Source of the DNA: Actinomycetota bacterium
GTDB taxonomy: Bacteria > Actinomycetota > Nitriliruptoria > Nitriliruptorales > Nitriliruptoraceae
Reading direction: 5' to 3'
Assembly: GCA_017852335.1 (NCBI GenBank)
Contig: JAFMLG010000005.1
Coordinates: 1 to 52,240 of the forward strand
Length of the DNA stretch: 52,240 nucleotides
The position numbers and the translations under genes are program-made. Shown in pieces: positions 1 through 52,240 of this stretch. Under the pieces are notes generated by a model, which was given only the letters and a program-made list of their open reading frames with translations, was not told where the DNA came from and ran no database searches. The first letter of the stretch is position 1, and every line of letters begins with the position of its first letter.

Positions 1-57
1 CGCCCGGCGCCACGGGCGGCGGCGCGGGGTCCGGGGGCGGCGGGACGGGCGGCGCAC
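1..57 (-). CDS. Possible N-terminal fragment of an unrecognised gene running off the left edge
   Basis: A GTG at 57 opens a reading frame leftward with no stop before the window edge. The visible 19 residues are very rich in arginine and proline (MRRPSRRPRTP...). A GGAG sits about 6 bases upstream of the GTG, and a TAGCCT hexamer of the type seen before many genes here lies at 106-101. The gene would follow pimA on the same strand. Too little is visible to name a product. The start could be chance, since open frames are common at this base composition. Confidence 0.35.
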   Translation of the reverse strand, partial: MRRPSRRPRTPRRRPWRRA

Positions 58-100
58 GGCGCTCCGGTCGGGTCCGTGACGGTCGGAGGACCCGGCCGGG

Positions 101-106
101 AGGCTA
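101..106 (-). promoter_or_regulatory. Candidate -10 element (TAGCCT) for the edge gene
   Basis: A minus-strand TAGCCT lies just after the pimA stop codon and 43 bases before the GTG at 57. It matches the TA[G/C]NNT hexamer found upstream of most units in this window. No recognisable -35 box is visible. Confidence 0.3.
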
Positions 107-113
107 CGCAGCG

Positions 114-1250
114 TCAGGCCCGCGACGGGGGACGCGCGGCCGCCGCGAGCACCGTCCGGACGTCGGCGGCGACGCGGTCCCAGTCGAACGCGGCGGCGCG
201 GGCGCGGCCGGCCGCCGCGAGCCCGGCGGCGAGGTCCGGGTCGGCGAGCACGCGCTCGACGCCGGCGGCCATCGCCGCGGCGTCCCCGACCGGGGTCAGC
301 ACGGCCTCGACGCCGTCCCGGGCGACGGCGGCGTAGGCCGGCAGCGCCGACGCGACGACCGGCGTGCCCGCGGCCATCAGCTCGAGGAGCACGATCCCGA
401 AGGACTCCCCCCCGCGGGACGGCACGACGGCGACGTCGGCCGCCGCGAGCTCGGCCGGGAGGTCGGCCTGCGGCACCCGGCCGCGCAGCTCGACCCTCGC
501 CGCGACGTCGGCGGGGAGCGCCGCGACGCGGCGCCGGAGGTCCGCCTCGAGCGGTCCCGCGCCGACGACGCGGAGCCGCAGGTCCGGTCGCGCCGCGGCG
601 AGCGTCGCGAACGCGGCCACGGCGAGGTCCGCGCCCTTCCGCGGCTCGAGCCGACCGACGAAGAGGAGCCGCGGCGCGTTGTCGGCCGGCCGGCCGCGTG
701 GGACCCCGGCGAACCGCGCCACGTCGACGCCGTTGGGGACGACGGCGAGCCGCGCGACCGGGACGCCGAGCGTCCCGGCGTGGAACGCCGCGGCCACCGG
801 ACTGACCGCGGTCAGCGCGGCGGCCCGGCGCACGACCGCACGCCCGAGCGGACGCGCAGCCCGGGCCAGACGCGGCAGCGCCCCGCCCGAGGCGTGGGCG
901 TGGAAGGTCAGGACGACCGGTGCGACCCCCGCGAGCGCGGCGGCCGGACCCACGACGGGGACGAGCGGCTCGTGCACCTGGACGACGTCGGGACGGAAGG
1001 CGCGGAGCGCCGCACGGGTCCGCCGGACCGCACCGGGACCGAGCGCCAGCGGGGCCCGTGACCCGTTGGCCGGGACGGCGCGCGCCCGCCCGACGCGGAC
1101 CTCCCCGGGGCCGGCGGCGTCGGGCGCTCCGGGCCCCACCACGAGGACGTCGTCACCGCCGGCGCGGAGCCGCCCCGCCAGCTCGGCGACGTGCGACTGG
1201 ACGCCGCCGACGACGCCGAGGTCGTACGGCGCGACGACGGCGACCCTCAC
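114..1250 (-). CDS. pimA: Phosphatidylinositol alpha-mannosyltransferase (PimA-like GT4)
   Basis: This 378-residue GT4 (GT-B fold) enzyme probably transfers mannose from GDP-mannose to phosphatidylinositol at the inner membrane face, the first step of PIM synthesis. The N-terminal GGVQSH (15-20) matches the acceptor-site glycine loop. TFH at 115-117, R200/K205, and the E282-x7-E290 pair (ESFGIVLLE) are the usual GT4 donor-site elements. The GTG start overlaps the patA stop by 4 bases (GTGA), so the two are probably translationally coupled. The order thrS, pgsA, patA, pimA matches the mycobacterial locus and supports PimA over another GT4 enzyme. Confidence 0.88.
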   Translation of the reverse strand: MRVAVVAPYDLGVVGGVQSHVAELAGRLRAGGDDVLVVGPGAPDAAGPGEVRVGRARAVPANGSRAPLALGPGAVRRTRAALRAFRPDVVQVHEPLVPVVGPAAALAGVAPVVLTFHAHASGGALPRLARAARPLGRAVVRRAAALTAVSPVAAAFHAGTLGVPVARLAVVPNGVDVARFAGVPRGRPADNAPRLLFVGRLEPRKGADLAVAAFATLAAARPDLRLRVVGAGPLEADLRRRVAALPADVAARVELRGRVPQADLPAELAAADVAVVPSRGGESFGIVLLELMAAGTPVVASALPAYAAVARDGVEAVLTPVGDAAAMAAGVERVLADPDLAAGLAAAGRARAAAFDWDRVAADVRTVLAAAARPPSRA

Positions 1251-2290
1251 GCCGACCCCCCGCCGTCGGCCGAGCGGTCGGCCGCCCCCGTGGCCCAGGC
1301 GGCGCGGGCGGCCGCGCGCCAGTCCCCGCCGTCCCGCCACCGCGCCACCACCGGATGGTCCGGCTCGCGGTCGGCCAGCCAGTTCGGGACGAAGACGTGC
1401 CACTGCTCGGGCGCGGTCCGGATCAGGGCCTCGAGCCGACGGGCGACCTCCTGCGTCCCGTCGTAGACGTCCAGCCCCGCGAGGTCGACCGGCGGGAGGA
1501 CCACCCCGCGGAACCCGTCCCCCTCGGTCAGCCAGGCGCCGGTGGCGACCGGTCGACCGGTCCGGCGCGCCAGCGCGGCCGTGCCGGGGGGCAGGCGGCA
1601 GGGCTCGCCGAAGAACTCGACGATCGGACCGCGGCGCGTCAGGTCGCGGTCGGCGAGCAGCGTGGCCAGTCCGCCGGCGCGGACGCGCGCCTCGAGCGCG
1701 TCGAGCATCGGTCCGCCCCGGACGAGCGGCACGACGTCGATGCCGGCGGCGACGCGGAGCCCGACGAACCGCTCGAAGAGGCGGCGGGGCGCCACGACCT
1801 CGGCGACGACGACCATCCCCCACCGCCGGTGCGACGACCAGAGGGCGCCGACGTCCCACGAGCCCAGGTGCGCGGTGGCGAGGATGCCCCCCCGGCCGCT
1901 GTCGCGCATGGCGTCGACGTGCTCGAGCCCCTCCCCCGGCGAGTCGCGCAGCACCGCCGGCACGTCCATCACGTGCAGCCGGAACGCGTCCAGCCAGTAC
2001 CGCGCGTAGGAGGCGTACGCGGCGAGCAGTTCGGAGCGCCGGACCGCGTCGGGTCGCCGCCCGAGGACGCGGCCGAGGTTCCTCGCGACGCGGTCGCGCT
2101 GCGCCGCGGGCGCGGCCGCGAGCCAGGCCCGCCCGAGCCGGGCCGGCAGGCGGCGGGCGGTCCGCTCGGGCAGCGCCGCGGCCACCGCCCAGACCGCGCG
2201 GTACTGCAGCTCGGAGAGCCGCGTCCGCAGCGGCTCGGGTCCGGCCGGCGGCAGGGCGCCGAGCAGCCGACCCGGTGGGACCGTGCTCAC
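1247..2290 (-). CDS. patA: PIM/lipid A-type acyltransferase (PatA-like)
   Basis: A 347-residue member of the LpxL/HtrB lysophospholipid acyltransferase family. The catalytic H-x4-D motif is HLGSWD (H141, D146). The family transfers an acyl chain from acyl-CoA or acyl-ACP to a sugar hydroxyl. In mycobacteria PatA acylates the mannose of PIM, and the position between pgsA and pimA makes that the likely role here. The GTG start at 2290 gives a 4-base GTGA overlap with pgsA, and its own stop overlaps the pimA start in the same way. The C-terminus (VFVPNWL...) is typical of the family. Confidence 0.85.
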   Translation of the reverse strand: MSTVPPGRLLGALPPAGPEPLRTRLSELQYRAVWAVAAALPERTARRLPARLGRAWLAAAPAAQRDRVARNLGRVLGRRPDAVRRSELLAAYASYARYWLDAFRLHVMDVPAVLRDSPGEGLEHVDAMRDSGRGGILATAHLGSWDVGALWSSHRRWGMVVVAEVVAPRRLFERFVGLRVAAGIDVVPLVRGGPMLDALEARVRAGGLATLLADRDLTRRGPIVEFFGEPCRLPPGTAALARRTGRPVATGAWLTEGDGFRGVVLPPVDLAGLDVYDGTQEVARRLEALIRTAPEQWHVFVPNWLADREPDHPVVARWRDGGDWRAAARAAWATGAADRSADGGGSA

Positions 2291-3039
2291 CGCTCCGCCG
2301 ACCCCGCCGGGTCCACGTCGGGACCGGCCGCGACGTCCTGCGCGTGGTCGCCGAGCGCCCCGGTGAAGTTCCGCTCGCCGTAGAAGCGGCGGGCCGCGCC
2401 GACGAAGGCTCGGCTCCAGGCGCGGTCGCGCTGCGCGAGGACCAGGAGCTCCTCGGGGAGGTCGCGGTCGATCTGGCACCAGACGTGGTGGATGCGCTGC
2501 AGGACCGTGATCACGCCGCCGGCCGCCAGCGCCCAGAGCGCCGGCTCGAGCAGCGGCCCGCCGAGCAGCCCGACGAGGACGACGATCCCCCGCTCGGCCC
2601 GCTCCATCAGCCCGACCGAGCACTCGAGGTCGATGGACTCGGCGCGGGCGCGGACGTACGACGTGACCTGCGCGGCGACGAGCCCGACGAGCACCAGCAG
2701 CAGCAGTCGCGGCCGGTCGACGACGGACCACGCCAGCCCGACGAGGACCACTCCGTCCGAGATGCGGTCCGTCACCGAGTCGTAGAACCCGCCGTACGGC
2801 GTCGAGCGGTCCGACGCGCGGGCCACGGCGCCGTCGAACGCGTCCATCGAGCCGCCGAGGAGGAGGACGACCGCCCCCCACCCGTACCGCCCCTGCGCGA
2901 TCAGCAGCGCGGCCGACGTGGTCAGGACGAGACCGAGGGTCGTCAGCGTGTTCGGGGTCAGTCCGAGCCGTGCCAGCCCGCGTCCGACGGGCGCGGTCGC
3001 CCGGACGACGGCCCGCGGGAACTGCTGCCGCACGCCCAC
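2287..3039 (-). CDS. pgsA: Phosphatidylinositol (phosphate) synthase, CDP-alcohol phosphatidyltransferase
   Basis: A 250-residue integral membrane enzyme that joins CDP-diacylglycerol to inositol or inositol-phosphate. The full CDP-OH-P signature is present: D66, D69-G70-x2-A73-R74, then G83-x3-D87-x3-D91. Several hydrophobic segments follow. The start chosen is the GTG at 3039, two bases after the thrS stop; a second in-frame GTG at 3033 is possible, and no clear ribosome binding site separates them. Its location between thrS and patA points to phosphatidylinositol rather than phosphatidylglycerol synthesis. Mycobacteria carry an extra HIT-family gene between thrS and pgsA that is missing here. 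Confidence 0.87.
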   Translation of the reverse strand: MGVRQQFPRAVVRATAPVGRGLARLGLTPNTLTTLGLVLTTSAALLIAQGRYGWGAVVLLLGGSMDAFDGAVARASDRSTPYGGFYDSVTDRISDGVVLVGLAWSVVDRPRLLLLVLVGLVAAQVTSYVRARAESIDLECSVGLMERAERGIVVLVGLLGGPLLEPALWALAAGGVITVLQRIHHVWCQIDRDLPEELLVLAQRDRAWSRAFVGAARRFYGERNFTGALGDHAQDVAAGPDVDPAGSAER

Positions 3040-3041
3040 GG

Positions 3042-5072
3042 TCAGTCGACGGCCGGCGGCGGGATCTCCCCGCGCCGACCGGCCCCGATCTCGGCGACCA
3101 GCTCGGCGACGAGTCCGTCGAGCGGCACGCCCCGGCGCTGCTCGCCGCGGTACGGCCGGACCGCGACGGTCCGGGCCGCCGCCTCCTCCCCGCCGACGAC
3201 CAGCGTGACCGGGACCTTCTCGGTCTGGGCACGACGGACGCGCGCGCCGAGGGAGTCGTCGGCCGCATCGAGCTCGACCCGCAGCCCCGCCGCGGCGCAG
3301 GCCCCGCGGACCTCCTCGGCGTACGGCAGGACGTCCTCGCTGATGGGCAGCACGCGGACCTGCTCGGGCGCGAGCCAGAGCGGGAACGCCCCGTTCGTCG
3401 ACTCGAGGAGGACGGCGAAGAACCGCTCGATCGAGCCGAACAGCGCCCGGTGGACCATGAAGGGCCGGTGGCGGGCGCCGTCCTCGCCGACGTACGCGAC
3501 GTCGAACCGCTCGGGGAGGTTGAAGTCGACCTGGATGGTCGTCAGCTGCCACTCGCGGCCGATGGCGTCACGCGCGTGGACGTCGATCTTCGGGCCGTAG
3601 AACGCGCCCTCGCCGGCGTCGATCTCGACCTCGAACCCCGACCGCGTCGCCGCCTCGACGAGCGCCGCCTCCGCGACCTCCCACTGCTCGTCGCTGCCGA
3701 GCGAGTCCGGGGGCCGCGTCGAGACCGCGACGCGGGACGGATCGCCGAGCCCGAACGCGCGGTAGAGGTCGCGGGCGAACGTGATGCAGCCCATGACCTC
3801 GTCGACGACCTGGTCGGCGGTGCAGAAGATGTGCGAGTCGTCCTGCGTGAAGCCCCGTGCGCGGAGCAGGCCGTTGACGACGCCGGAGCGCTCGAAGCGG
3901 TAGACGGTGCCGAGCTCGCTGATGCGCAGCGGCAGTTCGCGGTACGACCGCGTCCGGGCCTGGAACGCCAGCACGTGGAACGGGCAGTTCATCGGCTTCA
4001 GGCGGTAGGTCGCGTGCTCGACCTCCATCGCCGGGAACATCAGCTCGGCGTAGTTCTGGAGGTGGCCCGAGATCCGCCAGAGGTCCTCCTTGGCGACGTG
4101 CGGCGTGTAGACCGGCTGGTACCCGCGGGCCAGCGTCTCCTCGCGGATCCAGTCCTCCATCGCACGGCGGACGTGCGCGCCGCGCGGCAGGAAGATCGCG
4201 AGTCCGGGGCCGAGCTCCTCGGGCAGGTGCAGCAGCTCGAGATCGCGGCCCAGCCGTCGGTGGTCGCGGGCGCGCGCCTCCTCGAGCATCTTGAGGTGCG
4301 CCTCGAGCGCCTCCTCGGACTCCCAGGCGGTGCCGTAGATGCGCTGCAGCATCGGCTGGTCCTCGCGGCCGCGCCAGTACGCGCCGGCCGTGCGCATCAG
4401 CCGGAAGGCGGGGATGCGGTCGGTCGAGCCGAGGTGCGGTCCGCGGCAGAGGTCGACCCAGGCCTCGGTCCCGTCGGGGGCGACGTTCCGGTAGACGGTG
4501 AACGTCGGCTCGTCGCGGCCGGCCGCGACGTCGACCTCGCTGGGCTCGACCCGCTCGACGATCTCGCGCTTGTACGGCTGGTCGGCGAACAGCGCCAGCG
4601 CCTCGTCACGGGTGACCTCGGCCCGGACGAACCGCTGCTTCGCCGCGAGCAGCTCGCGCATGCGGGCCTCGATCGCGGCGAGGTCCTCGGGCGTGAACGG
4701 GCGGGCGACGTCGAAGTCGTAGTAGAAGCCGTCCTCGACCGGCGGCCCGATCGCCCACTTCGCGTCCGGGAACAGGTCGGTCACGGCCTGGGCCATGACG
4801 TGCGCCGTCGAGTGCCGCAGGATGTCGCGGCCCTCGGGCGTCGCGGCGCGGATCGGCGCGACGTCGACGGCGGCCGCGGAGGCCTCGACCAGGGGCCGGT
4901 CGAGGTCCCACTCCTGGGCGGCGTCCGCCCCGGCCGGCGTGACGGCGACGGCGACGACGTCGGCCCGCATCGCGCCGAGCCGACCCAGGGCCTCGCGGAC
5001 CGACGCGTCCGGCGCCAGCTCGACCGCGGCGTCACCGAGACGGACGGTGACGGCCGTGACCGCGTCGCCCAT
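3042..5072 (-). CDS. thrS: Threonine-tRNA ligase
   Basis: This 676-residue class II synthetase charges tRNA-Thr in the cytoplasm. Domain order: TGS domain (about 1-65); editing domain with HxxxH at H87/H91 and the matching CRGPH further on; class II core with zinc ligands in MNCPFH, DDSHIFC and MVHRALFGS; then a C-terminal anticodon-binding domain ending near ALPISED..VLPYAEE-type sequence. Both editing and catalytic sites look intact. The ATG at 5072 has a GGAGG 8 bases upstream; the frame continues upstream of it but that stretch is low-complexity. It probably heads the PIM operon, with TACGCT at 5128-5123 as -10. Confidence 0.96.
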   Translation of the reverse strand: MGDAVTAVTVRLGDAAVELAPDASVREALGRLGAMRADVVAVAVTPAGADAAQEWDLDRPLVEASAAAVDVAPIRAATPEGRDILRHSTAHVMAQAVTDLFPDAKWAIGPPVEDGFYYDFDVARPFTPEDLAAIEARMRELLAAKQRFVRAEVTRDEALALFADQPYKREIVERVEPSEVDVAAGRDEPTFTVYRNVAPDGTEAWVDLCRGPHLGSTDRIPAFRLMRTAGAYWRGREDQPMLQRIYGTAWESEEALEAHLKMLEEARARDHRRLGRDLELLHLPEELGPGLAIFLPRGAHVRRAMEDWIREETLARGYQPVYTPHVAKEDLWRISGHLQNYAELMFPAMEVEHATYRLKPMNCPFHVLAFQARTRSYRELPLRISELGTVYRFERSGVVNGLLRARGFTQDDSHIFCTADQVVDEVMGCITFARDLYRAFGLGDPSRVAVSTRPPDSLGSDEQWEVAEAALVEAATRSGFEVEIDAGEGAFYGPKIDVHARDAIGREWQLTTIQVDFNLPERFDVAYVGEDGARHRPFMVHRALFGSIERFFAVLLESTNGAFPLWLAPEQVRVLPISEDVLPYAEEVRGACAAAGLRVELDAADDSLGARVRRAQTEKVPVTLVVGGEEAAARTVAVRPYRGEQRRGVPLDGLVAELVAEIGAGRRGEIPPPAVD

Positions 5073-5122
5073 GGCGGGGCCTCCGGGGTTCGGGGAGCCC
5101 CGGACGGCGCCGGGACGGGAGC

Positions 5123-5144
5123 AGCGTAGTGTCCGGCACCGGAC
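5123..5144 (-). promoter_or_regulatory. Candidate thrS promoter with adjoining inverted repeat
   Basis: A minus-strand TACGCT (5128-5123) lies about 50 bases before the thrS ATG. Immediately upstream, at 5131-5144, is GTCCGG-CA-CCGGAC, a 6+2+6 inverted repeat in the -35/-10 spacer that could bind a regulator. I see no T-box-like specifier arrangement in the short leader. Confidence 0.35.
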
Positions 5145-5209
5145 GGGACGGGGACCGGGATCCCACCGGACGACATCCGACGGCGCGACGTCCGCGACCG
5201 GCGCGGCCC

Positions 5210-5215
5210 TAGGCT
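5210..5215 (+). promoter_or_regulatory. Candidate -10 (TAGGCT) for the phosphate uptake genes
   Basis: TAGGCT lies 49 bases before the GTG of the Na/phosphate symporter, in the divergent gap shared with thrS. It matches the hexamer seen upstream of other units here. Confidence 0.35.
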
Positions 5216-5264
5216 CCGCCCCTGACGGACGCCCCCGGTCGGCGCCCGCACGACGGGGGGCGCG

Positions 5265-6404
5265 GTGGCCGTCGGATCCTCGCAGGCGTCCACCCGCGGC
5301 GGCGACGTCGGCCGGACGATCGTCGTCCTCGCGACGCTCTACGCGTTCCTCGTCGGGGTCGGACTGCTGGAGTCCGGTATCGCGGCGCTCGGCGAGGGGT
5401 TCTCCGACGGCCTGCTCCGGCGGGTCGCGAACCCGCTCTCGGGTCTGTTCGCCGGCATCCTGCTGACGGTCCTCGTCCAGTCCTCGTCGGTCTCGACGGC
5501 CACCATCGTCGGCCTCGTCGGCGCCGGCACCCTCGACGTCGGCCTCGCCGTCCCGATGATCATGGGCGCGAACATCGGGACGACGGTCACCAGCACTCTG
5601 GCCGCGCTGGGATCGATCCGACGCGGTCAGGAGTTCCAGCGCGCGGTCGCCGCCGCGACGGTCCACGACTTCTTCAACCTCTGCGCCGTCGCCGTGCTGC
5701 TGCCCGTCGAGCTGGCGACGGGGGTCCTGTCGCGGACGGCCACCGCGCTGACGGGGGCGCTGCGCGGGACCGAGGTCACCGCCCTGGGCTCCAGTCCGCT
5801 GAAAGCCGCGGTGAAGGCGCCGGTCGGCGTCGTCGAGGACATCCTCTCCGCGCTGCCGGGTGGCACCGTCGTCGGAGGGGTGGTGCTCATCGCCGTGGCC
5901 CTCGGGGCCATCTTCGCGGCGCTGACCATCATCACGCGGACCATGCGGGAACTGGTCGCCGGTTCGGTCGAGCGCGCGATGAACCGGGTCATCGGCCGGG
6001 GCGGCGGCGCCGCCGGGATCGTCATCGGGATGCTCGTCACCGTCGCCGTCCAGTCGTCCTCGATCACGACCTCGATCCTCGTGCCCCTCGTCGCCTCCGG
6101 CATCCTCGCGCTGCGCAGCGCCTACCCGATCACCCTCGGCGCGAACGTCGGGACGACGATCACGGCCCTCATCGCCTCGCTCGCGGTCAGCCGGCCCGAG
6201 GGCCTGACCATCGCGCTGGTCCACACGATGTTCAACGTGACCGGGATCGCGCTGGTCTGGCCCGTCCGGACGGTCCGGGACGTCCCGGTCCGGCTGGCCG
6301 AGGCGCTCGCCGTCCAGGCGGTCCGGCGCCGGCGGGTGATCGCGTTCTATCTGGTCGGCGTGTTCCTGGTCCTGCCGGCCCTGGGCGTCCTGCTCCTACC
6401 CTGA
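5265..6404 (+). CDS. Na+/phosphate symporter family protein (NptA/PNaS type)
   Basis: A 379-residue membrane protein with two repeats of the Na/Pi-cotransporter domain. Each repeat carries the hallmark QSSS motif: VLVQSSSVSTA near residue 70 and VAVQSSSITTS near residue 265. Each is followed by a GANIGTT/GANVGTT loop, and multiple hydrophobic helices surround them. Family members import phosphate driven by sodium. The next gene, 14 bases downstream, is PhoU-like; in other bacteria PhoU domains are fused to or adjacent to this transporter, so the pair probably forms one phosphate uptake unit. The GTG start has a G-rich stretch upstream but no strong ribosome binding site. Confidence 0.88.
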   Translation: MAVGSSQASTRGGDVGRTIVVLATLYAFLVGVGLLESGIAALGEGFSDGLLRRVANPLSGLFAGILLTVLVQSSSVSTATIVGLVGAGTLDVGLAVPMIMGANIGTTVTSTLAALGSIRRGQEFQRAVAAATVHDFFNLCAVAVLLPVELATGVLSRTATALTGALRGTEVTALGSSPLKAAVKAPVGVVEDILSALPGGTVVGGVVLIAVALGAIFAALTIITRTMRELVAGSVERAMNRVIGRGGGAAGIVIGMLVTVAVQSSSITTSILVPLVASGILALRSAYPITLGANVGTTITALIASLAVSRPEGLTIALVHTMFNVTGIALVWPVRTVRDVPVRLAEALAVQAVRRRRVIAFYLVGVFLVLPALGVLLLP

Positions 6405-6418
6405 CCGCGGAGGTCGAC

Positions 6419-7090
6419 ATGGTCCTGAGGTTCCGACGCGACGGCGACGCCGAGCGACTCGACCGCATCGAGGCGACGCTCCAGCGCATGATCGAGGACG
6501 ATCTCGCGGCGTTCGACCTCGCCGTCGGTGCGCTCATGGGCCGGACCTCCCCGCACGAGATCGGAGCGGAGCTGCGCGCGACCGACCATCGCGTGAACGC
6601 CGCCGAACGCGAGATCCGCCGCGAGCTGATGGTCCACGCCAGCGTCCAGGGCGCGATCGACACGCCGGCGATCCTCCTCTACATGTCGATCGTGAAGGAC
6701 GTCGAGCGCATCGGCGACTACGCGAAGAACCTGTTCGACCTGGCGAGCGACGGCGCGGACCTCTCGCTCGGTCTGCACACCGGCTCGGTCGCGCAGTCGG
6801 TGACGGACGTCCCCGCGTTCATCGCCGACTCGGCCCGCGCCTTCGCCGAGCGTGACCTCGAGGCGTCGCGGGGCCTGCTGCGACGCGGGGACGAGTTGCT
6901 CGACGGGTTCGACCGCCGCGTCTCCGAGCTGGTCCGGGAGGAGCACCCCGACGGCCAGGCGGTCGCCGTCGCACTGACCTATCGCTACCTGAAGCGGGTC
7001 GTCGCCCACATGATGAACGTGCTCTCGGCCGTCGTGATGCCGATCGACCGGTTGGACTACTTCGACGAGGACCCCGAGGACCGCTCCTGA
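6419..7090 (+). CDS. PhoU-domain protein
   Basis: A 223-residue all-helical protein with PhoU-type repeats. The segment IVKDVERIGDYAKNL (about residues 90-104) carries the E-x2-R-x2-D signature that coordinates metal clusters in PhoU proteins. A second, weaker repeat lies around residues 175-205 (ALTYRYLKRVVAHMMN). GGAGG precedes the ATG by 6 bases. It follows the Na/phosphate symporter by 14 bases and probably modulates it. It need not be the Pst/PhoR-linked PhoU, because no pst genes are visible. Confidence 0.85.
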   Translation: MVLRFRRDGDAERLDRIEATLQRMIEDDLAAFDLAVGALMGRTSPHEIGAELRATDHRVNAAEREIRRELMVHASVQGAIDTPAILLYMSIVKDVERIGDYAKNLFDLASDGADLSLGLHTGSVAQSVTDVPAFIADSARAFAERDLEASRGLLRRGDELLDGFDRRVSELVREEHPDGQAVAVALTYRYLKRVVAHMMNVLSAVVMPIDRLDYFDEDPEDRS

Positions 7091-7100
7091 ACGAGCGGTC
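7079..7100. terminator. Bidirectional hairpin terminator between phoU-like gene and tRNA-Val
   Basis: GACCGCTC (7079-7086) and GAGCGGTC (7093-7100) form a perfect 8-bp stem around a 6-base loop that contains the TGA stop of the PhoU-like gene. The same stem lies 11 bases past the 3' end of the opposing tRNA-Val, so it could end both transcripts. There is no U-tract, as is common at this GC content. Confidence 0.45.
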
Positions 7101-7110
7101 GCGGTCCCGG

Positions 7111-7182
7111 TGGGCGCGAGAGGTATCGAACCTCTGACCTCTGCCGTGTGAAGGCAGCGCTCTCCCACTGAGCTACGCGCCC
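7111..7182 (-). tRNA. tRNA-Val (anticodon CAC)
   Basis: A 72-base cloverleaf: acceptor GGGCGCG/CGCGCCC, D arm GCTC/GAGC, anticodon stem CTGCC/GGCAG around loop TTCACAC (anticodon CAC, reads GUG), T arm AGAGG/CCTCT with TTCGATA loop, discriminator A. The genomic sequence continues CCG, so CCA is added after transcription. A minus-strand TACCGT at 7200-7195 is the likely -10, which gives a 5' leader of only a few bases. Confidence 0.96.
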
Positions 7183-7194
7183 GGGAGGCCTCGG

Positions 7195-7200
7195 ACGGTA
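7195..7200 (-). promoter_or_regulatory. Candidate -10 (TACCGT) of tRNA-Val(CAC)
   Basis: TACCGT on the minus strand lies 12 bases before the mature tRNA 5' end, so the transcript would start about 6 bases upstream of it. The tRNA-Met promoter at 47036-47031 has the same spacing. Confidence 0.4.
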
Positions 7201-7216
7201 CCGGCTCGAACGGACC

Positions 7217-7981
7217 TCAGGCGGCCGGGAGCGGGACGCGGAGCACCTCGGTCCCGGCCGGGGCGTCACCCAGCGGGCCGCGCTCCCGCGTCACCGCCAG
7301 GACCGACGCGACGCCGCGGGGCAGTCGCACGGCGAGCTCCCCGCCGTCACCCGGCCCGACCGCGAGGACGCGGGGACCGTCGGCCGTCGCGCCGGTCGGC
7401 AGCAGCCACGCGACGAGGCGCTCGCCGTCCGCCAGCGGCCCGGCGTCCGCGAGCAGCAGGACCACTCGCGTCGGGGTGACCGCGACGCGGGCCTCGACGG
7501 CGGTCAGCGCCGGGTCCGTGACCAGGGTTCCGGCGGCGAGGTCGCGGAGGATGTCGCCACGCTCGGTCGCGACGGCGAAGTAGGTGGTCGCCTGGGTCCG
7601 CAGGTGCAGGTTCCAGAACCCGAGGCCGACCGCGACCGCGAGCAGGAGCGCGCCGAGCGCGAGGCGACGCGATCTCGGGCCGCGGTCCTGCTCGGTGCGG
7701 GGGCGGCGCGACGGGGCCTCGGTCGGCGGGACCTCCACGGCCGTCGCGGTCCGGCGCCGCTCCTCGCGGGCCGCGGCGTCGAGGGTGCTCGAGATGCCGC
7801 GCAGCTCGGCGACGCGGGCGCGGCAGTCGGCGCAGGTCCGGAGGTGCGCGCGGAACTCGTCCGAGTCCGGCCGCGCCAGCCCTCCGAGGACGTGGGCGAG
7901 GGCGCTGCGCTCGAACCGGGCGTGGCCCGCGCCCGCCCGTCCGTCGCCCCCGGCGCCGGTCCCGTCGTCCCCGTCGTCCAT
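7217..7981 (-). CDS. Zinc anti-sigma factor (RskA-like), no sigma gene nearby
   Basis: A 254-residue membrane anti-sigma factor. The N-terminal domain carries the H-x3-C-x2-C zinc signature (HLRTCADC, about residues 45-52) typical of ZAS domains that sequester ECF sigma factors. A basic linker leads to one transmembrane helix (about residues 108-123, LALGALLLAVAVGLGFW). The extracytoplasmic C-terminal half (AVEARVAVTP...LLADAGPL...) resembles the RskA-type sensor domain. ECF sigma genes normally sit next to such genes, but here the neighbours are a tRNA and vanW. A TAGGCT hexamer ends exactly 6 bases before the ATG, so the mRNA is predicted to be leaderless. Confidence 0.82.
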   Translation of the reverse strand: MDDGDDGTGAGGDGRAGAGHARFERSALAHVLGGLARPDSDEFRAHLRTCADCRARVAELRGISSTLDAAAREERRRTATAVEVPPTEAPSRRPRTEQDRGPRSRRLALGALLLAVAVGLGFWNLHLRTQATTYFAVATERGDILRDLAAGTLVTDPALTAVEARVAVTPTRVVLLLADAGPLADGERLVAWLLPTGATADGPRVLAVGPGDGGELAVRLPRGVASVLAVTRERGPLGDAPAGTEVLRVPLPAA

Positions 7982-7987
7982 GGGACG

Positions 7988-8009
7988 AGCCTAGGCCCGT
8001 GGCTAGCCT
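7988..8009. promoter_or_regulatory. Divergent promoter pair, anti-sigma gene / vanW gene
   Basis: Minus-strand TAGGCT (7993-7988) ends 6 bases before the anti-sigma ATG. Plus-strand TAGCCT (8004-8009) lies 54 bases before the VanW GTG. The two hexamers are back to back within 22 bases. Confidence 0.45.
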
Positions 8010-8063
8010 CGCCGGCGTCGCTCGGGGGTCGCGGGACGCGCCACCGACCGTCCGGAGGACCAC

Positions 8064-9944
8064 GTGCCGCCCGAGGCCACCCTCCCGTCCGACGCGGACG
8101 TCCCGGTCGGACCGCCGCACGCCCGCCGCTCCGGTCCCCTGCTCCGCATCGGTCTGGTGCTCGGCGTCCTGGCCGTGGGTGCGGCCCTCGCGGCCGTGGC
8201 CGCCGCCCCGGCGGGTCGCGTCCTCGTGAACGTGCGGGTCGGCGACGTCGCGATCGGGCGCCTCGACGCGGCGGGCGCGACGGCGGCGCTGACCGCGGCC
8301 GCGGACCGCGCGGCACCGCCCCCGCCCCGGCAGCTCGCGATCACGACGCCCGACGGCGTCGTCGCCGTCCCGACCGCGGACCTCGGCGTGCGCCTCGACG
8401 TCGGGGCGACCGTGGCTCGGGCGCTCGCGCTGGGGCGGACCGACCGTCCGGAGGACCTGCGCGTCCGGCTGACGGCGCTCCGGACCTCGACGACCGTCCG
8501 ACCCGTGCTGGCGGCGGACGCCGGCGCGGTCAGGGCGGTCGTCGACGCGCTCGCGGACGGACTGGACCGCCCGGCCGACGTCGGGGACCTGCGGATCGAT
8601 CCGGAGACCGGGCGCGTCGTCGTCGTGCCGCCGCGCCGCGGGGTGGCGGTGGACCGCGACGCCGCGACCGCCGCCGTGATCGCCGCCCTGGCCGACGGAC
8701 GCCGGACCGCGGTGACCCTCCCCGCCCGCGTCGTGCCCGCGGCCGCCCCGTCCGACCGCATCCGCACGCTCGGCGCCCGGCTGGCCGACGCCCTGGCGCG
8801 GGGACTGGTCCTCGTCGGCGACGGCGGACGGATCCGGGTCGAGCCGGCCGACCTTGCGGCCGCGGCCTCGATCGTCGCCGGCACGGACGCGGACGGACGC
8901 CCGACCCCGGAGCTCCGGCTCGACCGCTGGACGGTCGCGCGGACCGTCGGGGCCCGGCTCGTCGCGGCCCTCGAGCGGGACGCGGTCGACGCGGCGTTCG
9001 TGGTCCCGTCGCCGCCGCGGTTCGCCGCGATGGGCACGACCGCGTTCCGGCCCCGCGCGGTCGACGTCGCCGTCGACCCCGGCCGGACCGCGCGCCGCTT
9101 CCGGATGGACCGCACGGCGCGCCAGCTCGAGCGGCTGATCGTGACCGGCCGGCGGACGGCCGCGGCGGACCTGCTCGAGCTCGCCCCTGCCGTCACGGCC
9201 GCCGACCTCCTGGCCCACGCGGCGCCGACGCACCTGCTCGGGACGTTCACGACCTTCCATCCGGCGGGCGCCGACCGCAACGTCAACATCCGCCGGCTCG
9301 CCGACGAGCTCGACGGGACGCTCATCGCACCGGGCGCGGACCTCAGCGTGAACGGCGTCTCCGGCGAGCGGCGCTGCGAGGACGGCTACCTGCCGGCAGG
9401 GACCATCCTGTTCGGGGAGCTGGTCGACACGTGCGGCGGGGGCGTCTCGCAGTTCGGGACCACGACCTACAACGCGGCGTTCTTCGCCGGGCTCCCGACC
9501 CCGCAGTGGCAGCCGCACTCCTTCTTCATCGGCCGCTACCCGATGGGACGGGAGGCGACGCTGTCGTACCCCGTCCTCGACGTCCGGGCGACGAACGACA
9601 CGGACGGCTGGCTGCTGGTCCGGACCTCGCACACGCCGACGTCGGTCACCGTCGCCCTGTACGGACGACCGCGGTGGGCGGAGGTCCGGGCCGTCCACGG
9701 TCCGGCGACCGACCCGACGCCGTTCCCGACCGAGCTGCGGCCGGCCGACGACCTCCCCCCCGGGGAGGAGCGCGTCCTCCAGCCCGGCGGGGACGGCTTC
9801 ACCGTCGTCGTCCTGCGCGAGCTGGTCCCGCCGGACGGCGGTCCGCCGACCGTGGAGCGACGCCGGACCGTCTACCGGCCGCAGACGCGGATCGTCGAGG
9901 TCCCGCCGGGACCGGTCGCGGTCGTGCCGGCGCCGCCGGGCTAG
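8064..9944 (+). CDS. VanW family protein with peptidoglycan-binding-like repeats
   Basis: A 626-residue secreted or membrane-anchored protein. A cytoplasmic N-terminus (1-28) is followed by one hydrophobic helix (about 29-48). Two extracellular repeats follow that resemble the putative peptidoglycan-binding domain 4 common in VanW and YkuD proteins (about 65-180 and 225-330). The VanW domain is at about 400-540, with the conserved CGGGVSQFGTTTYNAAFF stretch. The family is linked to cell-wall and glycopeptide phenotypes but its activity is not established. The GTG start has GGAGG 6 bases upstream. Its stop shares the bases CTAG with the opposing HIRAN gene. Confidence 0.85.
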   Translation: MPPEATLPSDADVPVGPPHARRSGPLLRIGLVLGVLAVGAALAAVAAAPAGRVLVNVRVGDVAIGRLDAAGATAALTAAADRAAPPPPRQLAITTPDGVVAVPTADLGVRLDVGATVARALALGRTDRPEDLRVRLTALRTSTTVRPVLAADAGAVRAVVDALADGLDRPADVGDLRIDPETGRVVVVPPRRGVAVDRDAATAAVIAALADGRRTAVTLPARVVPAAAPSDRIRTLGARLADALARGLVLVGDGGRIRVEPADLAAAASIVAGTDADGRPTPELRLDRWTVARTVGARLVAALERDAVDAAFVVPSPPRFAAMGTTAFRPRAVDVAVDPGRTARRFRMDRTARQLERLIVTGRRTAAADLLELAPAVTAADLLAHAAPTHLLGTFTTFHPAGADRNVNIRRLADELDGTLIAPGADLSVNGVSGERRCEDGYLPAGTILFGELVDTCGGGVSQFGTTTYNAAFFAGLPTPQWQPHSFFIGRYPMGREATLSYPVLDVRATNDTDGWLLVRTSHTPTSVTVALYGRPRWAEVRAVHGPATDPTPFPTELRPADDLPPGEERVLQPGGDGFTVVVLRELVPPDGGPPTVERRRTVYRPQTRIVEVPPGPVAVVPAPPG

Positions 9945-10399
9945 CGCCGCGGGAGGCGACGCCGGCGGGTGCCCGGGGGCAGGGTCCGGAGCGACGGGCG
10001 CCGGCCCGCCGCCGGGGCGGCGCCGACCGGCTCCGGCAGGGTGATGCGGAGCCGGACGAGCGGCCGGCGCCACCGACCCTCCGGCTCGTCGACCCAGCCG
10101 TGGAGGACGCCCTCGACCTCGGCACCGGCGTCCATGCGCGGTGCCAGGCGGGCCGCGACCGTGCGGTCGAGGTACCCGAGCCGCCACCGCGGACCGTCCG
10201 CGTCGGCCAGCCAGACCCCGATCGCGAGGGGGTCGGCCGGGTTGCCGGGCTCGCGGCGGAGGGCGACCGGGGTGTCCGGTTCGAGCTCCGCCGCGCCGCC
10301 GGGGGGCAGGGCCGCGAAGGCGTGACCGCGGACCGGCGTGTGGAACTCGACCGGTGCCCGGACGACCGGGGCCGTCCTCCGCGCCGTCGTCCGCACCAC
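9941..10399 (-). CDS. Stand-alone HIRAN-domain protein
   Basis: About 152 residues from the GTG at 10399 (a second GTG at 10396 is equally possible, and an upstream ATG at 10489 would overlap the nuclease gene). The core (about 22-122) has the HIRAN pattern: VRGHAF, then RREPGNPADPLAIGVW, then GYLDRTVAARLAP. HIRAN domains, known from HLTF and related SWI2/SNF2 proteins, bind the 3' end of single-stranded DNA at stalled forks and damaged sites. Both tails are basic, and the C-terminus ends in an arginine run, fitting nucleic acid contact. It follows a RecB/Cas4-like nuclease by 31 bases, so the two may act together. The stop overlaps the VanW stop. Confidence 0.75.
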   Translation of the reverse strand: MVRTTARRTAPVVRAPVEFHTPVRGHAFAALPPGGAAELEPDTPVALRREPGNPADPLAIGVWLADADGPRWRLGYLDRTVAARLAPRMDAGAEVEGVLHGWVDEPEGRWRRPLVRLRITLPEPVGAAPAAGRRPSLRTLPPGTRRRRLPRR

Positions 10400-10430
10400 C
10401 GCCGCGCCCCCGCGTCGCCTGCGGCGGACG

Positions 10431-11378
10431 CTACTCAGCGGGTGCGACGGGGCAGTCGGACCGGCGCCGGCAGCCCCGGCACCACCCACCGCCGCGCAGC
10501 TCGTCCGCCTCCGGCCCGGGCAGCATCCGGGCCGCCTGCAGGATCGCGTCGGCGACGCGGTCGGCCGCGGTCGCGAGGACGGCCTCGGAGAGGTCCTCCG
10601 CCTCGACGCGGCCCTCGGTCACGTGCAGCGTCGCCCACCGGAACGGCGGCACCCCGTCGCGCAGCGTCAGCAGCAGCGCGTAGAACCGCAGCTCGTCCCG
10701 CTCCTGCTGGCCGCGCGGCATGCCGGTCTTCAGGTCGACGACCAGCGTGCGGGCGCGGCCGTCCCGGGCGGCGCTGGTCACCATCAGGTCGGGGACGCCC
10801 TGCAGCCGCACCGCGCGCCCGCCGAGGTGGGTGCGGACGCGGCCCTCGGCCACGACCCGGAGCCCCGGCACGTCCAGGTCGGGCCAGACCTCGCGGAACG
10901 CCGCGAGGAGGCCGGCGACCTCGCCGACCATGCGGTCGCGCTCGTCGGGGGGTCGGACGTTCAGCCACGACGCGAGGGAGGTCGGATCACCCGGCCGGTC
11001 CGAGGCGAGGCGGTGCCAGGCCGCCGCGGCGACGCGCTCGGCCGGCTCACCCCGGGCCCCGTCGACGTCCTGCTCGATCGCCGCGTGGGCCAGCGTCCCG
11101 CGGGCGTTCGCCCAGGCGTGGACGTACGGCTCGGGGTCGCGCTGCAGCCCGTCGCAGGCCAGCCGCGACAGCCGGGTCTTCGTCACGACCAGCGGCGCGG
11201 TCCGGGCCGCCGCCTCCCGCGCCGCCAGCCAGGCCCCGACCGCAGCGGTCGTCCGGGCCAGCAGGCGCTCGACGAGGTCCGGGGCGACCGAGGGGCGGGG
11301 CGCCCCCCAGCCGAGGACCTCCTCGACGAGCCGCGCCTGCGCCGCCGTGGTCGTCGGCGGCCGGGCGGGGCCGGCCAC
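10431..11378 (-). CDS. PD-(D/E)XK nuclease of RecB/Cas4 type with a predicted [4Fe-4S] staple
   Basis: A 315-residue nuclease. The catalytic series is complete: H98 (GTLAHAAIE), E178, D197 (GVPDLMV), D215-x-K217 (VVDLKTG) and a QxxxY helix (225-233). One cysteine before the core (C75) and three after it (C300, C303, C309; WCRGC...DC) reproduce the one-plus-three arrangement that binds a [4Fe-4S] cluster in AddB and Cas4. These enzymes cut single-stranded ends. No helicase or CRISPR genes are near. The GTG start at 11378 lies 2 bases after the gltB stop, so it is probably read with gltB; a HIRAN gene follows. Confidence 0.85.
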   Translation of the reverse strand: MAGPARPPTTTAAQARLVEEVLGWGAPRPSVAPDLVERLLARTTAAVGAWLAAREAAARTAPLVVTKTRLSRLACDGLQRDPEPYVHAWANARGTLAHAAIEQDVDGARGEPAERVAAAAWHRLASDRPGDPTSLASWLNVRPPDERDRMVGEVAGLLAAFREVWPDLDVPGLRVVAEGRVRTHLGGRAVRLQGVPDLMVTSAARDGRARTLVVDLKTGMPRGQQERDELRFYALLLTLRDGVPPFRWATLHVTEGRVEAEDLSEAVLATAADRVADAILQAARMLPGPEADELRGGGWCRGCRRRSDCPVAPAE

Positions 11379-11380
11379 GG

Positions 11381-15988
<4,608 letters not shown>

Positions 15989-15990
15989 CT

Positions 15991-16020
15991 CGGCTCCTGC
16001 CGCGCACCGCGGAGGAGCCG
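15991..16020 (-). promoter_or_regulatory. Hairpin that sequesters the gltB ribosome binding site
   Basis: On the minus strand, CGGCTCCT pairs with AGGAGCCG (8 bp). A further CCGCG/CGCGG (5 bp) closes a GTG loop, with a single bulged C. The 3' arm contains the gltB AGGAG and ends 2 bases before the ATG. The stem would hide the site unless melted or displaced, which suggests translational control of glutamate synthase. Confidence 0.5.
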
Positions 16021-16040
16021 GCGGCGCCGACCCCGGTCCG

Positions 16041-16088
16041 CGACGCGACCGCGTCGGGGGGTGGGGGCGCCGGACCGGGGGTCCGGCG
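16041..16088 (-). terminator. Hairpins in the gltB leader / end of thioesterase gene
   Basis: A 9-bp perfect stem with a GGG loop (16068-16076 with 16080-16088, GCCGGACC/GGTCCGGC core) lies 29 bases past the thioesterase stop. A 6-bp stem CGACGC/GCGTCG (16041-16056) follows in the direction of gltB. With no U-tract, they could terminate the thioesterase transcript or act as an attenuator for gltB. Confidence 0.35.
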
Positions 16089-16113
16089 GACGAGCGCCGT
16101 TGCTCGGGCCCGG

Positions 16114-16119
16114 AGGCTA
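16114..16119 (-). promoter_or_regulatory. Candidate -10 (TAGCCT) of gltB, overlapping the thioesterase stop codon
   Basis: The minus-strand TAGCCT begins with the TAG stop of the upstream thioesterase gene. Transcription from it would give a roughly 120-base gltB leader that contains three hairpins. Confidence 0.35.
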
Positions 16120-16608
16120 CCGACGGCCCGGGTCGACCGCCGCCAGTCGCACCTGCCCGCGGGCGACGGGGCGCCCGTCCGAGGCACGGGTCAGCTCGAC
16201 CAGCCAGAGCTGCTGGGTGCGGCCGACCTGGACGGGCGTGGCGACCCCGTCGACCCGGCCCGACGCGACGGGCCGGAGGAAGTCGGTGGCGTTGTGCACA
16301 CCGACGCAGACGCGGCCGTCGCGCAGGGCGTGGAGCGTCGCGAGGACCGAGGCCATGGACTCGACGACGCTGCACCAGACCCCGCCGTGGACGATGCCCG
16401 ACGGCTGGTGGTGCGACGGGGTCACGTCGAGGTGGGCCTCGCCGCGGTCGGCCGCGATGCGGTCCCAGACCAGCCCGACGGTCCGGCTGCCGAAGGCGTC
16501 GTCGAACATCCCGCGCAGCGTCCCGAGGTCCTCGCCCGCGAGCGCCTCGCCGTCGGCCAGGCGCGCGACCGCGCCGGTGACCGCCGTCCCGAACGGGTCC
16601 GTCGTCAC
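16117..16608 (-). CDS. PaaI-family hotdog thioesterase
   Basis: A 163-residue hotdog-fold protein of the PaaI/YbgC-like thioesterase group. The central [18 protein letters not shown] motif is the conserved helix entry, and the G-I-x-H-G-G glycine pair and acidic residue supply the catalytic region. These enzymes hydrolyse acyl-CoA or aryl-CoA thioesters; the substrate cannot be read from sequence. The GTG start at 16608 has GAGGAGG 5 bases upstream. It is transcribed divergently from ilvD through a palindromic promoter and may be the first gene before gltB. Confidence 0.8.
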
Positions 16609-16628
16609 GCGACCTCCTCGACCCGGCC

Positions 16629-16640
16629 GACGCTAGCGTC
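16629..16640. promoter_or_regulatory. Palindromic divergent -10 pair, thioesterase / ilvD
   Basis: GACGCTAGCGTC is a perfect 12-base palindrome. It carries TAGCGT on both strands (plus 16634-16639, minus 16635-16630). The plus copy is 37 bases before the ilvD GTG and the minus copy 21 bases before the thioesterase GTG, so the two -10 boxes share bases. Confidence 0.45.
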
Positions 16641-16676
16641 CACGCCACCCAGTCCCGCGAGCGAGCCGGAGTCGAC

Positions 16677-18368
16677 GTGTCCCCCGTCCCCCAGCCGAAG
16701 CACCGCAGCCGCGAGGTGACCGAGGGGTTCGAGCGCGCGCCGGCCCGAGCGATGCTCCGCGCGGTCGGGATGACCGACGCGGACTGGGACCGGCCGCAGG
16801 TCGGGGTCGCCTCGTCCTGGAACGAGGTCACCCCCTGCAACATGCCGCTGGACCGCCTCGCGAAGCGGGCGAAGGACGGCGTCCGCGACGCCGGCGGCTT
16901 CCCGCTGGAGTTCACGACGATCGCCGTCTCGGACGGCATCTCGATGGGGCACGAGGGGATGCGGGCCTCGCTCGTGAGCCGCGAGGTCATCGCCGACTCG
17001 GTCGAGACCGTGATGCACGCCGAGCGGCTCGACGGCATGGTCACGCTGGCCGGCTGCGACAAGTCGCTGCCGGGGATGGTGATGGCGGCCGTGCGGCTCG
17101 ACGTCCCGAGCGCGTTCGTCTACGCCGGATCGATCCTGCCCGGGCGGCTCGGCGACCGCGACATCACGATCCAGGACGTCTTCGAGGCCGTCGGGGCCCG
17201 TGCTCGGGGCCAGATCGACGACGAGGAGCTGGGCGCGATCGAGCGGGCCGCCTGCCCGTCCGAGGGCTCCTGCGGCGGGATGTTCACCGCGAACACGATG
17301 GCCTCCGCGATCGAGGCGATGGGCCTGGCGCTGCTCGGATCCTCGTCGGCCCCCGCACCGGACCCGCGCCGCGACGACGCAGCCCGGCGCAGCGGCGCCG
17401 CCGTCGTCCGGCTGCTCGAGCTCGGCATCTCGGCCCGGGACATCGTGACCCGCGAGGCGCTCGAGAACGCGGTCAGCGTCGTCAGCGCCGTCGGCGGCTC
17501 CACGAACGCCGTCCTGCACCTGCTCGCGATCGCGGCCGAGGCCGGCGTGCCGTTCACGCTCGACGACTTCGACCGCGTCGCGCGGCGCGTGCCCCACCTC
17601 GCCGACACCAAGCCGGGCGGTCGGTACGTGATGAACGACCTCGACCGCATCGGGGGCGTTCCGGTCGTCCTGCGGGAGCTGCTCGAGGCGGGTCTGCTGC
17701 ACGGCGACTGCCGGACCGTCTCGGGCCGGACCATCGCCGAGGACCTGGCCGAGCTGGACCCGCCGCGGCCCGACGGCACGGTCGTCCACCCGTCCTCCGA
17801 CCCCATCCACGCCGACGGCGGGCTCGCCATCCTGCGCGGGTCGCTCGCGCCGGACGGCGCGGTCGTGAAGGTCGCGGGCATCGGCCCCGATCAGCTGCGG
17901 TTCGAGGGTCCGGCCCGGGTCTTCGACGGCGAGCAGGGCGCGATGGCCGCGGTCCTGACCGGTGGTGTCCAGCCCGGGGACGTGGTCGTGATCCGGTACG
18001 AGGGCCCGCGGGGCGGTCCGGGCATGCGGGAGATGCTCGCGGTGACCTCCGCGATCAAGGGCGCCGGCCTCGGGAGCAGCGTGGCGCTGCTGACCGACGG
18101 ACGGTTCTCGGGTGCGACGCACGGCTTCTCGATCGGGCACGTCGCCCCCGAGGCGACCGAGGCCGGACCGATCGCGCTCGTCGCGGACGGGGACCGCATC
18201 CGCATCGACGTGCCCGCGCGGTCGATCGATCTGCTCGTCGGGCCCGAGGTGCTCGAGGAGCGGCGGCGCGACTGGTCGCCCCCGCCGCCGCGCTACACCC
18301 GTGGCGTGCTCGCGAAGTACGCCCGGACGGTCGGGTCGGCCGCGACCGGCGCGACGACCGCGGTCTGA
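16677..18368 (+). CDS. ilvD: Dihydroxy-acid dehydratase
   Basis: A 563-residue IlvD/Edd family enzyme that dehydrates 2,3-dihydroxy acids to 2-keto acids in isoleucine, valine and pantothenate synthesis. The three iron-sulfur ligands are C54 (TPCNMPL), C127 (AGCDKSLPG) and C199 ([12 protein letters not shown]), the pattern expected for a [2Fe-2S] dehydratase. The length is typical. It starts at GTG 16677 with a weak GGAG upstream. The stop overlaps the next gene by one base (TGATG). No other ilv genes are nearby. A sugar-acid dehydratase is the main alternative but fits less well. Confidence 0.94.
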
Positions 18369-18850
18369 TGCAGTTCGACGAGCTGCGGTTCCTCGCGCAG
18401 CAGGCCGCCGTCGATCTCGTCGGCCGGGGCCGACCGGTCGTCCCGACGGTGGTCCTGCCGGGCCCCTCCCGGACGGTGCTGCTCGCGCTGCCGGACCTCC
18501 CGGACGACGACGAGGACCGCCACGCCGTGCTCGCCGGCGTCGCGACCGACCGGATCGCCGCCGACGGCGTGCCGTGCTGGGGGTTCGTCGCGGAGGCCGA
18601 CGTCGCGGGCCGCGACGGCGTCCTCGTCGCCTACGGGGCCCGGCGCCACGCCCCCGAGCTGACCGCAGCGCACTTCGACGCGGACGACGCGCTCGACGCG
18701 TTCGTCCCGGCGGAGCCGCTGGACCCGACGGCGCTGCCGTTCCTCCACCCGCTGCAGCACGCGGTGGACGCGCTGCCGGGGACGGGGGACGCGTTCGCGG
18801 ACCTCGACCCGAAGCGGGCCGGCGGCGAGGGGCTCCCGCTGCACCCCTGA
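18368..18850 (+). CDS. Hypothetical acidic protein coupled to ilvD
   Basis: A 160-residue protein I do not recognise. It is rich in Asp, Ala and Pro, has no signal peptide or membrane segment, and has single cysteine, tryptophan and histidine-rich spots (PCWGF, FLHPLQH). The ATG overlaps the ilvD stop by one base, so translation is probably coupled and it should be made with the dehydratase. The alternating beta/alpha look of residues 20-110 suggests a small folded domain. Codon use matches the neighbours, so I take it as a real gene. Confidence 0.7.
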   Translation: MQFDELRFLAQQAAVDLVGRGRPVVPTVVLPGPSRTVLLALPDLPDDDEDRHAVLAGVATDRIAADGVPCWGFVAEADVAGRDGVLVAYGARRHAPELTAAHFDADDALDAFVPAEPLDPTALPFLHPLQHAVDALPGTGDAFADLDPKRAGGEGLPLHP

Positions 18851-18859
18851 TGCGGCCGC

Positions 18860-19426
18860 TCAGCCCGCCGCGCCGACCCGGTCGAGGAGTCCTCGGGCGT
18901 GCGCGGCCATGTCGAACGTCGGGTCGATGAGCGAGGTCAGCCCGTACCCCGTGAGCGAGGCCAGCACGGCCTGCGCGCGCTCCCGGGCCGAGGCGTCGTC
19001 CAGCGCCGGGTCCTCCCGCCGGCAGGCCGCCGCGAACCGGTCGACGCGGAGGCGGTGGCTCCGGAGGACGCGGGCGGCGATCGCCGGGTCGGTCAGCCCC
19101 AGCCCCGCGAGCTGGAGGTAGATCCGCGCGACCGTCGGGGAGTCCGTGATGAAGGTCACGAACGCCCCGACGAGGTCGGTCAGGCGGTCGTCGCCGGCAC
19201 CGGGGGCCTCGGGGTGCGGGTCGACCGCGTCCAGCGTCTCGCGGACGACCTCGAAGACCGCCGACTCCTTCGAGTCGAAGAGGTTGTAGAAGCTGCCGAC
19301 CCCGACGCCGGCCGCGGTCGTGACCCGCTTCAGCGTGACGCCCTCGAGGCCCCCCTCGGCCAGCAGGTCCCGGGTCGCCGCCAGGATCCGGTCGCGGGTC
19401 TCGATGCCGACGCGGTACCGGGCCAC
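18860..19426 (-). CDS. TetR-family regulator
   Basis: A 188-residue TetR regulator. The N-terminal HTH (about residues 8-54: RDRILAATRDLLAEGG ... GVGVGSFYNLFDSK) is typical, and the helical remainder would bind an acyl-CoA or similar ligand. The GTG at 19426 has GAGGAGGAG upstream. Upstream in-frame codons would reach the acyl-CoA dehydrogenase control region and look non-coding. It is divergent from an acyl-CoA dehydrogenase, with an 18-base imperfect palindrome between them, so it probably represses that gene and perhaps itself. Confidence 0.9.
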   Translation of the reverse strand: MARYRVGIETRDRILAATRDLLAEGGLEGVTLKRVTTAAGVGVGSFYNLFDSKESAVFEVVRETLDAVDPHPEAPGAGDDRLTDLVGAFVTFITDSPTVARIYLQLAGLGLTDPAIAARVLRSHRLRVDRFAAACRREDPALDDASARERAQAVLASLTGYGLTSLIDPTFDMAAHARGLLDRVGAAG

Positions 19427-19525
19427 CGGCTCCTCCTCGTCGACGTCGGGGTCGCCGGGCCTCCGGCGCGGCGGGACGCTACCCCCGGGCACCCCGCGGA
19501 TCGCCGTGCGCGGCGCTCCGGGGAA

Positions 19526-19543
19526 CTTGAGTGTACGCTCCAG
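19526..19543. promoter_or_regulatory. Candidate TetR operator over overlapping divergent -10 boxes
   Basis: CTTGAGTGTACGCTCCAG is an 18-base palindrome with two mismatched pairs, centred on GTAC. It contains TACGCT on the plus strand (19534-19539) and TACACT on the minus strand (19535-19530). A bound repressor would therefore block both the dehydrogenase gene and tetR. It is noticeably AT-rich for this genome. Confidence 0.55.
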
Positions 19544-19581
19544 ATTCACCGGGGACGTCCCGGGCGAGTCGGAGCCGGACG

Positions 19582-21477
19582 ATGAGCCACTACCGCAGCA
19601 ACCTCCGCGACGTCGACTTCAACCTCTTCGAGGTCCTCGGCGCCGACGCCTACTACGGCACCGGCCCGTTCGCGTCGGTCGACGTGGACCAGGCCCGGAT
19701 GCTGATGGGCGAGTTCGAGCGGTTCTGCCGTGAGTCCGCCTGGGCCGAGTCGTTCGTGCCGGCCGATCGCGAGGAGCTGCACCTCTCCCCCGAGGGGGAC
19801 GTCACCCTCCCGCCCGCGCTCGAGGAGGGGCTGCGCGCGTACTACGAGGCCGGGTGGCACCTGCTGCCGCTGCCCGAGTCGCTCGGCGGGTACGGCGCGG
19901 CGCCGTCGCTGCGGTGGGTCGCGTCGGAGCTCGCGGCCGGTGGGAACGCCACGGCGTCGCTCTGGCCGATCGGGCCGCTGATGGCCGGCATCATCGACGC
20001 CGTCGGGACGAAGGGGCAGCGGGAGCGGTTCGCGCTGCCGATGGTCGAGCATCCCTGGGGCGGGACCATGGTGCTGACCGAGCCGGACGCCGGTTCCGAC
20101 GTCGGCGCCGGGACGACCCGGGCGGTCAGGGTCGCGGACAACGGCGCCGAGGACCTCGGCAGCGTCTACCACCTCACCGGCATCAAGCGCTTCATCACCT
20201 CGGCCGACGCGACGCCGCTGCACGCCAACACCGTGCACCTCGCGCTGGCCCGTCCCGAGGGCGCGGGACCCGGCACGAAGGGGCTGTCGCTGTTCATCGT
20301 GCCGAAGTACCTCGTCGAGGCCGACGGCTCGCTGGGGGCGCGCAACGGCGTCCGCGTCTCGAACCTCGAGCACAAGATGGGCATCCGCGGGTCGGCGACG
20401 TGCGAGCTCTCGCTCGGTCAGGACGGGACGCCCTGCGTCGGCTACCTCGTCGGCGACGTCCACGACGGCATCCGCCAGATGTTCATGGTGATCGAGTACG
20501 CCCGGATGATGGTCGGGACGAAGGCGATGTCGACCCTCTCCACCGGGTACCTCAACGCCCTCGAGTACGCGAAGCTCCGCCAGCAGGGCGCCGACCTGAC
20601 GCGGTCGGCCGACAAGACGGCCCCGCGGGTCCCGATCGTCCAGCACCCGGACGTCCGGCGGATGCTGATGGAGCAGAAGTCGCACGCCGAGGGGATGCGC
20701 GCCCTGGTGATGTACACCGGCTGGGTCCAGGACATGGCGGCGCTGGCCGGCGAGGGCAGCGAGGACCACGCGACCTGGCTGCGCCGCGAGGACCTGCTGC
20801 TGCCCCTCGTGAAGGGGTACTGCTCGGAGAAGGCGTACGAGCTGCTCGGCTCGATGACGCTGCAGACCTTCGGGGGCTCGGGCTACACGCAGGACTACCC
20901 GATCGAGCAGTACGTGCGGGACGCGAAGATCGACACCCTGTACGAGGGCACGACGGCGATCCAGGCCCTCGACCTCCTGTTCCGCAAGATCGTCCGCGAC
21001 CAGGGCGCGACGCTGACGTGGCTGTCCGACCAGGTCCGCGAGTTCGTGAAGGCCGGGGACGGCGACGACCCGCTCGAGGCCGAGCGGGCGCTGCTCGGGG
21101 AGGCGCTCGAGGAGGCGCAGCAGCACCTCGGGACGCTGCTGACGCACGCGATGGCCTCGATGCAGGAGGCGGAGCGCGAGCGCATCCACCTGGCGGGGCT
21201 CCACACGACCGCGTTCCTGTTCTCGCTGGCCGAGGTCGTCATCGCCTGGCTGCTGCTCCGGCAGGCCGAGGTCGCCGGGACCCGCCACGCCGCCCTCGAG
21301 GACGGGGCGGAGCCCGCGGCCGGCCGCGACCGCGCGGCCGAGCTCGCGTTCTACGCGGGGAAGGTCGCGACGGCGCGGTGGTTCGCCCGCAACGTGCTGC
21401 CGAAGGTCGCGACCCGACGGGGCGTGGCCGCGCAGGAGGACGGCGCGCTGATGGCGCTGGCCGTCGAGTCCCTCTAG
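19582..21477 (+). CDS. Acyl-CoA dehydrogenase (FadE5-like, long form)
   Basis: A 631-residue flavoenzyme that introduces the 2,3 double bond into acyl-CoA. The core contains TEPDAGSDVG (about residue 170), the expected substrate/FAD loop, and the catalytic-glutamate region DTLYEGTTAIQALDL (about residue 455). The extra N- and C-terminal segments match the 600-residue FadE5 class of broad-range dehydrogenases. ATG 19582 has GGAG upstream. A TetR gene is divergent and a methylacyl-CoA racemase gene converges on it, sharing a CTAG. This suggests breakdown of fatty or branched acyl-CoAs. Confidence 0.9.
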   Translation: MSHYRSNLRDVDFNLFEVLGADAYYGTGPFASVDVDQARMLMGEFERFCRESAWAESFVPADREELHLSPEGDVTLPPALEEGLRAYYEAGWHLLPLPESLGGYGAAPSLRWVASELAAGGNATASLWPIGPLMAGIIDAVGTKGQRERFALPMVEHPWGGTMVLTEPDAGSDVGAGTTRAVRVADNGAEDLGSVYHLTGIKRFITSADATPLHANTVHLALARPEGAGPGTKGLSLFIVPKYLVEADGSLGARNGVRVSNLEHKMGIRGSATCELSLGQDGTPCVGYLVGDVHDGIRQMFMVIEYARMMVGTKAMSTLSTGYLNALEYAKLRQQGADLTRSADKTAPRVPIVQHPDVRRMLMEQKSHAEGMRALVMYTGWVQDMAALAGEGSEDHATWLRREDLLLPLVKGYCSEKAYELLGSMTLQTFGGSGYTQDYPIEQYVRDAKIDTLYEGTTAIQALDLLFRKIVRDQGATLTWLSDQVREFVKAGDGDDPLEAERALLGEALEEAQQHLGTLLTHAMASMQEAERERIHLAGLHTTAFLFSLAEVVIAWLLLRQAEVAGTRHAALEDGAEPAAGRDRAAELAFYAGKVATARWFARNVLPKVATRRGVAAQEDGALMALAVESL

Positions 21478-22619
21478 GACGCCGCCCGGACCGCGCCGGC
21501 CGCGAGCAGCGCCGCGACGGCCGCCCCGTCGTACCCGGCCCCGGCCAGGACGTCGTGGGTCGCCGACCCCGGCACCGGCGGCGGCACGGGGACGGCGGGC
21601 GGGGCGCCGTCGAACCGCGGTGCCGGGGTCGGCACGGGCAGCGTCAGGCCCTCCAGCACGGTGAACGTGCCCCGGGCGCGGTGGTGGGGGTGCGCCGCCG
21701 CCTCGTCGAGGCCGAGGACCGGGGTGACGCAGGCGTCGGTCCCGGCGAAGACCTCGGTCCAGGCGTCCCGTGGTCGGGCCGCGAACGCCGCGGCCAGCGC
21801 GGCCCGCAGCTCGGGCCACCCCGCGCGGTCGTGCTGCGGCCGGGCCGACGCGTCGAGGCCGAGCCCCGCGAGCAGCGCCGCGTAGAACGGGGGCTCGATC
21901 GCGCCGACCGCCACGTACCGGCCGTCGGCGCAGGCGTAGGTCGCGTAGAACGGCGCCCCGCCGTCCAGCAGGTTCGTCCCCCGCTCCGCCGTCCAGGCCC
22001 CGAGCCCGGCCAGTCCGCGGACGAACGCGGTCAGCGAGGCGGCCCCGTCCACCATCGCCGCGTCGACGACGCGGCCCCGACCGGTCCGACCGCGCTCGAG
22101 GAGCGCGGCCAGCACGCCGAGCGCCAGGAACGTCCCGCCGCCGCCGAGGTCGGCGAGGTAGTTCACCGCCGGCGCCGGCGGCCCGTCGGCCGGCCCGAGC
22201 GTCGCCACCGCGCCGGCGAGCGCCGCGTAGTTCAGGTCGTGCCCGGCCCGCGGCGCGAGCGGACCCTCCTGGCCCCAGCCGGTCATCCGCGCGTACACCA
22301 GCCCGGGCCGTGACGGCAGGACGTCCTCGGGCCCGAGCCCGAGGCGCTCGGCGACACCCGGCCGGAACGCCTCGACCAGGACGTCCGCGTCGTCGAGCAG
22401 CCGCCGGACGACGGCGACGCCGTCGGGATGCTTCAGGTCGACCACGATCGAGCGCCGACCGCGCCGGACCCCGACGTGGGCGGCGACCTCCGCGCCGGCG
22501 TCCGGCCGGTCCACCACGACGACGTCCGCCCCGAGGTCGGCGAGGAGCATGACGCCGTACGGCGCGGCGCCGAGCCCGGCCAGCTCGACCACGCGGATCC
22601 CGGTCAGCGGTCCCGGCAC
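21474..22619 (-). CDS. Alpha-methylacyl-CoA racemase / CaiB-BaiF class III CoA-transferase family
   Basis: A 381-residue class III CoA-transferase fold protein. GHDLNYAALAG (about residue 125) supplies the catalytic His, and YLADLGGGGTFLALG (about residue 152) supplies the Asp used by methylacyl-CoA racemases, which interconvert R and S 2-methylacyl-CoA so that beta-oxidation can proceed. A true CoA-transferase would carry Asp in a different context, so racemase is favoured. The GTG at 22619 has GGGGAGG 6 bases upstream. It converges with the acyl-CoA dehydrogenase gene, a plausible functional partner. Confidence 0.83.
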   Translation of the reverse strand: MPGPLTGIRVVELAGLGAAPYGVMLLADLGADVVVVDRPDAGAEVAAHVGVRRGRRSIVVDLKHPDGVAVVRRLLDDADVLVEAFRPGVAERLGLGPEDVLPSRPGLVYARMTGWGQEGPLAPRAGHDLNYAALAGAVATLGPADGPPAPAVNYLADLGGGGTFLALGVLAALLERGRTGRGRVVDAAMVDGAASLTAFVRGLAGLGAWTAERGTNLLDGGAPFYATYACADGRYVAVGAIEPPFYAALLAGLGLDASARPQHDRAGWPELRAALAAAFAARPRDAWTEVFAGTDACVTPVLGLDEAAAHPHHRARGTFTVLEGLTLPVPTPAPRFDGAPPAVPVPPPVPGSATHDVLAGAGYDGAAVAALLAAGAVRAAS

Positions 22620-22663
22620 GGCGACCTCCCCGGCGGAGCGGACGGCGACGCGGACGGCGGGCG

Positions 22664-22669
22664 TACCGT
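22664..22669 (+). promoter_or_regulatory. -10 (TACCGT) for a predicted leaderless mRNA of the zincin gene
   Basis: TACCGT ends exactly 6 bases before the ATG at 22676, placing the transcription start on the start codon. No ribosome binding site is present. Confidence 0.5.
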
Positions 22670-22675
22670 CGCCGC

Positions 22676-23479
22676 ATGGACGCTACGCGGCCCCCGCTCC
22701 CCCGCCTCGCGGCCGCCGCCGCCGCGGTGACCCTCGCCGTCGCCGGCGTGGTCGTCGCCGCGATCACCGGCGGCGGCCCGGGCCCGGAGCCGGCGGCGGC
22801 CCCGGCCGGCGCGACCACGGTCGCGTCCGGGTCCGGCCCCGCCCGGGCGGTCGGCTGGGCCCCCTGGGACCGGGACGCGGCGGGTCGGCCGCTGCGATGG
22901 GACCCCTGCACGCCCGTCCGGTTCGTCCTGCGGGCCGACGGCGCGCCGCCCGGCGCGGAGGCGGACCTGGCCGAGGCGCTGCGCCGGCTCGCCGCCGCGA
23001 CCGGACACGACCTGCACCTCGTCGGCACGACCGACGAGGCCCCGGCCGCCGACCGTCCCCTCGTCGTCCGGACCGCGGAGGGGTGGCGATGGGCGCCCGT
23101 CCTCGTCGCCTGGGCGGCGCCCGGGGCCGGGGGGACGCCGCTGGGGCCGCACGACCGCGGGGTGGCCGTCCCCGTCGCGGTCCGGGACGGCGACCGCCAC
23201 GCGCTGGTCACGGGCCAGCTCGTCCTGAACGCGGCGCGGACCGACCTGCGGCCCGGCTTCGGGGACCGCGCCGACGCGTGGGGCGCCACGCTGCTGCACG
23301 AGCTCGGGCACCTGCTCGGTCTCGACCATGTGGACGACCCGGCGCAGCTGATGGCGGCCGCGCCCGGCGCCGGACCGGTCGCGCTGGGGTCCGGGGACCT
23401 CGCCGGACTCGCGGCGGTCGGGGCGGACGGGGGCTGCGTCGCGACGCCGTCGCCGACGGTCGGACGGGGGCTCGGCTGA
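22676..23479 (+). CDS. Membrane-anchored or secreted metalloprotease (metzincin-like zincin)
   Basis: A 267-residue protein with an N-terminal hydrophobic helix (about 11-30) that serves as a signal or anchor, then a Pro/Ala linker. The extended zinc motif is HELGHLLGLDH (H208, E209, H212, H218), followed by a Met-turn-like QLMAAAP (M226), as in matrixin-like metzincins. The preceding domain (WDPCTPVRFVL ...) matches small actinobacterial matrixin-type proteins. Substrate unknown. The mRNA is predicted to be leaderless. It is divergent from the racemase gene but shows no obvious functional link to it. Confidence 0.8.
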   Translation: MDATRPPLPRLAAAAAAVTLAVAGVVVAAITGGGPGPEPAAAPAGATTVASGSGPARAVGWAPWDRDAAGRPLRWDPCTPVRFVLRADGAPPGAEADLAEALRRLAAATGHDLHLVGTTDEAPAADRPLVVRTAEGWRWAPVLVAWAAPGAGGTPLGPHDRGVAVPVAVRDGDRHALVTGQLVLNAARTDLRPGFGDRADAWGATLLHELGHLLGLDHVDDPAQLMAAAPGAGPVALGSGDLAGLAAVGADGGCVATPSPTVGRGLG

Positions 23480-23496
23480 GCGTCGGACCGTGACGC
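23480..23496. terminator. Short hairpin between convergent zincin and SDR genes
   Basis: GCGTC (23480-23484) and GACGC (23492-23496) form a 5-bp stem with a 7-base loop in the 23-base convergent gap. It is weak and lacks a U-tract, but placement suits a shared terminator. Confidence 0.25.
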
Positions 23497-23502
23497 CGGC
23501 CG

Positions 23503-24264
23503 TCAGGCCGGGCTGCCGCCGCCCGCGCCCGACATGCCCCCGTCGACCGGGAGGACCGCGCCCGTGATCCAGGCCGCGGCGTCCGAGAGGAGGAACGTCA
23601 CCGCCCGGGCCACGTCCTCCGGTTCGCCGAGTCGTCCCAGCGGATGCGCCCTCGCCGCACGCGCGGGGTCGTCGACCCAGAGCGCCTCGGCCAGCCGGGT
23701 CCGCACGATGGCCGCCGCGACGGCGTTCACCCGGACGCCCGGCGCGAGCTCGTGGGCGAGCTGGCGCACGAGGTGGTGGAGCGCCGCCTTCGAGACGTTG
23801 TACGCGCCGAGGACCGGTCCGGGCATCAGCCCCCCGACCGAGCCGGTCGCGACGATGCTGCCGCCGTGCGCCGCCATCCAGCCGTCCCAGGCGGCCCGGG
23901 CCCAGACCAGCGGGGCGCGCTGGTTGAGGTCCCACGTCGCGTCGACCGCCGCGAGGTCGACCTCCATCAGCGGCCCGGCCGACGGGTTCGTCCCGGCGTT
24001 CAGCACCGCGAGGTCGCACCGGCCGAACCGGTCGACGGCGGTCGCGACGGCCTCGCGGGCGTGGGCCTCGTCCCGGGCGTTCCCGACCACGGGGACGACG
24101 CGCTCGCCCAGCTCCTCGGCCAGCGCGGCCAGCGTCCCCTCGCGGCGGCCGCAGATCACGACCCCCGCGGCGCCGCCGGCCAGCAGCTCGCGGACGACGG
24201 CCTCGCCGATGCCCCGACTGGCCCCGGTCACGACCCCCGCGCGGCCGTCGAGGCGGACGTCCAT
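23503..24264 (-). CDS. Short-chain dehydrogenase/reductase
   Basis: A 253-residue classical SDR. The cofactor motif TGASRGIG is at 13-20 and NAG lies near residue 91. The active-site Ser (GSVGG) and Y-x3-K (YNVSK) are intact, and the C-terminal DGGMSG matches FabG-like family members. The cofactor is NAD or NADP; an Arg after the first strand suggests NADP. Substrate unknown. The ATG at 24264 shares one base with the stop of the pterin dehydratase gene (TGATG), so the two are coupled. Confidence 0.88.
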   Translation of the reverse strand: MDVRLDGRAGVVTGASRGIGEAVVRELLAGGAAGVVICGRREGTLAALAEELGERVVPVVGNARDEAHAREAVATAVDRFGRCDLAVLNAGTNPSAGPLMEVDLAAVDATWDLNQRAPLVWARAAWDGWMAAHGGSIVATGSVGGLMPGPVLGAYNVSKAALHHLVRQLAHELAPGVRVNAVAAAIVRTRLAEALWVDDPARAARAHPLGRLGEPEDVARAVTFLLSDAAAWITGAVLPVDGGMSGAGGGSPA

Positions 24265-24551
24265 CAGGCCTCCGCGACGACGCCGTCGATGGCGGCCGCG
24301 AGCGCGACGTCCTTCGCGGTGATCCCACCCTCGTCGTGGGTCGTGAGGCGGATCCCGACGTTCCAGTAGACGTTGGTCAGCTCGGGATGGTGGTCCGCCG
24401 CCTCGGCGAGGTCGGCGACGCGGACGACGAACCGGATCGCGGCCATGAAGGACGGGAACCGCAGGTCGCGGACGAGGGCGTCGCCGTCCCGCCGCCAGCC
24501 GTCGAGGTCGGCGAGGGCCGCCGTGACCGCGTCGTCGTCGAGGATCGCCAT
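24264..24551 (-). CDS. phhB: Pterin-4a-carbinolamine dehydratase
   Basis: A 95-residue protein of the usual family length. The signature is intact: H54-H55-P-E (ADHHPELTNVYWNVGIRL) and a TH-x5-T-x2-D segment (H72, T78, D81). These enzymes dehydrate 4a-hydroxytetrahydropterins; bacterial members can serve phenylalanine hydroxylase or other roles, and no hydroxylase is nearby. The ATG at 24551 has no clear ribosome binding site. A TACCCA seven bases upstream hints at a leaderless start but is off-consensus. Confidence 0.9.
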   Translation of the reverse strand: MAILDDDAVTAALADLDGWRRDGDALVRDLRFPSFMAAIRFVVRVADLAEAADHHPELTNVYWNVGIRLTTHDEGGITAKDVALAAAIDGVVAEA

Positions 24552-24604
24552 ACCCGCGTGGGTACCAGCGGGACGACGGCCGCGCCACCCGGGGCCGCGG
24601 CCCC

Positions 24605-24610
24605 TACCGT
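24605..24610 (+). promoter_or_regulatory. Candidate -10 (TACCGT) of the Lon-N/SRAP unit
   Basis: TACCGT lies 26 bases before the GTG at 24637, in the divergent gap with the pterin dehydratase gene. GGAG follows it upstream of the start. Confidence 0.4.
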
Positions 24611-24636
24611 CGCGCGTCCCCGACCGGAGCGAGCGC

Positions 24637-25272
24637 GTGCGCGGCCTGCCGATGTTCCCGCTCGGCACCGTCCTGCTCCCCCACATGGTGCTGCCGCTCC
24701 ACGTCTTCGAGCCGCGGTACCGCCAGCTGTTCCGCGAGCTGATGGACGGTCCGCCGGACGACCGCGTGTTCGGCGTCGTCCGTGTCACGGCGGGCGACGA
24801 GGTCGGCGGCGGCGAGGACCGCGCCGACGTCGGGACGGTGGCCCGCGTGCTGCAGGCCGAGGAGCTCCCCGACGGCCGGTGGCTGGCGGTGACGGTCGGC
24901 ACGCGCCGGCTCCGCGTCGCGTCCTGGTGGCCCGACGACCCCTACCCCCAGGCCGGCGTCGAGGTCCTCGCCGACGACGGACCGGACGGGACCGACCTGG
25001 CGCAGCGGGACCTCCTCGTCCCGCGCGTCCGCCGCCTGCTGGCGCTCCGCTCCGAGCTCGGGGACACGACCGTCCCCTCGACCTTCGAGCTCTCGGCGGA
25101 CCCGGCCACGTCGTGCTGGCAGCTGCTGGTCCTGACCCCCCTGCCGGAGGCCGCGGCCGAGCGGCTCCTCGGGCTGGACCGCTGGGCGGAGCGGCTCGAC
25201 GCGTTCGGGGCGGAGCTGGCCGCGCTCGAGGCCGCGGGTGCGGACGAGCTGCGCGGCGGCGGTCGGGACTGA
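24637..25272 (+). CDS. Lon N-terminal (substrate-binding) domain protein
   Basis: A 211-residue stand-alone LON N-domain (PUA-like) protein without ATPase or protease parts. The start FPLGTVLLPHMVLPLHVFE (about 7-25) and the following YRQLF are the family signature. A helical C-terminal half follows. Such proteins occur widely in actinobacteria, and their function is not settled. The GTG at 24637 has GGAG 6-7 bases upstream. It is followed after 3 bases by the SRAP gene, so both probably share a transcript. Confidence 0.85.
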   Translation: MRGLPMFPLGTVLLPHMVLPLHVFEPRYRQLFRELMDGPPDDRVFGVVRVTAGDEVGGGEDRADVGTVARVLQAEELPDGRWLAVTVGTRRLRVASWWPDDPYPQAGVEVLADDGPDGTDLAQRDLLVPRVRRLLALRSELGDTTVPSTFELSADPATSCWQLLVLTPLPEAAAERLLGLDRWAERLDAFGAELAALEAAGADELRGGGRD

Positions 25273-25275
25273 CGG

Positions 25276-25953
25276 ATGTGCGGCCGGTTCGTGCAGGTCT
25301 CCTCCCCCGCACGGCTGGCGCTGGCGCTCGGCGCCGTGGACGTCAGCGGCGACGCGCTCCGGCCGCGGCACAACGTCGCGCCGTCGACCGAGGTCGCGGC
25401 CGTCCTCGAGTCCGACGGTCGGCGGCTCGGCGCCCTGCGATGGGGGTTCGTCCCGTCCTGGTCCCGTGACCCGGCCGACGGACCCCGTCCGATCAACGCC
25501 CGCGCGGAGGGGGCGGCGACCTCCCGCCTGTTCGGCCCCTCGGTGCGCGGACGGCGGTGCGTCGTCCCGGTCGACGGCTGGTACGAGTGGACCGAGGAGG
25601 ACGGCGCGCGCCAGCCGTACCTGCTCCGCGACCCGGACGGCGAGCCGGCGGCGCTGGCCGCGCTGTGGTCGACGTGGCGGGACCCGGCCGGGACGGTGCC
25701 ACCGCTGGCGACCGTCGCGCTCGTGACGACCGAGGCCCGGGGGGCGGCCGCGACGGTGCACCACCGGATGCCGCTGGTCCTGGCCGGGGCGGACCTCGAC
25801 GCCTGGCTCGACCCGGCCACGCCGGACCCCGCGGCGCTGCTGGCCCGCACGGCGGCGACGGCCGCGCCGACGCTCGAGGTGCGGCGGGTCTCGCGCCGCG
25901 TCAACGACGTGCGCAACGACGACCCGTCGCTGCTCGAGGCCGTCCCCGGGTGA
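25276..25953 (+). CDS. SRAP domain protein (abasic-site crosslinker, YedK/HMCES family)
   Basis: A 225-residue SRAP protein. The catalytic C2 is exposed after Met removal and would form a thiazolidine with abasic sites in single-stranded DNA. N74 (NARAE), E104 (GWYEW) and the HHRMP histidines (162-163) complete the conserved active site. It protects abasic sites in single-stranded DNA at replication forks. It lies 3 bases after a Lon-N protein gene and ends just before rnpB on the other strand. All key residues are present. Confidence 0.95.
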   Translation: MCGRFVQVSSPARLALALGAVDVSGDALRPRHNVAPSTEVAAVLESDGRRLGALRWGFVPSWSRDPADGPRPINARAEGAATSRLFGPSVRGRRCVVPVDGWYEWTEEDGARQPYLLRDPDGEPAALAALWSTWRDPAGTVPPLATVALVTTEARGAAATVHHRMPLVLAGADLDAWLDPATPDPAALLARTAATAAPTLEVRRVSRRVNDVRNDDPSLLEAVPG

Positions 25954-25979
25954 GCGCGCGGGGTCGCGCGGGGTGAGGT

Positions 25980-26370
<391 letters not shown>

Positions 26371-26376
26371 CGGGCG

Positions 26377-26382
26377 AGGGTA
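26377..26382 (-). promoter_or_regulatory. -10 (TACCCT) of rnpB
   Basis: Minus-strand TACCCT ends 6 bases before the first base of the P1 helix. This places transcription start at 26370, the structural 5' end, and gives an independent check on the -10 motif proposed for this genome. Confidence 0.55.
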
Positions 26383-26437
26383 CGCGTCCGCGCCGCGTCC
26401 ACGCTGGCCGATCCGGGCGCGGCCCTGCGGGCTGGCG

Positions 26438-26443
26438 TAGCCT
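26438..26443 (+). promoter_or_regulatory. Candidate -10 (TAGCCT) of otsA-otsB
   Basis: TAGCCT lies 36 bases before the otsA GTG, in the divergent gap with rnpB. The leader that follows contains GGGCCCCGGGCCCGGG, which could fold. Confidence 0.4.
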
Positions 26444-26479
26444 CGCCGCGTCGGGCCCCGGGCCCGGGATCGGCCGCGC

Positions 26480-27874
26480 GTGGACGCCCCGCTCCTCATC
26501 GTCGCGAACCGCCTCCCGCTGGTCCGCGACGCCGCCGGCTGGCGCCCCGCCTCGGGCGGCCTCGTCACCGCGCTGACCCCCGTCGTCGCCCGCGTCGGCG
26601 GGACCTGGGTCGGATGGGACGAGGACGCGGCCGGCGTCCCGGACCGCGTCGAGGGCCTCGACTGCGACCTCCGTGCGGTCGCGCTCGAACCGGGGCTGGT
26701 CGACGGCTTCTACCACGGGTTCACGAACCGGACCCTCTGGCCGCTGTTCCACGACCTGGTCGTGCAGCCGGTCATCGACCGCGCGTGGTGGCGGTCGTAC
26801 GAGACGGTGACCCGGCGCTTCGCCGACGCCGTCGCGGCCGCGGTCGAGGCGTCCCCGGTCCCGCCGACCGTCTGGATCCAGGACTACCACCTGCTGCTGC
26901 TGCCGCGGCTGCTCCGGGAGCGGTTCCCGAACCTCCGCATCGGCGTCTTCCTCCACACGCCGTTCCCCGCCCCCGAGCTGTTCGCCCGCCTGCCCTGGCG
27001 TGACGCGCTGCTGGGCGGGATGCTGGCGGCCGACGCGGTCGGGTTCCACACCGCGCCGTACCGCGACAACTTCCTCCGGACGGTGAACCGCGTCTTCCCC
27101 GACGCCACGGTCATGGCCGACGAGGTCCACGCCCCCGACGGCCACCGCACCCGGGCGACGGTCCATCCGATCTCGATCGACACCGCGGCGTTCGCGGCGC
27201 TGGCCACCGAGCCGGCGACCGACGCCGCGGTCGCCGAGCTGCGCGCGCACTTCGGCGACCGCCGCGTGCTGCTCGGCGTGGACCGGCTCGACTACACGAA
27301 GGGCATCCGGCACCGGCTCCAGGCGATCGAGCTGCTGCTCGAGCGCCGCCCCGACCTGCGCGGGCGGTTCGTCTTCGTCCAGGTCGCCGTCCCGAGCCGC
27401 GACGACGTCGAGGAGTACCGGCGCCTGCGGACCCAGGTCGAGACCGAGGTCGGCCGCATCAACGGTCGGTTCACCGAACCGGGCCGGGACGTCCCCGTGC
27501 ACTACCTCCACCGGAACGTCGACCGCACGACGCTGGCCGCGCACTACCGCCTGGCCGACGTGATGTGCGTGACGCCGCTGAAGGACGGCATGAACCTGGT
27601 CGCGAAGGAGTTCGTGACCGTCCAGGACGCGACCGACGGCGACGGCGTGCTGCTGCTCAGCGAGTTCTGCGGGACCGCCCAGGAGTTCGGCCACGACGCG
27701 GTGCGGTGCAACCCTTTCGACGTCGAGGGCCTGGCGGCCCGCATGGAGGGTGCGCTGGAGCTGGCGCCGGAGGACCGGCGGGGCCGGATCGCGCGCATGG
27801 CCGCCACCGTCCGGGACCACGACGTCTTCCGCTGGGTCGACGAGGAGCTGGCCGCCATCGGCGGCGACGCGTGA
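26480..27874 (+). CDS. otsA: Trehalose-6-phosphate synthase
   Basis: A 464-residue GT20 enzyme that joins UDP- or GDP/ADP-glucose to glucose-6-phosphate. Recognisable motifs: NRLP near the N-terminus, [13 protein letters not shown] (about 79-91), [11 protein letters not shown] (about 132-142), [11 protein letters not shown] (about 265-275) and NLVAKEFV (about 372-379). The length matches OtsA without the extra domains of larger fusions. It starts at GTG 26480. Its stop overlaps the otsB GTG by 4 bases, so synthase and phosphatase are coupled. Trehalose serves as osmolyte and, in related bacteria, as a lipid headgroup. Confidence 0.95.
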
Positions 27875-28671
27875 GCGACGCCGCGGTCGCCGACCCCGCC
27901 GACCCCACCGACCTCGCGGCACGGATCCTCGCGGCCGGCGCCCGCCCCCCGCTCGTCGTCCTCGACCACGACGGGACCCTCTCCCCCATCGCGCCGACGC
28001 CGGACGCGGCGACGCTGCCCGCGGCCGCACGGACGGCCGTCGCCGCGCTCGCGGCCCGCACGGAGGTCGTCGTGCTCTCCGGTCGGGGCCTCGACGACCT
28101 CGTCGACCGGCTCGGCGACCTCGGCGTCGCGATCGTCGCGGAGCACGGACTCCGCCTGCGCCACCCCGACGGCACGATCGAGGCCCTCGCGACCCCGCCG
28201 GACGCCACGGTCCTCGCCCGGCTCCGGACCGACCTGGGGTCGCTGCTGGGCCACCGTCCCGGCTGGCTCGTCGAGGACAAGGGCGTCGGGCTCGCCGTCC
28301 ACCACCGCCTCGTCCCGGCGGACGACGTCGCGGCGGTGCTGCCGCTGGTCCGCGACCTCCTCTCCGCCGCGGCCCGGACGGGCGGCGGCACCGTCCAGGA
28401 CGGGCACGCCGTCGTCGAGCTCCGGGCCGCCGGGGCCGGGAAGGGGGCGGCCCTCCGGCACCTCGCGGCCGCCGCGCCGGGCCGGACGCCCGTGATGGTC
28501 GGGGACGACCGCACCGACGAGCCGGCGCTGGCCGCCGCCGAGGAGCTCGGCGGTGTCGGTGTCCTCGTCGCCACCGCCCCACGGCCGACGGCGGCCTCCG
28601 TGCGGCTCCCCGACCCGGACGCCGTCGCCGCCCTGCTGGCGGCGCTGGCCGACCGCCTCAGTCGGGGATGA
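27871..28671 (+). CDS. otsB: Trehalose-6-phosphate phosphatase
   Basis: A 266-residue HAD-superfamily phosphatase that releases trehalose. Motif I is DHDGTLSPI with nucleophile D32 and acid D34. SGRG follows as motif II. Motif IV is [10 protein letters not shown] late in the protein. The GTG start overlaps the otsA stop (GTGA). The 3' end overlaps the 3' end of the opposing zinc-ribbon gene by 14 bases. Confidence 0.94.
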
Positions 28672-29386
28672 CGAGCAGCCGGCGGCAGTTCGGGCAGGTG
28701 GCGAGCGGCGGACCCGTCAGCAGCGCGTTGAGGTCCGAGCGGGGGAAGGTGATCCGGCAGGCCGTGCAGGCCTCGTCGCGGAGCACCCCGACGCCCGTCC
28801 CCTGCCCTCGGGCGGCCGCCTCCTCGTAGCGCGCGCGGAGCGGTTCCGGCAGCCGGGCCAGCACCGGCGCCCGCGCCGCGACGGCCGCCGCGATCCGGTC
28901 GGTCAGCTCGCCGGCGGCGGCGTCCCGCGCGGCGCGGGCCGCGGTCAGCTGCTCGGCCAGCGCGGCCCGGTCCGCGGCCAGCCCGGCCGCCTCGGTCTCG
29001 GCCGCCTCGACGGCCTCCATCACCTCGAGCAGCTGGTCCTCGTGCTCGCTCCGCCGCCGCTCGGTCGCCGCGACCTCGGCCTCCGCGGCCTGGATCTCGC
29101 GCATCTGCGTCAGGGAGCCGTCGAACAGCCGCGCGCGCTCCTCGTCGCGGCGCCGCGTCAGCGCATCGATCTCGCCCTCGACCTGGCGCTGGTCGCGCAG
29201 CGCCGCGTCGCGCCGGGCGGCGACGTCGTCCTCCGCCGCGACCAGGCGGGCGTCGCGGGTCTCGAGGTCCTCGACGACGCGCTGCTCCGGGAGCCCGTCG
29301 CGGCGGTGCTCCAGCCGACGCACCTCGTCGTCCGCGGCCTGCAGCTCCTGCAGGGCGGCCAGGTCGTCGGCGGTCGCGTCGCTCAC
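28658..29386 (-). CDS. Coiled-coil protein with C4 zinc ribbon (CT398/YbgI-neighbour family)
   Basis: A 242-residue protein. Residues 5-165 are a long heptad-rich coiled coil (many Glu, Arg, Ala, Leu). The C-terminus holds a zinc ribbon with CTAC and CPNC pairs. This family is often encoded next to Nif3 in bacteria, as here, and its role is not known; a nucleic-acid or scaffold role has been proposed. The GTG start overlaps the Nif3-like stop by 4 bases (GTGA), so the two are co-translated. Confidence 0.85.
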
Positions 29387-30198
29387 GGCACCACCGTCGT
29401 CCAGGGGTCGGTCACGACCGCCGAGCGCACGACGGGCGCGACCAGGCCCCCCGCCGCGGCGTGCTCGGCGAGCCGGTCCGCGAACGCCGGCATCGCGGCC
29501 GCCTCCGTCGCGTGGTGACCGGCGTCGACCAGTGCGAGCCCGAGCGCCAGTGCGTCGAGCGCGACATGGTGGCGCACGTCGCCCGTGACGAGCACGTCGG
29601 CACCGGCCGCGAGGGCCTCCGCCGCGGCGTCGGCGCCGGCGCCGCCGAGGACCGCGACCCGGCGCACCGGACGGTCGGAGGGGCCGACGACGCGGACGGA
29701 CGGGGCGTCCAGACCGGCGGCGACGCGGCGGGCGAGGTCGCCGAGCGCGAGCGCGTCGGGGAGGTCGCCGACCCGCCCCAGCGGGCGCGCCCCCGGCCGC
29801 TCCGGCGGGAGCAGCGGCGCCACGCCGACGAGTCCCAGCGCCGCGACGACGGGGTCCGACGTGCCCGTGCCGTCGTCGGCCGCGTCGAGGTTCGTGTGGG
29901 CCGCCGCGACCGTGACGCCGGTCCGGGCGGCGCGGAGCGCGAGCGCGCCGGGCGCCGTCGCCGTCGTCAGCGCCGCGAGGGGCCGGAGCAGCAGCGGGTG
30001 ATGCGCGACGACCATGGTCGCGGGGACGGCCGCGGCCTCGTCGAGGACCTCGGCGGTGACGTCGAGGGTGACGAGGACGCGCGCGACCGGATCGTCGGGG
30101 TCCCCGACCTGCAGGCCGGGTCGGTCCCAGGAGGCGGCGTCGTGGTGGGGCCAGCCGCGGTCCAGGACGGCGAGCCAGGCTCCGACCGTGTCGCCCAC
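29383..30198 (-). CDS. Nif3-like dinuclear metal center protein (DUF34)
   Basis: A 271-residue Nif3/YbgI/YqfO family protein. Metal ligands are visible in VVAHHPLLL (HH near residue 58), AAHTNLDAA and GHHATEAAA (HxxxE near the C-terminus). Often annotated as GTP cyclohydrolase I type 2, but the biochemical role is unproven. The GTG at 30198 has GGGAG upstream, and in-frame sequence further upstream looks non-coding. A minus-strand TACGCT at 30269-30264 is a good -10. It is translationally coupled to the zinc-ribbon gene. Confidence 0.88.
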   Translation of the reverse strand: MGDTVGAWLAVLDRGWPHHDAASWDRPGLQVGDPDDPVARVLVTLDVTAEVLDEAAAVPATMVVAHHPLLLRPLAALTTATAPGALALRAARTGVTVAAAHTNLDAADDGTGTSDPVVAALGLVGVAPLLPPERPGARPLGRVGDLPDALALGDLARRVAAGLDAPSVRVVGPSDRPVRRVAVLGGAGADAAAEALAAGADVLVTGDVRHHVALDALALGLALVDAGHHATEAAAMPAFADRLAEHAAAGGLVAPVVRSAVVTDPWTTVVP

Positions 30199-30263
30199 GT
30201 CACCCGCTCCCGCCGCCGCACCGGACCGCGCCGACGTCCGCGGCGCCGACGTCGTCCCCGGGG

Positions 30264-30287
30264 AGCGTAGGCCCCCGGCACTACCCT
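30264..30287. promoter_or_regulatory. Divergent -10 pair, Nif3-like gene / tRNA-Val(TAC)
   Basis: Minus-strand TACGCT (30269-30264) lies 65 bases before the Nif3-like GTG. Plus-strand TACCCT (30282-30287) lies 36 bases before the tRNA. Confidence 0.4.
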
Positions 30288-30323
30288 CCGACCGGACCCG
30301 GTGGCGCACGACGGCACCGACCC

Positions 30324-30397
30324 GGGCGGGTAGCTCAGTCGGCCAGAGCGCCTCGTTTACACCGAGGAGGTCGGGGGTTCGAGCCCCTCCCCGCCCA
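30324..30397 (+). tRNA. tRNA-Val (anticodon TAC)
   Basis: A 74-base cloverleaf: acceptor GGGCGGG/CCCGCCC, D arm GCTC/GAGC, anticodon stem CCTCG/CGAGG with loop TTTACAC (anticodon TAC, reads GUA/GUG), T arm with TTCGAGC loop, discriminator A. CCA is not encoded (next bases CGT). With the CAC gene at 7111 the window holds two valine isoacceptors. Confidence 0.96.
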
Positions 30398-30423
30398 CGT
30401 CCGTCGGGTCCCGCGCGGGTCGC

Positions 30424-31140
30424 TCAGGCCGCGTCGGCGACCAGGGCCTCCAGCGCGATGGTCACCATCTCGCCGAACGTCCGCTCACGCTCGTCCGACG
30501 AGGTCTGCTCGCCCGACGGCACCAGGTCGGACACGGTCATGATCCCGAGCGCCCGGGCGCCGTGCTCGGCGGCGACGCCGTACAGACCGGCCGCCTCCAT
30601 CTCGATGGCCAGCACGCCCATGCGCCGGAACATGTCGAGCTGCGTCGACCGCGGGTCGTAGAACAGGTCCGCGCTGTGGACGTTGCCGACCCGGACCGCG
30701 ACGCCGGCCCGGTCGGCGGCGTCGGCGGCCGCCCGGAGCAGCGCGAAGTCCGCGATCGCGGCGAAGTCCTGGCCGCCGTACCGGGCCCGGTTCACCTGCG
30801 AGTCGGTGCAGGCGCCGGCCGCGAGGACCACGTCGCGCAGGCCGATGCCCTCGCCGACGCCGCCGCAGGAGCCGACACGGACGAGGCGCCGCACGCCGTA
30901 CTCCTTCACCAGCTCGGTCGCGTAGATCGAGGCCGAGGGGATGCCCATCCCGGTCCCCATGACCGAGACCGGCATCCCGCGGTACGCGCCGGTGAACCCG
31001 AGCATGTTCCGGACCGCCGTGACCTCGTGGGCGTCGTCGAGGAACTGCTCGGCGATGTACCGCGCGCGGAGCGGGTCGCCGGGGAGGAGGACGGCCTCGG
31101 CGAAGGCGCCCGGCTCGGCGCTGATGTGCGGGGTGGGCAT
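30424..31140 (-). CDS. deoD: Purine-nucleoside phosphorylase (DeoD type, hexameric)
   Basis: A 238-residue nucleoside phosphorylase with high similarity to the E. coli DeoD pattern: TPHISAEPG at the N-terminus, [11 protein letters not shown] (phosphate Arg), [23 protein letters not shown]-like [17 protein letters not shown] and TVSDL. It cleaves purine (deoxy)nucleosides with phosphate in salvage. The catalytic Asp in VSD is present. The start at ATG 31140 is preceded by GTGGAG. Confidence 0.96.
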
Positions 31141-31179
31141 GACGGCTCCACGGGGCGAGGAGAGGAGGAGGACCGGACC

Positions 31180-31186
31180 TACCCTA
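31180..31186. promoter_or_regulatory. Overlapping divergent -10 boxes, deoD / SDR
   Basis: TACCCTA carries TACCCT on the plus strand (31180-31185) and TAGGGT on the minus strand (31186-31181). It lies 26 bases before the SDR GTG and 40 bases before the deoD ATG. Confidence 0.4.
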
Positions 31187-31211
31187 CTCGCAGGACGACA
31201 CGGGGACGACG

Positions 31212-32258
31212 GTGACCGCAGGACGACGGCCGCCCCTCCCCCTCCGCGCCGCGGCCCGCGCGGTCGACGCCGCGCTCGAGGCGGCCGTCCCGCTCTCGTT
31301 CGGCCGACCCGGCCTGGTCGTCCGCCGGGCGCTGCCCGGGTGGGACCGCCGTCCCCCGGACGGGCGCGGACGGCGGGTGCTCGTGACGGGCGCGACCAGC
31401 GGGCTCGGCCTGGCGCTCGTCCGGATGCTCGCCGCCGCCGGGGCCGACGTCGTCGCGACCGCCCGCGACGACGCCCGCGGCGCGGCGCTGGCCGCGGAGC
31501 TGACGCGGACGGGGACGCCGGGCGTCACCGTCCTCCCGCTCGAGCTCGAGGACCTCGCCGGCGTGCGCCGGCTGGCGGCCGCGCTGGCCGACGCGGCGCC
31601 CGACGTGGTCGTCCACAACGCCGGCGCGATGCACGCCGAGCGCGCCGTCACGGGCGACGGGCTCGAGCGGACGTGGCAGGGCCACGTCGTCGCCCCGTTC
31701 CTCCTGACCGGACTGCTGCTGCCGGCGCTGCGCCGCCGGGCGGACGCGCGCGTCGTCCTCGTCACCTCCGGCGGGATGTACCTCGAGCCGCTCGTCGTGC
31801 GGCGCGTCGATTCGCCCCGGGGGTACCGCCCGGCCGTCGCGTACGCCCGGGCGAAGCGGGCCCAGGTGGAGCTGGCCACCGAGTGGCACCGACGGCTCGG
31901 TCCCGGCGGCGTGGTGCTCCACGCCGCGCACCCCGGCTGGGCCCGCACGCCGGGACTGGAGCGGTCGCTGCCCGGGTTCGCGCGGGCGACCTCCGCGCTG
32001 CTCCGCCGGCCCGAGGACGGGGCGGACACGCTGCGGCACCTCGCGCTGGCACCCCGCGACGCCGCGATCGACGCCGGCGGGCTGCTCTGGCACGACCGTC
32101 GACCCCGCGCGGCGGTCCGCGTCCCCCGCACACGGACGACCGCGGAGGAACGGGCGCGGCTCTGGGAGCGGCTCGTCGCCGAGACCGGCGTCGACCCGGC
32201 GGCCGACCCTCCGGACGGCCCGACCCGTCCGGATTGGGCGCCGCCCGCGAACCGGTGA
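31212..32258 (+). CDS. Short-chain dehydrogenase (DHRS12/retinol-dehydrogenase-like)
   Basis: A 348-residue SDR. An N-terminal extension (about 1-53, Arg/Pro-rich with a helix) precedes the TGATSGLG cofactor motif at 59-66. The NAG motif (HNAGAM) and the Y-x3-K pair (YARAK) are present, with the Ser in VTSGG. The overall layout, with [11 protein letters not shown] after the active site, resembles eukaryotic DHRS12-like enzymes that act on hydrophobic alcohols or ketones. Substrate unknown. It is followed by a second SDR after 35 bases. Confidence 0.82.
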
Positions 32259-32293
32259 CGTCGACCCCGCCCCCGCCCCGCCCGGAGGTCCCG

Positions 32294-33040
32294 ATGACCG
32301 CTCCCGTCACCGTCCTGCTCGGCGCCACCGGCGGCGTCGGGGCCGCCACCGCGCGACTGCTCGCCGCGCGCGGCCACCGCCTCCACCTGCTCGGTCGTGA
32401 CGCCGACCGGCTGGCGGCGCTGGCCGCCGAGGTCGGGGCCGCCGGCACCGCCGTCGTCGACGCCCGTGACGTCGACGCGGTCGGGACGGCCGTCGAGGCC
32501 GTCGCCACCGCCGAGGGTCGCCTCGACGGCGCGGCCTCGGTCGTCGGCTCGCTGCTGCTGAAGGCGGCGCACCAGACGTCGGCCGAGGAGTGGGCCGAGG
32601 TGCTCGCGGTGAACCTCACGTCGGCGTTCGCCCTGCTGCGCGCGGCCGCCCCGCGCATGCGCGGCACCGGTGGCTCGATCGTGCTGACCTCCACGGCCGT
32701 CGTCCGGACGGGCATGGCGAACCACGAGGCGATCGCCGCCGCGAAGGGCGGGGTCGAGGGGATGGTCCGCACGGCGGCCGCGACGTACGGCGGGACCGGC
32801 GTCCGCGTCAACGCCGTCGCGCCCGGACTGACCCGGACCCCGTTGACGGCCCGCATCACCGCGAACGAGGCCCAGGCCGCGGCCTCGGCCCAGCTGCACG
32901 TGCTCGGCCGCATCGGTGAGCCCGAGGACGTCGCCGGCGCGCTCGCGTGGCTGCTCGACCCGGCGACCACGTGGGTGACCGGGCAGGTCCTCGGCGTCGA
33001 CGGCGGACTGGGGTCCGCCCGCCCCCGCGCGCGGGCCTGA
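32294..33040 (+). CDS. Atypical SDR lacking the catalytic tyrosine
   Basis: A 248-residue SDR-fold protein. The cofactor loop (GATGGVG, 10-16), N107 (VNLTS) and S133 (LTSTA) are conserved. K151 is present, but the tyrosine expected four residues earlier is I147, in the sequence NHEAIAAAKGG. The family may use another residue such as H144, or may have lost oxidoreductase chemistry. The DGG motif near the C-terminus is retained. ATG 32294 has GGAGG 6-8 bases upstream. It follows the DHRS12-like SDR on the same strand. Confidence 0.85.
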   Translation: MTAPVTVLLGATGGVGAATARLLAARGHRLHLLGRDADRLAALAAEVGAAGTAVVDARDVDAVGTAVEAVATAEGRLDGAASVVGSLLLKAAHQTSAEEWAEVLAVNLTSAFALLRAAAPRMRGTGGSIVLTSTAVVRTGMANHEAIAAAKGGVEGMVRTAAATYGGTGVRVNAVAPGLTRTPLTARITANEAQAAASAQLHVLGRIGEPEDVAGALAWLLDPATTWVTGQVLGVDGGLGSARPRARA

Positions 33041-33042
33041 CG

Positions 33043-33059
33043 CCGGGCCCGACGCCCGG
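33043..33059. terminator. Hairpin between convergent SDR and pgi genes
   Basis: CCGGGC (33043-33048), loop CCGAC, and GCCCGG (33054-33059) form a 6-bp perfect stem in the 24-base convergent gap. It could terminate both transcripts. There is no U-tract. Confidence 0.4.
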
Positions 33060-33064
33060 ACGGA

Positions 33065-34594
33065 TCAGCCGGGCAGCGTCGCCGCGTCGACGTGGTGCAC
33101 GGTCCGGCCGGCCGCCCGGAGCGCGGCGAGGTCGCCGGCCGCCTGGGCCCGCTTCAGGGCCGAGAAGCCGTACGGCGCCCCGGGCACGTCGGCGTCCTGG
33201 GGGTCGTCCCCGACGACGACCGCGAACACCCCGCCCGCCGGTCCACCCTTGTGGAGCTGCCCCGTCGAGTGCAGGTACCGCGGCCCGATCCCGAGGGTGA
33301 CCGGCACGTCGAGCCCACGGGCGAGCCCGCGGCACCGCGCCTCGAGGTCGGCGGCCTCCGTCCCCCCGGGGTCGACGTAGGCGAGCACCGCGAGGTACCG
33401 CGCGCCGGGGAGGTCCGCCTCGACCGCACGGAACGCGTCGGCCGGACCCGGACCGGTCCCGTCCCGCAGCGCCGCGGCGGTCGCGGCCTTCGCGGCGGCG
33501 ACGTCCGGCTGGTCGAAGGGGTCGATGCCGAGGCGCGCGCCGAGGACGGCCGTCGCGAGCATCCAGCGCAGGGCCTCGGCCCCGAGGTCGGGTCCGGCCG
33601 GCCGCGGGAGCGTCAGGACGGGGACGTCCGCGGCGGCGAGCCCATCGGCGTCGGCGCCGAGCGCGACGACCATCCGCCGCGGGTCCGGTCGGACGTCGGC
33701 CGCGGCCCGCGTCACCACCGGGATGACGCCGCGTCCGTGCTTGCCGGTCGACTCCGCGACGAGCTGCTCGATCCACGCCGCGAAGGGCTCGACGCCGGGC
33801 GGGACGAGCAGGTGCAGGACGTCGCGACCGGCGGCGGCCCCCGCGGCGAGGAAGGCGGCGAGGCCGGCCGGCCCGTCGGGGTCCGCCGGGTCCGCCACCG
33901 CGCGCCGGCGCAGCGCCGTCGCCCCCGCGACGAGCGCCGCGACGTCGACGCCGAGGAGTGCCGCCGGGAGGAGTCCGAAGGGGCTCAGCGCCGAGTACCG
34001 ACCGCCGACGTCGGGGTCACCCGGGACGACGCCCCGCCAGCCCTCGGCCCGGGCGCGGACCTCCAGCGGTGAGCCCGGATCGGTCACGGCGACGAGGCGG
34101 TGCGCGGCGTCGTCGCCGCGCGCGTCGCCGAGACGGGCCCGGTACCGGGCCAGGTGCGCCAGCGTCTCGACGGTCGTCCCGGACTTCGACGCGGCGACGA
34201 GGAGCGCCGAGGACCACGGGACCTCGCGCTCGACGCGGAGCACCGCGGCCGGGTCGGTCGAGTCGATCGTGCGGAGCCGCGGCGAGCCGGGCGCCGGTCC
34301 GAAGGTCCGGGCCAGCACCTCGGGGAACAGCGAGGAGCCGCCCATCCCCGAGAGCACCACGTCGGTGACGTCCTCGCCGCGCACGTCGGCCGCGAGGCGC
34401 GCGATGCCGTCGAGGTGCGCGTCGGCGCGGGCGTCCGAGGCGACCCAGCCGAGCCACCGGCCGGCGTCGGGGGCGGCCGACCAGAGCGAGGGGTCGCGCG
34501 CGAGGACGCGGGCGAGGTCGACGGCGACGTCCTCGGGGTCCGGTCCGTGCTCCACGCGGTCCACCCTCCCCGCCGCGGGCCCCGTCGCGCGCAC
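33065..34594 (-). CDS. pgi: Glucose-6-phosphate isomerase
   Basis: A protein of up to 509 residues with two SIS domains. GMGGSS (about residue 83) and ASKSGTTVET (about residue 134) bind the sugar phosphate. ESTGKHGRG holds the catalytic Glu, and HSTGQLHKGG the catalytic His/Lys region. It matches the actinobacterial PGI form that is elsewhere fused to transaldolase. Two starts compete: GTG 34594, with a TACGCT -10 ending 5 bases upstream (leaderless), and GTG 34555, with GGGGAGG 9 bases upstream. It interconverts glucose-6-phosphate and fructose-6-phosphate. Confidence 0.88.
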   Translation of the reverse strand: MRATGPAAGRVDRVEHGPDPEDVAVDLARVLARDPSLWSAAPDAGRWLGWVASDARADAHLDGIARLAADVRGEDVTDVVLSGMGGSSLFPEVLARTFGPAPGSPRLRTIDSTDPAAVLRVEREVPWSSALLVAASKSGTTVETLAHLARYRARLGDARGDDAAHRLVAVTDPGSPLEVRARAEGWRGVVPGDPDVGGRYSALSPFGLLPAALLGVDVAALVAGATALRRRAVADPADPDGPAGLAAFLAAGAAAGRDVLHLLVPPGVEPFAAWIEQLVAESTGKHGRGVIPVVTRAAADVRPDPRRMVVALGADADGLAAADVPVLTLPRPAGPDLGAEALRWMLATAVLGARLGIDPFDQPDVAAAKAATAAALRDGTGPGPADAFRAVEADLPGARYLAVLAYVDPGGTEAADLEARCRGLARGLDVPVTLGIGPRYLHSTGQLHKGGPAGGVFAVVVGDDPQDADVPGAPYGFSALKRAQAAGDLAALRAAGRTVHHVDAATLPG

Positions 34595-34599
34595 GCCGC

Positions 34600-34642
34600 A
34601 GCGTAACGGCGACGCCGGTCGGCGGGCCGCCCGCGTTAGGGT
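34600..34642. promoter_or_regulatory. Divergent -10 pair, pgi / HAD phosphatase
   Basis: Minus-strand TACGCT (34605-34600) ends 5 bases before GTG 34594. Plus-strand TAGGGT (34637-34642) lies 47 bases before the HAD gene GTG at 34690. Confidence 0.4.
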
Positions 34643-34689
34643 CCGCGCCGTCGGCGGCCGCGCCCGTCGCGACCGAGCCGGGGGGTCCC

Positions 34690-35610
34690 GTGCCGCATCG
34701 TCACCCCGTCGGCCCGGACCTCCCCGGCGGGCTCCGGCCCGGCGGTCGCATCGCGTCCTGGGAGGGGCGCGCGCCGGACCTCGTCGCGGTGGACGTCGAC
34801 GGCACGCTGCTGGCCGCGACGTCCGAACCCTCCCCCCGCGTCCTCACGGCCCTGCGGGCCCTCGTCGCCGACGGCGCCGCGGTCGGCGTCGCGACGGGTC
34901 GGATGCCGGCCGCGGTCGCGCCCCTGCTCGCCGCGGCGGGACTGCCCGGCCCCCACGTCGTGCACAACGGTGCCGCCGTCGTCGCCGGTGACGGCGCGGT
35001 GCTGCGGTCCTGGACGCTGACCGACGCGCAGGTCGCGGCGCTGCTCGACCTCGGACGGGGGCGGGACGACCTGCTCGTGGAGGTGTACGCCGCGGACGCG
35101 TACCGCGTCGGGCGTCGGGACCCGCGCTCGGCACAGCACACGGCGCTGCTCGGCGTCGGTCCCACGGGGACGATCGACGTCCCCGGGGACCTCGGGGCAC
35201 CGGCCGTCAAGGCGGTGGTGCTGGCGTTCACCCCGGCCGCGGAGGCGGACGCGGTCACCCGCGCGACCGCGCTCGGCCTGGCGACCGGCGCCGCGTCGGC
35301 GCCGACCGTCCCGGGGGTGCGGTTCGTCAACGTCACGCACGGCGACACCGACAAGGGGGCCGGGGTGTCGGCGGCGGCGACGGCGCTGGGCGTGGTGCCC
35401 GGAGCGGTCGCGGTCCTCGGTGATGAGACGAACGACCTGCCGGCCCTCGCGGCGGCCGGGACCGCGATCGCGATGGGCGACGCCGCCCCGGACGTCGTCG
35501 CGGCCGCGCACCTCGTCGCCCCGACGTTCGCCGACGACGGCGCCGCCGTCGCGCTGGACGCGCTGCGGGGCCTCCGCGCGGCGGCTCAGGCCGAGCCGGG
35601 CACCTGGTAG
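34690..35610 (+). CDS. HAD hydrolase, Cof/YidA type
   Basis: A 306-residue HAD phosphatase with a C2 cap. Motif I is DVDGTLL (D35, D37), motif II is ATGRM, and motif III/IV is a Lys followed by GDETNDLPAL. The Cof-type cap occupies about 115-215. Such enzymes dephosphorylate sugar phosphates or cofactors such as FMN or pyridoxal phosphate; specificity is not readable. A start downstream of GTG 34690 (near residue 24-29) is possible since the first 25 residues are low-complexity. The 3' end overlaps the guaB 3' end by 25 bases. Confidence 0.85.
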   Translation: MPHRHPVGPDLPGGLRPGGRIASWEGRAPDLVAVDVDGTLLAATSEPSPRVLTALRALVADGAAVGVATGRMPAAVAPLLAAAGLPGPHVVHNGAAVVAGDGAVLRSWTLTDAQVAALLDLGRGRDDLLVEVYAADAYRVGRRDPRSAQHTALLGVGPTGTIDVPGDLGAPAVKAVVLAFTPAAEADAVTRATALGLATGAASAPTVPGVRFVNVTHGDTDKGAGVSAAATALGVVPGAVAVLGDETNDLPALAAAGTAIAMGDAAPDVVAAAHLVAPTFADDGAAVALDALRGLRAAAQAEPGTW

Positions 35611-37073
35611 TTCGGCGCCTCGTGCACGACCTCGAGGTCGTGCACGTGCGACTCCCGCGAACCGGCGGCGGTCTGGCGCACGAACCGCGCCCGCTCCCGC
35701 AGCGCCGCGAGGTCCGGGGCGCCGACGTACCCCATCCCCGAGCGCAGCCCGCCCTCGAGCTGCTCGGTGACCTCGCTGACCGCACCGCGGTACGGCAGGA
35801 GCCCCGAGACGCCCTCGGGGACGAGCTTCACCGGCGGTCGCGCGCCGTCGGCGCCGCGGACGCCCTCGCCCTGGAAGTACCGGTCCGCCGAGCCGGCCCG
35901 CATCGCGTCGATCGAGCCCATCCCCCGGTACTCCTTGTACCGACGGCCGCCGACGAGGACCAGCTCGCCCGGGGACTCGTCGGTCCCGGCGAGGAGGTTG
36001 CCGACCATCACGGCGGACGCACCGGCGGCCAGCGCCTTCACGATGTCGCCCGAGCTGCGAAGCCCGCCGTCGGCGATGACCGCGGCGCCGAGCTCGCGAC
36101 CGACCTCGGCGGCCTCGCGGACGGCGGTGAACTGCGGGACGCCGACACCGGTGACGACGCGGGTGGTGCAGATCGAGCCCGGCCCGACCCCGACCTTCAC
36201 GACGTCCGCACCGTGGTCGACGCAGGCGCGGACCCCGTCACCGGTCGCCACGTTCCCGACCATCAGCACGACGTCCGGATGGCGGTCCCGGAGCTTCGCC
36301 GCGAACTCCAGCACCCCGGCCGAGTGACCGTGGGCGCTGTCGATCGCGAGCAGGTCGACGCCGGCCCCGACCAGCGCGGCCGCGCGCTCCTCGCCGTCGC
36401 CGCCGGTCCCGGTCGCGGCGGCGCAGAGCAGCCGCCCCCGGTCGTCCTTCGCGGACCGCGGGTACCGGCGCACCTTCTCGACGTCCTTGAACGTGAACAT
36501 CCCGACGAGGCGCCCGTCCTCGGCCACGATCGGGAGCTTCTCGACCCGGTGCACCTGCATCCGGTCGCGCGCGTCCTCGAGCGACATCCCGGGGTCACCG
36601 GCGACGAGCCCCTCGCCCGTCATGTGGTCACGGACGAGGGACTCTGCCGGAGCGCCGAGCCGCAGGTCGCGGTTGGTCACGATGCCGACCAGGCGGTGCG
36701 CGTCGTCCACCACGGGGAAGCCCGAGACCCGGTACCGGACCATCAGCTCGTGGGCGCGACCGACCGTGTCGTCGGGACGGAGCGTGACCGGGTCGGTGAT
36801 GAACCCCGACTCGGAGCGCTTCACCGCCTCGACCATCGCGGCCTGCGCCTCGACCGGGACGTTCTTGTGGATGACGCCGAGCCCGCCCTGACGCGCCAGC
36901 GCGATCGCCATCTCGGCCTCGGTGACGCGGTCCATCGCGGCCGAGAGGACCGGCAGCTCGAGCAGGACGCGCTCGTGCAGGCGCGACCGGATCGCGACGT
37001 CGCGCGGGAGGACCGACGACGGCCCCGGCAGGAGCAGGACGTCGTCGTAGCTGAGCGCCTCGGGGATGGTCAC
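35586..37073 (-). CDS. guaB: Inosine-5'-monophosphate dehydrogenase
   Basis: A 495-residue enzyme that oxidises IMP to XMP, committing to GMP synthesis. The TIM barrel carries SYDDVLLLPG at the N-terminus, the catalytic Cys in GPGSICTTR, and the flap (YRGMGS, then RYF...). Two CBS domains (about 95-215) are inserted in the barrel, as in standard IMPDH. It starts at GTG 37073, 8 bases after the stop of the AhpE-like gene, so they probably share a transcript. The length is standard. Confidence 0.96.
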   Translation of the reverse strand: MTIPEALSYDDVLLLPGPSSVLPRDVAIRSRLHERVLLELPVLSAAMDRVTEAEMAIALARQGGLGVIHKNVPVEAQAAMVEAVKRSESGFITDPVTLRPDDTVGRAHELMVRYRVSGFPVVDDAHRLVGIVTNRDLRLGAPAESLVRDHMTGEGLVAGDPGMSLEDARDRMQVHRVEKLPIVAEDGRLVGMFTFKDVEKVRRYPRSAKDDRGRLLCAAATGTGGDGEERAAALVGAGVDLLAIDSAHGHSAGVLEFAAKLRDRHPDVVLMVGNVATGDGVRACVDHGADVVKVGVGPGSICTTRVVTGVGVPQFTAVREAAEVGRELGAAVIADGGLRSSGDIVKALAAGASAVMVGNLLAGTDESPGELVLVGGRRYKEYRGMGSIDAMRAGSADRYFQGEGVRGADGARPPVKLVPEGVSGLLPYRGAVSEVTEQLEGGLRSGMGYVGAPDLAALRERARFVRQTAAGSRESHVHDLEVVHEAPNYQVPGSA

Positions 37074-37081
37074 CGGCCCGC

Positions 37082-37552
37082 TCAGGCGTCGACGCCGAGC
37101 TCGGCCAGCGCGGCCCGCCAGCGCTGCTGGTCCCTGGCCTCGGGGATCGGGTTCCGCTCGCTGAACCGGACGATCCCCTCCTTGTCGACGAGGAACGTCC
37201 CGCGCAGGGCGAGGCCGGTCGCGTCGTCGAACACCCCGTACGCGCTGGCGACGGCGCCGTGCGGCCAGGAGTCGCTGAGCAGCGGGAAGGTGAACCCCTC
37301 GGCGTCCGCCCAGGCCCTCAGCGCGGCCGTCGAGTCCACCGAGACACCGATGGTCTCGACCTCGTCCGAACGGAAGTGGTCGATGGAGTCGCGGAGCTGG
37401 CAGAGCTCGCCGGTGCAGACGCCCGAGAACGCCAGCGGGTAGAAGACGATCAGCACGTGCTTGCGCCCCCGGAAGTCCGAGAGCCGGACGGGCGTGCGCG
37501 TCTGGTCGTTCAGCTCGAAGTCGGGGGCGGTGTCGCCGGGCGAGAGGGTCAT
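37082..37552 (-). CDS. ahpE: AhpE-type peroxiredoxin
   Basis: A 156-residue peroxiredoxin. The peroxidatic Cys is C46 in PLAFSGVCTGEL, close to the mycobacterial AhpE sequence. A second Cys at 51 lies where AhpE usually has Asp; its role is unclear. The TSxxC-type active-site Thr/Ser is present. It reduces hydroperoxides using mycothiol or similar donors. ATG 37552 has GGAG 8 bases upstream, and upstream in-frame residues are low-complexity. It precedes guaB by 8 bases. Bcp/PrxQ is the alternative name. Confidence 0.88.
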   Translation of the reverse strand: MTLSPGDTAPDFELNDQTRTPVRLSDFRGRKHVLIVFYPLAFSGVCTGELCQLRDSIDHFRSDEVETIGVSVDSTAALRAWADAEGFTFPLLSDSWPHGAVASAYGVFDDATGLALRGTFLVDKEGIVRFSERNPIPEARDQQRWRAALAELGVDA

Positions 37553-37666
37553 CGCGGCTCCGGAGGGGTCGTCGGACGGGCGGCTCGGCGTGCGGCCGCT
37601 GCGGTGGGTCGGACGGTAGTGCGCGACCGCGGCGACGTCCGGCAGGGGCCGCGACGCGCGCGTCGG

Positions 37667-37672
37667 TACCGT
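37667..37672 (+). promoter_or_regulatory. -10 (TACCGT) for a predicted leaderless rhomboid mRNA
   Basis: TACCGT ends exactly 6 bases before ATG 37679. No ribosome binding site is present. Confidence 0.5.
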
Positions 37673-37678
37673 GCCCGC

Positions 37679-38545
37679 ATGGACCGCGACGCGACCTGCG
37701 CCCGGCACCCGGGCCGTCCCGCGGTCACGGTCTGCGCGCGGTGCGGCGCCCCGGCCTGCGCCGAGGAGCTGGTCGCGGCCCCCGTCGGGTACCAGTGCGG
37801 CGCCTGCGTCGCCGACGCCCCGCCGGTCCGGCGGCTCGGTGAGGCCCGGGCCACCCCGGCGACCCGGGGCCTCGTCGCCGCGATCGTCGGCGTCGCCCTG
37901 CTGACCTCGTTCGGCGCCGTCGGGACCCGGGACTTCGCCCTCGTGCCGCTGCTGGTCGCGTCGGAGCCGTGGCGCCTGGTCTCGAGCGCGTTCCTCCACG
38001 CCGGCCTCCTCCACCTCGGCTTCAACGCCCTGCTCCTCTGGCAGCTCGGGCAGGTCCTGGAGCCCCGGGTCGGCGCCCGGGGGATGCTCGGCCTCAGCGC
38101 CGCCGGGATGGCCGGCGGCGGCCTCGGCGTCGTCGCGCTGGCCTGGCTGACCGTCGCGACGCCGCTCGCGGACGTCCCGGTGCTGGGGTGGGTGCTCGCG
38201 ACGGGCCCGGCGACCGCGACCGTCGGGGCCTCCGGCGCCGTGTTCGGCCTGATGGGGGCCGTCCTCGGCATCCTCCGCCGCCGGGGGGTCGATCCGCGCA
38301 CGACCCCGATCGGCGCGTCGGTCTCGTCCCTCGTCGCGATCAACCTCGTGCTGACCTTCGCCGTCCCAGTCATCTCGGTCGGTGGCCACGTCGGCGGCCT
38401 CGCCGCCGGATTCGTCGCGGGGCTGACCGTCCCGCCGGCGACGTCGGGCCGCCGCGGCGACACCGCGGCGTGGGGCCTGAGCGCGGCGCTCCTGGTCGTG
38501 GCCGTGGTCCTGGCCGGCGACCTCGCGGCCCGGCTGCTCCCGTGA
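37679..38545 (+). CDS. Rhomboid intramembrane serine protease with N-terminal zinc finger
   Basis: A 288-residue protein. The cytoplasmic N-terminus carries a B-box-like zinc finger (C7, H10, C19, C22, C27, C40, C43). Six or more transmembrane helices follow. The rhomboid signature is HAGLLHLGFNALLLWQLG (107-124), with the nucleophile S185 in GASGAVFGLMGA and the base H237 in GGHVGGLAAG. It cuts transmembrane segments of partner proteins. The zinc finger plus rhomboid arrangement is common in actinobacteria. The predicted mRNA is leaderless. Its stop overlaps the SURF1 start (GTGA). Confidence 0.92.
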   Translation: MDRDATCARHPGRPAVTVCARCGAPACAEELVAAPVGYQCGACVADAPPVRRLGEARATPATRGLVAAIVGVALLTSFGAVGTRDFALVPLLVASEPWRLVSSAFLHAGLLHLGFNALLLWQLGQVLEPRVGARGMLGLSAAGMAGGGLGVVALAWLTVATPLADVPVLGWVLATGPATATVGASGAVFGLMGAVLGILRRRGVDPRTTPIGASVSSLVAINLVLTFAVPVISVGGHVGGLAAGFVAGLTVPPATSGRRGDTAAWGLSAALLVVAVVLAGDLAARLLP

Positions 38546-39306
38546 CGGCGCCCGGCGCCGCCCCGGCCCTCCGCGCGCTGCTGCGTCCCCGGGCGCTGGT
38601 CTCCCACGCGCTCGTGCTCGCCGTCGTCGCCGTCCTCTTCGCGCTCGGACAGTGGCAGGTCGCGCGCCTCGGCGAGGTCCGGGCGCAGAACGCGCTGCTG
38701 GCCGAGCGGCTGGCGGCGCCGTCGGCGGACCTGACCGACCTCCTCGCGGCCGGCGTCGCCGTCGCGGACCTCGAGTTCCGCCGCGTCACCGCGACCGGGA
38801 CGTTCCGGCCCGACGAGGAGGTCCTGCAGCGCAACCGGGTGAACGCCGGCCTGACGGGGCTCGACGTGCTGACCCCGCTGGACCTCGGTGACGGGCGCAC
38901 GCTCCTGGTCCGACGGGGCTGGGTCCCGCCGGACCTCGACGAGCCCCCGGTCGCGGCCGCGCCGCCGCCGGAGGGTCGGGTCCGGATCGCCGGCGTGCTC
39001 GAGGCGTCGGTCGACCAGCCGGCGTTCGGCGCCCGCGACCCCGACGACGGGCGGCTCCCGCGGGTGTTCCACCCGGACACGGCCCGGCTCGACCGGCAGA
39101 TGACGGGGACGCTGCTGCCCGTCGTCCTCCGGCTCGCGGACCCCGTCGCCGTCGACCCCGAGGGCCTGCCGCGCCCCCCCGGTCCTCCGACCCTCGACGA
39201 GGGCAGCCACCGCTCCTACGCCGTCCAGTGGCACCTCTTCGCGGTGCTGGCGCTGATCGCGTACGCCGCGTGGTGGCGACGACGGCTGCGGACGCCCGCC
39301 GCCTGA
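38542..39306 (+). CDS. SURF1 family protein (cytochrome oxidase assembly)
   Basis: A 254-residue SURF1 protein: one N-terminal transmembrane helix (about 19-34), a periplasmic domain beginning with LGQWQVARLGE, the GTF (ATGTFRPDEE) strand and LVRRGWVPPD segment, and a C-terminal transmembrane helix after YAVQWHLFA. These proteins assist heme a insertion into aa3 cytochrome oxidase. The GTG start overlaps the rhomboid stop by 4 bases. No oxidase subunit is nearby. Family features are complete. Confidence 0.93.
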   Translation: MTAPGAAPALRALLRPRALVSHALVLAVVAVLFALGQWQVARLGEVRAQNALLAERLAAPSADLTDLLAAGVAVADLEFRRVTATGTFRPDEEVLQRNRVNAGLTGLDVLTPLDLGDGRTLLVRRGWVPPDLDEPPVAAAPPPEGRVRIAGVLEASVDQPAFGARDPDDGRLPRVFHPDTARLDRQMTGTLLPVVLRLADPVAVDPEGLPRPPGPPTLDEGSHRSYAVQWHLFAVLALIAYAAWWRRRLRTPAA

Positions 39307-39326
39307 GGCGGGCCGGCCGCCCCGCC
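39307..39326. terminator. Hairpin between convergent SURF1 and methyltransferase genes
   Basis: GGCGGG (39307-39312) and CCCGCC (39321-39326) form a 6-bp stem with an 8-base loop in the 25-base convergent gap. It may end both transcripts. There is no U-tract. Confidence 0.4.
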
Positions 39327-39331
39327 CGGCG

Positions 39332-40456
39332 TCAGGCGGGCCGGGCCAACCGGTGGTGGACGACGCCCCACTCCGTCCCGTCGCGGGCGGCGAACAGCTC
39401 CTCGCAGGCGACGAGGAACGTCCGCCAGCGGTGCCACCGCCGCTCCCCCTCGGCCCGCGTCGCCCCGACCGCCAGCTCGGCCACGACCTCGTCGCGCCGG
39501 CCCTCGAGGTTCTCCCGCCACGCGGCCAGCGTCCGCGTGTACTGCCGGCCGTCCACGCGCCACGTCTGCAGGTGCGTCAGCGCGTCCATCGCGGCCGGGA
39601 TGAGGTCCTCCGACGGCATCGTGCCGCCGGTGAAGAAGTGGCGGGCCATCCAGTCGCCGGCCCCGCCCGTCTCGAAGAGGTAGGTGCGGTCGCGGTGGGC
39701 GAAGACGTGGACGAACAGCTCGCCACCGGGCCGCAGCCAGCGTGCGATGCGGCGGCCGAGCTCGCGGTGGTTCCGGACGTGCTCGAGCATCTCGACGCTG
39801 ACGACGCGATCGAACGACCCGAACCCCGGCGGCGTCTCCCCCACGCCGAGCGTCCCGACGTCCGCGGTCACGACGCGGACGTTGTCGAGCCCCCGCTCGT
39901 GGGCGGCCGCCGTGATGTGCGCCCGCTGCCGGGTCGAGTTGGAGACCGCGAGGATGCGGGACGACGGGTACCGCTCGGCCATGAACAGGGTCAGCGACCC
40001 CCAGCCGCACCCGAGCTCGAGGACGTCCTGCCCGTCCGTCAGCCCGGCCCGACGGCAGGTCAGGTCGAGCATCCGGTCCTCGGCCCCGGCCAGGTCGCCG
40101 CCGTGCTCGGGCCACCAGGCGCAGGAGTACTTCAGGCGCGGGCCGAGCATCAGCTCGAACACCCGCGGCGGGACCTCGTAGTGCTGGGTGTTGGCGTCGT
40201 CGACCGCGACCGTGACCGGACCGGACCAGAGCCGCTCGCGCAGCGCCGCCTCGCCCGGACCCGACGCCTCGCGCCGGCGACCGAGCAGGCCGCGGATGGC
40301 GGCGCGCAGGACCGGGTCGGGCAGCCGCCCCCCGTCGACGACGGCGTCGACGAGCGCCCGCGGATCGCCGACGGTCGCCCGCGCGGCGGACCCGAGGCCC
40401 CGGCCGAGCGTCCCCGCCAGAGCCCCGGCCCGGGCCAGCGGTCCGGTCCCGCTCAC
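39332..40456 (-). CDS. CFA-like SAM methyltransferase of the coclaurine N-methyltransferase (CNMT) type
   Basis: A 374-residue SAM enzyme of the CFA/mycolate synthase superfamily. YSC at 110-112, LELGCGWG at 146-153 (SAM loop) and EMLEHV at 222-227 are shared with CFA synthases. The C-terminal part differs: LFVHVFAHRD, GDWMARHFFTGGTMPS (268-282) and a WRVDGRQYTRT-like strand match plant coclaurine and tetrahydroprotoberberine N-methyltransferases. The N-terminal 75 residues are a helical extension. As the last gene of the lipid operon (4-base overlap with cfa), it likely modifies a lipid or polar amine headgroup, but the substrate is unknown. Confidence 0.82.
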   Translation of the reverse strand: MSGTGPLARAGALAGTLGRGLGSAARATVGDPRALVDAVVDGGRLPDPVLRAAIRGLLGRRREASGPGEAALRERLWSGPVTVAVDDANTQHYEVPPRVFELMLGPRLKYSCAWWPEHGGDLAGAEDRMLDLTCRRAGLTDGQDVLELGCGWGSLTLFMAERYPSSRILAVSNSTRQRAHITAAAHERGLDNVRVVTADVGTLGVGETPPGFGSFDRVVSVEMLEHVRNHRELGRRIARWLRPGGELFVHVFAHRDRTYLFETGGAGDWMARHFFTGGTMPSEDLIPAAMDALTHLQTWRVDGRQYTRTLAAWRENLEGRRDEVVAELAVGATRAEGERRWHRWRTFLVACEELFAARDGTEWGVVHHRLARPA

Positions 40457-41763
40457 CACGCCGCCGCCACGTCGGCCTCCCGGAGGGCCACGTGCGGCCC
40501 CCCGTACGGCGCGGTGCCGAGCGCGCCGTTCGTGGCCCGCGTCAGGACCAGCTGGAGGTCGTTGAGGTACCGCGCCAGGAACGCGCCCTCGCAGTACGCG
40601 AGGTAGAACTCCCAGAGCCGCACGAACGCGTCGTCGAACCCGAGGCGGTGCACGTCGTCGAGGCGGCCGAGGAACCGCTCGCGCCAGTGGCGCAGCGTCT
40701 CGGCGTACTGGGGCCCGAGGTTCTCGAGGTCCTCGACGAACAGGCGCGAGCGGCGGGTCATCGCCCGGGCCATCGAGGTCAGCGAGGGCAGGTGCCCTCC
40801 GGGGAAGATCGCGCGCTGGATGAAGTCGGGGCGACGCCGGTACGCCCGCTCGCGCTGGTCGGGCAGCGTGATGACCTGCACGACGGCCAGCCCGTCGGGT
40901 GCGAGCAGTCGATCCACGGCCCGGAAGTACGTCCCGAGGTAGCGGTGTCCCACGGCCTCGAGCATCTCGATCGAGACGATGCGGTCGAACGTCCCCTCGA
41001 GGTGGCGGTAGTCCATCAGCCGCACCTCGATCCGGTCCTGGAGCCCCTCGCGCGCGACCAGGTCGCGGACGTGGGCGTGCTGCGCGTCCGAGAGCGTGAC
41101 CGCGGTCACGCGGCAGTCGTGCTCGCGCGCGGCGAGGACGGCGAACGCCCCCCACCCGCACCCGATCTCGAGGACGCGGAGCCCTGGCTCGAGGCGCGCC
41201 TTCGCCGCGAGGTCCGCGAGCTTCGCCCGCTGCGCGTCCTCGAGGGACTGGCCCGGCGCCTCGAACCGGGCGCAGGAGTAGGTCATCGAGTCGTCGAGGA
41301 ACAGCCGGTACAGCTCGTTCGAGAGGTCGTAGTGCGCGACGATGTTGCGCCGGGCGCGGCCGATGCGGTTCCCGCGGAGCGCGTGCCCGACGCGGTCGAC
41401 GACGACGTTCCCGACCGCGGCCGGCGTGACGCGGCGGAGCGCCGGCCGGTTCGCGATCAGCAGGCGGATCAGCGACACGAGGTCCGGCGAGGACCACTCG
41501 CCGCGGACGTAGGACTCGCCCAGCCCGACCGAGCCGCCCGAGGCCAGCCGCGACCAGAACCACGGGTCGCGGACCTCGACGCGGGCCGCCAGCGGATGGG
41601 CGTCCGAGCCGAACCGCAGGACCTCCCCGTCCTCGGCGACGACCTCGAGGGTCCCGACCCGGATCCCGCCCAGCACGGCCACGACCGCCCGCCGCGCCCG
41701 CCCCGACCGCCGGGCCGACGCGGGCCGCACCGGGACGTCGGCCCCCGTCTCCGCGACGCTCAT
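40453..41763 (-). CDS. cfa: Cyclopropane-fatty-acyl-phospholipid synthase
   Basis: A 436-residue enzyme that transfers a methylene or methyl group from SAM to a double bond in membrane acyl chains. It has an N-terminal lipid-interaction domain (about 30-130). HYDLSNELYRLFLDDSMTYSC (144-164) carries the active-site region, and EIGCGWG (199-205) binds SAM. SIEMLEAVGHRY and the late AYCEGAF supply other conserved residues. Related enzymes make cyclopropane, 10-methyl or furan-precursor acyl chains, so the exact product is open. It lies in a four-gene operon with a flavin oxidoreductase. It starts at ATG 41763 with a 4-base overlap. Confidence 0.9.
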   Translation of the reverse strand: MSVAETGADVPVRPASARRSGRARRAVVAVLGGIRVGTLEVVAEDGEVLRFGSDAHPLAARVEVRDPWFWSRLASGGSVGLGESYVRGEWSSPDLVSLIRLLIANRPALRRVTPAAVGNVVVDRVGHALRGNRIGRARRNIVAHYDLSNELYRLFLDDSMTYSCARFEAPGQSLEDAQRAKLADLAAKARLEPGLRVLEIGCGWGAFAVLAAREHDCRVTAVTLSDAQHAHVRDLVAREGLQDRIEVRLMDYRHLEGTFDRIVSIEMLEAVGHRYLGTYFRAVDRLLAPDGLAVVQVITLPDQRERAYRRRPDFIQRAIFPGGHLPSLTSMARAMTRRSRLFVEDLENLGPQYAETLRHWRERFLGRLDDVHRLGFDDAFVRLWEFYLAYCEGAFLARYLNDLQLVLTRATNGALGTAPYGGPHVALREADVAAAW

Positions 41764-42608
41764 CCGCCGTCCTCCCCCGGGGCCCCGTCCGGGCCCCGCT
41801 CCGGGTCCGATGATGGCACGCCGCCGCCACGGACGCGGACGGCCCCCGGCGGCGGCGCCGGACGGCGGTGGAACGGCGCCCCCTTGCGCCAGAGGCGCAG
41901 CGCGTGGCCGTGGATCGCTCCGAGCGCCGCCAGCGAGACCAACGGGTGCCGGACCAGGGTCGCGGCGACCCCGCGCCCGTCGAGCGGCCGGTGCCGGCCG
42001 TCCTGGACCGCGTCGAGGATCGGCCCGTCGGCGTCCGAGACCTCCATGCGGACGAGGACGCGCGGTCCCGGCGGGTCCCCCGGCGGCAGGAACGCGAACC
42101 GGTACCCGAGGCCCTCGACGGGGAGGAACGGGGAGACGTGCAGCGCCTTCGTCGCCGCCGCGCGCCACAGGCCGTCCGGGCCCGGCTCCGGCGCGTCGAG
42201 GACGTACAGCGACCGGTCCCCGAACGTGCTGGTCACCTCGGCCACGACCATCCCGAGCGTCCCGTCCGGATGATGGGCGAACCACCACGCCACCGGGTTG
42301 AAGACGTGCCCGAACGTGCGCGGGTGGCAGAGCACCTGCAGGCGTCCCGCCGGCAGCCGTCCCCCGCGCTCGGCGACGAGCGCGGCCAGGCGCGGGCGCA
42401 GGGGGCCCGGCCGGCCGTCGAGGTGGTCACGCGTCCGCAGCGCCATCGGGGCGGCCCGGTCGAGGCCGAACCCCGGGACCTCGCGGTCGAGGCGGTCGAG
42501 GTCGTCGACGTCGAGCAGGGCGTGGAACGTCCGGTGCCGCAGCGCGTGCCGGACCGGTCGGTGCCGGCGGTGCCGGACCTCGCCGACGTACAGGGCGGAC
42601 GCGGTCAC
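41760..42608 (-). CDS. DUF1365 family protein
   Basis: A 282-residue DUF1365 (COG3496) protein of unknown activity. Signature stretches are LYVGEVRHRRHRPVRHAL-like N-terminus, HPRTFGHVFNPVAWWF (about 94-109), VVAEVTSTFGDRSLYVL and KALHVSPFLPVEG. The family is nearly always found between a COG2907 flavin oxidoreductase and a CFA synthase, so a role in modification of unsaturated acyl chains is likely. The GTG start overlaps the upstream stop (GTGA) and its stop overlaps the cfa ATG. Confidence 0.9.
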   Translation of the reverse strand: MTASALYVGEVRHRRHRPVRHALRHRTFHALLDVDDLDRLDREVPGFGLDRAAPMALRTRDHLDGRPGPLRPRLAALVAERGGRLPAGRLQVLCHPRTFGHVFNPVAWWFAHHPDGTLGMVVAEVTSTFGDRSLYVLDAPEPGPDGLWRAAATKALHVSPFLPVEGLGYRFAFLPPGDPPGPRVLVRMEVSDADGPILDAVQDGRHRPLDGRGVAATLVRHPLVSLAALGAIHGHALRLWRKGAPFHRRPAPPPGAVRVRGGGVPSSDPERGPDGAPGEDGG

Positions 42609-43858
42609 GGCCACGCCACGTCGAGGTGGGCCGCGACCCGGACCGCGGACCACAGCCCGTCCTCGTGGAACCCCCACCGCTGCCACGCGCCGGCGAAGAA
42701 CGTGCCCCGGAGGCCGTTGAGGCGGTCCAGCTCGGGCTGGGTCGCGACGGCGGCCGCGTCGAACGTCGGGTGGGTCACCGCGTCGCGGCGCAGCACCGTC
42801 GCCGCGCGCGGCGGCCGGGGCGGGTTGATCGAGACGAGGACCTGCGCCGGCCCCTCGAGCCCCTGCAGTCGGTTCATGAGGTAGTCGAGGCTGGCGCTCG
42901 TCGTCGGCGTCCGGCAGTCCTCGACGTGGTAGTTCCAGCTGGCCCACGCCGCCCGCCGCCGGGGCAGCAGCGTGTCGTCGGTGTGGACCCACCGCTCGTT
43001 GCGGCTGGCCCGCCACGCGCCGAGCAGCGCGCGCTCGTCGTCGCTCGGATCGGCGAGGACGGCCAGTGACTCGTCGGCGTGCCCCGCCAGCACGACGGCG
43101 TCGAACCGCTCGGTCCCGGCGTCGGTGGTGACGTGCGGCCCGTCGGGTCGACGCTCCACGCGCCGGACGGCGGCACCGAGCCGGACCCGGTCGCCGAGCG
43201 GCGCGAGGAGCCGTGCGTGGTAGGTCCGCGCGCCGCCGACGACGGTCCGCCAGGCGAGGTGCTGGCGGACGCCGAGCAGCCCGTGGTTCGCGAAGAACGC
43301 GACGAGGCTCCGGGTCGGGAAGCCGGCCGCGTCCGCCGTCCCCGACGACCAGATCGCGGCGGCCATCGGCAGCAGGTAGTGGCGCCGGAGCTCGTCGCCG
43401 AGCCCGTGGGCGGAGAGGAAGCCGTCGAGCGGACCGTCGTCCAGCGCGCCGGCGCGGTGCGCCCGGTCGGCCAGGCGGTTGAACCGCGCCATGTCGCGGA
43501 GCATCCGCCAGTGGCCGGGGTCGAGCAGCCGGTGCGGCTGCGCCAGGACCCCCCGGGCCGAACCGGCGTACTCGAGGTCGCACCGCGCGCAGGTCAGCGA
43601 CCAGGACATGTCGGACGGCGCGGTCGCGACGCCGAGCTCGTCGAGGAGGCGCGTGAGCAGCGGGTACGTCGTGTCGTTGAGGACGATGAAGCCGGTGTCG
43701 ACCGGCCGGACGCCGCCGTCCGGCGCCGGGACGTCGAGGGTGTCCGTGTGGCCGCCGGCCCGGGCCTCGCGCTCCAGGAGGACCACGTCGTGCCGGCGGG
43801 CGAGGAGCCAGGCGGTCGCGGCCCCGGCGATGCCCGAGCCGACGACCGCGACGCGCAT
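42605..43858 (-). CDS. FAD/NAD(P)-binding oxidoreductase (COG2907 amine-oxidase type)
   Basis: A 417-residue flavoprotein. The dinucleotide-binding motif GSGIAG is at 7-12, followed by ER-x-AGGHTDT (30-40), as in amine oxidases and phytoene desaturases. PVDTGFIVLN and TYPLLTRLL are family marks. The C-terminus FFAGAWQRWGFHEDGL closes the FAD site. The family is linked genetically to acyl-chain modification together with DUF1365 and CFA synthase. It is the first gene of the operon. ATG 43858 has GGAGG 6 bases upstream, and a TAGCCT -10 lies 49 bases upstream. Confidence 0.88.
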   Translation of the reverse strand: MRVAVVGSGIAGAATAWLLARRHDVVLLEREARAGGHTDTLDVPAPDGGVRPVDTGFIVLNDTTYPLLTRLLDELGVATAPSDMSWSLTCARCDLEYAGSARGVLAQPHRLLDPGHWRMLRDMARFNRLADRAHRAGALDDGPLDGFLSAHGLGDELRRHYLLPMAAAIWSSGTADAAGFPTRSLVAFFANHGLLGVRQHLAWRTVVGGARTYHARLLAPLGDRVRLGAAVRRVERRPDGPHVTTDAGTERFDAVVLAGHADESLAVLADPSDDERALLGAWRASRNERWVHTDDTLLPRRRAAWASWNYHVEDCRTPTTSASLDYLMNRLQGLEGPAQVLVSINPPRPPRAATVLRRDAVTHPTFDAAAVATQPELDRLNGLRGTFFAGAWQRWGFHEDGLWSAVRVAAHLDVAWP

Positions 43859-43907
43859 GCCGACCTCCGGCCGCGGGCGCACTGCGCACCCGGCGGGCCC
43901 GGCGCGG

Positions 43908-43948
43908 AGGCTACGGCGGCGGGGCCGGACCCCGGCGCTCGCTAGCGT
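43908..43948. promoter_or_regulatory. Divergent promoters, lipid operon / YczE-like gene
   Basis: Minus-strand TAGCCT (43913-43908) serves the four-gene lipid operon. Plus-strand TAGCGT (43943-43948) ends exactly 6 bases before ATG 43955, predicting a leaderless mRNA for the YczE-like gene. Confidence 0.5.
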
Positions 43949-43954
43949 CCGCCC

Positions 43955-44611
43955 ATGCCCCCGACCGGTCCGTCCCGCCGCGGGCGGGTCCGTCCGGTCG
44001 AGGCCGCCGCCCGCCTGCTCGCCGGCCTCGTGCTCTGCGGGACGGGCGTGGCGCTGCTGGTCCGCTCGGGGCTCGGTCTCGGACCGTGGGACGTGCTCCA
44101 CGAGGGGCTGGCCACGCTGACCGGGCAGCCGATCGGCCGCATGGTCATCGCGGTCGGCGCGGTCGTCCTGCTGGGCTGGCTCCCGCTGCGCCAGCGACCC
44201 GGCGTCGGGACGATCTCGAACGTGCTCGTCATCGGGCTGACCGTCGACGCCGTCCTGGCCGTCACCGTCGATCCGGTCGGCCTGCCGCTGCGGATCGCGT
44301 ACGCGACCGCCTCGGTGCCCCTGATGGGCGTCGGGTCCGGGCTGTACCTGGGGGTGGACCTCGGTCCCGGCCCGCGGGACGGCATCATGACCGGGCTCGC
44401 GGCGCGCGGCGTCCCCGTCGCCGTCGCGCGGACCGGGATCGAGCTGTCGGCGCTGGCCGCCGGCTGGCTCCTCGGCGGGACGGTCGGCGTCGGGACCGTG
44501 TGGTTCGCCCTCGGGGTCGGCCCGGCCGTGGCATGGGCCCTCCCGCGCCTCCGGGCGTCCTGGCACCGCGACGCGGTCGCCGTCGCGACCGGGGGACCTG
44601 CGCCGTCGTGA
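43955..44611 (+). CDS. YczE/YyaS/YitT-type membrane protein
   Basis: A 218-residue membrane protein with about five or six hydrophobic segments. GLGLGPWDVLHEGL (about 44-57) and the later GSGLYLGVDLGPGPRDGIM are the repeated YczE/YitT signature. The family is of uncertain function; some members affect antibiotic or lipopeptide production in Bacillus. It is predicted to be leaderless, and no ribosome binding site is seen. Its start is divergent from the lipid operon but I see no functional link. Confidence 0.85.
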   Translation: MPPTGPSRRGRVRPVEAAARLLAGLVLCGTGVALLVRSGLGLGPWDVLHEGLATLTGQPIGRMVIAVGAVVLLGWLPLRQRPGVGTISNVLVIGLTVDAVLAVTVDPVGLPLRIAYATASVPLMGVGSGLYLGVDLGPGPRDGIMTGLAARGVPVAVARTGIELSALAAGWLLGGTVGVGTVWFALGVGPAVAWALPRLRASWHRDAVAVATGGPAPS

Positions 44612-44624
44612 CGCAGCCCGGACC

Positions 44625-44651
44625 TACCCTCCGGCATCCGCCCCGTACCGT
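44625..44651 (+). promoter_or_regulatory. Two candidate -10 boxes before the small gene at 44721
   Basis: TACCCT (44625-44630) and TACCGT (44646-44651) lie in the 109-base gap after the YczE-like gene. Either could drive the small gene and marP. Nothing else is visible in the gap. Confidence 0.35.
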
Positions 44652-44720
44652 GGCCGCGAACCCACCGCGGTCGGCCCCCGGGGCCGCCGCACCGGGACGA
44701 CGAGACGAGGGCGAGGCCAC

Positions 44721-44972
44721 ATGACGGAGCGGTCCGGATCGGTCGCGACGATGGAGCGGGGCTCGGACGCCACCCTCGAGTGGCTCCGGGCCGAGTTCCC
44801 CGAGTGGGACGTCCGCGTCGAGCGGACCTCGACCGGTCACGCCGAGCGCGTGCTCTGGGTCGCCGCCCGCGAGGGGCACCACCCGCAGGCCGAACTCTCC
44901 GCCGCGAAGCTGCACTCGCGGCTCGCCGACTACCTCGAGCGCGAGGCCCGGAGGTCGGCCGCCCGCAACTGA
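44721..44972 (+). CDS. Small hypothetical protein upstream of marP
   Basis: An 83-residue soluble protein that I do not recognise. The sequence suggests a small alpha/beta fold: LEWLRAEFPEWDVRVERT, a strand (RVLWVAAREG) and a final helix (SAAKLHSRLADYLERE). The ATG has a GAGG 6-9 bases upstream. It precedes the MarP-like gene by 31 bases on the same strand and may be co-transcribed. The amino acid composition is balanced, unlike the Arg/Pro-rich antisense frames, so it is probably real. Confidence 0.65.
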   Translation: MTERSGSVATMERGSDATLEWLRAEFPEWDVRVERTSTGHAERVLWVAAREGHHPQAELSAAKLHSRLADYLEREARRSAARN

Positions 44973-45003
44973 GGCGGTCCGTCCCGCAGCCACGGGGGTC
45001 GCG

Positions 45004-46239
45004 GTGTCGGCGCTGACCGAGGACCCCGTCGGACTGCTCCGTGACCTGGTCGGGCAGCTCCGTGGTGCGGACCTGACCTCGCTCGACCTGGCCCTGCTGG
45101 TGCTGCTCCTCCTCACGATCCTCGGCGGCCTGCGCGCGGGCCTCGTCGCGCGTGCGACGCGGCTGGCCGGCGTCGCCCTCGGCCTCCTCGCGCTGGGCGT
45201 GACCGTCCCGGCGGTCCTCTCGGCGATCGACCCCGATCTGCTCGCCGTCCGGGTCGGCCTCGCCGTCGCGGTCGCGGCGGGAACCGTCGCCGCGGTCACG
45301 GCCGCCGTGATGGCGGTGACCGCCCCCGTCCGGGCGGTGCTCCGGCTCGGACCGCTCTCGCTGGTCGACCGGGCGGCCGGGGCGGTCGCGAGCGGCATCG
45401 CCGCCGTCCTCGTCGCGTGGCTGCTGGTCCCCGCGGCCGCCGCGATCCCCGGTCGCGTCAGCGCGGAGGTCCGGGCCTCGGCCGTGCTCGGCGCCGTCGA
45501 CGCGACGCTGCCGCCGCAGCCGGACGTCACCCGGAGCCTCCGGGCGCTCGTCGGCCTGGCCGGCTCGCCCGAGCCCCTGGCCGACCTCCTCCCGACGCCG
45601 ACGCCGGCCGCACCGCCGCCCGACGGCGCGGGGCTGCTCGACGGGACGGCCGGGTCGACCGGTCTCGCCGCCGCGACGTGGGTCCACGTCGTCGGATGCG
45701 GCCGGCTGCAGACGGGGTCGGGGTTCGCCATCGACGCGGACCACGTCGTGACCAACGCCCACGTCGTCGCGGGCGGCCGGGAGCTCTCCATCCGCGACGG
45801 CGCCGGCGGCACCCGCGAGGCCGTCGTCGTCGCGTTCGACCCGGGCCGCGACCTCGCGCTGCTCGCCGCCCCCGGGCACGGGCTGACCCCGCTGACCCCG
45901 ACGGGGGCCGGCGTCGGCGACCTCGCCGTCGTCGTCGGGTACCCGGGCGGGAGCACCGACCCGCGCCCCGCGGCGGCCCGCGTCGACCGGACCGTCCTCG
46001 GGGTCGGCCGGGACATCTACGGCGAGGAGGGCGCCGAGCGCGACCTCCTGTTCCTCGCGACCGAGCTGCAGCGCGGCGACTCGGGCGCGCCGGTCGTCGA
46101 CGCGGACGGCGGACTCGTCGGCGTCGTGTTCGCCGTCAGTCCGGACCGGCCGTCCGTCGCCTACGCCGTCACGGCCGACGAGGTCCGCGAGCTGCTGGCG
46201 CTGCCGCGCGCGCCCGGCGAGGCCGGACGCTGCGTCTAG
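45004..46239 (+). CDS. marP: MarP-like membrane serine protease (CvpA + trypsin fold)
   Basis: A 411-residue protein. Residues 28-150 form four transmembrane helices of the CvpA type (GGLRAGLVARATRLAG in the first loop). The periplasmic chymotrypsin-like domain has H253 (TNAHVV), D283 (GRDLALL) and S360 (QRGDSGAPV). C232 and C410 flank the protease domain and could form the regulatory disulfide known in mycobacterial MarP, which protects against acid and oxidative stress. GTG 45004 is the chosen start, with only a G-rich stretch upstream. It shares the stop bases CTAG with the converging PAQR gene. Confidence 0.9.
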   Translation: MSALTEDPVGLLRDLVGQLRGADLTSLDLALLVLLLLTILGGLRAGLVARATRLAGVALGLLALGVTVPAVLSAIDPDLLAVRVGLAVAVAAGTVAAVTAAVMAVTAPVRAVLRLGPLSLVDRAAGAVASGIAAVLVAWLLVPAAAAIPGRVSAEVRASAVLGAVDATLPPQPDVTRSLRALVGLAGSPEPLADLLPTPTPAAPPPDGAGLLDGTAGSTGLAAATWVHVVGCGRLQTGSGFAIDADHVVTNAHVVAGGRELSIRDGAGGTREAVVVAFDPGRDLALLAAPGHGLTPLTPTGAGVGDLAVVVGYPGGSTDPRPAAARVDRTVLGVGRDIYGEEGAERDLLFLATELQRGDSGAPVVDADGGLVGVVFAVSPDRPSVAYAVTADEVRELLALPRAPGEAGRCV

Positions 46240-46913
46240 CCGAGCAGGAGGACCACGGCCGCCGCGTGGAGCACCACGGCGAGGATCACGAGCACGTGGA
46301 ACAGCTCGTGGTACCCGAACCAGCCGGGCAGCACGTCGGGCCGACGCAGCGCCACGATCACCGCACCCGACGTGTAGAGCACCCCGCCGGCGACGATCAG
46401 CAGCACGACCGCCACCCCCTCGGCGACCCAGAGCCACGGCAGCAGCAGGACCGGCAGCCACCCGAGCGTGATGTAGACCGAGTTCGAGAGCCCGCGCGGG
46501 GGCGCGAACGGCAGCCACTCGAGCAGGACGCCGACCCCGGTCCCGACCGCCGCGCCGATGAGCATCGCCCGGCGGGGCCAGCCGTCCAGCCCCAGCACGG
46601 CGATGCCGGCGGCGCTGCCGCCGATCGCGGCGTAGATGCCGCTGTGGTCCAGGCGGAACAGCCGCTCGTGCATGGCCGCGTCCCACCGCCGCAGGTGCAG
46701 CAGCGCCGAGCAGGTGAACATCACGGCGACGCCGAACCCGAACAGCGCGACGCCGGCCCGCGCGCGGACCGTGTCCTGCGCCAGCGTCCAGACCACCGCC
46801 CCCGGGGCGGCGAGGAGCGCCGCGACGAGGTGCGAGGTGCCGCGGAGGCGGGGGCGCTCGGCCGCGAGGGCCAGCTCGGTGTTCCGGGAGATCCGCAGGT
46901 AGGTCCGCGCCAT
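46236..46913 (-). CDS. PAQR / hemolysin III family membrane protein
   Basis: A 225-residue, seven-helix membrane protein. SALLHLRRW (helix 2 His), RLDHSGIY (Asp-His) and GYHELFHVLVILAVVLH (late His pair) supply the conserved putative zinc ligands of the PAQR superfamily. Despite the hemolysin III label, members may be ceramidase-like hydrolases or receptors; the activity here is unknown. The ATG at 46913 has GGAGG 5 bases upstream; the GTG at 46925 would overlap that site and is less likely. A tRNA-Met-like gene lies 32 bases upstream on the same strand. Confidence 0.87.
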   Translation of the reverse strand: MARTYLRISRNTELALAAERPRLRGTSHLVAALLAAPGAVVWTLAQDTVRARAGVALFGFGVAVMFTCSALLHLRRWDAAMHERLFRLDHSGIYAAIGGSAAGIAVLGLDGWPRRAMLIGAAVGTGVGVLLEWLPFAPPRGLSNSVYITLGWLPVLLLPWLWVAEGVAVVLLIVAGGVLYTSGAVIVALRRPDVLPGWFGYHELFHVLVILAVVLHAAAVVLLLG

Positions 46914-46945
46914 CCCGTCCTCCACCGTCCCGCACCGCCCGTCGG

Positions 46946-47019
46946 TGGGCCGGGCGGGGCTCGAACCCGCGCACCCTCGATTATGAGTCGAGTGCTCTGA
47001 CCAGCTGAGCTACCGGCCC
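46946..47019 (-). tRNA. tRNA with CAT anticodon (elongator Met or Ile2)
   Basis: A 74-base cloverleaf: acceptor GGGCCGG/CCGGCCC, D arm GCTC/GAGC, anticodon stem CTCGA/TCGAG with loop CTCATAA (anticodon CAT), T arm GCGGG/CCCGC with TTCGAGC loop, discriminator A. Position 1-72 is paired, so it is not the initiator. Positions 4 and 5 are C-C, which in E. coli is the TilS recognition pattern for tRNA-Ile2, so lysidine modification is possible. CCA is not encoded. Confidence 0.93.
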
Positions 47020-47030
47020 CTCGGCGGCGG

Positions 47031-47048
47031 AGGGTACGGCGCTAGCCT
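47031..47048. promoter_or_regulatory. Divergent -10 pair, tRNA(CAT) / EamA transporter
   Basis: Minus-strand TACCCT (47036-47031) ends 11 bases before the tRNA. Plus-strand TAGCCT (47043-47048) lies 54 bases before the EamA TTG start. Confidence 0.45.
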
Positions 47049-47102
47049 CCGCCGACCCGGCCGTGGACGCTCCCCCGCCGCCGGTCCCACGAGGAGCGAC
47101 GG

Positions 47103-47936
47103 TTGAGCCCCCTCCTCGCGCTGGGCGCCAGCCTCGCGTACGGCGTCGCCGACTTCGCGGGGACGCTGGCGACGCGCCGCTCGAACGCGGTGACCGTCGC
47201 GATCTCGGTGCAGGCCGTCGGCTTCCTGCTGCTCGCACCGCTGGCGCCGCTGGTGCCCGGCGAGCCCACCCTCGAGGCGCTGCTGCTCGGCGCCGCCGCC
47301 GGCGTGATGGGGACCGGCGGCCTCGTGATCTACCTCCGCGGCATGGCCGTCGGTCCGATCGGCGTCGTCAGCCCCCTCGCGGCGGTGACCGGCGCGGCGG
47401 TCCCGGTGCTGTGGGGGGCGGGGCTGCTCGGGGAGCGCCTCGAGGGCACGCAGGTCGCGGGCGTCGTGCTCGCGCTGGCCAGCGTCGTCGCGGTGGCCTG
47501 GGTCCCCGGTACGCGGCTCAGCACCACGCAGCTGGCCCCGGTCCTCCAGGCGCTCGGCGGCGGGACGATGTTCGGCGCGTTCTTCATCGTCCTCGCGCTG
47601 ACGCCCGCGTCGTCGGGACTCTGGCCGCTCGTCGGCGCCCGCATCGCGACCGGCGCCGTCGCGTACCCGGTGCTGCGGGCGCTCGTCCGGCCGGCGCCGC
47701 TGGGCGGAGCGCGGCGGCACGTGCTCCTGTCCGGCGTGACGGACACCACCGCGAACGTGCTGTTCGTGCTGGCCGCCCGCGGGGGCCTGCTCAGCGTCTC
47801 GGCGCTGCTGTCCTCGCTGTACCCCGTCGTCGCCCTGCTGCTGGCGCGCCAGGTCCTGCGCGAGCGACTCGGCCGCCTGCAGACGCTCGGCGTCGCGGCG
47901 GCGATGGTCGCGACCGGGCTGCTCGTCGCGGGCTGA
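47103..47936 (+). CDS. EamA (DMT) family transporter
   Basis: A 277-residue, ten-helix drug/metabolite transporter-type protein with two EamA repeats. The N-terminal LGASLAYGVADF and the second-repeat LSSLYPVVALLLAR are typical, and each half ends in the expected glutamate (GERLEG, RERLGR). It exports or imports small metabolites; substrate unknown. The TTG start at 47103 is supported by GAGGAG 5-9 bases upstream and by the frame beginning at the first helix. TTG is rare among the starts in this window. Confidence 0.85.
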   Translation: MSPLLALGASLAYGVADFAGTLATRRSNAVTVAISVQAVGFLLLAPLAPLVPGEPTLEALLLGAAAGVMGTGGLVIYLRGMAVGPIGVVSPLAAVTGAAVPVLWGAGLLGERLEGTQVAGVVLALASVVAVAWVPGTRLSTTQLAPVLQALGGGTMFGAFFIVLALTPASSGLWPLVGARIATGAVAYPVLRALVRPAPLGGARRHVLLSGVTDTTANVLFVLAARGGLLSVSALLSSLYPVVALLLARQVLRERLGRLQTLGVAAAMVATGLLVAG

Positions 47937-47948
47937 CACGGACGCGGC

Positions 47949-48680
47949 TCAGGCCGCCGGCCGCCGGCGCAGCGGACCGCCCTCCCGGTGGCGGACCGTG
48001 ATGACGATCGGACGCCCGTGGGCGCGCTGGGCGGTCCGACCCGGCACCCGTTCGATCCGACCCGGCGCCCCGGCCAGCCCGTCCGCGACCCAGGCGCAGA
48101 CCGCGGCGTCGAGGACGTCGTCGGGCGCGGCCTCGGTGTCCCGCGGGAACCGGTGCGGCAGCCGGACGCCGAGACCGCGCAGGACGCGATCGCGCTCCCG
48201 GACGCCGGGCCAGCTGCGCTTCCGCGGCAGCGGCCCGCCCGCGACGGTGGCGAACGCGAGCTCGGGATGCACCTCGGTCAGCCGCGTCCCGGCCGCGGCC
48301 GCGGCCTCGACCTCGGCCATCTTCGGGACCAGTCGCCAGGCCTGCTGGCTGAGGCCCTGGCCGGTGACACGGACGGCTGCGGCGGAGGCCGCCGCGTGCG
48401 TCGTGAGCGCGCCGTCCCGCCACCCCTCGACCACGGTCCGCGGCGCGGTGGAGAACACGCTGGACGCCCGACCCGGCAGCCGCGCGCGCGCCGCGGCGTC
48501 GGTGTCCCGGAGCCCGTCGACCAGCCCCACCGGCATGTCGACACCGATCCGGGTGACGCGGCGGTGCGCGAGCGCCGCCGCGACGTCGTCGACAACGGCG
48601 ACCTCGGACACCGCGCCGTCCACGAGCCAGACGGCGACCCATCCGGTCGGGCAGCCGTCGAGGCCGAGGACGCTCCGCAT
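47949..48680 (-). CDS. DUF429 protein (predicted RNase H-like fold)
   Basis: A 243-residue DUF429 protein. The N-terminal LGLDGCPTGWVAV strand and GVDMPVGL carry the acidic residues of the predicted RNase H-like nuclease fold. A central R-x2-F-pattern loop (SSVFSTAPR), the LVPKMAEVE helix, and E-x-HPE (LTEVHPELAF) are family marks. The biochemical activity is unproven. ATG 48680 has GGAG 8 bases upstream. It is divergent from an EamA transporter gene, with a 7+5+7 inverted repeat between them. Confidence 0.88.
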   Translation of the reverse strand: MRSVLGLDGCPTGWVAVWLVDGAVSEVAVVDDVAAALAHRRVTRIGVDMPVGLVDGLRDTDAAARARLPGRASSVFSTAPRTVVEGWRDGALTTHAAASAAAVRVTGQGLSQQAWRLVPKMAEVEAAAAAGTRLTEVHPELAFATVAGGPLPRKRSWPGVRERDRVLRGLGVRLPHRFPRDTEAAPDDVLDAAVCAWVADGLAGAPGRIERVPGRTAQRAHGRPIVITVRHREGGPLRRRPAA

Positions 48681-48736
48681 CGGACGCTCCGGGACGGTGC
48701 GGCGGCGCACGCCCGGGGCGCGCGGGGGCCGGTCGC

Positions 48737-48762
48737 TAGCCTCACCGACCGTAGCGGTCGGT
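48737..48762. promoter_or_regulatory. Promoter and candidate operator between DUF429 and EamA genes
   Basis: TAGCCT (48737-48742) is a -10 for the EamA gene. At 48744-48762, ACCGACC-GTAGC-GGTCGGT is a perfect 7-bp inverted repeat with a 5-base spacer that spans the predicted transcription start. A minus-strand TACGGT (48753-48748) inside it could serve DUF429. This suits a repressor controlling both genes. Confidence 0.5.
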
Positions 48763-48791
48763 CCCCCCGCCGACCCGGATGCGGGCGGCGC

Positions 48792-49748
48792 ATGACCGCG
48801 ACCCAGAACGGTCCGACCGGCGCCGACGTGCGCTCGCGCGTCCCGATGACGGCCCGGGGCCTCTCGGACGCGGCGTTCGCCCCCACCGACTGGGGGCTGC
48901 TGGCCACGACGGCCGTCGTCTTCGGGTCGTCCTTCCTGTTCATGGAGATCGGCCTGCGCGCCCTCGCGCCGGCCGTCATCACGTTGGCGCGGCTCTCGCT
49001 CGGCGCGCTCACGCTGTGGTCCATCCCGCGGACGCGGCGGACGCGGCTGGAACCGGCCGACGCCCGGCGCGCCGCCGCGATCGGCGTGATCTGGCTGGGC
49101 ATCCCCCTGATGCTGTTCCCCGTCGCGCAGCAGTGGATCGACTCGTCCGTGGCCGGCATGATCAACGGCTCGATGCCGCTCTGGACGGTCCTCTGGACCG
49201 CGATCCTCGCGCGGGACCTGCCGCGCCGCTCGCAGACCCTGGGCCTCGGCGTGGGGTTCGTCGGCATCGTCCTCGTCTCGTTCCCCGAGGTCCCGGCCGA
49301 CGGCCTCGGCGATCCGCTGACGTTCCTCGGCGCGCTCCTCGCGCTGCTCGCCGCGTTCCTCTACGGCCTCTCCGCGACGCTCGTCACCCCGCTGCAGCAG
49401 CGGTACGGATCGCTGGCGGTGATGTCGCGGGCGCAGCTCGGCGGCATCGCCGTCGTGCTGCCGTTCGCGCTGGTCGGCCTCGGTGACTCGACCTTCGCCT
49501 GGCCGTCGGTCCTCGCCATGCTGCCGCTGGGCGTGCTCGGCAGCGCCGTCGCGTTCGTCGCCGTCGCTACCCTGATCGGTCGGGTCGGCGCCCCGCGCGG
49601 CTCGATCGCGATCTACTTCGTCCCGGTCGTCGCCGTCGTCCTCGGCGTCGTCGTCCTCGGTGAGCGGGTCCACCCGCTGGCGCTCGCGGGGTCGGCCCTC
49701 GTCATCCTCGGCGCCTGGCTGACCTCGCGCCGCGAGGCCCGGTCATGA
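48792..49748 (+). CDS. EamA (DMT) family transporter
   Basis: A 318-residue, ten-helix EamA transporter with a 30-residue hydrophilic N-terminus. VVFGSSFLFMEIGLRAL (about 39-55) and the MINGSMPLWTVL stretch (helix 4) are typical, and the second repeat ends FVPVVAVVLGVVVLGERV. It is close in type to the RhaT/PecM amino-acid and metabolite exporters. Substrate unknown. It starts at ATG 48792; a weak ribosome binding site lies upstream, and the alternative ATG at 48846 would drop the hydrophilic N-terminus. The stop overlaps the next ATG by 4 bases. Confidence 0.86.
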   Translation: MTATQNGPTGADVRSRVPMTARGLSDAAFAPTDWGLLATTAVVFGSSFLFMEIGLRALAPAVITLARLSLGALTLWSIPRTRRTRLEPADARRAAAIGVIWLGIPLMLFPVAQQWIDSSVAGMINGSMPLWTVLWTAILARDLPRRSQTLGLGVGFVGIVLVSFPEVPADGLGDPLTFLGALLALLAAFLYGLSATLVTPLQQRYGSLAVMSRAQLGGIAVVLPFALVGLGDSTFAWPSVLAMLPLGVLGSAVAFVAVATLIGRVGAPRGSIAIYFVPVVAVVLGVVVLGERVHPLALAGSALVILGAWLTSRREARS

Positions 49749-50161
49749 CCGCGTTCCACCGGGTGCTCGGGACCGTCGTGGTGCTGGCGTTCGTCGTCAT
49801 CATGGCCTGGGCGCTCGTCCTGTGGCTGCGACGCCGCGACGACCTGCCCGACGGCCTGCGGGCCGTCCAGCACTGGACCGAGAACCTGCTCGTGGTCCAG
49901 ACGGTCACCGGCCTGATCCTGCTGCTGATCGGGCGGCGCGTCGTCACCGGTATGGACGACGCGTGGCTCCACTACCTCTACGGCTCGCTGTTCCCGCTGA
50001 TCGCGCTGGTCGGCGGGAGGCTGGCGGCGCTGCGCCGGGACCGCCGCGCCTACCTCGGCCTCGCATGGGGTTCCCTGTTCGCGTTCGGACTGACGCTGCG
50101 CGCCGTGCAGACCGCCTGCGCGGCGCCGCTCGGCGACCTGCCCGCCTGTCTGCTCGGCTGA
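49745..50161 (+). CDS. Small four-helix membrane protein
   Basis: A 138-residue protein with four predicted transmembrane helices (about 8-27, 46-63, 75-92, 100-118). Single histidines lie in or near helices (H43 and H76), a layout seen in small cytochrome b561-like proteins, but heme binding is only a guess. It is translationally coupled to the EamA gene (ATGA) and precedes the DsbA-like gene by about 13 bases, so the three form one operon. No family is recognised with certainty. Confidence 0.7.
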   Translation: MTAFHRVLGTVVVLAFVVIMAWALVLWLRRRDDLPDGLRAVQHWTENLLVVQTVTGLILLLIGRRVVTGMDDAWLHYLYGSLFPLIALVGGRLAALRRDRRAYLGLAWGSLFAFGLTLRAVQTACAAPLGDLPACLLG

Positions 50162-50174
50162 TCGGAGGATGAGG

Positions 50175-50765
50175 ATGCGGTTCGGGATCACCTACGACTA
50201 TCTCTGCCCCTTCGCCCGCAACGCGAACGAGCACGTCGTCGCGGCGCTGCGGGGTGGCGCGGACTGGGACGTGACCTTCGAGCCGTACTCCCTGACCCAG
50301 AACAAGGTCGAGGACGGCGAGCCGGCCGTCTGGGACCGCGACGACGCGCTGGCGCAGTCCGGAGTCCTCGCGCTGGCCGTCGCCGAGCTCGTCCGCGCCC
50401 GCGACCCCGAGCGGTTCCCGGACGTCCACGTCGAGCTGTTCGCGCTGCGCCACGACCACGGCGAGGATCTGCGGGACCCCGCCCGCGTCCGCGAGGCGCT
50501 GGGACGCGCCGGCGCCGACCCGGGGCTGGTCGACGACGCCGCCGCCGGCCTACCGGCCCTGCGCGACGGTCACGCTCGGATGGTCGCCCGCGAGGTCTGG
50601 GGCGTGCCGACGTTCCTCGGGTCCGACCGGGCCGTGTTCGTCCGCGTCCTCGACCGGCCCGAGGGCGACGCGGCGCTGGCCCGGCGCCGTGTCGAGCGGA
50701 TCGTCGAGCTGGTCGAGGGCGAGCCGATGGTCCACGAGTTCAAGCAGGTCGACCTGCCGCGCTGA
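50175..50765 (+). CDS. DsbA-family thioredoxin-fold protein with a single active-site cysteine
   Basis: A 196-residue DsbA-like protein. The N-terminal TYDYLCPFARNA has the C-P-x-x site with Ala instead of the second Cys, so it is a mono-cysteine type. The helical insert and the cis-Pro loop VWGVPTF (about residue 137) are intact. Related actinobacterial proteins include FrnE and mycothiol-dependent enzymes. No signal peptide is present, so it is probably cytoplasmic. The start is ATG 50175, because GGAGG lies 6 bases upstream; the ATG at 50169 directly abuts that site. It follows the small membrane protein gene. Confidence 0.82.
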   Translation: MRFGITYDYLCPFARNANEHVVAALRGGADWDVTFEPYSLTQNKVEDGEPAVWDRDDALAQSGVLALAVAELVRARDPERFPDVHVELFALRHDHGEDLRDPARVREALGRAGADPGLVDDAAAGLPALRDGHARMVAREVWGVPTFLGSDRAVFVRVLDRPEGDAALARRRVERIVELVEGEPMVHEFKQVDLPR

Positions 50766-50801
50766 GCGGGCCCGACCGCACCCGGGCCGGAGCGGGCCCG
50801 C
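50766..50801 (+). terminator. Hairpin after the DsbA-like gene
   Basis: GCGGGCCCG (50766-50774) pairs with CGGGCCCGC (50793-50801) over 9 bases with an 18-base loop. It begins right after the stop codon and ends before the tRNA-Asn -10 box, suiting a terminator. There is no U-tract. Confidence 0.45.
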
Positions 50802-50804
50802 GGC

Positions 50805-50810
50805 TACACT
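50805..50810 (+). promoter_or_regulatory. -10 (TACACT) of tRNA-Asn
   Basis: TACACT lies 35 bases before the tRNA 5' end, immediately after the terminator hairpin. Confidence 0.4.
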
Positions 50811-50845
50811 CCGCCGTCCGCCCGCGTCCACGCGGTCGGGACCCT

Positions 50846-50919
50846 TCCGGGGTAGCTCAACTGGCAGAGCAGTCGGCTGTTAACCGAAAGGTTTGTGGGT
50901 TCGAGTCCCACCCCCGGAG
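50846..50919 (+). tRNA. tRNA-Asn (anticodon GTT)
   Basis: A 74-base cloverleaf: acceptor TCCGGGG/CCCCGGA, D arm GCTC/GAGC, anticodon stem GTCGG/CCGAA (27-43 mismatched G-A) with loop CTGTTAA (anticodon GTT), T arm GTGGG/CCCAC with TTCGAGT loop, discriminator G. CCA is not encoded (next bases CCC). Confidence 0.95.
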
Positions 50920-50953
50920 CCCCTCCCCGCACCACCCGGGCGCGACCCGCCCG

Positions 50954-51736
50954 TCAGCCGCCGACGGCGACGGCCGCATCGGGACCCACGACCGCGCCGG
51001 CCCAGGCGTCCAGGAGACCCGCGAGCCGGGCGTCGACGATGCGGACCGTGATCTCGACGCGGTCCGCGGAGGCCGCGCCGTGCCGGCGTCCGACGACCAC
51101 GCGGTCCGCCGGGACCTCGAGCACCCGGGCCAGGTCCGCCCGCCAGCGGTCGATCGCGTCATCCGGTCCGACCCGGGCCGCGACCCGGACCGTCCCGGGC
51201 GCCGGGGCCAACCCGGACCGGACGGCGCGGAGGGCGGCGGCGAGGACCGCCGGACGATCGTCGATCAGCGTGACCGCCCGGCCGTCGGCGTCGATGCGCG
51301 CGAGCGCGACGGCCAGCCCGATGCCGGCCGCCGATCGCCCGGACCCGAGCCGGATGGGCCCGGCCGCGACCGGCTGCGCCGGGCGCGGGTCGGGGGTCCG
51401 GAACGGGACGACCCGCTCACGGGGCACCGCGGCGAGATCCGCCGTCCACGTGGTGACGAGGTCGACGTCGACGCCCATGGCGGCGGCGATCGTCACGGCC
51501 CGCATCCCCGAGCGGCGGAGCGCCCGTGCCTGCGCCGGGCGGAGGTCGTCGACCTCCTCCGACGTCGGTGGCGCGGGCGACGCGGCGGGCCGGTCCGGGA
51601 CGACCCGGAGGCCCGGGACGTCGGCCGGGTCGAGGGCGCGATGGGCGGCGGCGGTCAGGGTGAAGGGCACCGGGGCGTCGCCCTCGTCGTCGAACGGGAG
51701 GGCGATCGGGACGGCGCCGTGCACGTCGGTGGTCAT
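50954..51736 (-). CDS. HTH protein with a degenerate LAGLIDADG-like C-terminal domain (tentative)
   Basis: A 260-residue protein. Residues 1-60 are acidic and Pro-rich. A helix-turn-helix lies at about 66-102 (RPAQARALRRSGMRAVTIAAAMGVDVDLVTTW). The C-terminal region (128-258) follows the layout of actinobacterial HTH proteins with a LAGLIDADG-like endonuclease fold: GLAVALARID..., DDRPAVLAAALRAVR, then DAIDRWRADLARVLEVPADRV and a final VRIVDARLAGLLDAW. The acidic residue normally in the first helix seems lost. The predicted mRNA is leaderless (TACGGT ends 6 bases before the ATG). It lies 34 bases after dnaG. Confidence 0.6.
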   Translation of the reverse strand: MTTDVHGAVPIALPFDDEGDAPVPFTLTAAAHRALDPADVPGLRVVPDRPAASPAPPTSEEVDDLRPAQARALRRSGMRAVTIAAAMGVDVDLVTTWTADLAAVPRERVVPFRTPDPRPAQPVAAGPIRLGSGRSAAGIGLAVALARIDADGRAVTLIDDRPAVLAAALRAVRSGLAPAPGTVRVAARVGPDDAIDRWRADLARVLEVPADRVVVGRRHGAASADRVEITVRIVDARLAGLLDAWAGAVVGPDAAVAVGG

Positions 51737-51742
51737 GACGTC

Positions 51743-51748
51743 ACCGTA
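51743..51748 (-). promoter_or_regulatory. -10 (TACGGT) for a predicted leaderless mRNA
   Basis: Minus-strand TACGGT ends exactly 6 bases before the ATG at 51736, within the 34-base gap after dnaG. No ribosome binding site is present. Confidence 0.45.
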
Positions 51749-51770
51749 CGGAGGGGGTGCGACACGCCCC

Positions 51771-52240
51771 TCAGGCCCCCTCCGACGCCTCCGGGCCCCC
51801 GGCCGGTCCGGCTCCCTCCGGGGCGGGCTCGCGCAGCGCCCTCCGGCGGCGGCCGAGCTCCTGGAGGGCCCGGAGCGCCTCGGCGCGCGCCGTGGCGTCG
51901 TCGGCCGCGTCAGCCGCGGCGAGCCGGTCCCGCAGCCCCGCCTCCTCCCCCTCGAGGCGGCGTTCCAGCAGGCGGCTGACGAGGTCACGGACCGCCTCGG
52001 CCCGCAGCGCCGGATCGCCGGCCTCGGCCGGGTCCTCCTCCAGCGCGATGGCACGCACGTGACCCCTGACGTCGTCGTCGGCCGCCGCCGCGGCGACGGC
52101 GTCGACGGCCGCCCCCGGACCCCCCGCGGCGGCGACGGCCTCCCAGACCGTCCGCGCCACCGGGTGGCGGAACGCCTCGGCCGCGAGCTCGGCCGCCGCG
52201 GCCGGCAGCAGCCGCGGCACCTGCAGCACCGCCCGCAGCA
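51771..52240 (-). CDS. dnaG: DNA primase, C-terminal part (cut by the window edge)
   Basis: The last 155 or so residues of DnaG, whose frame runs off the right edge (the GTG at 52229 is internal). LQVPRLLPA, then AFRHPVARTVWEAVAAAGG and the terminal helices ending LQELGRRRRALREPA, match the C-terminal helicase-binding domain of actinobacterial primases. Zinc-finger and Toprim domains would lie outside the window. This domain contacts DnaB during Okazaki priming. Calls based on this end alone are less secure, but the pattern is distinctive. Confidence 0.8.
   Translation of the reverse strand, partial: LRAVLQVPRLLPAAAAELAAEAFRHPVARTVWEAVAAAGGPGAAVDAVAAAAADDDVRGHVRAIALEEDPAEAGDPALRAEAVRDLVSRLLERRLEGEEAGLRDRLAAADAADDATARAEALRALQELGRRRRALREPAPEGAGPAGGPEASEGA

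Follow-up and report, generated by a model that had tools for sequence, protein, structure and literature searches.

Why should a small stand-alone HIRAN-domain protein be encoded just behind a nuclease in a bacterial chromosome, and what would the two proteins do together? The question was raised by a Nitriliruptoraceae MAG of 1.7 Mb in 82 contigs. The window, i.e., the whole stretch of 52,240 nucleotides analyzed here, is contig 34 of this genome, and the sister genomes L101, L117, and L121 are named Nitriliruptoraceae MAGs. An earlier note, made from the letters of the sequence, had proposed that the two genes form an end-recognition and processing module, possibly for DNA repair or defence.

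Genomic Context of the Two Genes

An independent gene call reproduced the coordinates and the 31-base spacing of the pair. A PD-(D/E)XK nuclease of 315 aa (PF12705, RecB/AdnA/Cas4-like; positions 10431–11378, minus strand) is followed on the same strand by a stand-alone HIRAN-domain protein of 152 aa with a conserved C-terminal PPGxRRRR tail (9941–10399), whose start lies 31 bases past the nuclease stop; both were characterized by gene call, Pfam, AlphaFold2, and Foldseek. Immediately upstream of the nuclease, the gene call placed the large subunit of glutamate synthase (GltB-type; 11381–15988, minus strand), so that in this codon-based call glutamate synthase, nuclease, and HIRAN form a same-strand run with gaps of 2 and 31 bases. 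The gltB and nuclease genes are probably co-transcribed, in the window's genus only.

On the other side, a gene for a VanW/PG_binding_4/G5 protein (8064–9944, plus strand; assigned by profile and gene order) converges on HIRAN, and the two stop codons overlap in a CTAG. The VanW gene stays beside HIRAN throughout Nitriliruptoraceae and served as a synteny marker; we do not regard it as a component of the module. The genes scanned, from approximately 3 to 22.6 kb, encode glutamate synthase, the VanW/G5 protein, a Na/Pi cotransporter, PhoU, ThrRS, a thioesterase, IlvD, an acyl-CoA dehydrogenase, and a CoA-transferase, besides genes without assignment. The earlier observation that neither helicase nor CRISPR genes are near held across this span, and the genome-wide profile search, whose initial PF12705 scan did not recover the nuclease of the window, found no Cas1.

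Family and Fold of the Nuclease

The assignment of the larger protein to the PD-(D/E)XK nucleases was borne out by its match to PF12705 (PDDEXK_1; 54.8 bits, cut-off 22) and by its fold. The AlphaFold2 model (mean pLDDT 89.4) matched best the nuclease domain of AdnA (E 6.7e-7 in Foldseek) and then ACE1, Dna2, AddAB, and Cas4; no significant sequence match was obtained among PDB chains. The catalytic set H98, E178, D197, D215-x-K217, and Y233 is intact in the window. Among intact relatives, H98, D197, D215, K217, and Y233 are invariant and E178 nearly so. Of the motifs read earlier as H-E-D-DxK-QxxxY, the catalytic H, E, D, DxK, and Y thus stood and QxxxY did not, since the position four residues ahead of Y233 is E229 in the window protein and Glu or Asp in its intact relatives, giving (E/D)xxxY. 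The 1+3 cysteine arrangement was found as described: C75 and C300/C303/C309 are present and invariant among the intact relatives, and from this Cas4/AddB-type pattern they are the probable ligands of an Fe-S cluster. An N-terminal extension of about 60 residues lies ahead of the first cysteine.

The nuclease shares the H-E-D-(D/E)xK-Y set with mycobacterial AdnAB (AdnA), Cas4, ACE1, Dna2, and AddAB, and the 1+3 cysteines are Cas4/AddB-like. Unlike AdnAB and AddAB, it stands alone; an identity with these enzymes was rejected because its 315 residues hold the nuclease domain only, with no fused UvrD-type helicase. Cas4 was set aside on a PADLOC score of only 13.5 bits, the lack of CRISPR context, and the missing Cas1. 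Closer in setting is the Rv2119-type RecB-like nuclease, which is overexpressed after mitomycin C treatment in a recA deletion strain (PMC8151990). It is likewise a stand-alone PF12705 protein of the same phylum, distantly homologous to the window family (E ~1e-13), and its likely locus adjoins TrmI and HisG. Orthology was excluded, as the window genome carries a separate Rv2119-type gene, G000:C65 (33% identity, E 2e-28 to an Rv2119-like query). BLAST of the window nuclease against this gene and the other PF12705 loci of the genome gave no match.

The HIRAN Protein and Its DNA-Contact Residues

The earlier HIRAN assignment was confirmed by the PF08797 profile (37.5 bits, cut-off 24.7) and by the fold: the core was well predicted by AlphaFold2, and Foldseek matched it to the HIRAN domain of HLTF (E 2.4e-6, top match) and to bacterial lp_0118 (E 1.8e-5). 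The window protein shares this fold with HLTF/Rad5 and lp_0118 and carries no helicase or RING. The basic tail noted earlier is found at the C-terminus as PPGxRRRR, in which P142, G143, and R147 are invariant.

A 2006 study of the domain reportedly predicted that bacterial HIRAN proteins recognise damaged DNA. In HLTF, the HIRAN pocket includes R71, Y72, N91, and Y93, and also D94 and H110. Of these, the window protein keeps N91 and D94 and has Ala in place of Y93 and Tyr in place of H110; by our alignment, R71 corresponds to Ala and Y72 to Phe. The HIRAN domain of HLTF binds 3'-OH ends. R71E blocks this binding, and another mutant of the domain is N90A/N91A (PMC11366124); the dinucleotide that HLTF binds is stacked by Y72 and Y93 (PMC4666394). 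The idea that this HIRAN reads 3' ends is therefore not transferable from HLTF, as the equivalents of R71, by our alignment, and of Y93 are Ala, though N91 and D94 are kept. Judged from these residues, DNA binding by the window protein is plausible and its 3'-end specificity is not secured. Phe142 is missing from most bacterial HIRANs of the HipN/HipL kind, as are most DNA-contact motifs from the HipN proteins of actinobacteria (PMC8262856). No functional characterization of a stand-alone bacterial HIRAN was found in the literature searched.

Linkage and Distribution of the Pair

Both genes were present in 27 of 35 Nitriliruptoraceae genomes; two (genus g3) had only the nuclease, one had only HIRAN, at the start of a contig, and five had neither. 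Each gene is single copy, the nuclease occurring in 29/35 and HIRAN in 28/35 genomes. In all 24 genomes with both genes on one contig the order was nuclease then HIRAN on the same strand, which indicates that the pairing is more than chance. The gap was at most about 360 nt in 22 of these and 0.6 and 1.8 kb in the other two. The gene upstream of the nuclease varies by genus: it is gltB in g1, g9 has a TPP-enzyme pair there, and most other genera have rhodanese-DsbA. The pair stays joined despite these changes. The HIRAN-VanW-M23 synteny is about as well conserved as that of nuclease and HIRAN. In genome G029 the HIRAN frame is broken next to an intact nuclease.

The adjacency of the HIRAN and PD-(D/E)XK genes is thus conserved in Nitriliruptoraceae (24/24) and does not extend to the phylum at large, as seen both in 397 phylum genomes and in 69 named relatives. 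The nuclease profile matched 93 of the 397 genomes and the HIRAN profile 37, with strong HIRAN matches (>100 bits) confined to Nitriliruptoraceae. HIRAN adjoined the nuclease in 11 of 80 named loci, all from this family; outside it, and in genus g3, the nuclease occurs without this HIRAN. In other members of the phylum, HIRAN forms fusions with RecJ and a helicase, or with GIY-YIG; no fusion of the nuclease with HIRAN was found. The HIRAN gene tree was poorly resolved.

HIRAN adjoining or fused to nucleases is already a known kind of arrangement. FAN1-like proteins of eukaryotes combine HIRAN with VRR-Nuc, a PD-(D/E)XK nuclease (PMC7762302), and in HipI-HipN and diDNase-HIRAN-HipA operons HIRAN lies beside enzyme genes, including a nuclease (PMC8262856, PMC11706625). 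They share the HIRAN and PD-(D/E)XK combination and differ in their nuclease subfamily and in being fused and eukaryotic; we claim no homology of the pairing. FAN1-like proteins are not known to have an Fe-S cluster. The HipI-HipN and diDNase-HIRAN-HipA systems have DEDD dinuclease or kinase partners in a mobile or defence-like context, whereas the window pair is core and vertically inherited. A mobile or viral origin was rejected, since viral contigs and plasmids held no relatives of the nuclease; HIRAN gave one viral match of 33% and one plasmid match of 42%. The association of HIRAN with an AdnA/Cas4-type Fe-S nuclease that repeatedly lost catalysis was not found described in the open literature, a search that covered few subscription journals; the 2006 study of the HIRAN domain may mention related pairings.

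Loss of the Nuclease Active Site

In 11 of the 27 HIRAN-paired nucleases, from five genera, at least three of the residues H98, E178, D197, D215, K217, and Y233 are changed, and one further paired nuclease has E178 replaced by Asp as its sole change. The catalytic site is lost and the cysteines are kept in G006, G007, G018, G030, and G012; both are lost in G013, G015, G024, G034, and G028, the last with its nuclease end cut by the aligned stretch. The G026 nuclease is cut by a contig end. The nuclease tree requires at least two origins of the catalytic loss, as G012 is separate from the main group, and places the degraded nucleases on long branches.

All 11 genomes with a degraded nuclease keep an open reading frame. 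In two close pairs with degraded nucleases, dN/dS was 0.18 for the nuclease and 0.14 for HIRAN (G018/G030), and 0.28 and 0.22, respectively (G024/G013); values as low as these indicate that the degraded nuclease genes and their HIRAN partners are under purifying selection and being maintained. About forty columns are invariant in the alignment of nine degraded genes with the window gene.

The site is complete in nearly all of the 69 named relatives that have no HIRAN neighbour, with Asp215 replaced in some by Glu, as the motif permits; the exceptions (L152, L155, L165, and L176) look fragmentary, divergent, or frameshifted. Retrieval of the 69 relatives relied on conserved patterns, which biases the contrast between intact and degraded nucleases towards intact genes. 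Nine nucleases from sister families and the two from genus g3, which are free of this retrieval bias, were all intact. As 11 of the 27 paired genomes have a dead nuclease site yet retain both genes, trimming by the nuclease is not the whole function of the pair.

Ku/LigD Neighbourhood in the Sister Families

The sister families in the class have the nuclease inside a LigD-Ku-FxsA-nuclease-HAD block, two to three genes from Ku, with LigD on the far side of Ku. No Ku occurs in the genus of the window. The linkage of Ku with the nuclease is partly shared block synteny, because FxsA and HAD belong to the same block; on both grounds Ku was discarded as a constant partner. A possible link with double-strand-break repair draws on the Ku/LigD linkage in the sister families and on the fusion of HIRAN to RecJ and a helicase elsewhere. 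PafBC-type (TTGTCRGTG-N8-TANNNT) and LexA-like motifs were not above background upstream of 32 nuclease genes.

Competing Explanations

The strongest rival to a functional pair, rather unlikely in our estimate, is an inherited neighbourhood: two independent repair-type proteins would have been encoded in one operon ever since the ancestor of the family. It draws its strength from the HIRAN-VanW-M23 synteny, which nearly equals that of the pair, so that part of the linkage may indeed be inherited neighbourhood; the two wider gaps and the nucleases living without this HIRAN in g3 and all other families fit it as well. It does not explain why nuclease and HIRAN remained joined while upstream genes were replaced in several genera, or why the nuclease-less genomes of the family have no HIRAN, except for the one contig-edge case. 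Catalytic decay also occurs in the HIRAN-paired lineages and not in the 69 HIRAN-less relatives, a few fragmentary or divergent ones excepted, although that set was pattern-picked and hence biased. A second rival treats the degraded nucleases as relics in slow decay, with the pair of active enzyme and HIRAN as the real system and the dead copies as meaningless. Their long branches and the joint change of at least three catalytic positions agree with this, and the broken HIRAN frame of G029 shows that decay does happen. We consider it improbable in view of the open frames in five genera, the dN/dS of 0.18 and 0.28 (HIRAN 0.14 and 0.22) in close pairs, and the forty or so invariant columns.

HIRAN might instead be a regulator restraining the nuclease, by analogy with HIRAN-bearing proteins that stand next to HipA-like kinases (HipN) and are predicted to be antitoxins. 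Such a prediction exists for HipS-HIRAN proteins (PMC8262856), and a tight downstream position suits a cognate regulator. A pure antidote should, however, be lost or decay with its dead nuclease, and HIRAN scores best precisely there (225–228 bits in g11, these rows being included in the profile); intact nucleases without HIRAN in g3 and all other families speak against it too, and we regard such a role as very unlikely. The least probable reading by far is an anti-phage defence module, a role the earlier note had allowed for and which found no support. PADLOC returned weak matches to DruK, a PF12705-type profile (39.6 bits), and to PDC-M03B (13.9 bits), and in other settings HIRAN genes have predicted defence genes in their vicinity (PMC11706625). 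Against this, the pair is single copy and vertical within one family, sits among housekeeping genes in a genome with no Cas1, and its nuclease has no relatives on plasmids or viral contigs. Druantia was dismissed on the same housekeeping context, as none of its other components were seen among the neighbours scanned.

Proposed Function of the Pair

The reading that we prefer, at a probability of roughly 45%, is a chromosomal two-protein module that handles DNA ends or DNA junctions and in which binding is able to outlive cutting. A two-protein complex with DNA binding as important as cutting is the simplest reading, because it covers the conserved order, the co-occurrence, and the survival of the pair after catalytic loss; a pure antidote or pure trimming leaves unexplained why HIRAN is kept beside a dead enzyme. 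Counting against the preferred reading are the lack of nuclease-HIRAN fusions, the HIRAN-VanW synteny, the block synteny behind the Ku linkage, the absence of Ku in the window's own genus, the PafBC-type and LexA-like motifs at background level, and the replaced R71 and Y93 equivalents. We infer the physical complex of nuclease and HIRAN, and likewise its DNA substrate, its role in repair, and the order of events. The larger protein would be an AdnA/Cas4-type Fe-S nuclease, its fold holding a DNA strand near the active site. HIRAN would act as the DNA-reading partner and, during repair, bring the nuclease to free ends or to branched or regressed DNA, and in most genera the bound strand would then be trimmed by the complex. 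Where the active site and in some cases also the cysteine cluster were lost, as happened in at least two lineages, the pair would be retained as a binding-only complex. Since the pair is kept after this loss, its job may be partly DNA holding rather than cutting. A more specific version, which we find doubtful, is a bacterial HIRAN-pseudonuclease pair that would sense or clamp DNA ends or reversed forks, in which an Fe-S nuclease with relatives in the Ku/LigD neighbourhood would have repeatedly turned into a dead DNA-binding scaffold. Of the original proposal, an end-recognition and processing module possibly involved in DNA repair is still the best reading; nuclease trimming as its whole function was not upheld, 11 of the 27 paired sites being dead.

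The analysis gives a stand-alone bacterial HIRAN a fixed enzyme partner in most of Nitriliruptoraceae. It also presents a Cas4/AdnA-type nuclease that stays under purifying selection after the loss of catalysis and, in part of the genomes, of the cysteine cluster as well. The genomes with a dead partner are a natural experiment in which "binds" is separable from "cuts", and the function of bacterial HIRAN becomes directly testable with protein pairs already mutated by evolution.

Genomic contexts of the nuclease and of HIRAN domains

The PD-(D/E)XK nuclease gene also occurs without a HIRAN partner, in a LigD-Ku-FxsA-nuclease-HAD-UvrD/HRDC block found in Egibacter/Nitriliruptorales-type genomes (L085, L086, L087, L113, L115 and L176). 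The HIRAN-less nuclease thus lies among genes for the repair of DNA double-strand breaks.

Elsewhere in the phylum, HIRAN was encountered in other arrangements. One actinobacterial genome, roughly 1.8 Mb in size, encodes a 1208-aa fusion of RecJ (DHH-DHHA1-RecJ_OB), HIRAN and a DEAD/Helicase_C helicase (L191:3606-7232, minus strand). The same protein may account for the HIRAN matches within long open frames (1147-1279 aa) in further small genomes from this phylum. HIRAN is fused to GIY-YIG in a 311-aa protein (L193:2482-3417, minus strand). A stand-alone HIRAN protein of 192 aa is encoded directly downstream of a formamidopyrimidine-DNA glycosylase gene (L192:3597-5369, plus strand).

In the window, the HIRAN gene and the convergent VanW gene overlap by their stop codons (CTAG, 9941-9944). 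In another Nitriliruptoraceae genome, G029 (locus L065), the nuclease is intact and the adjoining HIRAN frame is disrupted, with a stop and two pieces, which reflects either true decay or an assembly error.

Assemblies of the genus to which the window's genome (G000) belongs measure 1.1-1.7 Mb, compared with 2.3-5.6 Mb in the remaining Nitriliruptoraceae; despite this small size, the nuclease-HIRAN pair has been retained there, without Ku.
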